Virus record (IMG/VR): IMGVR_UViG_3300042350_005906
Location: 1-33,619 of that record
DNA length: 33,619 bases
Origin: a virus
Strand: one strand, 5' to 3'
Part shown: piece by piece, positions 1 through 33,619 of the stretch
How positions within the stretch are numbered: the stretch's first letter is position 1
Layout: the number at the start of each line of letters is the position of its first letter
Notes under the pieces: generated by a model
The model's database searches: none
Told to the model about the DNA's origin: nothing
What the model saw: only the letters and a program-made list of their open reading frames with translations
Made by a program: the position numbers and the translations under genes

Positions 1-258
1 TGCTTCAGGGTCAAAACAAAAATGAATAAGATCTTCAATTATTTTAAAAAACTTATCATCATAAGTTGATAAATCAACTTCATATTTTTCTAATTCAAGT
101 TGTCTCTTCCAGACAAATTCAAAATTATTTATAATCCTAGAAAAGTTTTCCTTCAACTTCTCTTCATCAGGGTGGGGAAGAATTTTAAAATCTAAGGGAG
201 CACCTAAGATTTTTTCAAGTACTTCCTGTATCTCCTTCTTTTGATTCAATAACATCAT
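1..258 (-). CDS. Hypothetical protein, 3' end cut by window edge
   Basis: Open frame read from ATG at 258 (a second ATG is at 255) to the window edge, 86 codons with no stop. The visible part is charged and mostly helix-like, with no Cys pattern, membrane segment or motif I recognise. It overlaps the preceding small gene by 44 bases, more than the 1-4 bases usual here, so the true start could be later. It follows two other small unknown genes downstream of the glycan block. It is coding-like in residue composition, but its function is unknown. Confidence 0.6.
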   Translation of the reverse strand, partial: MMLLNQKKEIQEVLEKILGAPLDFKILPHPDEEKLKENFSRIINNFEFVWKRQLELEKYEVDLSTYDDKFFKIIEDLIHFCFDPEA

Positions 259-388
259 ATATTTCTAATAATTGTTCAGGGAATAGATTTTTTCTTTGAG
301 AAAAGATTGATATAGCAGATTGAATATCTTCAGCTACTATTTTATTAATTATCTCTCCATCTTTAAAGGACAGATGATATTTTTTCAT
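215..388 (-). CDS. Small hypothetical protein, 57 aa
   Basis: A 57-codon frame starts at ATG 388, overlapping the stop of the preceding gene in an ATGA (385-388), the junction type used throughout this window. It stops at TGA 215-217. The product starts MKKYHLSFKDGE and has an amphipathic central part with no cysteines. The start of the next frame lies inside this gene. I do not recognise a family. The tight coupling to its neighbour is the main evidence that it is expressed. Confidence 0.6.
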   Translation of the reverse strand: MKKYHLSFKDGEIINKIVAEDIQSAISIFSQRKNLFPEQLLEIYDVIESKEGDTGST

Positions 389-690
389 ATTTTATCTTTT
401 AGTTTAACAATCTCACTACACTTAGTGTAGTCTTCTTTTTTTTCATAAAATTTAAGAACAGTATCTAAAACTTCCTTAAAATTATTTTTATGTACTAAAA
501 CTGAGCTAGCTATGTTTGAGACATAGGCTATTTTAGCATCACCTGATTCTTGTTCAATGGCTTCAGTTATTACTTTTAAAGCTTCATCTAAAATAAGTTG
601 ATGAAAATCTTCATCTTCAAGTAGTACATCTAACTCTTCTTTAGATTCATATAAAATTTCTAATGACAATATTTCTTTTTTCTTATCCAT
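385..690 (-). CDS. Hypothetical acidic helical protein, 101 aa
   Basis: 101 residues, very rich in Glu, Asp, Lys and Leu, with alternating charged and hydrophobic positions that suggest an all-helical soluble protein, possibly a coiled coil. It has one cysteine near the C terminus and no membrane segment. An 85-base gap separates it from the last glycosyltransferase, so it may have its own promoter. The gap is A/T-rich and I find no clear promoter in it. The next gene overlaps its stop by ATGA. Function unknown. Confidence 0.7.
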   Translation of the reverse strand: MDKKKEILSLEILYESKEELDVLLEDEDFHQLILDEALKVITEAIEQESGDAKIAYVSNIASSVLVHKNNFKEVLDTVLKFYEKKEDYTKCSEIVKLKDKI

Positions 691-775
691 AATAATTAGG
701 TTTTAAGAGTTAGTAATGGTGATGATAAATATTAAATGTGTATAAGATTGTTTTGATAATACTAAGTATGATATT

Positions 776-2047
776 TTACTCTATTTTTAATAAATCCATT
801 TCAAATAGGGGGTTACTAACTTTTAAGGGTAATACTTTTTCTTTTAATTCCTTAATACTAATTTCTACACCTTCAAGATTATAATCACCAGGTTCATTAT
901 TCTCTAATATTTCTCTAAGAGATCCAATATGTTGTAAAAATTCTTTTATATCTTTTGTTGAATCAATTGTAATTTTAATATCATAATCAATTGGCTCACC
1001 TACATTGTATATTTGATCATAATTTGTATGGTTATAAAATTTTTTTGAAATTTCCCAATCTTTATCACTAAATCCATATAAGTCATTAGCATAACTATGC
1101 TCTAATTCATATTTTTCTAACAAAAGTTTTTTTAAATTTTGAGAGGGAACCCACATTTTATTACTAAAAGGTTCTAATTCATAAATTAAATTAATTAATT
1201 GAGGAGAATTACCTTTTATTACAAAATCTATATTATATTTAAAGGGTAGTTTATCAGTGTGACTAAATTTACCCCATTTGCGGATAAAACGTCTTATTTC
1301 TATTTGATCAGCTAGTTGTTGCGTTTGAACTTTTTGTTGTGCTGTGGTATCATTTTGATCAAACCAATTCTTTCCTCGTGATGATACACAAGTAAAATGG
1401 TAAACATTAGCATGATATGTTTGTTTAACTTGAATATTTAAATGTAAAGCTCTTTGAACAATATCTGAGTCACATCTTGATCTCCGAAAATTTGTATCAT
1501 ATCCTCCTAATTTATTCCAAGTTTGTTTATACACAGTAAAAGGTGCGAAAAAATAATCTACCATTTTATCTGATTTAATTGTATCAGCATATAATAAAAA
1601 ATCATTCCATTTAAAATCTTCTGGGGATAGGCCAAAGTTCATAGTGAATGTAAGATCAGATGGTCCATGTAATGGAGGTTCTATTCTTGTTGAGCTTAAA
1701 ATCATGTCATGCTTTAAGTGTTTCAGTATCTCAGTATCATAGTGTTTTGATACTACCATATCACTCTGTAAGTAGCTAACAATTTCATGTTTTGCTGTTT
1801 CTATGATCAGATTGGAATTTCTCTCAGGACCTAATACAGGTTGGATCTTGTGAGTGATAATCTTTAGATCTTTGAAGTCTTCCTTAATACTCCTAAGATA
1901 GTTTAGTGTACCATCATTGTCTTTATCAATAAAGACCAAAATTTCATGTTCATCACTATCTAAATTCTCTTTTAAAGATTTTAATAACAACTTAGTGTAT
2001 TCTAAGGTGTTAGGTCCTGTATTTGTGGCAAATGTAATTTTCTTCAT
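776..2047 (-). CDS. Glycosyltransferase family 2-like protein
   Basis: 423 residues when started at ATG 2047, which overlaps the TGA of the preceding methyltransferase gene by one base (TGATG). The upstream in-frame TTG adds nothing. The first ~230 residues have GT-A/GT2 character: an N-terminal beta strand followed by TNTGPN, an ILVFIDKDNDGT segment, a QSDM tetrad in the place of the DXD metal site, and a GGYD...RSRCDSD segment resembling the acceptor/catalytic-base region of GT2 enzymes. The last ~170 residues are a separate charged domain I cannot assign. No signal peptide or membrane segment is seen, so it is probably a cytoplasmic enzyme transferring a sugar from a nucleotide sugar. It is the last gene of the glycan block. 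Donor and acceptor are unknown. Confidence 0.8.
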   Translation of the reverse strand: MKKITFATNTGPNTLEYTKLLLKSLKENLDSDEHEILVFIDKDNDGTLNYLRSIKEDFKDLKIITHKIQPVLGPERNSNLIIETAKHEIVSYLQSDMVVSKHYDTEILKHLKHDMILSSTRIEPPLHGPSDLTFTMNFGLSPEDFKWNDFLLYADTIKSDKMVDYFFAPFTVYKQTWNKLGGYDTNFRRSRCDSDIVQRALHLNIQVKQTYHANVYHFTCVSSRGKNWFDQNDTTAQQKVQTQQLADQIEIRRFIRKWGKFSHTDKLPFKYNIDFVIKGNSPQLINLIYELEPFSNKMWVPSQNLKKLLLEKYELEHSYANDLYGFSDKDWEISKKFYNHTNYDQIYNVGEPIDYDIKITIDSTKDIKEFLQHIGSLREILENNEPGDYNLEGVEISIKELKEKVLPLKVSNPLFEMDLLKIE

Positions 2048-2685
2048 CAATCACAAGTAAAGATATAATCAACTCCTTCAATATCCACCTGTTTATAACC
2101 TAAGTTTTCTATAAACTTAATAACATCAGTAGAACTATCACCATATCTATTTAACCATTTTTCACACAATTCAACACATAACACAGGTTTATATTTTTTA
2201 ATTGTATTCACTGCTCCTCTAAGAGCTTTTAATTCAAAACCTTCAACATCCAACTGTAATAAGTCACAACCCGGGAGATTAAGGCTATCAATACTTATAG
2301 AGGGTAAATGACCATCACCACTAATATGAACCCCTCCAGTATCATGTGGTATATTTGGACGTTCTAACTGTTGCACTTGTACTGTTTTGTTTGAGTCACT
2401 TAAACAAGCTTGTAGTTTAAATACATTTTCTTGTGTTACATTTTGAGATAAACAATAAAAATTTACAGGATCAGGTTCAAATGTATATATATAGTTGAAG
2501 TGATTAACAAATGTACTTAATATTAAACCACAGTTTCCTCCAGCTTGAATCATTATATTTTTATTTTTTACATAAGGAAGAACATGATTTACAAGATCTA
2601 GATGTTCATTTTGACCCTCCCAACTCTTTTGGTCAATAACTGGCCATACCCACTTACCATTTTTAATTGTTGTTTTGTTATTCAT
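2047..2685 (-). CDS. FkbM-family SAM-dependent methyltransferase
   Basis: 212 residues. The Rossmann-type SAM site is visible as IQAGGNCG (46-53), a variant of the usual glycine loop. It is followed by FEPDP at 69-73, the FkbM hallmark that binds the ribose of SAM, and by LLQLDVEGFE near 142-151, the second FkbM signature. Members of this family O-methylate sugars or natural products, so methylation of a glycan made by the neighbouring enzymes is the likely role. The start overlaps the end of the epimerase gene by 4 bases, and its own stop overlaps the next start. No signal peptide is seen. The exact target hydroxyl cannot be read from sequence. Confidence 0.88.
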   Translation of the reverse strand: MNNKTTIKNGKWVWPVIDQKSWEGQNEHLDLVNHVLPYVKNKNIMIQAGGNCGLILSTFVNHFNYIYTFEPDPVNFYCLSQNVTQENVFKLQACLSDSNKTVQVQQLERPNIPHDTGGVHISGDGHLPSISIDSLNLPGCDLLQLDVEGFELKALRGAVNTIKKYKPVLCVELCEKWLNRYGDSSTDVIKFIENLGYKQVDIEGVDYIFTCD

Positions 2686-3590
2686 ATCTTTTGTTTATAA
2701 AAATTTATTGTTTTTTGTAGACCTATACTAAGATCATTTAGTTGTGTTATTGAACTTTGTTTTTTTATTTTATCATTATTCCCACAAATAATAGGTGATG
2801 TTAAAACTCTAACTGATGGTTCACCGAATCTTATATTATTTGTCTTGACCATCAGTGAACCTATTTCTAAAACTATATCTTTAAGTTTATACTGTTGTCC
2901 TGAGCATAGGTTATAAACTCCATCAATATTACCTATAACAAGACTATATATGAAATTTACAAAATCATCAACAAATATATAATCTATTGTTTTATCACAA
3001 TTATCTAATTCAACCTTTTCATTTTTTAATAACTTATTAATGACAGTAGGAATTAATCTAGTACTAACATCATTAGGACCATAAACATAACATGGTCGTA
3101 CCCATCCCCATTCTATATTGTGTCTATCACATAAAAGTTTACTACAATTTTTTAAAGCATACTTTGATAAACCATAATGATTAATGGGTTGCTCATTATC
3201 TGTTTCTAATGCTGGTGTTTTTAACAAACCATATTCAGCAAAACTACCAAAACCTATAAACTTAGTTTTTTTTGGTAATCTACTTAACATATCTATTAAT
3301 CCAATACCCTGTTCTATATTATCATATTGAGACAAACTATTAACATCATTATAATTATTTCCTCCTTTCCACGCGCAATGTATAAGAACATCTGGTGTGA
3401 AGGTATCTATTTGTGTTTCTAATTGGTGTGAATTTGATAAATCTGTGCTTATGTAATTAATTTTGTTTAAAATATCAGTGAGGTTATTGGAGTTTTTTGA
3501 CAAAACAAGCACCTGATGTTTGTGTGAGATTAATTTTCTTACTATATTTGACCCTAAAAAACCATTACCACCAGTAATAATAATATTCAT
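2682..3590 (-). CDS. Extended SDR NAD-dependent epimerase/dehydratase/reductase
   Basis: 302 residues, the normal length for a sugar-nucleotide SDR. The dinucleotide site is TGGNGFLG (6-13), the core serine region is FGSFAEYG (114-121), and the catalytic pair is Tyr139-x3-Lys143. The C-terminal half includes RPCYVYG and DYIFVDDFV, both typical of sugar-nucleotide epimerases and 4-reductases. It would act on a nucleotide-activated 4-keto or hexose sugar. With a 4,6-dehydratase and a DegT-type enzyme in the same block, a keto-sugar reductase of the RmlD/YerF kind is a reasonable inference, though an epimerase is equally possible. It lies 27 bases after the flavin reductase gene. Confidence 0.85.
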   Translation of the reverse strand: MNIIITGGNGFLGSNIVRKLISHKHQVLVLSKNSNNLTDILNKINYISTDLSNSHQLETQIDTFTPDVLIHCAWKGGNNYNDVNSLSQYDNIEQGIGLIDMLSRLPKKTKFIGFGSFAEYGLLKTPALETDNEQPINHYGLSKYALKNCSKLLCDRHNIEWGWVRPCYVYGPNDVSTRLIPTVINKLLKNEKVELDNCDKTIDYIFVDDFVNFIYSLVIGNIDGVYNLCSGQQYKLKDIVLEIGSLMVKTNNIRFGEPSVRVLTSPIICGNNDKIKKQSSITQLNDLSIGLQKTINFYKQKI

Positions 3591-3617
3591 AACATATAAA
3601 ATTTAAAATAGAGCTTA

Positions 3618-4340
3618 TTACTCATATATTTCTATCTTGATCTGATTTTTATCAAATCCTAAGCTTTGTAGATTACTTTTTGCTTGTTTTACCATATCTT
3701 TCCACCCACATATAAAAAATTCCATATCCAAATTATTATATGTTCCATTTTCAATTTGATCAAAATAGTTATTTATAATAGATTCATATACAGTATGAAC
3801 ATATCCTTGATTACCATTCCATAATTCTCTTGATAATATAATATGATACTTGAATTGTGGTAAATCTTTTTCTAATTGAGTCATCTCATTATAATATAAT
3901 ATATTTTCTACATTTCTTGTTCCAAACACTAAGTGTATATCACCAGTTTCAATCTTATTTTCTCTAATATGCTCAAGCATACTTTTAAATGGTGATATAC
4001 CAGTACCTGTACAAATAAATATATAATTCTTTTTAGTATTATCACCCATTATCATTATCCCAGAAGGTCCTTCATATATAAGTTGGGTACCAATTTTAGA
4101 TTGCCATAGATATTCAGTACCTTTCCCTCCAGGTTTTTTAACTATAATTAACTCGTATGTATCCTGGGAGGGGGTATTAGCTATAGAATAATGTCTAATC
4201 CTACGTGATGGTTTTTCATCAATGGGTAGTTCTAGTGAAAGAAATTGCCCGGGTTTAAAAAGGGGTTTTTGTTCAGGTTTAAGATAAAAACGGCTGACTG
4301 TTGATGTTTCTTTAATAATATTAGTTAGTATTGCTTTCAT
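3618..4340 (-). CDS. Ferredoxin-NAD(P)H reductase-like flavoprotein
   Basis: 240 residues forming a compact FNR module: an FAD-binding barrel with RHYSIAN (50-56, the RxYS flavin motif), then a KPGGKGTEYLW segment, then the NAD(P) domain with ICTGTGISP near 109-117. It ends in an FFICGWKDM segment and a GFD...EIYE tail. It has no N-terminal 2Fe-2S plant-type ferredoxin domain, unlike the CDP-glucoseen reductases (AscD/DdhD), so its electrons must go to or come from a separate partner. The neighbouring LdpA-like double [4Fe-4S] protein, one gene away in the same run of genes, is the obvious candidate by position. The start overlaps the end of the HAD gene by 20 bases. A role in reductive sugar chemistry is inference. 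Confidence 0.87.
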   Translation of the reverse strand: MKAILTNIIKETSTVSRFYLKPEQKPLFKPGQFLSLELPIDEKPSRRIRHYSIANTPSQDTYELIIVKKPGGKGTEYLWQSKIGTQLIYEGPSGIMIMGDNTKKNYIFICTGTGISPFKSMLEHIRENKIETGDIHLVFGTRNVENILYYNEMTQLEKDLPQFKYHIILSRELWNGNQGYVHTVYESIINNYFDQIENGTYNNLDMEFFICGWKDMVKQAKSNLQSLGFDKNQIKIEIYE

Positions 4341-4713
4341 TATATAAAAAATTTATGACTTTATGTCTAGATTCTTTGTCTGATCCAAAGGTTATAGCCT
4401 TATCATCAATATAATAGTCAGCCATTATTTTTGGGCTATATCCTGATAGTTTTTTTTGGTCTGGTAGGTTCTCATTTATGGCATCAAATTCTAATCCTTT
4501 TTCCCCACACCATTTAACAGCTTCTGTAAGTGATTTATATTGTTCATTATCACCTCTATTTGTCCATAAAATCAACTTATGCCCTCTTTGTCTAAGATTT
4601 ATAAGTAGAGTCATCAGCTCTACTTGCTCTGGTGATTGGTTTCCTATTTTTGGAAAAGCATATTCACATAAAGTCCCATCAAAATCTACAGCTATAACTA
4701 ATTTTTTATTCAT
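4321..4713 (-). CDS. HAD-superfamily phosphatase-like protein, 130 aa
   Basis: A small HAD fold: motif I is VDFDGTL with nucleophile Asp10 and acid/base Asp12, motif II Thr is at 51 in WTNRG, a lysine for motif III is at 94, and motif IV is DYYIDD (98-103). There is no large cap domain, which fits small cytosolic phosphatases acting on phosphorylated sugars or nucleotides. Genes of this size are common in phage and in polysaccharide loci. The start overlaps the LdpA-like gene stop by ATGA. Dephosphorylation of a sugar-phosphate intermediate is likely, but the substrate is unknown. Confidence 0.8.
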   Translation of the reverse strand: MNKKLVIAVDFDGTLCEYAFPKIGNQSPEQVELMTLLINLRQRGHKLILWTNRGDNEQYKSLTEAVKWCGEKGLEFDAINENLPDQKKLSGYSPKIMADYYIDDKAITFGSDKESRHKVINFLYNESNTN

Positions 4714-5864
4714 TTTATGTTTAATTTTACTAATTCATGAGCCGTTAAATACGCCTCTTTTATAATATCAAAGTTTTCATAGAAATCTGGGTGGGAGACA
4801 AAATCTTCTATAATATCTCGAGCATAAGTTCCAATAGCTACTCCATTACATCTTACTTCACACTGTTCAGCTAGTTGTTTAGATAAAGCATTTGTTCCTC
4901 CTGAAAGTATAATGTATACTCCAGTTTTATGGTTAGAAGGACGGTATACTCTTTTAGAGGTTAGTTTCGCTTTTCCGGGACCTATTTTAGTAGTTTTTTT
5001 ATCTACTCTCATATTAAATTTCTTATTAATGACATCAGCGCAAGATACAGCTTGAAGGGTAGTATTGAAATCATTTTCTCCTCCACTCATAGGATACCCA
5101 TCAGCTTGAATAATAAGCTTATCGCCTGATATTTTTTGGGCTTCTTCAATCCTATACTCCAGATTTAGATTTCCTAAGTTTAGTCTATCTAAACACATAG
5201 AATTAAAGTTAGTAGGATTAATCTCATTAACTAATTTCCATTCCTCCATAGTAACTTTATGTTCCCCCACAGCAGCATGTAATTCAAACAACTCAGCACC
5301 TGCTTCTAGGCATTCTGGAAGTAGTTTTTTTAGTTCACGAGCGTTATGTCTATAAGAAATAATATCGTCTTTAGGGCAAATATTGCTACATTTACCACAT
5401 CCTATACAAAGATCTTTAACTACTATTTCTTTTGATGGGTCTTCAAATTCAAATGAACCCTTTAATCCTTTAAATATGTCTAATTTTTCAGTAAAACCTT
5501 TAGGAATAGCTTCAGTAGGGCATACTGGGATGCATAAATTACATCCCACACACTTGTTGGGGTCAATGTATGATTTTCTTACATGGTGGTCACCTGGCAT
5601 TCCTATACTTGCCATAATAAAGGGGCGGGTTCCTATATCTACATTTAGTTGGGGGGCAATTTCGTATGCTAAATTTATCCCTTCAACAGCATGTTTAACT
5701 ACTTCAACATTAGCTGAAATATCTAATATTTTAGCCCCTGCTAAGGTATAGATAAAGGAAAGTTTTTTAACATAAGGGGCATCTTCATTTCCTGCCCCAC
5801 ATATCATTTTAAAACATTTCTCTTCATTAAGAAGAGTTTGTAACATTTGAAACCTTGAACTCAT
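4710..5864 (-). CDS. LdpA-like double [4Fe-4S] protein
   Basis: 384 residues. Two ferredoxin-type cluster motifs, CxxCxxCxxxC, lie at Cys105/108/111/115 and Cys153/156/159/163. The N-terminal ~95 residues, with CFKMICGAGNED and YTLAGAKILDISAN, resemble the start of cyanobacterial LdpA (light dependent period A), whose clusters follow a segment like PFIMASIGMPGDHHVRK seen here at 81-97. The C-terminal ~200 residues look like an alpha/beta TIM-barrel-type domain, as in the LdpA C-terminal and dihydroorotate dehydrogenase-related folds. LdpA is known as a redox-sensing Fe-S protein that tunes the circadian input in Synechococcus. Its enzymatic activity, if any, is not settled. Here it sits between two aldolase-fold genes and a flavin reductase, which suggests a redox enzyme in sugar or carbon metabolism. 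The family call comes from remembered sequence patterns and needs a profile search. Confidence 0.72.
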   Translation of the reverse strand: MSSRFQMLQTLLNEEKCFKMICGAGNEDAPYVKKLSFIYTLAGAKILDISANVEVVKHAVEGINLAYEIAPQLNVDIGTRPFIMASIGMPGDHHVRKSYIDPNKCVGCNLCIPVCPTEAIPKGFTEKLDIFKGLKGSFEFEDPSKEIVVKDLCIGCGKCSNICPKDDIISYRHNARELKKLLPECLEAGAELFELHAAVGEHKVTMEEWKLVNEINPTNFNSMCLDRLNLGNLNLEYRIEEAQKISGDKLIIQADGYPMSGGENDFNTTLQAVSCADVINKKFNMRVDKKTTKIGPGKAKLTSKRVYRPSNHKTGVYIILSGGTNALSKQLAEQCEVRCNGVAIGTYARDIIEDFVSHPDFYENFDIIKEAYLTAHELVKLNIK

Positions 5865-6619
5865 TATTTTCTATTTTTAAGTAATCCAATCCTTTCAGAA
5901 TATTCAGCACTTAATTTGGATGATATAGATAACTTATATTGTAACCATTCTATTTCAAAATCTAATGCTTTTTGGATTACATTATCAATAGTATGAATAT
6001 TGGTTTCATTAAGTCCTATTACAACATTTCTAGTTTCTACTCTGTCTAGTAGATTTTTATGGTACATATCTTTTATAAATTGGGTACTTCTAGTTGATAC
6101 GCTCCCTCCAAGTGTGTTTATATAACCTAGTTTTTTAGATTTACTTAGAATTTTTTCTACTTTATCAAGTATAAAATTACTATCTACCTCTGATTTATTT
6201 AAGTTATAAGATTTAGAAAAATCAGATCTCCCCACTACAATTCCTTTTAATTTTCCTTTTCCATTTTCTAATATTTCATCTATATTATTATATGAAGTTT
6301 TACTTTCAATAACAATATATCCATCAGCTCTATTACTATAAGGCTCAATCATTTCAGTAAATTTACTTAGTGCAAACTCTGTTTCAACCATAGGAGCAAT
6401 AATACCATTTATACCCATTCGTATACAATTATATAGATCACTTTTAGCTTCACATCCCCCTATCTTAACAAAGGATTGCAAACCACAAATCTCAGTAACC
6501 CTTTTAAAAGCTACTACATCATTCAATAAAACTCCTTCATCCTCAAAAGATTGTTTCATCCCAATAATACCATAATTTTTACCTAAATTTTTTAAACTGT
6601 CTTTTAAATCTATTACCAT
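5864..6619 (-). CDS. HpcH/HpaI-type aldolase-fold protein (second of pair)
   Basis: Started at ATG 6619, which overlaps the stop of the preceding gene by 7 bases, this gives 251 residues. A longer frame from 6676 would overlap by 64 bases and add a 19-residue tail unlike the family. A TIM-barrel pattern of the HpcH/HpaI and citrate lyase beta kind is visible: VKIGGCEAKSDL, GINGIIAPMVE (metal-site region), YIVIESKTSYNNIDEIL (acidic ligand after the strand) and GIVVGRSDFSKS. Family members bind Mg or Mn and make or break a carbon bond to pyruvate or acetyl-CoA-like units. This copy is divergent from the one before it, so a distinct or non-catalytic role is possible. It overlaps the LdpA-like start as TAATG. 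Confidence 0.72.
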   Translation of the reverse strand: MVIDLKDSLKNLGKNYGIIGMKQSFEDEGVLLNDVVAFKRVTEICGLQSFVKIGGCEAKSDLYNCIRMGINGIIAPMVETEFALSKFTEMIEPYSNRADGYIVIESKTSYNNIDEILENGKGKLKGIVVGRSDFSKSYNLNKSEVDSNFILDKVEKILSKSKKLGYINTLGGSVSTRSTQFIKDMYHKNLLDRVETRNVVIGLNETNIHTIDNVIQKALDFEIEWLQYKLSISSKLSAEYSERIGLLKNRK

Positions 6620-7314
6620 AACTGTGTGTTTATAATTTTTATTGATTCTAAAATAAAATTTGTATCCATTCCCCAAATTAATAACATAGGTCTCTCTTTA
6701 TTCTCTATTTTTTTATAGTTATCAATATCCTTTTTAGTAGGTAAGAATAAACCCAACTTTTCTATTGGTACTATGTTATATACTTTATTAATATAATCCA
6801 AAAAAATTGAATTTCCAAACTGGCCTGGGATTTTTAGGCTTGATGAGATGTCATAAGGTCCTATTAGGAATAAATCAAATTCGCAATTTATTAAATCTTT
6901 GATATTATCAATAGCTTTTTGGGTTTCAATTTGACCTATAATGATAGGTTTGTGGTAATCTAATGGATACTCTCCCCATTTATTTTCTCTAACTAGTCCA
7001 CATCCTCTTATTCCTCCTTGAGACGGATACTTACAATAATTTATTATTTCCTTAGCTTCTATAGTATTTTCTATAGTAGAGAATATAACTCCATCAACTC
7101 CAGCATCCAAACACATTCTTACTAGTTGTTTGTCTAAAGTGGTAAATCTAACAAAACATTGTTTTTTTTGCAATGTTATAACTTGAATACAACTATATAA
7201 TGTTTGATTATCAAAATGACCATGTTCCATATCTAAGACTACACCATCTAAATCTGAATGAGTTAGCAATTCTGATATTAAGGGGGATGGTATTGTTTGT
7301 AATGTTAAATTCAT
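6613..7314 (-). CDS. HpcH/HpaI aldolase family protein (first of pair)
   Basis: 233 residues, close to the ~250 of 2-keto-3-deoxy-acid aldolases. Family landmarks in order: LDGVVLDMEHGHFD (the DxEHG segment), VRFTTLD, LDAGVDGVIFSTIEN (usual position of the glycine-rich metal region), YPSQGGIRGCG, GQIETQKAIDNI with the metal-ligand Glu, and FLIGPYDISSSL, which matches the canonical iGpnDLs motif. These enzymes catalyse reversible aldol addition of pyruvate to aldehydes. It is coupled to the thiamine enzyme gene by an ATGA overlap, so a two- or three-carbon extension step shared between them is a plausible inference. Confidence 0.85.
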   Translation of the reverse strand: MNLTLQTIPSPLISELLTHSDLDGVVLDMEHGHFDNQTLYSCIQVITLQKKQCFVRFTTLDKQLVRMCLDAGVDGVIFSTIENTIEAKEIINYCKYPSQGGIRGCGLVRENKWGEYPLDYHKPIIIGQIETQKAIDNIKDLINCEFDLFLIGPYDISSSLKIPGQFGNSIFLDYINKVYNIVPIEKLGLFLPTKKDIDNYKKIENKERPMLLIWGMDTNFILESIKIINTQLW

Positions 7315-9101
7315 TTTCTTATATCATATGATAAATTATTAACTCCTATTATCATATTTTTTTCAATATCACTTATGTCTAATAAAGGAGACATATCCTC
7401 TATAGGAGGTGCCAATATTCCATCTACTACAGCAATTCCTTTCACTTTTGGAACCAATTCTTGTTCAGGATTCATGAAACACTCAAATATAGCAGACTTA
7501 TTATAATTTAAAAAATCTTCTAGCTTTGATTTTTTACTATTAAAATAGGTTATACCAAAGGCATTAGATATTTTCTCAAAATTAGGAAGTGAAACACCAG
7601 TAGATGGATCAACCCCTGTATATCTTCCATTAAACAACATTTTCTGGGTGTGTTTTATAAACAGATAACCTTCGTTATTAAATATAATAATTTTTAATGG
7701 TAAATCATATCCAACAATTGTTTGCAATTCTTGTAGATTCATCATCATACTACCATCACCATCAAGTAATATAGTATTTCCTTTATGTGCAAAACACGCT
7801 CCTATAGCTGATGGGAGTCCATTTCCCATTTCACCTAATCCATTTGAAGCAAAAGCAATTTGATTGGGTTTTAACTCTAAAGCTTGATGGCTACAAGGTA
7901 GTGGGGTTCCTTGTCCTATAATAATTACATCATTATTCTTGAGATGTTTAGATAGATTGTTTATAAAAACATAAGAATTATCATAAGTCTCATTATCTAA
8001 TATATGTTGTTTTTCAATTAAAGGAAAACGATCTTTATATAAAACACATTGATCATACCAATCATTTATGTTTATTGATATATTACTATTCAATAATTTC
8101 TCTATAATTTTACTACAATCTTCTTGAATAGTTAAATTGTATCTAATATGTTTTTTGAGCTCACCTTCATCATTATTTATCATAACAATCTTTGCTTTTG
8201 GAGCAAAATTGTCTATATCATATCCTGTTTGTGGTAAAGCTAATCTACTACCTAATACTATAAGTAGATCACAATTCTGTATAACAAAATTAGCACATCT
8301 CTGTCCATATAAACCCGCACAACCAAAGTTATAAGGATGATTATATGGTAATATATCAAGACCTGACCATGATAATAATGTAGGAATTTTTAGTTTATCT
8401 ATTAAAGCTTTTAGTTTTTCTTGACTCTTTGAAAGTTTAATACCGTGACCTGCTAATAACACAGGACGTGTGGATTTAGATATTAGATTTATCAGCTCAT
8501 CTATTTTAGAATCTAATTCAATTTCTTTATAAGACTCCTCAGGTATAAATTTATTTAGATCTGTAGGAACTACTTTAGAATTTTGTATATCAAATGGGAT
8601 ATCTAACCATACAGGACCGGGTCTTTCATGTAAACAATAATGATAAGCTTTTTCAAGATGATATAATGACTCATTCTTATCCATTATAGTATCTGAATAT
8701 TTTGTCATACTTGACACAACCTCAGCTGCTTTAAATCCCTGAGTTCCTAACATTCTGAGGTTGGAATGAGCGTTAATATATTTGGTAGCTTCTTGCCCAG
8801 ATAGTATTAAGCATGGTATAGAATCAGCCCAATTACTTAATACTCCTGTGATAGCGTTTGAAGCTCCTGCTCCTGCTGTAACAATAGCCGCTGACAGTCT
8901 ACCATTAGTTCTATAATAAGCACCTGCTGCCATTACAGCTGCTTGTTCATGATGCATATATACTATCTTTGTATAACCTTTGTTCGCAATAGAATCAAAT
9001 ATATGAGCATTAGCTGATCCAATAATACCAAATACAATATCAATACCTTTTTTACATAAAAAGTCAGCTATAAGATCAGATACTTTTATAATATTTACCA
9101 T
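7311..9101 (-). CDS. Thiamine pyrophosphate-dependent enzyme (acetolactate synthase-like)
   Basis: 596 residues, full length for the acetohydroxyacid synthase/pyruvate decarboxylase superfamily. The N-terminal Pyr domain has the activating glutamate in HHEQAAVMAAGAY (Glu52). The middle domain includes RPVLLAGHG and GSRLALP. The C-terminal PP domain has the ThDP/Mg motif GDGS at 448-451, with the following Asn in IFNNEGY. Related enzymes in sugar loci (YerE in yersiniose synthesis) add an acetyl unit from pyruvate to a 4-keto sugar. An ordinary ilvB role is unlikely here because there is no small subunit or other amino acid gene. The RmlB-like dehydratase gene overlaps its start by 7 bases and two aldolase genes follow, so carbon-chain extension of a sugar is the inferred role. 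Confidence 0.85.
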   Translation of the reverse strand: MVNIIKVSDLIADFLCKKGIDIVFGIIGSANAHIFDSIANKGYTKIVYMHHEQAAVMAAGAYYRTNGRLSAAIVTAGAGASNAITGVLSNWADSIPCLILSGQEATKYINAHSNLRMLGTQGFKAAEVVSSMTKYSDTIMDKNESLYHLEKAYHYCLHERPGPVWLDIPFDIQNSKVVPTDLNKFIPEESYKEIELDSKIDELINLISKSTRPVLLAGHGIKLSKSQEKLKALIDKLKIPTLLSWSGLDILPYNHPYNFGCAGLYGQRCANFVIQNCDLLIVLGSRLALPQTGYDIDNFAPKAKIVMINNDEGELKKHIRYNLTIQEDCSKIIEKLLNSNISININDWYDQCVLYKDRFPLIEKQHILDNETYDNSYVFINNLSKHLKNNDVIIIGQGTPLPCSHQALELKPNQIAFASNGLGEMGNGLPSAIGACFAHKGNTILLDGDGSMMMNLQELQTIVGYDLPLKIIIFNNEGYLFIKHTQKMLFNGRYTGVDPSTGVSLPNFEKISNAFGITYFNSKKSKLEDFLNYNKSAIFECFMNPEQELVPKVKGIAVVDGILAPPIEDMSPLLDISDIEKNMIIGVNNLSYDIRK

Positions 9102-10045
9102 ATAAATTTATCTCTGTAATATTCTATTATATTAGTTAATTCTTGGTCAAACTGTTTTTTAGGTTCCCATCCTAATTTCTTTAATTTAGAATCATCTAAA
9201 GCGTATCTAACATCTTGACCTTTTCTATTAAAACTAGTATCAATATACTTAAGAAAATCTACATCTCCAAGGTATTCTTTAATAATTTTTTTAACTGTTA
9301 TAATATTGGATTGTTCAAACCCCCCAGCTATATTATATACCTCATTAGTTACTTTAGATTCAATTATAGTAATAATAGCGTCAGCTGTGTCTTGGGCATG
9401 TAACCAATTTCTAATAGGTGTTCCAGCATTATGTAATGGAATTTTTTTACCTAAACCTAAATATTTGCAAGCTTTAGGTATAAGTTTTTCAATATATTGA
9501 CCTATACCATAATTGTTAGTAGGACGGACTATAAGGTAAGGTAAATTATATGTTCGAGCCCAAGCTAATATTAATTGATCAGCTGCTGCTTTAGTAGCTG
9601 AGTATGGGTTACTAGGGTGAAGGAGATCAGTTTCAGTATGAGCTCCTTTTTCAATATCTCCATAAACCTCATCAGTACTAAAATGTAAAAATATAGGTTT
9701 TTCTGAGTTTTCACCTCTATAATTTCTGATTAGTTCTAAGAGGTTATGCACACCTTTTATATTTGATTCAATAAATACTTCACTTTCAAATATAGAATTA
9801 CCTACATGAGTTTCAGCTGCTGTATTAATAACATAGTCACAATCATATAAAAATTTTAAGTCATTTATATCACAATGAACAAATGAAAAATTTTTATACT
9901 TATTAAATTCTTTTAATAAATGTTTGTTAGAAGCATAGGTCATTTTATCTACGCCTTTAACATACCATCCCTTTTCTAAACAGGTTCTAGTTACATAAGA
10001 TCCTATAAACCCCAAACAACCTGTTACATAAACTACTTTAATCAT
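9095..10045 (-). CDS. rfbB: RmlB-like NDP-glucose 4,6-dehydratase
   Basis: 316 residues. Extended SDR with TGCLGFIGS (8-16) for NAD, then FSTDEVYGD, where Thr124-Asp125-Glu126 are the catalytic trio of 4,6-dehydratases, and Tyr148-x3-Lys152 in YSATK. RPTNNYG and RNWLHAQD match the nucleotide- and substrate-binding regions of dTDP-glucose 4,6-dehydratase, and GQDVRY near the end is also family-typical. It converts an NDP-hexose into its 4-keto-6-deoxy form, the entry point to many deoxysugars. dTDP is the likely nucleotide from the RmlB-like motifs, but GDP or CDP cannot be excluded. It is about 10-15% shorter than typical RmlB, mainly in loop regions. Confidence 0.9.
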   Translation of the reverse strand: MIKVVYVTGCLGFIGSYVTRTCLEKGWYVKGVDKMTYASNKHLLKEFNKYKNFSFVHCDINDLKFLYDCDYVINTAAETHVGNSIFESEVFIESNIKGVHNLLELIRNYRGENSEKPIFLHFSTDEVYGDIEKGAHTETDLLHPSNPYSATKAAADQLILAWARTYNLPYLIVRPTNNYGIGQYIEKLIPKACKYLGLGKKIPLHNAGTPIRNWLHAQDTADAIITIIESKVTNEVYNIAGGFEQSNIITVKKIIKEYLGDVDFLKYIDTSFNRKGQDVRYALDDSKLKKLGWEPKKQFDQELTNIIEYYRDKFIW

Positions 10046-10056
10046 TTTAATTTTTT

Positions 10057-11739
10057 TTATTTTGTATACTTACTAATAATATCTCCAAAATACAACTCAT
10101 AACCCATATCATTGTTTAATGGCCAGTTAAAGCACTTCTCATAATTAATCTTAGCGTACTCTAACATCTCATAGTACTTCTTGGGGGATAGATTGTTGAT
10201 TATGTCAGATAGCTCCTCTTCAGTTTCAAAATACAAGATACCCCTGCTATCAAAAAACTCACCTATATTAATACATCCATGATAGATTGGTATAGTCCCA
10301 GTTAAAAAACAATCAACTATCTTTTCTGTGAAATAATTATCATCGCAGGATACGTTTTCGATAGCAATACTGAACATGTAATCTGCTAATGCATCTAGTT
10401 TACTAGGTATCTCTTTTCCCATTCCTCTACCAAACAAATCTATCCTATCCTTTATGCTATTTATAAACTGCAATCTCTTAACATGACCAGGTAGAAATGC
10501 TTTAGATGAGACTACGGCTGATACAAGTTTTGTCTTGTCATATATTTTTAAGGCTTCTGCTGGATAATTATATGTATCAACTAGTGTTGATTTGTATGGT
10601 GCATATCCATAGGGATTTGTTGGTAGCATATTAAATTGAGTAACTTCTGTTACTGGCATTAATCGTGCATTAGGTATTAGTTTTAGTAACTCTCTATCAT
10701 AAGTTAAGACAACATCAAACTTTTCGTAATTTTCAATTATAGCATTAAATATTCTATTCTGAAAATACTCACGTTGTTCATACAGTCTTGCAACTACTGG
10801 TGCCCTTCTTTTTAATTTTATCTTACCACTTAAATAATCCAATACAGACTCATCTGCTAAAACAGTCATATCAAATTCACCATCTTCCTGATTATAGCAA
10901 TACGTAAACTTAGTTGGGTGATGGTGAAACTCATTGTAGCCAAATGTATTTATTTGAGGAAGTTTCTCTCCACTTAATCCCTCTCTGTAGTGCTTTCTAT
11001 TTCTAATTTCAACCTCTTGATGAATTGATCCACCCGACTCTCTTTCTTTAGTTCTAACTTGACATGATGGACTAGAATTCCAGACGTATGTAGGAAAATC
11101 AACTACACCTATCTTTTCCTTAGGACACATTTCCAAGCAAGGATAAGCTACTGCTAGATCTGGTGCGTGGTGATACCATTTACCACTCTGCATCGACTTG
11201 ATATCATCTAGATTAATTGCTTTTGCTAAAAAACCACGAAAAGTTAATAAATGACTAGCTCGCCAAACATCTCTACGATACAGCTTATGTTCATGAATTA
11301 GATCAGGATAATGGGTATTTTGTGGATTAGCCTTTACCACACTTTCTGAGCCGTCGTATGCATAAAATTCACCATAAGTCATCCACGGATCCCTTTCATT
11401 GTAGAAGTTGTTTAATTTTTCTAATACATGCTCATCAAACAACCAGTCATCGCCACACATAGACACACATATTTCATCATCCTCTAGTGTTTCATAGAAC
11501 CTAACGTAATTGTATATAGCCTCTTCTCCAACTCTAACTTCATTTTTGATTACTGTAAACTTGTCGTTACTGCCTACAATGCTATTAACCAACTCATTTG
11601 TTTTGTCAGTTGAACAATCATCCACATACATGACATGGTAGTTTGTATATGTTTGGTTCAAGATACTCGCTAAGTTGTATTCTACCCACTCCTCATTATT
11701 GTAGGACGCAACTATAATTTTAAATTTATTTTGCTTCAT
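10057..11739 (-). CDS. Two-domain glycosyltransferase, GT2 fused to GT10-like domain
   Basis: 560 residues. Residues ~5-250 are GT2: IIVASYNNEEW, then VDDCSTDKT, then the metal site CGDDW with Asp97-Asp98. Residues ~330-550 resemble GT10 alpha-1,3-fucosyltransferases, with a segment near 455-495 reading YMFSIAIEN, then NYFTEKIVDCF, then GTIPIYHG, which follows the GT10 signature of donor-binding residues. One protein could therefore add two sugars in sequence, one by an inverting GT-A domain and one by a GT-B domain. Local G+C is visibly higher than in the flanking genes (25 of 60 bases at 11161-11220). The start overlaps the next gene upstream by 14 bases. Donors are unknown; fucose or another 6-deoxy sugar is suggested by the GT10 domain. 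Confidence 0.82.
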   Translation of the reverse strand: MKQNKFKIIVASYNNEEWVEYNLASILNQTYTNYHVMYVDDCSTDKTNELVNSIVGSNDKFTVIKNEVRVGEEAIYNYVRFYETLEDDEICVSMCGDDWLFDEHVLEKLNNFYNERDPWMTYGEFYAYDGSESVVKANPQNTHYPDLIHEHKLYRRDVWRASHLLTFRGFLAKAINLDDIKSMQSGKWYHHAPDLAVAYPCLEMCPKEKIGVVDFPTYVWNSSPSCQVRTKERESGGSIHQEVEIRNRKHYREGLSGEKLPQINTFGYNEFHHHPTKFTYCYNQEDGEFDMTVLADESVLDYLSGKIKLKRRAPVVARLYEQREYFQNRIFNAIIENYEKFDVVLTYDRELLKLIPNARLMPVTEVTQFNMLPTNPYGYAPYKSTLVDTYNYPAEALKIYDKTKLVSAVVSSKAFLPGHVKRLQFINSIKDRIDLFGRGMGKEIPSKLDALADYMFSIAIENVSCDDNYFTEKIVDCFLTGTIPIYHGCINIGEFFDSRGILYFETEEELSDIINNLSPKKYYEMLEYAKINYEKCFNWPLNNDMGYELYFGDIISKYTK

Positions 11740-12892
11740 TACTTATTATATAATTTTTATAACTTTTTAAATACAGATTTAACACTCTTTCTTCAGTTTC
11801 TGCGTCAATGTATGGTGTATATCTATCATCTGAATATACCATTTTTAACACAGAATGTAACCTGTATTGAATCATTTCTTCCTCATTTATTTCTGGATGT
11901 ACATCTATTTCGATTATTCTGCTATTCCAAAATAAAGGAATGTCTTCCATGGTTATTTTATAATCAGCTCCATCTAAGTTATCTGCTCTATAATTTTCTT
12001 TTTTAGGATTAATATTAACCCATCCCTCCTTATAGTCATCATACCCATATCTTATTTTTATATTGGACTCAAAGAAATTGGTAGGTATTTCTAATGATGG
12101 ACATATGTTGTTAGATATTAGTTGGTGCATATACCCATCAAAGTGTCTTAGCTGCTCCTTGTATGGTGTTATCGCTAATTGTGTCGGTAGTGGTATATTA
12201 AGTTGCTCTCTAAGAGCTACTAGATTTGTATGCCCATGAAGACCATCTGCTCGCGGTAGAGTGATGTCTCCCCAGTCTCCAGTAAAGAACCAATTGTAGT
12301 AAAGCTCTTTAGTGATTATATTAAGACTCTCTACAAACACACCATCTTGGCATAAGCCATAAGTAGTGTGCTTATAGTTTTTATTAAGTTGTCTGGGATA
12401 CTCTTCTGATAACTCAATGTAACCACTCTTTGCACATCTAATAATCTCTGGCCAATGGCTCATCATAATAGTCGGGTTTCTATCTATCTGCTTTCTTGCC
12501 TCTGTAATCATTTCCTCTAAATAATCATTATTTGAGTCTAAGAAAATGTGATCATGGTTGCATAATAAAAATACAAAATCACTATTGATGCTATTGTATA
12601 GGTTTTTCCAATCCTTCTGATACTTTATTCTTGTTGGTGAAAATACTATATCCACATCCCTAAAGGTACTGTAAACAAACTCAGGTAACTTATTTACCTG
12701 CTCTTGGTTATACACTGCAGGGTCACACTCTATATTAACTAACACCTTTGTCCATTTGTACATACTAGCCAAGCTACACAGACTGTACTTAGTTATATCT
12801 AACTTACTGTGCTGCTTCAGCAATCTACGGTCAAGTGAGACATACGGATTTCCTGGAGAATCTGTTAGATATACATTAAATATCAGTACCAT
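11726..12892 (-). CDS. Putative glycosyltransferase-like protein, 388 aa
   Basis: 388 residues, no clear family hit by eye. It contains LLCNHDHIFLDSNNDY near residues 110-125, an acidic cluster after a hydrophobic strand that is placed like a DXD metal site, and GDWGDITLPRADG near 212-224. The first ~250 residues look alpha/beta; the last ~130 are acidic and probably a separate module. No signal peptide or membrane segment is present. It lies between the GT2-GT10 fusion and a HAD phosphatase and shares their higher G+C, so it was probably acquired together with them. A sugar-transfer role rests on context and the acidic motif only. Confidence 0.55.
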   Translation of the reverse strand: MVLIFNVYLTDSPGNPYVSLDRRLLKQHSKLDITKYSLCSLASMYKWTKVLVNIECDPAVYNQEQVNKLPEFVYSTFRDVDIVFSPTRIKYQKDWKNLYNSINSDFVFLLCNHDHIFLDSNNDYLEEMITEARKQIDRNPTIMMSHWPEIIRCAKSGYIELSEEYPRQLNKNYKHTTYGLCQDGVFVESLNIITKELYYNWFFTGDWGDITLPRADGLHGHTNLVALREQLNIPLPTQLAITPYKEQLRHFDGYMHQLISNNICPSLEIPTNFFESNIKIRYGYDDYKEGWVNINPKKENYRADNLDGADYKITMEDIPLFWNSRIIEIDVHPEINEEEMIQYRLHSVLKMVYSDDRYTPYIDAETEERVLNLYLKSYKNYIISNEAK

Positions 12893-12894
12893 GC

Positions 12895-13254
12895 TTATAT
12901 GTTTATACTACTTATACCTATATTTCTCTCAACGTTAATTGCAAAAGCTGATTGACTTCCGTTTGGTTTACTATCATTAACTAAATACCTAACTCCACCT
13001 CCTACACCCATTAACAGCTGGTCATAAAAAATTCCCACATCTCTTAATTGCTTTTCTGTAACTCCTCTTATTGACTCCTTTCTTCCCGTTAGTAGGATTA
13101 TGCTATAACCCTTAGCTTCCCACTCTTCCAATTTTGACAAGGTGCCTGGGAGTAATTCCATTTTATACTCTGGGGTTGCTACTGTCGAAGGTGTGCCATG
13201 TTTAACTAACGTTCCATCTATATCACAAATAATTGTTTTAGCTCTAGTATCCAT
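12895..13254 (-). CDS. HAD-superfamily phosphatase-like protein, 119 aa
   Basis: A minimal HAD protein: motif I CDIDGTLV with Asp11 and Asp13, motif II LLTGR with Thr56, a lysine at 69 in the following helix, and motif IV LVNDSKP (91-97). The segment LEEWEAKGYSIILLTGR is typical of polysaccharide-locus phosphatases that dephosphorylate sugar phosphates. It is the second HAD gene in the window and is not a close copy of the one at 4321-4713. Its ATG shares its first base with the stop of a small frame that fills the preceding gap. The next gene starts 2 bases after its stop. Substrate unknown. Confidence 0.8.
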   Translation of the reverse strand: MDTRAKTIICDIDGTLVKHGTPSTVATPEYKMELLPGTLSKLEEWEAKGYSIILLTGRKESIRGVTEKQLRDVGIFYDQLLMGVGGGVRYLVNDSKPNGSQSAFAINVERNIGISSINI

Positions 13255-13355
13255 TATATAAAAGCTATGTTAATGTTTATGTTGGTTAGTATGTCATTTT
13301 TTATCTCCTCTTTATATCCAAACACAACATCTTTATTTCTATCTATATAATTCAT
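13254..13355 (-). CDS. Possible 33-aa mini-ORF filling an intergenic gap
   Basis: A frame starts at ATG 13355, 17 bases before the end of the GatZ-like gene, and stops at TAA 13254-13256, sharing one base with the ATG of the HAD gene (TAATG). That junction style matches real gene borders in this window. The product begins MNYIDRNKDVVFGYKEE and ends in an Asn/Ile-rich repeat. It has no recognised motif. It could be a real peptide, the tail of a decayed gene, or chance. It is the only candidate content of this 84-base gap. Confidence 0.3.
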   Translation of the reverse strand: MNYIDRNKDVVFGYKEEIKNDILTNININIAFI

Positions 13356-14313
13356 TCAATTTATTTTTAATATTATTTCTTATTTGTTGATTAATATTTG
13401 GAAATTTGTTTTTAATTTTATCTAAAAAAATAGAATTAGATAAAACATAATGGCCACAAATTTTAATTAATTCCTTCTTATTAAGATATGGATCAAAATC
13501 CTGATTTACCCATTTTACCCATTTTTTAGAATCATAACATATTTTCCAATATTCATTAAATATAATATCATCTTTTATAAAGTCCAAATAAGTTTGAGTT
13601 TCTATTAACCCAAATTCAGGAGCTATATTAATTGAATCTAACCCTAGGTTAAATTTTTCCTTAATAACAGAAACCGGAATATAGTCCCCATTATGTTCTT
13701 TAGATAAAAGATTATTTTGTTTACAAACTTTAATCATTTCTTTCAACCTAGTAGAATCATAATTACCTGTTTGGCTTGTGCCTTTTAATGAAGTACCAGA
13801 CTGGGTTACTAAATATTTGATTTGTTTAAATATCTCAGGGTTTAATTTAGATTTAAGTTGATGAACTAAGTCACTTAACTCATAGGGCTCAAACCGTCTG
13901 ATAGCTTCTTCTGTACCCACCTCATATTGAATATTAGGATTTTGATTATAGCAATATTCAATCATTTTAATAGTTTCTTCTAAACCTTCAGAAAATATAG
14001 GATATTTTTTCCAAGGATCAATATGAATAACATCTAGATGTTTACAATCTTCACTTAATGATTCATACCCATCATCACTAATTTGTCCTTGTTCAGGACC
14101 TGAGTGGTCACGCACTATTAAAATTTTGTCTGTTTTAGATCTAATATATTCTGAAAATTCCTGGGTAGTCCAATTATTAACATATCCCCTAGTGTTTTCT
14201 ACTTGTCTACGAGAAGGGATTAGACCTATAATATTATCTGTTTCATTACAAAATTCTATAATAGAGTCAACTATATTTTTAGACATGGGTCCAATAAAAT
14301 ATTTAGGTATCAT
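13339..14313 (-). CDS. GatZ/KbaZ-like TIM-barrel protein
   Basis: 324 residues. The order of motifs follows the D-tagatose-bisphosphate aldolase non-catalytic subunit (GatZ/KbaZ): a PSRRQVENTRGYVNNWT segment like the family SNQVNxxGGYTGMT, then IVRDHSGPEQG (67-77) like GGDHLGPNPW, then IHIDPWKKYP (97-106) like the HLDxS strand, then YEVGTEEAI (137-145) like YVIGTEVPV. In enterobacteria GatZ partners with the class II aldolase GatY. No GatY-like gene is visible here, so it may act alone on another phosphosugar or as a scaffold. It overlaps the AroE-like gene by ATGA, suggesting the two work together. The family call is by remembered motifs. Confidence 0.6.
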   Translation of the reverse strand: MIPKYFIGPMSKNIVDSIIEFCNETDNIIGLIPSRRQVENTRGYVNNWTTQEFSEYIRSKTDKILIVRDHSGPEQGQISDDGYESLSEDCKHLDVIHIDPWKKYPIFSEGLEETIKMIEYCYNQNPNIQYEVGTEEAIRRFEPYELSDLVHQLKSKLNPEIFKQIKYLVTQSGTSLKGTSQTGNYDSTRLKEMIKVCKQNNLLSKEHNGDYIPVSVIKEKFNLGLDSINIAPEFGLIETQTYLDFIKDDIIFNEYWKICYDSKKWVKWVNQDFDPYLNKKELIKICGHYVLSNSIFLDKIKNKFPNINQQIRNNIKNKLNELYR

Positions 14314-14918
14314 ATGTTAGTATATATTTTATATTGTTCTTCAGCTTGCAGTTTAGCTATTATTTTCCCAGATTGGGTAAAAGGTCTACCATCTATTAAA
14401 TGTCCTTTAGTAATTACTTCTATAGGAGTAGCATTAAAAATATATCCTTTTAAATTATAAACTCTATCCCAATCTTTTCTTGTGATAACTTCATATGGAA
14501 TATTTTTATGGGTACACATATATTGAACAGCTTTACTAAAACCTCCATCACCTAATATAGTTAGAAAATTAATGTCTTCCAAGAGATATTTAGAAACTCC
14601 TAACCAATCTGTATTGTAAGCTTTTAAATAACCATCTATATTTGTAATAGTATTAGCAGCCCCTATATTTTTACTCGCTTCATCTAATTCATCAACATAA
14701 TTTAATACAGTTGTTTTAAATGGTATGCTAACAGCAAATCCTGTTATATTTAATGTTTTAACAGCATTTATAGACTTAACTATATCATCTGAATGGAATG
14801 ATTTATATATAGCGTTAATATTATTTTCTTGGAATTTAGTATTAAAGAATTCACACCCATTATTTCCAGGGTTAGAAGAAAATGAGCAGAATATTTTAGT
14901 GTCTTTGTTTATCAACAT
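14310..14918 (-). CDS. AroE-like shikimate/quinate dehydrogenase homolog, short
   Basis: 202 residues from ATG 14918. A longer frame from 14972 overlaps the preceding gene by 77 bases and would add an unusual hydrophobic leader. The substrate-binding domain matches AroE: an FSSNPGNNG start, GFAVSIPFKTTVL with the catalytic lysine in PFK, IGAANTITN, then YNTDW with the paired aspartate. The NADP domain is reduced: a TILGDGGFSKAV loop is present, but the domain is about 65 residues shorter than in typical AroE (~270 aa in all). It could be an active small dehydrogenase for a shikimate-like or cyclitol substrate, or a binding protein. No other shikimate pathway gene is present. Confidence 0.78.
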   Translation of the reverse strand: MLINKDTKIFCSFSSNPGNNGCEFFNTKFQENNINAIYKSFHSDDIVKSINAVKTLNITGFAVSIPFKTTVLNYVDELDEASKNIGAANTITNIDGYLKAYNTDWLGVSKYLLEDINFLTILGDGGFSKAVQYMCTHKNIPYEVITRKDWDRVYNLKGYIFNATPIEVITKGHLIDGRPFTQSGKIIAKLQAEEQYKIYTNI

Positions 14919-16821
14919 TATGAAATAACTCAATAGATTTAAACCAAAGCATTTTAGAAAACTTATCATCATGTAAAGGAGACATATTTAAAAATATTAG
15001 AGCGGTGATAAATTTTATTAAGTCTAAATCATATTTATTATCTATTATCCATTTCTCATATTCAAACTTAAATTGAGTTAATTGATTGGATATAAAATAT
15101 GAATAATCTATATTTAATGATCCTTCATTTAAGGTAATAAATGAATCATTTTTAACTTTATTATAGGGAATAATACAACCACCATATAATTTAGCTAAAT
15201 CATAATATAAATCTCCTCCTTTTGTATTACCAGCGAATGATTCTCTCCAATCAATATATGTAAATTTATTAGTTGATGGGTCAAAAAGTATATTATCAAA
15301 TTGAAGATCTCCATGGAATAAATCATACATTTGAATTGAAGTATGATCAAATGATAATTTATCTAAAATATTATTTAAAGAATTATATTTAGTTCCATTA
15401 ATAATATATTCTTGTTCAGCATAATGTTTCCCAAATTTTTCTATAAATTTATTTTTACGTTGGGTAGTTTTATCAATATAAAAGATTTTAGATTCAGTTA
15501 CATTACTATCAAAAAATTTAGCTTTAGTTTGAATTAAATTATTATAAAAATCTAAAAATTTAATAAAATAATCTAAATTATCATGTTGATATAATGTTTC
15601 TCCTTTTTCCCAATTATAACTGATGAAATATTTGCTACTAGAAAATTCTGATGGGATTAAATTTTTTAATACATTAGCTCGTTTTGCTTTATTTTTAATA
15701 AAAACTTCATCAGGATTAAATTTAATAAATTTATTTTCTTTATATGTTATTTCATCTGTTGTTTTATATAAAGATAATGGATGGTCTCTAAAATATTCTT
15801 TAGCCTTATTTAAGTCATCTAAATTACCTGTATCTAGCCAATGTAAATGTTTAGCTTTAAAACTGGGGTATTTGCCTAGATTATCAAATGCTGATACTAT
15901 TTCTCCATTTTGGGTATTAGATTCTAGTTCTCTCCAGAAGATATCAAAATCCCAAATACTAGCTAAACCTATAAAAGCATTATCATACCCATTTGTATCT
16001 TTATTAACAAATTTTAGAATGTTATCATTATCATCTATATCAGCTGTAGAATATTTTTCAGGGTAACTAGTAGGATAAACACCTAGCCAATTCCCATCCA
16101 AATGAGGCATCTTTGAATCTATAATGCAATCTGCCACTACAAAATAGAATGGACGTTGTAAGTATTGTTTACATTGTAAGGCAGAATGTCCAGGGCCTGA
16201 TCCATCTTGGTCAAAATTATCAACATCTACAAATGTGAATTTGTGATTAGGATAACTTAATAAACAATATTCTTTTAGTGATTCTCCTTTATAACCAAGA
16301 GCTATTATAAATTCATACTCACTAGGAAATTTATTTATAATATGAGAAATAATAGCTTTATTATTAATAGGTAATAATGCTTTATTAATATTTTTAGTTA
16401 GATTTTTTAAACGACTACCTATCCCCGCAGCTAGAATTAACACAGCAGGTGTTTTATGCTCAGCTTCTACCTTACCATCAGTTCTATTAAATTCATCATT
16501 TATTCTAATAACATCATCTACATGGGGAGTAGATACTTCTTGTAAGATAATATCTGTTATAGCTATCACTCTATGTTTTTTAGGTGGTGTGACATCAAAA
16601 AAGTCCCCAGCTTTCATGATTTTTTTCTCAACAACTCCTTCATCATTTTCTAACCATACTTCAGCTGTTCCTGAAATAATGTAGTTAGTTTCATGTTTGG
16701 ATTGGTGGTATTGGTAACTAGTTTTATAGCCAGCATTTATATAAATTCTTTTATAGCAATAAAAATCATTTAATGCTAACCATTCTTCTTTTCCCCAAGG
16801 TTTATGAACTATTTTATACAT
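14896..16821 (-). CDS. Cupin - sugar nucleotidyltransferase - APH-type kinase fusion
   Basis: 641 residues in three modules. Residues ~1-110 are a cupin like the C-terminal half of type II mannose-6-phosphate isomerases, with YQYHQSKHETNYIISG and PPKKHRV. Residues ~123-340 are a nucleotidyltransferase with LAAGIGSR (130-137), Lys148 in KALLPI, and a VADCIID segment carrying the metal-site Asp. Residues ~400-620 are an aminoglycoside-phosphotransferase/choline-kinase fold with HGDLQFDN (503-510) and DWR (524-526). Together they could phosphorylate a sugar or aminoalcohol and charge it with a nucleotide. The gene is extremely A/T-rich (7 G/C in 60 at 15541-15600). The leader has no Shine-Dalgarno. 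Analogous fused enzymes exist for fucose (FKP), but with a different kinase fold. Confidence 0.8.
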   Translation of the reverse strand: MYKIVHKPWGKEEWLALNDFYCYKRIYINAGYKTSYQYHQSKHETNYIISGTAEVWLENDEGVVEKKIMKAGDFFDVTPPKKHRVIAITDIILQEVSTPHVDDVIRINDEFNRTDGKVEAEHKTPAVLILAAGIGSRLKNLTKNINKALLPINNKAIISHIINKFPSEYEFIIALGYKGESLKEYCLLSYPNHKFTFVDVDNFDQDGSGPGHSALQCKQYLQRPFYFVVADCIIDSKMPHLDGNWLGVYPTSYPEKYSTADIDDNDNILKFVNKDTNGYDNAFIGLASIWDFDIFWRELESNTQNGEIVSAFDNLGKYPSFKAKHLHWLDTGNLDDLNKAKEYFRDHPLSLYKTTDEITYKENKFIKFNPDEVFIKNKAKRANVLKNLIPSEFSSSKYFISYNWEKGETLYQHDNLDYFIKFLDFYNNLIQTKAKFFDSNVTESKIFYIDKTTQRKNKFIEKFGKHYAEQEYIINGTKYNSLNNILDKLSFDHTSIQMYDLFHGDLQFDNILFDPSTNKFTYIDWRESFAGNTKGGDLYYDLAKLYGGCIIPYNKVKNDSFITLNEGSLNIDYSYFISNQLTQFKFEYEKWIIDNKYDLDLIKFITALIFLNMSPLHDDKFSKMLWFKSIELFHNVDKQRH

Positions 16822-16829
16822 TTTATATA

Positions 16830-16949
16830 TTATTTTTCTTCATAATAATCTCCCCATTCAACTAAAATAGTAGAACGATCATCTGTTCTTTCATAAGCAT
16901 ATTAAAATGATTTAAATATTTGATATGGTTCTAAATAGTTATTTATAGG
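16830..16949 (-). pseudogene. Degraded coding remnant in frame after GT34-like gene
   Basis: The 128-base gap between the GT34-like gene and the cupin fusion gene holds a frame with coding character but no start. It is in the same frame as the GT34-like gene, behind that gene's TAA (16950-16952) and a second TAA at 16902-16904. The tail reads YERTDDRSTILVEWGDYYEE before a final TAA at 16830-16832. That residue mix is unlike the A/T-rich noise expected in a gap. It may be the 3' end of a lost glycan gene, or a former extension of the GT gene. I do not recognise the family. Confidence 0.45.
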
Positions 16950-17681
16950 TTATAGATAATTTTTAAATTCATTTTGTAGTAAATCTACTCTATCTTCAGT
17001 ATTGCATCCAGTTAGGTGAGCTAAGAAGCAGTCCTCATTCCATGGTGCTGGAATTGTAAATGTCTTGTTAGGCCCAGTCCTATTTGGACATGCTTGCCAT
17101 ACCTTTGTTCTTGTAATAAAATCTGGTACTGCATTCAAGTACCTATGCTCCAATATCTTAAAAGAGCCTCTTAGAGGAGTTTGGTTATATATCGCATTAA
17201 AGCATGCTTGATCTGCTCCAGAATCATGTAAGTACTGTTGGCTTGCTTGAAGGAAAGTATTGAACAAGGCTTCTGTGTCTTTAGTTAGTTGTAATATAAA
17301 ATTGCCACCACTGAATCCTACATGACCTGTTGAACCATCAGGTGCCACTGGCCAATCGTATGAGAAATATGCAGTATGTGTGTCTGTGATAAAGTCTTCA
17401 ATTGGCATTGTATTGTTTGTTACAATAGAATCTCCATCAAGCCACATCACAACATCGTAGTGTTCGAGCATTTGAAAAGTGTGTATTGTGCGTGCAAATC
17501 CTAAACCTATTGGAGTAGTACCGTCTATGTTAATACTGGGTGTCGATGGAAACGATCTTAAGACATTAAAGTCATAGCCATGTTTTTGGACATACCTAAG
17601 TTTTGATGGAATTGTTAAGTCCAGAACAGAGTACATTGCCTCATCGCATCCAGTCACTACTAAAACTCGCTTTTTACTCAT
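16950..17681 (-). CDS. GT34-like (GMA12/MNN10-type) glycosyltransferase
   Basis: 243 residues. An N-terminal strand, VLVVTGCDEAMY, is followed by RTIHTFQMLEHYDVVMWLDGDSIV with a clear DXD site at Asp82-x-Asp84. GHVGFSGGNFIL (119-130) and HLTG (222-225) complete a pattern seen in the galactosyltransferase GMA12/MNN10 family (GT34), where the late His helps bind the metal. The enzyme would transfer a hexose from a UDP- or GDP-sugar. No membrane anchor is present, unlike eukaryotic members. G+C is higher than in the adjacent cupin fusion gene (22 of 60 at 17401-17460). It overlaps the preceding GT gene by 8 bases. Confidence 0.72.
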   Translation of the reverse strand: MSKKRVLVVTGCDEAMYSVLDLTIPSKLRYVQKHGYDFNVLRSFPSTPSINIDGTTPIGLGFARTIHTFQMLEHYDVVMWLDGDSIVTNNTMPIEDFITDTHTAYFSYDWPVAPDGSTGHVGFSGGNFILQLTKDTEALFNTFLQASQQYLHDSGADQACFNAIYNQTPLRGSFKILEHRYLNAVPDFITRTKVWQACPNRTGPNKTFTIPAPWNEDCFLAHLTGCNTEDRVDLLQNEFKNYL

Positions 17682-18657
17682 TTATAAAATTTTTAATTGT
17701 TTCTTTAAATACATTAATACTATAATATTTTTTATAGTTGGTTTTAGCAATATTACTACAATGATTATAAAATTCTGTATCTTCTTTTAATTTATGGGCT
17801 AATTCTCTAGCCTGTTTTAAATTATGAACTTCTACGGATAAATCAGGGTGGCATAGTTTTTGTGTGTCAACTTTTACATTCCCAATACAAGGAATTCCAA
17901 AATAAGCACAATTTAATGAAAATGTTCCAGCAGCTACTGTAGGCATTAAATGAACAGCATATTTAAAATAACTTAATTGTTTTATCCAATCTACCCAAGA
18001 CATTCTTGGGAGATGATTAAATAATTGATCTTCACCTTCACGTGTAGCGTGGGAAGTTTGTCCCCAAATAGGTACATTAAATTCTTGAGCTATTAAATAA
18101 CTTTCAAAACCCCCATACCATCTTGCTAAATTACCCCCAATAATAACTTTATCTTCAGGTTGAGGATGAATATCCATTATAGTCTCATCAATCATTAAAG
18201 TTGGCATTACATATATTGGTTTACCTGGGAGTAAACCTTCGTAGTATTTAGAGTCTTCAATATTATGAGCTAATATTCCATCACATGATATAAGCATATT
18301 ATAAAAGTTGATTTGGTCAACTAATTCATAATCATTATATAACCAATGAGGGCCTTCTTGTATATAAAATATCTTATTATTATATTGTTTTAATTTATCT
18401 ATTAAATTAGAAGCTAATAAATCAGTTATTGGATTAGTTTCTGTAGTTAGTTTTGAACCACAAGCATCTAAAAAAACACGTCCTTTAGGAAAAATAATAA
18501 AAACAACATCATACCCAATACATTTCTCTTTACAAGTATTTATATTATAATGATCAGCATCTAAAGCATACATCCAAGCAAACTCAGTTCGCATATTAGG
18601 ATAATCTTTTACAACTTTTCCTTCAAAAGGAAGTTCTGTTAAAAATGCTATTTTCAC
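17674..18657 (-). CDS. GT-B type glycosyltransferase-like protein
   Basis: 327 residues with GT-B character: an N-terminal MKIAFLTELPFEGK strand-loop, a middle ISCDGILAHN segment, and a C-terminal Rossmann part with VIIGGNLARWYGG, YAVHLMPTVAAGTFSLNCAYFGIPCIGN, which resembles the donor-binding helix region of GT4 enzymes. The usual E-x7-E pair is not evident, so the family assignment is loose. It has no signal peptide. It overlaps the DegT-fold gene by ATGA and the GT34-like gene by 8 bases, so these three are probably cotranslated. It would transfer a sugar from a nucleotide donor; donor and acceptor are unknown. Confidence 0.65.
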   Translation of the reverse strand: MKIAFLTELPFEGKVVKDYPNMRTEFAWMYALDADHYNINTCKEKCIGYDVVFIIFPKGRVFLDACGSKLTTETNPITDLLASNLIDKLKQYNNKIFYIQEGPHWLYNDYELVDQINFYNMLISCDGILAHNIEDSKYYEGLLPGKPIYVMPTLMIDETIMDIHPQPEDKVIIGGNLARWYGGFESYLIAQEFNVPIWGQTSHATREGEDQLFNHLPRMSWVDWIKQLSYFKYAVHLMPTVAAGTFSLNCAYFGIPCIGNVKVDTQKLCHPDLSVEVHNLKQARELAHKLKEDTEFYNHCSNIAKTNYKKYYSINVFKETIKNFINE

Positions 18658-19796
18658 TTATTAAAAAATTCTTTAATCTTACTACAAACATAATCAACAT
18701 CTTCAATAGTCATACCATGATGAGCTCCCAACAAAAATCCATTTTTCATTATAGTATCTGAGTTGGTAAATTCTTGAAGATATTCTCTATAAATAGGATG
18801 GCGTGTGACATTACCCGCAAAGGTAACTCTAGTTTGTATATTATTTTCTTCTAAGAAATGAAGTAATTCATATCGTTTTTCAGTTTGAAGTGGGATGGCT
18901 AACCAATTAGGCTTAATACTATCGTCAGGTAATATAATGTCACCTACTCCTTGAAGATTTTCAATATAACGTTCAATGTTAGCTCGTCTAATTTGTTCAA
19001 ATTGTTTAAATCTTTCAAGTTGAACTAAACCAAAAGCAGCATTCATTTCAGAAGATTTCATATTATAACCTAATACACCATATAAAAATTTATAATCATA
19101 TGGAATACCATCTACATTATGATTAAATCTATCTGACATTTCTTCAGAGTTGTCACCTATCCTACCCCAATCTCTAAATTGTAATGATACATTTCTTAAT
19201 TTTTCATCATTAAACATTACCATACCTCCAGCTCCACCAGCTGTAATAACATGGCTAGCATAGAAACTAGTTGTAGCTATATCTGTTTCTGGGGTATATG
19301 TTATTGTATCAGCTGAGTCTTCAATTAAGATAATATCTTCTCTCCCTATAGTAGCTAAACCGTCTTTAATTGCTTTCCAATTTGGTTTATTACCTATTAA
19401 ATTAGGTATCATAAGTACTTTTACCTCATCATCAATCGCGGCTAATACTTCCTTCACATTAGCACAATATGTGGTTAAATCTACATCTACAAATATAGGA
19501 ATAAGTCCTAATTGGATTATAGGGGCTAATGTAGTAGAAAATGTACAAGCTGGTGTAATTACTTTAGTTCCTTTAGGAAGTTGTAAACTAGCTAAAGCTA
19601 ACAAACAAGCTGATGATCCTGAGTTTACGAATACTCCATATTTTTTACCAAAAAATTTAGCTATTTTTTCTTCAAATTCAATTGAACGAGGACCAAAACC
19701 AGCTAACCAACCATCTCTAAGACATTGTTCTACAGCTTTAATTTCTTCTTCTCCGTAGGATTCAAATTTATTAGGGGCATACCATATTTTTTTCAT
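18654..19796 (-). CDS. DegT-fold PLP enzyme, probable 3-dehydratase (His replaces Lys)
   Basis: 380 residues, normal length for the DegT/DnrJ/EryC1 family. NSGSSACLLAL (58-68) binds the phosphate and Asp160 in LIED pairs with the pyridine nitrogen. At the Schiff-base position the segment YASHVITAGGAGG has His182 where aminotransferases have Lys (HPVKHITTGEGG). His at this site is known in RfbH/AscC and ColD sugar 3-dehydratases, which use PMP/PLP to remove the C3 hydroxyl. RDWGR and LGYNMKSSEMNAAFGLVQL match the RfbH side. The four Cys that bind [2Fe-2S] in RfbH/AscC (DCWC...C...) are absent, so it may work like ColD without a cluster. A 3-deoxy sugar is the inferred product. It starts two bases after the GT2 gene. 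Confidence 0.78.
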   Translation of the reverse strand: MKKIWYAPNKFESYGEEEIKAVEQCLRDGWLAGFGPRSIEFEEKIAKFFGKKYGVFVNSGSSACLLALASLQLPKGTKVITPACTFSTTLAPIIQLGLIPIFVDVDLTTYCANVKEVLAAIDDEVKVLMIPNLIGNKPNWKAIKDGLATIGREDIILIEDSADTITYTPETDIATTSFYASHVITAGGAGGMVMFNDEKLRNVSLQFRDWGRIGDNSEEMSDRFNHNVDGIPYDYKFLYGVLGYNMKSSEMNAAFGLVQLERFKQFEQIRRANIERYIENLQGVGDIILPDDSIKPNWLAIPLQTEKRYELLHFLEENNIQTRVTFAGNVTRHPIYREYLQEFTNSDTIMKNGFLLGAHHGMTIEDVDYVCSKIKEFFNK

Positions 19797-19798
19797 AG

Positions 19799-20422
19799 TT
19801 ATAACTTATTATAAAATTCGTTTTGTTTTTCTTGTCTTTCTATTGTTTTAGGATGATATAAAGATAAATCTTCAAAAGCAGGTATCAAAGCTACAGTTTG
19901 ATATCCTTCCAAAATTTCATGGACTTTATTTTTCCATTTTATCTCAGGAATGTTTTTATAGATACGCCATTGATAATCAGGAAAATTAACCCATCCATTT
20001 TCATTAACATACCATCCCCATTTTTGAATATGTTCTTGAGTTAAACCTTCAACAGTATTAACTCTGGGTACTTGGTATACTTCAACTTCAGGGTTAGTCT
20101 CTAATATCTCATGTAGAGATTCCATCAGATAATCATGAGGTATCTCATCAGCGTCAATTTGAAAAATATAATCACCAGAACACATTCTGGTTAGTTCATT
20201 TTTCCAATCAGCAAAGTGTCCTTGAAAGAAACTTTCTTTTAGAAGAATCCAATTAACAGATGAGTACCTATATAATTTATCAAGTAGGATAGGAGATGCT
20301 TTTGGTTTATCTAATAAAACACAAATCTCATCTTCAGGATGTTTATGTTTATGAAGAAAATCAATTAATCGAACTATTTCTTCATATTCATCACATACAG
20401 TGATTCCATAACTAATTTTCAT
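19799..20422 (-). CDS. Glycosyltransferase family 2 protein (WaaE/KdtX-like size)
   Basis: 207 residues, a compact GT2. MKISYGITVCDEYEEI opens the fold, ICVLLDKP is the second strand, and FQIDADEIP near 127-135 carries the DXD-type metal site. PDYQWRIYKN near 157-166 and HEILEG match the acceptor side of the WaaE/KdtX-like GT2 group, known for LPS-core glucosyl or heptosyl transfer. The leader contains TATATTTAGG seven bases before the ATG and a TTG 20 bases upstream of it, which may be a promoter. A weak AGG is too close to the start to be a normal Shine-Dalgarno. Context places it in glycan assembly. Confidence 0.82.
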   Translation of the reverse strand: MKISYGITVCDEYEEIVRLIDFLHKHKHPEDEICVLLDKPKASPILLDKLYRYSSVNWILLKESFFQGHFADWKNELTRMCSGDYIFQIDADEIPHDYLMESLHEILETNPEVEVYQVPRVNTVEGLTQEHIQKWGWYVNENGWVNFPDYQWRIYKNIPEIKWKNKVHEILEGYQTVALIPAFEDLSLYHPKTIERQEKQNEFYNKL

Positions 20423-20429
20423 TATTACC

Positions 20430-20460
20430 TAAATATAATAAACTTAAGGTAAAAGGCCAA
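20430..20460 (-). promoter_or_regulatory. Putative Bacteroidota-type promoter, TTG-N20-TATATTTA
   Basis: On the minus strand TTG (20460-20458) lies 20 bases before TATATTTA (20437-20430), which differs by one base from the Bacteroidota TAnnTTTG box. The pattern recurs at 29178-29209 and 23821-23850. The box ends only 7 bases before the ATG of the GT2 gene, so transcription from it would be nearly leaderless. The upstream element lies inside the zinc-ribbon gene. Not proven. Confidence 0.35.
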
Positions 20461-20890
20461 TATAACTTAAAGCTTCCATAAAATCTTTTTCTTCAAATTC
20501 TTTAGCATTACCCATATCCATCTTATGAGTATTACCTTCAGGGAACTTAGATTTTTCTTCTTCAAGTATTTCAATAGCTTTAACAGCAGTCCATTTCCAA
20601 TTTTCAGTAGATTTACCATTAATAAAAATCATACCTTTATCAGGTACATTAATAGTGGAAGGCATCCAATACTTATTTTCATAATCCTTATAAAGAAGAT
20701 CTTTATATAATTCAGGTAATACTTCAACTTGTTCTTCTAAAAATTCACTTTCATCAGTCATTAAAGTATTAGTTGTAAAACCACAACCGTAACACATATT
20801 AATAATATAATCAGAATGGATTATATGTTCATAGCAAGCATCACTACCACATCGAGCACATATAACTAAATTATCTTGAACTTTCGACAT
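20444..20890 (-). CDS. Zinc-ribbon protein of unknown function, 148 aa
   Basis: 148 residues. An N-terminal zinc knuckle pair, CARC (Cys11, Cys14) and CYGC (Cys33, Cys36), forms a probable zinc ribbon; Cys19 is extra. The rest is acidic with a conserved-looking WKWTAVKAIEILEEE helix and no catalytic motif. It has the look of an accessory protein that binds protein or nucleic acid. It sits between two GT genes, overlapping the preceding GT4 gene by 20 bases. A regulatory or scaffold role in glycan production is only a guess. Confidence 0.7.
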   Translation of the reverse strand: MSKVQDNLVICARCGSDACYEHIIHSDYIINMCYGCGFTTNTLMTDESEFLEEQVEVLPELYKDLLYKDYENKYWMPSTINVPDKGMIFINGKSTENWKWTAVKAIEILEEEKSKFPEGNTHKMDMGNAKEFEEKDFMEALSYIGLLP

Positions 20891-22181
20891 TTTCTACTTT
20901 TTTAAGTTTAGGTAACTCTATTTTCTTTAATTGTGGTAATTTAAGTTGAACCTGTTGTGGAAATTCAGGTATATATTTAGTTAAATAACCATCTAATTGT
21001 TCAACCATTTTTTCAAAACTAAAATTAGTTTTACTTCTAAAAGCCTGTCTATTGGCTTTTTCTTTATAGTCTTTATAATTAGCGAAGACATCTCTTAATG
21101 ATATAAAGGCGGCCCCATTATCAACTCCAAACCATTGAAATTCTTTCATTAACATATCTTGCACAACTGAACTATCATCTAAATTATGAAGTTCACCTGG
21201 GATTAGTGTGACAAAGTCTTCTGATAGGAAGTCTTTATGTCCTGACCAGTTTGAGGCTATGATTGGTTTTTTAGTTAAACTAAATTCAAGAAGTGGTCTA
21301 CCATATCCTTCACCTTTGGTTAAACTAATCATAGCTTTAACTTTAGAATGATTATATAACTCATTCATTTCTTCATCAGTTAATTCCCCATGAATTAAAT
21401 AAACATTAGGGGTAAATCGAGCATCAATAGAATTACGAATCATATCAATTCTTTTAAGAATTTCATCTCGATCCATATAAGAGGCTCCTACACAAGTTGT
21501 TTTAAGAATAAGAGCAGGTGTGTTTTTCTTATTTTTAAAAGCTTCAAAAAACAACTTAATTAAAAGACCAACATTTTTTCTATCATGACCTAAATTACCC
21601 TGCATCCAATGTCCTACAAACAAATAGGCAAATTCTTCTTTAATTTGAGATAAATCAAAGTTTGATTTTTTAGGACCATATTTTTCAGTATCAACTCCTT
21701 CTATTAATACTTCAATAGGTTTTTGTAATCCGTATTCTCCTACTACCTGGTTAGTATTTCTATCACGTTGTTCAAACTTAATTTGTTTAAACACTTCAGC
21801 ACTGTGAGTGGAAGAAGTTAAAACTAAATTCATTCTATTACATCCCTCCATCCAAGATGGGTGACAACCTGTTGTTTCAATACCAGCTGTTAATCCAATA
21901 TTATATCTTCCAACTGGCTGAAATTCATTAGGTACTGTAATTTGGCACCAAATTTCAGGTTGTTTTGGTAATTGGTTACCCATAGGTAACAAATGAGGTC
22001 TTAAAAATTGCCATTCAGGATGATCTTCAATAAATCCCCAAGGTGTATTACCCCATCTTTGGGGTAATACTTTAACATCATATTTATCTAATTTGATAAG
22101 TGCTTTTACAAAATCACGAGCTCTAGCTCCATAACCGCTGTACGTATCAATCGGACAGCTAACTACAAACATTGGTTTCAT
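20871..22181 (-). CDS. GT4-like glycosyltransferase
   Basis: 436 residues, GT-B fold. The N-terminal DTYSGYGARARDFV segment corresponds to the glycine-rich acceptor loop of GT4. The C-terminal half has VYLIHGELTDEEMNELYNHS and then EGYGRPLLE, giving the GT4 E-x7-E pair that binds the donor nucleotide, followed by KPIIASNWSGHKDFL. The last ~25 residues are repetitive in Lys, Leu and Pro, a likely flexible tail. There is no membrane segment. It follows a second GT4-like gene directly (TAATG junction), and the two may have come from a duplication or act one after the other. The sugar is unknown. Confidence 0.85.
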   Translation of the reverse strand: MKPMFVVSCPIDTYSGYGARARDFVKALIKLDKYDVKVLPQRWGNTPWGFIEDHPEWQFLRPHLLPMGNQLPKQPEIWCQITVPNEFQPVGRYNIGLTAGIETTGCHPSWMEGCNRMNLVLTSSTHSAEVFKQIKFEQRDRNTNQVVGEYGLQKPIEVLIEGVDTEKYGPKKSNFDLSQIKEEFAYLFVGHWMQGNLGHDRKNVGLLIKLFFEAFKNKKNTPALILKTTCVGASYMDRDEILKRIDMIRNSIDARFTPNVYLIHGELTDEEMNELYNHSKVKAMISLTKGEGYGRPLLEFSLTKKPIIASNWSGHKDFLSEDFVTLIPGELHNLDDSSVVQDMLMKEFQWFGVDNGAAFISLRDVFANYKDYKEKANRQAFRSKTNFSFEKMVEQLDGYLTKYIPEFPQQVQLKLPQLKKIELPKLKKVENVESSR

Positions 22182-23614
22182 TAATATACTAAATTATGAG
22201 GTACAACTTTTTTCTTAACAGGATCACATTTAATTATATGATAATTTTTTCGAGGTGTCCAATTGGCAAACAATTCTTCTATGTTTTCAATAACACGTTC
22301 TGCTTGTTGAACTGAGGTAAATCCAGCTTCATTTCCTACAGCCCATTCTCTACCTAACAATCCTCTAGCTTTTCTTTCATCAGGATTTAAGCTATAGATT
22401 TCAAAAATTCTTTCAGCAGCATCACTTGGCTCACATCTATCATCAAAGATATAAGGTGTTGGGACTGAACCTACTATTGAAATACTAGTTGGGAATACTG
22501 GGAATGCCCATGGACCACACTTTTTATATCTACCTCTATGATTTGAAGGAAACTGATCATCAAAATCAATCCATAATCCTTTCTCATCTTCAAATCTCAT
22601 CTGGTCTTGCATTCCACCAGTAACATTAGCTATAATTGGATTTCCAACTAACAAAGCCTCAGTTAAACTCAAACCCCACCCTTCATTTGAAGTCAATAAT
22701 ATTTGGCAATCAGTACTATTATACAACAAATTCATACCATAAGGATCAAGTCTTTGATCAGAGAATATGATGTTATATCTTTCATCATCACCACACAACA
22801 TATCAATAACAGCAGGCAAATCAGTCCCATTCTCATCAACACGTTGAGTATGCAAAACTAAAGCACACTTTTTAGCTTTTTCTAAAGGTAACTTATCAAC
22901 AAACATCTTATAGGCCCAAATAGTATCAGGTACTTGTTTACGTCTAATATTACGAGAATTAAACAAAACTGCAAACTCTATTTCTTTATCCTTATATAAG
23001 TTTTTCTTAAACTCAACTAATTGTTCATCCTCCTTGTCTAAAGGTCTAAAAATTTCATGATTTAAACCATGAGGAACATACTTAATTAATCTATCCTTAG
23101 CCTTATCCCCCAGCACTAACTTATTAATATTTACAGTTTGTTTTGAAATACCCATTAATAAATCACATGACTCATAGAAAGCATCATTATATAATGGTGC
23201 TGGGTAATCATCCCAAATGTTCAAATAAATAATAGGAATTTTTTTCCTAATTTCATTCTCAATTTGGAACAACCATGTCCAATATCTGGGGTCTGTAATA
23301 ATGAATATAGCATCTGGTTTTTCCATATCCATTAATTGTCTAACTAAATCTGGAGAACCATATCCATTACTTGGGTATAAAATAACTGAAGCATCATCAA
23401 TACCTGCTAACTCACCTGTGTTTTGACTTAAATCAAATCTTTTACCTGCGTCTGGGTGGTTGATAGCCGCTCCAACATTTACCCAATTAAGGTGATGGGC
23501 TGTATGGAGTACAATTTCTTTAGCAACTGTTCCTATACCGGAATGTGTCCTAATGTCATCACACATTAGGAGAATTTTTTTACGTTTTTCTCTTGGAATA
23601 TAACCTGGTTTCAT
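22181..23614 (-). CDS. GT4-like glycosyltransferase, first gene of the glycan block
   Basis: 477 residues, GT-B fold. LLMCDDIRTHSGIGTVAKEIV gives the acceptor-side glycine loop, IFIITDPRYW and LMGISKQTV lie in the N-terminal Rossmann domain, and NEGWGLSLTEALLVGNPIIANVTGG is a clear GT4 donor site with the E-x7-E pair. Its length is slightly above the GT4 norm because of extra loops near residues 350-390. The start overlaps the stop of the small ribbon-helix-helix gene by ATGA, so the two are translationally coupled. Donor and acceptor are unknown. It opens the run of glycan genes. Confidence 0.86.
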   Translation of the reverse strand: MKPGYIPREKRKKILLMCDDIRTHSGIGTVAKEIVLHTAHHLNWVNVGAAINHPDAGKRFDLSQNTGELAGIDDASVILYPSNGYGSPDLVRQLMDMEKPDAIFIITDPRYWTWLFQIENEIRKKIPIIYLNIWDDYPAPLYNDAFYESCDLLMGISKQTVNINKLVLGDKAKDRLIKYVPHGLNHEIFRPLDKEDEQLVEFKKNLYKDKEIEFAVLFNSRNIRRKQVPDTIWAYKMFVDKLPLEKAKKCALVLHTQRVDENGTDLPAVIDMLCGDDERYNIIFSDQRLDPYGMNLLYNSTDCQILLTSNEGWGLSLTEALLVGNPIIANVTGGMQDQMRFEDEKGLWIDFDDQFPSNHRGRYKKCGPWAFPVFPTSISIVGSVPTPYIFDDRCEPSDAAERIFEIYSLNPDERKARGLLGREWAVGNEAGFTSVQQAERVIENIEELFANWTPRKNYHIIKCDPVKKKVVPHNLVY

Positions 23615-23790
23615 ATTTCTAAATTATTATGATTGTGAACTTTTTTTCTAAAATCCTCATCTGTAAGATATAAATGAATACATCGATCGGCAAGCTTTTG
23701 TAATGAGAATTTATGCCTTACACAAGCAACCTTAAACTCTTCAAAGAGTTCTGGTTGTATCTTAACACTTGTTAAAACTTTATCTGACAT
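23611..23790 (-). CDS. Ribbon-helix-helix-like small DNA-binding protein, 59 aa
   Basis: 59 residues, ATG 23790 to TGA 23611-23613, overlapping the next gene by ATGA. The pattern fits the Arc/MetJ fold: a short strand VLTSVKIQP (5-13), helix ELFEEFKVACVRHK (14-27), a turn, and helix SLQKLADRCIHLYL (29-42), then a basic tail. In this family a dimer of strands reads the DNA major groove and often represses its own gene. The gene sits alone between the nuclease and the first glycosyltransferase, behind a promoter-like sequence that overlaps a short dyad. That suggests it controls the glycan block. The assignment rests on the fold pattern only. Confidence 0.72.
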   Translation of the reverse strand: MSDKVLTSVKIQPELFEEFKVACVRHKFSLQKLADRCIHLYLTDEDFRKKVHNHNNLEI

Positions 23791-23820
23791 GACTTATTAA
23801 TTGTTTGGTATTTATGTATA

Positions 23821-23850
23821 TAAATATATTGGGAGATGTTAAGAATGCAA
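23821..23850 (-). promoter_or_regulatory. Putative promoter, TTG-N19-TATATTTA, before RHH gene
   Basis: On the minus strand TTG (23850-23848) lies 19 bases upstream of TATATTTA (23828-23821), near the Bacteroidota TTTG / TAnnTTTG consensus. The box is 30 bases before the ATG of the RHH-like gene, leaving a normal leader. A T4-late-like CATAAATA is at 23809-23816 as an alternative. Of the three copies of this motif this has the most sensible spacing to its gene. Confidence 0.45.
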
Positions 23851-24777
23851 CTTGTTGCAAAGCTCTTTTTTATCATTAAATGGACAATATTGACAATTCT
23901 TAGATACTATTTTAGCATGTTCCTTAACTAAAGGTTTGCCATTAGAATCAAAACAATCATTAATAAAATCCTCAATTATCTTTTTAGCTTTGTTTAATTT
24001 ATTACGGCCCGCCGCCGGTCTATGTTGTTGTATACGAGCTATATTATAGTCGGTATTCTCCCATATTTTACGGCGTAAGATAAAGAATTCTACTTCAATA
24101 TTATCAAGAGGAACATTGTACAACTCACTAATAAATTTTTTATAAAAAACAAGTTGCATTTGTTTAATTTCATCTTTTTTCTCTTTATCACCCCATCCTT
24201 TAGTTGAGGTTTTTAGATCATAAACATAAAATTTATTGTTCTTCTCATCATATAAAACTAAGTCAATGTAACCTTTGTATATTACATTTTTACCTAAATT
24301 TATAATAATAGGTAATTCTATACCTGCTAAATGCCACCCTTTCTTTTTAAAGTATAGGTTTCGTTTTTTCTTTAAGAAATCAAGTATTGCTACTCCATCC
24401 TCAAAAAATTCTCTTAGTTGTTCAGGTGAAGAATAATGAGTGTCAGAATTTTTCTTAAATCCTTCTTGATATAAATTTATAAACTTACTTTGAAAAAGTT
24501 CCTCTAAGTTCATAGAGTCAGCTTGAGTCGCAGATCCTTCATACATGACAGTAAGCCATTCTTGAATAGTTTCATGCATAGCTGTACCAAATGTAAAGTG
24601 GATAGAAGGAGATTCATCATAATGCCCATCTCTATATTGGAGTGCCCATTTATGAGGACAACTATGAAACATAGAGATCTGGGAATAGGAGATTACCTTG
24701 TGGTAAGCATAATTTACCTCAGGTAATTGTTTGGTTTTAATCTCGTTTAGTATCTGCGGCTGTATTTTTTTCGCCAT
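23839..24777 (-). CDS. PD-(D/E)XK nuclease with probable [4Fe-4S] cluster
   Basis: 312 residues. RecB/Cas4-type nuclease landmarks: His68 in FGTAMHET, GYID with Asp172, then DLKTS with Asp187 and Lys189, and an MQLVFY segment (QxxxY). Four cysteines, Cys40 in SCPHKW and Cys295, Cys298, Cys307 near the C terminus, follow the C-n-C-x2-C-x8-C spacing of AddB, Cas4 and Dna2 Fe-S nucleases, where the cluster staples the domain. The role is probably DNA end processing in recombination or replication, in keeping with the clamp loader genes just before it. There is no CRISPR array, so it is not evidence for Cas4. The start overlaps the MazG-like gene by 41 bases. Confidence 0.85.
   Translation of the reverse strand: MAKKIQPQILNEIKTKQLPEVNYAYHKVISYSQISMFHSCPHKWALQYRDGHYDESPSIHFTFGTAMHETIQEWLTVMYEGSATQADSMNLEELFQSKFINLYQEGFKKNSDTHYSSPEQLREFFEDGVAILDFLKKKRNLYFKKKGWHLAGIELPIIINLGKNVIYKGYIDLVLYDEKNNKFYVYDLKTSTKGWGDKEKKDEIKQMQLVFYKKFISELYNVPLDNIEVEFFILRRKIWENTDYNIARIQQHRPAAGRNKLNKAKKIIEDFINDCFDSNGKPLVKEHAKIVSKNCQYCPFNDKKELCNKLHS
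23846..23859. promoter_or_regulatory. Dyad overlapping the -33 element, candidate RHH operator
   Basis: TGCAAC-AA-GTTGCA on the minus strand is a perfect 6+2+6 inverted repeat. It covers the TTG of the putative promoter and the last codons of the nuclease gene. Its place upstream of an RHH-like gene suits autorepression. A 14-base dyad inside coding sequence could also be chance. Confidence 0.4.
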
Positions 24778-24952
24778 ATAGTTTTTCTATTTTTTCTAAA
24801 TAGATGATAGCATCCATTAGTTCTTGTTTCATATGAGTAATCCATTCTTGAAATGATAAATCATTTCGGTCCATGTTTACACCATATTTAGTTTCACCTG
24901 TTTCTGCTCGGGTTGTAAATTGATTTATTATTGATTTTACTATACTATCCAT
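24737..24952 (-). CDS. MazG-like small phage protein, 71 aa
   Basis: 71 residues. The arrangement KYGVNMDRNDLSFQEWI, then a KQELMDAIIYLEKI helix with the ExxxD pattern, is common in small phage proteins related to MazG-type all-alpha NTP pyrophosphatases, which clear dNTPs or alarmones. Only one metal-binding helix is visible, so activity is uncertain and a dimer would be needed. It overlaps the gp62 gene stop by one base and the nuclease start by 41 bases. It lies among replication genes. Confidence 0.6.
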   Translation of the reverse strand: MDSIVKSIINQFTTRAETGETKYGVNMDRNDLSFQEWITHMKQELMDAIIYLEKIEKLYGEKNTAADTKRD

Positions 24953-25362
24953 TATTTAAACATTTTAACTATTTCTTTATCTTGATAACCTGCTTTGTAA
25001 AGTATATCTTCCAAATCAGAATTATCTAATACTATTACAGTGTTAGCAGCTTCACGGGTAGAACACTCATAAATTTTAGCTATAGCTTCTACAAGATCAG
25101 AGGTAGGTTGTTTCATACTTGATTTAACATATTTAAGCCAAACATTTTGTTTAGGGAGTAAACCACAATATACTTTATAATATTTTTCCTTATCAGTATA
25201 AGGAATAGTTTGAACATAATTAACTAATTCAATAAAAGGTTGATGCATTGATAGGAAACGATTAACCATATACGGATTAAAGGATTCCCTCTCTTTATCA
25301 GAGAAGGAATCCCAATCACGTTTACTACCTGTCAACTCTTTTAACCAATCAAATAGTGTCAT
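24952..25362 (-). CDS. 62: Clamp loader small subunit (T4 gp62-like)
   Basis: 136 residues, within the range of gp62 homologs of cyanophages and shorter than T4 gp62 (187). The segment FNPYMVNRFLSM (28-39) followed by a helix and YCGLLPKQNVWLKYVK (65-80) is typical of gp62, which completes the gp44/gp62 complex that loads the gp45 ring onto DNA. The C-terminal helix-rich part ends in a basic tail. Its partner gp44 is encoded just upstream but separated by two small genes, unlike the adjacent order in T4. It overlaps the preceding gene by 14 bases. Confidence 0.8.
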   Translation of the reverse strand: MTLFDWLKELTGSKRDWDSFSDKERESFNPYMVNRFLSMHQPFIELVNYVQTIPYTDKEKYYKVYCGLLPKQNVWLKYVKSSMKQPTSDLVEAIAKIYECSTREAANTVIVLDNSDLEDILYKAGYQDKEIVKMFK

Positions 25363-25594
25363 ATTCTTCTCTCAAGTCAAGTGGAAGAGATTCTTTCAAA
25401 ATCTTACCAGTTGAACTATCATAAAATACAGGAATAGGGAGAATAGCGTCTTCAGCACTATTAGTAATAAAACGAGATACTCGTCTTAGAACTACTCCTT
25501 GTTTCCAAATATCACTTCCATTTTCAGTTTGGATAGCTGTGGTGTTTTTCAACTCAATTTGAGGTTGAGTATTAGTTGTTTCTGATTTCTTCAT
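25349..25594 (-). CDS. Hypothetical protein, 81 aa, between clamp loader genes
   Basis: 81 residues: a polar N-terminal third, then VVLRRVSRFITNS and a strand-rich IPVFYDSSTGKIL segment. It has no cysteines and no membrane segment. It overlaps both neighbours, gp62 by 14 bases and the 62-residue gene by 23 bases, which argues for real translation. I do not recognise a family. Its place between gp44 and gp62 makes a role near the replisome possible. Confidence 0.6.
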   Translation of the reverse strand: MKKSETTNTQPQIELKNTTAIQTENGSDIWKQGVVLRRVSRFITNSAEDAILPIPVFYDSSTGKILKESLPLDLREEYDTI

Positions 25595-25760
25595 ATTCTA
25601 TGTCTTTAATTTCGTTACAAAAATAATATATATCTTCTTTTTTTAATACTGTATCACAGTACCAATATTCTTTTAGGGTGTTAGGTTCTAATTTTTCAAA
25701 CTCTCTTATCGTACGATATAAAAGAAATTTTCGATCTCCAAACTCTATTATCTCTCTCAT
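25572..25760 (-). CDS. Hypothetical protein, 62 aa, between clamp loader genes
   Basis: 62 residues, acidic and aromatic-rich, with one pair of cysteines (YWYCDTV and YYFCNE) too few for a zinc site alone. ATG 25760 overlaps the gp44 stop by ATGA. It has no recognised family. The strong coupling to gp44 suggests it is made with the clamp loader. Confidence 0.6.
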   Translation of the reverse strand: MREIIEFGDRKFLLYRTIREFEKLEPNTLKEYWYCDTVLKKEDIYYFCNEIKDIEYEEIRNN

Positions 25761-26692
25761 AAAACTTTTTTACCTGTAAGGGTTAATAATTTAGCTATAC
25801 AAGCCATAACATTTATTTCTTTATCAATTCTGAAGTTAGCGTGGTAAAGATATTCTTCAATAATAATTATAGCTTCAGCATCTCTTATAGTATATTCATC
25901 TATTCTCTCATAAAGTGCCTTATATAGGGCTTCAAAATCATCTACATTAGAATCAGCAATTATTTGTCTAATTTGTTTGAAAGATTTATTATTAGGTAAT
26001 AGCTCAATAATTTGATCAATATAATTACTTGATACTAAAGTTTGAGAATCAACAACTAACTCACCTTTTTTAGATGACATTTGACAGATGTTCAACATCT
26101 TTCGAACATCTGGGTATTGTTTTTTAACAATGTTAACTACACTATCCGTGTCATAATTAACATTCTCTTGACTTAAAACTTTACAAAGATGTCTGGCTAC
26201 ATCAGCTTTACTAGGAGGTATAATTTTAAGTGTCTGGCAACGAGATTGAAGTGGGTCAATAATACGTTCTATATAGTTACAGGTAAGAATAAACCGAGTA
26301 CTTTTAGAAAATGTTTCAATAACATTTCGAAGTGAAGCTTGAGCTTGAATAGTCAAAAAATCAGCCTCATCTAAAATAACTACTTTAAGTGGTTTAAAAG
26401 ACATTGTACTGGCAAACCCTGATACTTTGTCTCTGATAGTTTCAATTCCTCTTTCATCTGAAGCATTAATGTAGATGAAATCACAATTAATATTCTTAAC
26501 TAAAAGTTTAGCTAAGGTTGTCTTACCTGTACCAGCGGGTCCATAGAAAATTAGATTTTGTATATCATTCTGTTCAATATACTTGGAAATAGTTTCTTTT
26601 AAATTTTCATTTCCAACATAATTTTCTAAAATATCAGGACGATATTTTTCAACCCAAAGTGTATTATTGATAGCCATCTCCGTAGAAGTCAA
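25757..26692 (-). CDS. 44: Clamp loader ATPase subunit (T4 gp44-like, AAA+)
   Basis: 311 residues, close to T4 gp44 (319). WVEKYRP (13-19) is the RFC-box entry motif, Walker A is GPAGTGKTT (51-59), Walker B is VVILDEADF (104-112), sensor 1 lies in FILTCNY (134-140), and SRC at 150-152 is the RFC-box motif carrying the arginine finger. It drives ATP-dependent loading of the gp45 sliding clamp for the polymerase. Met6 at 26677 is an alternative start with a smaller overlap. The gene follows an 88-residue unknown gene. Family assignment is firm. Confidence 0.93.
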   Translation of the reverse strand: MTSTEMAINNTLWVEKYRPDILENYVGNENLKETISKYIEQNDIQNLIFYGPAGTGKTTLAKLLVKNINCDFIYINASDERGIETIRDKVSGFASTMSFKPLKVVILDEADFLTIQAQASLRNVIETFSKSTRFILTCNYIERIIDPLQSRCQTLKIIPPSKADVARHLCKVLSQENVNYDTDSVVNIVKKQYPDVRKMLNICQMSSKKGELVVDSQTLVSSNYIDQIIELLPNNKSFKQIRQIIADSNVDDFEALYKALYERIDEYTIRDAEAIIIIEEYLYHANFRIDKEINVMACIAKLLTLTGKKVL

Positions 26693-26930
26693 ATGTTTTG
26701 ATTGGTTCAGGTTTAATTTCTATTTCTACTCTATCTACAGAATATAAAGCACCTCCTAAAGGATCAAGATAAAATGCTTTATTAAATTTAGTTTGTTGAA
26801 AATATTTTTCTAATGCTTCTGTTAGAGAAGAAATTACAATATTAGGCTCATTAATGAGAGCCCACCTGTCACCAGGTGGTACTCTCTTAGCAATGAGCTG
26901 TTTTTGTTCAACAGTTTCGAATTCAGACAT
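26664..26930 (-). CDS. Hypothetical protein, 88 aa, between groEL and gene 44
   Basis: 88 residues from ATG 26930; a GTG one codon earlier is in frame but unnecessary. It contains RVPPGDRWALINEP and a C-terminal DRVEIEIKPEPIKTFDFYG, alternating strands and helices with no Cys. It is followed by gp44 with a 29-base overlap. The leader TTTAGGTG is shared with other starts here. Unknown family. Confidence 0.6.
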   Translation of the reverse strand: MSEFETVEQKQLIAKRVPPGDRWALINEPNIVISSLTEALEKYFQQTKFNKAFYLDPLGGALYSVDRVEIEIKPEPIKTFDFYGDGYQ

Positions 26931-26939
26931 CACCTAAAT

Positions 26940-28565
26940 TTAAAACATTCCAGGCATTCCTCCAAGTGACTCTTCACTCTTTTCTTTTGGTTTCTCAACC
27001 ATAGTACATTCAGTTAACAAAATAGTACCAGCAATAGAAACAGCGTTTTCAAGAGCACATCTTGTAACCTTAGTTGGATCAATAATACCAGCTTCAAAGA
27101 AATCAATAAATTCAGAAGCTTTAATATTATAACCTACATTTTTATCTTCTTGATCTAAAATAGAATATTTAATAGAATGTACTTCATCTTCCAATCCAGC
27201 ATTAATAAGAATTTGTTCAAATGGTTTCTGGAGAATTGATTGCATAATTTTACAGCCTAATTCTTCATCATAATTTTTAGTTTCACAAACTGTATTATAC
27301 GCTGAGTGTAATAAAGCTAATCCACCTCCAGGGACAATACCTTCTTCAATAGCGGCTTTAGTAGCTTGAAGAGCATCATCAACACGATCTTTTTTCTCTT
27401 TCATCTCAGTTTCAGTGTTTCCACCTACATGAATGACAGCTACACCACCAACCAATTTAGCTAAACGTTCTTGGAGCTTTTCAGTTTCAAATGGTGAAGT
27501 TGAATTTTCAATTTGGTTTTGGAGTGAAGTACATAATTCTTTAATTGTATCAGCATCTCCAGCTCCATCTACAATAGTTGTAGTTTCTTTAGTAACAGTG
27601 ACTGTACGACATTCACCTAACCAATTCAAATCAAACTTTTCCAATTTCATACCTTTGTCCTTATCAACTACTTGACCACCAGTTAATGTAGCCATATCAT
27701 TCATAAGCAAAGTACGACGATCACCAAAGTCAGGAGCTTTAACAGCACATACATTCAAAATACCTCTCATTTTGTTAACAATAAGAGTAGCGAGTGCTTC
27801 ACCATCAATATCTTCAGCTACAATCAAAAGTGGTTTACTTTGAGAAGACATATTTTCCAACAATGGAAGCAAATCTTTAATTTGAGTCAATCGACCATTG
27901 TAGAATAGGATAGATGGATTTCTGAGTGTGCAACTCATATCATCATTATTAGTCACAAAATAAGGTGATTTGTAACCACGATCAAATTGAAGACCTTCTA
28001 CTGTTTCAAGATAAGTTTCACCTGTACGAGATTCTTCAATTGTGACAATACCTTCTCTACCTACTTTATTAATAGCAGTAGCAATCAATTCTCCTACTTC
28101 TTCATCATTGTTAGCTGAGATAGTAGCTACTTGGCGAAGTTGGTCTTCACTAGAGATGTCTTGAGACATTTTACGAAGTGTTTCAACGTGTGCTTTGGTA
28201 CACTTATCAAGACCTCGTTTGATATCTACAATATTATGCCCCTTATCACTATAACGAGAAGCGGCGTCTACAATTTCACGAGCTAATAAAGTAGAAGTAG
28301 TTGTACCATCTCCAGCTTGTTCAGCTGTTTTAATAGCTGCTTGCTTAAGCATTTGAGCGCCCATATTTTGAATTGGGTCTTCAAGCTCAACAGCTTTAGC
28401 TACAGTAACACCATCTTTAGTGCTTTGAGGAACACCATGTACATTTTGAATAACAACATTTCGACCATTAGGTCCTAAAGTAGTTACAACAGCATCTGCT
28501 AACTGTTGTATTCCTAGTGCTAGATTCTTTCTAGCTTCATCTCCATAATTTATAATTTTTGCCAT
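26940..28565 (-). CDS. groEL: GroEL-type chaperonin
   Basis: 541 residues, near full size (E. coli 548). The ATP site shows TTLGPNGRNV and AGDGTTTST with the catalytic Asp; KDGVTVAKAVEL and GIVPGGGLALL are also family hallmarks. The C terminus ends in GGMPGMF, a short version of the Gly-Met tail. It would form the 14-mer that folds proteins with GroES in the cytoplasm. The gene lies 12 bases after groES, the standard bacterial order. Phage GroELs are uncommon and often divergent; this one keeps the bacterial-type core. Upstream is only a stop and the leader ATAAATAAAAGTT without Shine-Dalgarno. Confidence 0.96.
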   Translation of the reverse strand: MAKIINYGDEARKNLALGIQQLADAVVTTLGPNGRNVVIQNVHGVPQSTKDGVTVAKAVELEDPIQNMGAQMLKQAAIKTAEQAGDGTTTSTLLAREIVDAASRYSDKGHNIVDIKRGLDKCTKAHVETLRKMSQDISSEDQLRQVATISANNDEEVGELIATAINKVGREGIVTIEESRTGETYLETVEGLQFDRGYKSPYFVTNNDDMSCTLRNPSILFYNGRLTQIKDLLPLLENMSSQSKPLLIVAEDIDGEALATLIVNKMRGILNVCAVKAPDFGDRRTLLMNDMATLTGGQVVDKDKGMKLEKFDLNWLGECRTVTVTKETTTIVDGAGDADTIKELCTSLQNQIENSTSPFETEKLQERLAKLVGGVAVIHVGGNTETEMKEKKDRVDDALQATKAAIEEGIVPGGGLALLHSAYNTVCETKNYDEELGCKIMQSILQKPFEQILINAGLEDEVHSIKYSILDQEDKNVGYNIKASEFIDFFEAGIIDPTKVTRCALENAVSIAGTILLTECTMVEKPKEKSEESLGGMPGMF

Positions 28566-28577
28566 AACTTTTATTTA

Positions 28578-28916
28578 TCAAAAAGGTAATTCTTCATTAT
28601 CTGCTGTTTCAATATAACGATTAGTTTCAACAGCTAAAACTTCATTTTCTCTAAGGACAAGATAATCAACTCCTTTATATTGGATTTTAGTAGGTCCCAT
28701 TTGAGGCATATAAACTATATCTCCAGGTTGGACAGTAGTTGGAATCAAAACTCCATCACTGGTGTAAAAACCAGGTCCTACAACATATACTTCTCCTTTA
28801 ATAGAAGTTTCTTTTCCCATATCAGGAACAATAATACTACCATAAGTAGATTCTTCAGACTCAATAGGTTTTACAATAATCAAATTGTATAACGCTTGTA
28901 AATTACTAATAATCAT
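28578..28916 (-). CDS. groES: GroES-type co-chaperonin
   Basis: 112 residues, longer than E. coli GroES (97), with extra residues at the C terminus. The mobile loop region STYGSIIVPDMGKE fits the GGIVLPD-type GroEL contact, and GEVYVVGPG and PGDIVYMP are the beta-barrel strands typical of cpn10. T4 gp31 replaces GroES with a divergent lid, whereas this protein is recognisably GroES-like. The start overlaps the preceding gene by 4 bases (ATGA), and groEL follows immediately. Confidence 0.93.
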   Translation of the reverse strand: MIISNLQALYNLIIVKPIESEESTYGSIIVPDMGKETSIKGEVYVVGPGFYTSDGVLIPTTVQPGDIVYMPQMGPTKIQYKGVDYLVLRENEVLAVETNRYIETADNEELPF

Positions 28917-29173
28917 TTTATTTTTAGATTTTCAAATTTAACATAGATTTCATTTAATTCTTTAACATAACTTTCTAAACTTTCCCTATTTTTATCTTTA
29001 ACCATATCACCAGCCATAGCTGTTAGAGCTTGAGCCATAGTAGAATAATGTCCTACTACACTAGTGTATTTTTTCTTTTCTTCTTTAGATACTTTTGTCT
29101 TATAGACTGAGTAATTGTAATCATCTACTTGGATAAAATGGTCACCAAATAGAGGGTCATTTATAACTTTCAT
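28913..29173 (-). CDS. Small phage protein of unknown function, 86 aa
   Basis: 86 residues. DYNYSVYKTK followed by VVGHYSTMAQALTAMAGDMV resembles a common small phage family in which a two-strand N terminus precedes a YFSxLxQAL helix (DUF5405-like), and the C terminus is a charged helix. It precedes groES directly and starts 5 bases after a promoter-like box. Function unknown; the family likeness is from memory. Confidence 0.65.
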   Translation of the reverse strand: MKVINDPLFGDHFIQVDDYNYSVYKTKVSKEEKKKYTSVVGHYSTMAQALTAMAGDMVKDKNRESLESYVKELNEIYVKFENLKIK

Positions 29174-29177
29174 TGCT

Positions 29178-29209
29178 TAAATATAATAAAAAAACTTTAA
29201 AAAGCCAAA
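29178..29209 (-). promoter_or_regulatory. Putative promoter, TTTG-N20-TATATTTA, ahead of the chaperonin genes
   Basis: Minus strand TTTG (29209-29206) is separated by 20 bases from TATATTTA (29185-29178). The pair lies in the only gap in this part of the gene run and precedes the 86-aa gene, groES and groEL. The box is very close to the ATG (29173), implying a nearly leaderless transcript or a different true start site. Confidence 0.38.
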
Positions 29210-29217
29210 CTTTTTAA
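29188..29217 (-). terminator. Weak intrinsic terminator-like hairpin
   Basis: On the minus strand TTAAAAAG-TTTGG-CTTTTTAA (29217-29197) forms an 8-bp stem with a 5-base loop, followed after two bases by a run of seven T (29194-29188, with the stem's last bases and AAG between). The stem has a single G-C pair, so it is weak. It follows the stop of the 180-residue gene. Confidence 0.3.
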
Positions 29218-29221
29218 TTTA

Positions 29222-29764
29222 TTAAAGCCCAAGTTTTTTTACTAAAACTTCTTTAATATAATTTTTAATTTCAAATACATCATCAATTCCTCTATAATAT
29301 CCCATACCAACATTAGCTATAGGATATACAGCGAAATAATAACCAGATTTTTTACTTTTAACTACAATTAAAGTACTGGTTATCATTCGACCAAAAGGTG
29401 TTTCTTGGGCCTTAATAGTAGCTCCTTCTCGGGTTTGGAGACTTTTTTTTAGGTTTCCTTTAAAAACAGGTTTAAATAAGTCATTAAAAACTTTTAATAA
29501 ATTATTATCAATAGGTGCTCTACCTCTTCTTTGTTGAAGTAAAGCCATAGCTAAATATTCAGAAACTAAAATTTTATAAATTTTATCATCTTGAGACACT
29601 ATTTTTATATGCGGACCATTTTTTTCTTTATTTAGTTGATCTATAGCAGGTTTATCAACAAAAATAAAACGAGGCACTCTAGCATCTTCACTGCCTCCTT
29701 CAGGAGCTCTAAAGGGATGCTCACCACTTTTATTTGAAATATTAACGGGGAGTTGTATAGGCAT
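29222..29764 (-). CDS. Hypothetical protein, 180 aa
   Basis: 180 residues, basic C-terminal half. Visible segments include DARVPRFIFVDKP, IYKILVSEYLAMALLQQRRGR and GYYFAVYPIANVGMGYYRGI, a strand-rich region. No Cys cluster, membrane segment or nuclease motif. It ends the first transcript-like group, just before a weak hairpin. It may be a DNA-binding or structural protein, but there is no direct evidence. Confidence 0.6.
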   Translation of the reverse strand: MPIQLPVNISNKSGEHPFRAPEGGSEDARVPRFIFVDKPAIDQLNKEKNGPHIKIVSQDDKIYKILVSEYLAMALLQQRRGRAPIDNNLLKVFNDLFKPVFKGNLKKSLQTREGATIKAQETPFGRMITSTLIVVKSKKSGYYFAVYPIANVGMGYYRGIDDVFEIKNYIKEVLVKKLGL

Positions 29765-29775
29765 TTTAAGTAAAA

Positions 29776-30204
29776 TTATTTAATAATTCCAGCTCTACGC
29801 TGCCACTGACGCTTAATCCACTCATTCATTGTATTACTATCAGCATCAGTTGGAAAGTCAGTTACATTAAATTCAAATTTAATAACAGGATACCAACTTC
29901 TTTCACCTGGTTCTTCATCATAGTAATTGGTGTTTTGTGTAACTTCAAAACCTTTATCTTTTACCCATTTTAAAGCCTCATTCCAGTCTTCATCTGGGAG
30001 TTCGTTTCTATAGGTAAATGAAACCTGACCAAATCCTTTACCTTTTAAAGGATCACTATCTGGTCTATCACCAGAATATACTCCTAAACTAACATTTGGT
30101 CTAAAATCTCCAAACATACGGTCAAGTTCTTGTTTAAATTCTTTTTCTTTAGAACGGTATTCACCATATTCATTTATTTGATCTTTTGGCTTCATTTCTG
30201 TCAT
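29776..30204 (-). CDS. Hypothetical protein, 142 aa
   Basis: 142 residues, hydrophilic, with RMFGDFRPNVSLGVYSGDRPDSD, then VSFTYRNE and a C-terminal WIKRQWQRR helix rich in Arg and Trp. No family recognised. It sits 11 bases after the sliding clamp gene and 11 bases before the next gene. The leader TAATATTTATCA is also seen ahead of the gene at 385-690. Confidence 0.6.
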   Translation of the reverse strand: MTEMKPKDQINEYGEYRSKEKEFKQELDRMFGDFRPNVSLGVYSGDRPDSDPLKGKGFGQVSFTYRNELPDEDWNEALKWVKDKGFEVTQNTNYYDEEPGERSWYPVIKFEFNVTDFPTDADSNTMNEWIKRQWQRRAGIIK

Positions 30205-30215
30205 GTTGATAAATA

Positions 30216-30959
30216 TTAGTAGTCTGCTTTTCTTACAACAAAGTATGTAGTTTTTGTATTTTCTTCTTTAAAATCAAATTCTAATTTAAGTAATCCTTCT
30301 TGGGTGAATTTAATTGATGTAGAAGACGCACCTTTATTATTATGGAATATTTCTCTCAACATATTAGAATTGAATGGTATTTTATGTCCTTCAACAATAG
30401 AATGTTGAGCTTCAACAGTGAATGTAATTCTGTTTGAAAATTCCATTTTCTCTCCAAAAATAAACTCTAAAATAGGATTATCATGAATACTTTCAGTTGC
30501 TTTAAGAGTAACTAATTCATTATTAGGTATAGCTGAGGCTGCTTTAGTAAAGGCTAAAACATCATTAGGTTCCATAGTAGCTGATATATCATATTTGTCT
30601 GGTTCGTTTATAGTACCAGGTGATTGAATCATTAATGGATCTGCTAATGAATATTCAACTGTAAAACTAACATCTTGAAGAGTTAATTTAGTGTATACTT
30701 TATTAGTTTTAATTGGAGATATTAGTAATTGACCTGAGGTAACACCTAATAGTTTGTTTAATTGGGTAGTGTTAAATATAGCTAATTCACAATCTTCAAT
30801 AGGAAATTCATTACATTCAAGTTCTCCAATCATATCTTTATTTGGAGACATAAAGGCTATATTTAATGTATTATTTTGTATTTCCCACTTAACAGATTCA
30901 ATTAAACCCCCAAGATAATACCTTGAGATAATTGATTGGAGATGATTTTTTTCTATCAT
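30216..30959 (-). CDS. 45: Sliding clamp (T4 gp45-like)
   Basis: 247 residues, against 228 in T4 gp45. The two-domain clamp pattern shows alternating strands such as LNIAFMSPNKDMIGEL, ELVTLKATE and LKLEFDFKEE, and a C-terminal TTYFVVRKADY strand. The trimeric ring tethers the polymerase to DNA and, in T4, activates late transcription. The assignment rests on overall pattern and on position directly after the split polymerase; gp45 sequences are poorly conserved. The ATG overlaps the 43B stop by one base (TAATG). Confidence 0.82.
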   Translation of the reverse strand: MIEKNHLQSIISRYYLGGLIESVKWEIQNNTLNIAFMSPNKDMIGELECNEFPIEDCELAIFNTTQLNKLLGVTSGQLLISPIKTNKVYTKLTLQDVSFTVEYSLADPLMIQSPGTINEPDKYDISATMEPNDVLAFTKAASAIPNNELVTLKATESIHDNPILEFIFGEKMEFSNRITFTVEAQHSIVEGHKIPFNSNMLREIFHNNKGASSTSIKFTQEGLLKLEFDFKEENTKTTYFVVRKADY

Positions 30960-31888
30960 TAGAAATTAAAAAATTTATTTTTATATGGATTCAAATTTAA
31001 ATTCCAACCTAAATCATTATAGAATCCTTCTAATTTTGTTTGTAAAATGGTTTCAAATGATTTTTTACGGTCAGCATAATCATCCATAAATTTACGTATC
31101 TTATCTGGGAGATCAAAGTCTAAGAATGCAAGTGTTTCTATTTTATAAGGATTGTCTTTTAAATAAACCCATTTGATTTTATCACCTTGTACTATGTAAC
31201 TGTGTTGTTTGTCTAATTTCCAAAATCTAATTAGATCATTATAACGAACAGCAGCTTTTACGTTAGCAGGAGCACCTTTAACTAACTCAGTTAATATTTC
31301 ACTTGGTTTAGGTTTTCGAGTTACATAGTCATTTAATGTTTTAACTGAGGTTGGATTGCCTAGTAATGTAATGTCAGTATCAAGTGACATCATTCTTTCT
31401 TGAAATTCAAGGATTTGTTTATCAATTTCACTCTGTTTAACTCCTTTTAGTACTTGTTTAAGAACACTATCAAAAAACTTTCCAAACACAGGAGGAAAAT
31501 TAGCTTTCTTAAATTCAAGTCCTTTAATATCAAGTGATTCTTTAGATATACCTTCTTGTTTAGTAATCCATTGAGCATATCTACGAGTAGCTCTAAAATA
31601 AGCAGAACGAATAACACATTCTGTTTTCATTTCAAATCTATGAGTAGGTACATTGAAACATTCTTTAGCTAAAGTATTATAATATTCAGTAATAATGTCT
31701 TGGTATTTTAGAGCTATCTGTTCAAGTAAATTATCTTTTTCTTCATCACTTTTTTCTTCAAAGTCAGGATAAAGATATTTTAATAAAGGTTCAGCATTAA
31801 AATAATTGGAGTCTGTATCAACATATGCACAAAAATTATAATCACCTTCATCACATATCCACCACGGTGTTTCTTCTAAATGTATCAT
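30959..31888 (-). CDS. 43B: DNA polymerase C-terminal subunit (43B-like)
   Basis: 309 residues. It opens with motif C, CAYVDTDSNYF, with catalytic Asp24 and Asp26, then the rest of the palm and the thumb, including RATRRYAQWI and KGLEFKKANFPP, regions that contact template-primer DNA in family B enzymes. The C terminus ends YKNKFFNF, aromatic and suitable as a sliding clamp-binding tail like that of T4/RB69 gp43. It lacks motifs A and B, which lie in the preceding gene, so it cannot work alone. It is coupled to that gene by an ATGA overlap. The sum of the two products, 869 residues, is close to T4 gp43 (898), so little was lost in the split. Confidence 0.92.
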   Translation of the reverse strand: MIHLEETPWWICDEGDYNFCAYVDTDSNYFNAEPLLKYLYPDFEEKSDEEKDNLLEQIALKYQDIITEYYNTLAKECFNVPTHRFEMKTECVIRSAYFRATRRYAQWITKQEGISKESLDIKGLEFKKANFPPVFGKFFDSVLKQVLKGVKQSEIDKQILEFQERMMSLDTDITLLGNPTSVKTLNDYVTRKPKPSEILTELVKGAPANVKAAVRYNDLIRFWKLDKQHSYIVQGDKIKWVYLKDNPYKIETLAFLDFDLPDKIRKFMDDYADRKKSFETILQTKLEGFYNDLGWNLNLNPYKNKFFNF

Positions 31889-33567
31889 AATATTACTTCA
31901 CCTTTAATTACTTTATTCATATGGCGGTTAGCACATAAAGCGCTTTCTTGGATAATTCTTTGACCACTTAGAGTAATAGATTCACTCAGAATAACACTAC
32001 CATATCTAAAACTACCAAGAGCAGTCGCGCCATATAAACTATTTAACAAAATTTTCATTGTATGTTGTCTTTGGTGCCAAAATGCCCCTTTTTCTTTATC
32101 ACCAGCTTTATAAGCTTTTTTCATATAACCTTTATACTCTACCCTTTCATCAAACCACTTAGCCAAAATTGTTGATAAAACTGATTGTTTGTCTGTTCTA
32201 TACATCACACCATTAGCAGAAATGGCTAAATTATTTTCTATAATAAGTTGGGTTAATTTACTTACTTTAATATAAGTTTGCTTACGATTAGCATTTTCAA
32301 TAAGTAGTTCTTCATTAGGATTTCTTGTTTTTAAATCATTTAATCCTAATCTATTATTTCTATCATCATTGTCTATAATACGAGCTACAAATGTCTCTTT
32401 ACCAATATTAAGGGACATAATGATAGAAGGATATAGTGAAGTCAAATCCTCATCAAACATATACTTATACAAACCTGCAGCAGGGCAAAACAAATAACCT
32501 CCAGCATAATTCTTTTTAGTAATAGGATTTCTATCTTTAGCTGGTGGTATAATATTTTGGTCTAATAGATAAGCTGAGATAGCGCCATCTTGGGTTTTAG
32601 TGTTAGCATATACCTCACCATAGTTGTGTTTACCCTTATGAGACAAGTTTTTAACTAACCCAACATATTCAAATTTTTCATCTAATGCTTTTAGAATCTC
32701 AACATCTCGAAAGTTGTATTGGATAAACTTTTGAATATCTGTTTCAAATAATCTATCCAAATTACCATCATATTCAACCTTACCTAACCCAACATATTTT
32801 TCTCCAATAGCGTCTAATCTCATAGATGGTTCATCTCTGAAACTAAATTTTTTATGAAGTTTCATGTAGTCAAGAGATTCAACACCAGCTATATTTAGCC
32901 ATCCATCTCTATTCCATTGACTTTCATCTCTAACAATGTCAATTGGAGATAAAGCATTAGCAAATTCTTCACCTAATACATTACTAATCCTAAAATAAAG
33001 ATATGGAATATCAAAATAATCACTATTCCATCCTACTAAAATATCAGGATTAATTTCTTTATATCTTTCAAGAAAAGTAGCTAGTAATTCTTCTTCAGTT
33101 CTACAAGGAACAATTTCTTTATGTCCTTTAGTATGTCTAATTTGACCTTTTTTATCTAAAATAAGAATAACCCATTTATCAGGTGTTTTATCCCACCAAG
33201 CAATAGATGTTACAGGCTTAGGAGCAGCTTGAATATATTCTTCTGTAAGCGCTCCTCCCATTTCAATCTCAATATCAAAAAATACTTCACGATGTCCTTT
33301 AGATACATCATCATTAATTCCATATTTTTCAATAAGGAATTTTTGGTATGGGGGCATATCATGAAAATGAACATTGGGAGTATTTTTATCCCAATCATAA
33401 GTTTTTTTGAGCCATTCTCCATTTAGTCCCTGATAACTAGCTTCATGTTCAGGGCATTCTATATAAGCGGGATTGCGCCAGGGGATTATTTTGTAATCAT
33501 TTTCAGTCCATAAATGTATCTTATATTGGTTTTTACCAACATATTCAGCATAACATTTTTTATACAT
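31885..33567 (-). CDS. 43A: DNA polymerase N-terminal subunit, exonuclease plus motifs A and B (43A-like)
   Basis: 560 residues. The 3'-5' proofreading domain is intact: Exo I FFDIE (Asp98, Glu100), Exo II WNSDYFD (Asn181, Asp186), Exo III YNFRD (Tyr284, Asp288). The polymerase palm begins with motif A, DLTSLYPSI (374-382), and motif B, KILLNSLYG (505-513), in the fingers. The protein ends at residue 560 with no motif C. It is the first half of a family B polymerase like T4 gp43. The next gene, coupled by ATGA, supplies motif C. No homing endonuclease or intron lies at the split. The leader has no Shine-Dalgarno. Confidence 0.94.
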   Translation of the reverse strand: MYKKCYAEYVGKNQYKIHLWTENDYKIIPWRNPAYIECPEHEASYQGLNGEWLKKTYDWDKNTPNVHFHDMPPYQKFLIEKYGINDDVSKGHREVFFDIEIEMGGALTEEYIQAAPKPVTSIAWWDKTPDKWVILILDKKGQIRHTKGHKEIVPCRTEEELLATFLERYKEINPDILVGWNSDYFDIPYLYFRISNVLGEEFANALSPIDIVRDESQWNRDGWLNIAGVESLDYMKLHKKFSFRDEPSMRLDAIGEKYVGLGKVEYDGNLDRLFETDIQKFIQYNFRDVEILKALDEKFEYVGLVKNLSHKGKHNYGEVYANTKTQDGAISAYLLDQNIIPPAKDRNPITKKNYAGGYLFCPAAGLYKYMFDEDLTSLYPSIIMSLNIGKETFVARIIDNDDRNNRLGLNDLKTRNPNEELLIENANRKQTYIKVSKLTQLIIENNLAISANGVMYRTDKQSVLSTILAKWFDERVEYKGYMKKAYKAGDKEKGAFWHQRQHTMKILLNSLYGATALGSFRYGSVILSESITLSGQRIIQESALCANRHMNKVIKGEVIL

Positions 33568-33580
33568 TACCAGTAATTAA

Positions 33581-33619
33581 TTACGTTTGAGGATTCATTG
33601 GGAATCGACGCTTTTTTTT
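33581..33619 (-). CDS. 3' end of an unidentified gene, cut by window edge
   Basis: A frame open from the edge reads KKKRRFPMNPQT and stops at TAA 33581-33583, 13 bases before the polymerase start. The basic tail and the short spacing fit the end of a real gene, but twelve residues do not identify it. Confidence 0.4.
   Translation of the reverse strand, partial: KKKRRFPMNPQT

Follow-up and report, generated by a model that had tools for sequence, protein, structure and literature searches.

An LdpA-superfamily protein with a predicted TIM barrel and inserted ferredoxin domain in a putative sugar-acid operon of a marine phage

According to the literature, the cyanobacterial protein LdpA senses redox state through Fe-S clusters and alters the level of CikA, its mode of action being listed as unresolved (PMC13421787), and in a survey of 11,264 genomes it was said to be exclusive to Cyanobacteria (PMC5520375). 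In the sampled picocyanobacteria, ldpA lies in the core locus ndhN-ldpA-HAD-recA. The LdpA-like phage protein studied here shares with LdpA the same eight cysteines, the barrel-mouth residues and homology over the full length, whereas its gene is part of a putative sugar-acid operon and the protein belongs to a separate clade. The apparent gene logic of the LdpA-like cassettes as a whole, namely, an aldol-type condensation, a HAD phosphatase and a CMP-transferase, resembles that of the KDO (KdsA-KdsC-KdsB) and nonulosonic acid (NeuB-NeuA) pathways, and the KdsB-like genes of the bacterial operons and of some viral loci are a KDO-like trait. However, HpcH/HpaI and HMGL aldolases replace the PEP-dependent KdsA or NeuB, and the LdpA-like redox protein is additional. 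The dihydropyrimidine dehydrogenase subunit PreA (FMN barrel and ferredoxin domain) and IspG (TIM barrel and [4Fe-4S]) provide an analogy of the mode of action only; in contrast to them, the phage protein is predicted to have its Fe-S domain inserted after beta3, and its barrel has no sequence relative in the PDB.

The window, that is, the whole analyzed stretch of 33,619 nucleotides, is an IMG/VR virus contig of a marine T4-like phage (IMGVR_UViG_3300042350_005906), and the T4-like replication genes (PolB and clamp-loader subunits) together with GroEL/ES corroborate the phage location of the LdpA-like gene. The T4-like DNA polymerase was split into two ORFs overlapping by 4 nt (positions 30959-33567; phrog_262 positions 78-568 and 565-844). 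The GroEL sequence (26940-28565) was closest (58%) to those of Flavobacterium phages, and the sequences upstream of the operon genes were A-rich, with no clear Shine-Dalgarno motifs, both features hinting at a Bacteroidota host.

The plus-strand frame opposite the LdpA-like gene was closed. On the minus strand, seven genes overlapped by 1-20 nt (Table 1), the overlaps being 1 nt for HpcH2 and the LdpA-like gene, 4 nt for the LdpA-like and HAD genes, and 20 nt for the HAD and FNR-like genes. Because neighboring genes overlap in this way, they very probably constitute one translationally coupled operon. The glycan/aldolase block proposed in the original prediction was upheld; as to the immediate neighbors named there, the aldolase-fold gene does adjoin the LdpA-like gene, whereas the flavin reductase gene does not, the HAD phosphatase gene lying between them. 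By inspection, HpcH1 retained the usual HpaI active-site motifs, and HpcH2, for which a longer TTG-start frame reaches position 6676, retained the candidate metal-binding residues E105 and D133, its other motifs being altered. The FNR-like reductase had no [2Fe-2S] domain, and no CMP-transferase gene was found beside the LdpA-like gene in the window. The glycan block also contained an ORF for a 220-aa shikimate-dehydrogenase-like protein (14310-14972; NF009202, 128 bits, under cut-off), and positions 14896-16821 encoded a 641-aa protein with a cupin-like N-terminus, a sugar nucleotidyltransferase (~127-340) and a long C-terminal part.

Table 1. Genes of the putative operon in the phage window.
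Feature	Position	Strand	Evidence and remarks
RmlB-like NDP-sugar 4,6-dehydratase	9095..10045	minus	TIGR01181, 303 bits, under cut-off 365; 7-nt overlap
TPP-dependent enzyme, acetolactate-synthase-like	7311..9101	minus	Pfam TPP_enzyme N/M/C; TIGR00118, 320 bits, under cut-off
HpcH1, HpcH/HpaI pyruvate-aldolase homologue	6613..7314	minus	Pfam, 56.6 bits; TIGR02311, 75 bits, under cut-off
HpcH2, divergent HpcH/HpaI aldolase-like	5864..6619	minus	Pfam HpcH_HpaI, 31.6 bits; ATG at 6619
LdpA-superfamily gene	4710..5864	minus	384 aa, ATG start
HAD phosphatase, BT0820-like	4321..4713	minus	NF046079, 92 bits, under cut-off 165
FAD/NAD(P)H reductase, FNR/flavohemoprotein-reductase type	3618..4340	minus	Pfam NAD_binding_1, 67 bits; FAD_binding_6, 39.6 bits

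Both cysteine sites were found at the predicted residues (C105-x2-C108-x2-C111-x3-C115-P and C153-x2-C156-x2-C159-x3-C163-P), and the eight cysteines were invariant in 87 aligned rows (37 sugar-type and 50 LdpA) and in one Melainabacterial sequence (L041). The likeness to LdpA, initially noticed in the N-terminal segment, proved to span the protein: the NCBIfam LdpA equivalog model NF045992 matched residues 12-358 (E = 1.4e-39, 136.2 bits), Pfam LdpA_C (PF12617) matched residues 294-359 (28.6 bits against a gathering score of 22.2), LdpA_Fe-S-bd (PF25160) scored 39.7 bits (gathering score 27.6), and hhalign aligned the viral-protein profile with the true-LdpA profile over 317 columns (E = 1e-44, probability 100%). 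After deletion of the Fe-S domain, the alignment including LdpA still contained 26 invariant barrel positions. Homology to LdpA outside the cysteine motifs thus excluded a similarity confined to ferredoxins, the outcome named beforehand as counting against the prediction; chance cysteine motifs or an ordinary ferredoxin were likewise ruled out by homology over the full length. The dN/dS values between viral copies of the gene were 0.01-0.13 (pairs with unsaturated dS); consequently, the gene is under purifying selection.

It should be noted that the score of the phage protein (136.2 bits) was far below the NF045992 equivalog cut-off of 450 bits, which was reached in 45 of the 117 sampled cyanobacterial genomes. 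In the phylogenetic tree, LdpA formed one group (17 rows, support 100/99) with the phage protein outside it, among viral proteins adjoining those of Pelagibacteraceae and separated from LdpA by strongly supported long branches. The wider clade also included Prochlorococcus, Nitrosomonadales, Microthrix, Chloroflexota and other sequences, with a Melainabacterial group as its sister; the deep joins call for caution, since long branches meet there according to the warning of the program. Since it lies under the equivalog cut-off and outside the LdpA clade, the phage protein is, judged by its sequence, a member of the LdpA superfamily and not the clock protein LdpA itself, from which its operon also differs; it represents a new branch of the superfamily with a likely enzymatic role. 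No clock role was indicated. That a phage-borne LdpA disturbs the clock of a cyanobacterial host, as the homology to LdpA might suggest, is extremely improbable in view of the tree and the gene context: the branches from the LdpA clade are strongly supported, a scan of viral contigs with the LdpA alignment yielded no true LdpA, the nearest bacterial relatives belong to Pelagibacteraceae, and the GroEL of the window is nearest to that of Flavobacterium phages.

According to an AlphaFold2 model based on a 35-sequence alignment (pLDDT 90, pTM 0.85), the phage protein is predicted to be a TIM barrel with an inserted ferredoxin domain. The strands of the model (17-21, 46-50, 82-87, 192-197, 221-226, 250-255, 317-321 and 341-344) follow the (beta-alpha)8 order, and the 2x[4Fe-4S] ferredoxin domain (residues ~88-174) is inserted between beta3 and alpha3. 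Foldseek retrieved from the PDB generic TIM barrels, mainly aldolases and RuBisCO-like proteins (FBA II, DERA, RuBisCO; 7-13% identity), and such generic matches of low identity do not name the chemistry. A PDB search with the barrel profile minus the Fe-S domain gave two spurious matches only (E 0.17-0.2), Pfam gave no match of the phage protein to the DHOD or IspG families, and no sequence signature of a flavin or metal site was recognized in the LdpA-like protein. Residues K19, C22-G-A, D48, S86, D92, H94, K97, E194 and H196, and in the C-terminal half Q253, D255-G, M259, G261, GGTN 322-325, G345 and R349, were unchanging or nearly so and were common to LdpA-like, Melainabacterial and LdpA proteins, most of them being located at or just past strand ends. 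Because these barrel-mouth residues are invariant across LdpA-like proteins and true LdpA, they indicate a putative enzyme active site, and the motifs SGGTN (beta7) and GxAxGTxAR (beta8) appear similar to the ends at which many TIM barrels bind phosphate.

Comparison of the neighborhoods in other viruses revealed a HAD gene directly downstream of the LdpA-like gene in all 21 viral loci, and HpcH2 directly upstream in 18 of them, one gene away in two (L007 and L081) and undetected in one (L080). A TPP enzyme was nearby in about 13 of the 21, and a CMP-transferase-type gene (Pfam CTP_transf_3 or KdsB-like) in eight; virus L183 carried LdpA-like, HAD, HMGL, HpcH and TPP genes. In bacteria, the order was HMGL-type aldolase, LdpA-like, HAD, HpaI and KdsB (L020, L024 and L025), with the KdsB-like protein of L024 reaching the NCBIfam kdsB cut-offs; the operon was partly present in L017, L026, L040 and L042, and a few relatives (L018, L034-L036, L038, L039 and L041) had no sugar-acid neighbors. 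Such a gene logic would fit the aldol formation, dephosphorylation and CMP activation of a 2-ulosonic acid. The FNR gene was rejected as a conserved partner, since among the viral and bacterial loci compared it was near the LdpA-like gene in this window only. In viral contig L101, the LdpA-like gene had shrunk to an 83-aa ORF covering the N-terminus only (6995-7246), with HpcH2 on one side and a HAD gene of another kind on the other. In Prochlorococcus, the LdpA-like gene was directly followed by a gene for a second, degenerate LdpA-type barrel of ~280-300 aa without Fe-S sites (L023:8041-8880; also L027, L028, L029 and L033), perhaps a non-catalytic partner subunit. No paper was found in the literature on LdpA and a TIM barrel, on the LdpA C-terminal domain, or on the enzyme set of the bacterial operon, and there is no characterized homolog with a known reaction.

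Taken with the fold and the invariant residues, this context makes it fairly probable that this LdpA-superfamily protein is a redox enzyme with a TIM barrel, acting on a phosphorylated sugar-acid intermediate on the way to a CMP-activated ulosonic sugar; the purifying selection and the rare, patchy occurrence of the gene also agree with this reading. Speaking against it are the generic nature of the Foldseek matches, the negative outcome for flavin- and metal-site signatures and for homologs of known reaction, the window having no CMP-transferase gene next to the LdpA-like gene, and the few relatives that stand apart from sugar-acid genes. The two [4Fe-4S] clusters of the inserted domain would receive their electrons from host ferredoxin or an NAD(P)H reductase; in this phage, the FNR-like reductase encoded two genes downstream could plausibly be the donor, and host ferredoxin may serve elsewhere. 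The clusters are probably electron-transfer clusters because each would be ligated by four cysteines, and the ferredoxin domain, which in the model follows beta3 and so lies at the barrel's catalytic end, could pass electrons on to a cofactor or substrate bound by the invariant residues C22, D48, H94, K97, E194, H196, Q253-x-D255, GGTN 322-325 and R349. The substrate would most likely be a phosphorylated sugar-acid intermediate of a 2-keto-3-deoxy (ulosonic) sugar pathway, in which HpcH/HpaI aldolases, in some cases joined by an HMGL aldolase or TPP enzyme, may build the sugar, the HAD protein may remove the phosphate, and the sugar may then be activated as a CMP derivative for a surface glycan; the phage could in this way alter the surface glycan of its host. 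The original prediction of a step in sugar or carbon metabolism has good grounds. What the analysis establishes is the homology, the predicted fold, the invariant residues and the conservation of the operon, whereas the reductive direction is an inference, as are the electron path, substrate and product.

It is quite improbable that the protein is a plain electron carrier, i.e., a ferredoxin serving some other enzyme encoded in the cassette: two [4Fe-4S] clusters and an FNR-type reductase gene two genes downstream would fit this, but the conserved 300-residue barrel would be superfluous and has invariants of its own, and the ferredoxin similarity spans residues ~96-190 only. Low probability is likewise given to a genuine sugar-acid context in which the barrel performs a non-redox step (aldol or isomerase) and the clusters are structural; the closest Foldseek folds are indeed aldolases of the phosphate-binding barrel group, but the eight cysteines are invariant and the cassette already encodes aldolases. 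A redox-sensing regulatory subunit, whose clusters would report the redox state and gate the aldolase or phosphatase while the barrel is degenerate and non-catalytic, is unlikely. Such a role would agree with the description of LdpA as an Fe-S redox sensor affecting the CikA level (PMC13421787), and the tight pairing with HpcH2 and HAD genes would fit a complex; however, conservation of the barrel mouth, which extends from phage and bacterial proteins to LdpA, is stricter than a sensor would require, and the degenerate Fe-S-less barrel of Prochlorococcus exists separately, beside an intact one.

The gene is rare among the sequences searched. The LdpA-like protein was found in none of the 50,697 INPHARED records, BFVD contained no fold match at E <= 0.001, and PHROGs yielded only a 25-bit match to the Fe-S motif, in agreement with the earlier remark that no phage homolog had been described. 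No plasmid had more than the ferredoxin motif. In IMG/VR, 24 of 2.9 million contigs matched (one as a fragment only), and L183 represented a further, more distant full-length viral relative. The protein was encoded in 30 bacterial or archaeal genome contigs, of which L013 and L019 seem to be contigs of phage origin within MAGs. Its distribution was patchy, with 3 carriers among 297 Pelagibacterales and 1 among 398 Pseudomonadota (both counts including the seed genome). Full-length relatives occurred in phages, Pelagibacteraceae, Thioglobus, Actinomycetota, Chloroflexota and other groups, which contrasts with the published exclusivity of LdpA to Cyanobacteria (PMC5520375).

In a sample of 251 genomes of one picocyanobacterial family, none of the nine carriers of the LdpA-like gene had an LdpA match, which was present in 218 of the 242 other genomes (hypergeometric 4e-9 for mutual exclusion, without phylogenetic correction). 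With true Prochlorococcus LdpA as a BLAST-type query, the LdpA-like gene was the sole match in 11 of 11 carriers tested. A larger picocyanobacterial sample with 14 carriers gave the same pattern; it overlaps the 251-genome set, was scored with fewer candidates per genome, includes a carrier with an unlisted second match (G1215) and for these reasons was not taken as separate support. In the non-carriers sampled, ldpA was flanked by ndhN and a HAD gene, recA lying past the latter; in one Prochlorococcus contig (L216:5102-7068), true ldpA followed by the HAD hydrolase gene echoes the LdpA-like/HAD pairing. In nine carriers (G002, G018, G029, G858-G862 and G944; loci L221-L229), ldpA was missing after ndhN; eight of these loci were closed up, with the persisting HAD gene and recA directly after ndhN, and G002 still had a remnant of the LdpA C-terminus, broken by stop codons. 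Carriers were scattered over the rpoB tree, for which non-carriers had been picked as LdpA-positive; the best tree required eight label changes, of which strongly supported branches forced at least four. Phylogenetically independent pairs on starred branches numbered only four (sign test 0.125). Thus, the association between carriage and ldpA absence is strong, but its tree-corrected test is weak. On the simplest reading, the LdpA-like gene would functionally replace ldpA; the alternatives are that the absence stems from shared ecology or from incompatibility.

These results suggest that LdpA itself could have an enzymatic function or ancestry instead of being solely a redox sensor. A broader proposal, which is tentative, is that LdpA is an enzyme and not primarily a sensor, that the superfamily is an unrecognized class of TIM-barrel/[4Fe-4S] oxidoreductases whose members in phages and bacteria take part in making ulosonic acids, and that a sugar-island copy replaced the core ldpA of Prochlorococcus several times. 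The loss of ldpA in carriers of the LdpA-like gene is a natural experiment on what LdpA is needed for, and the conserved sugar-acid operons together with the enzyme-like barrel mouth lead to a biochemical hypothesis that can be tested across the family, the clock protein included.
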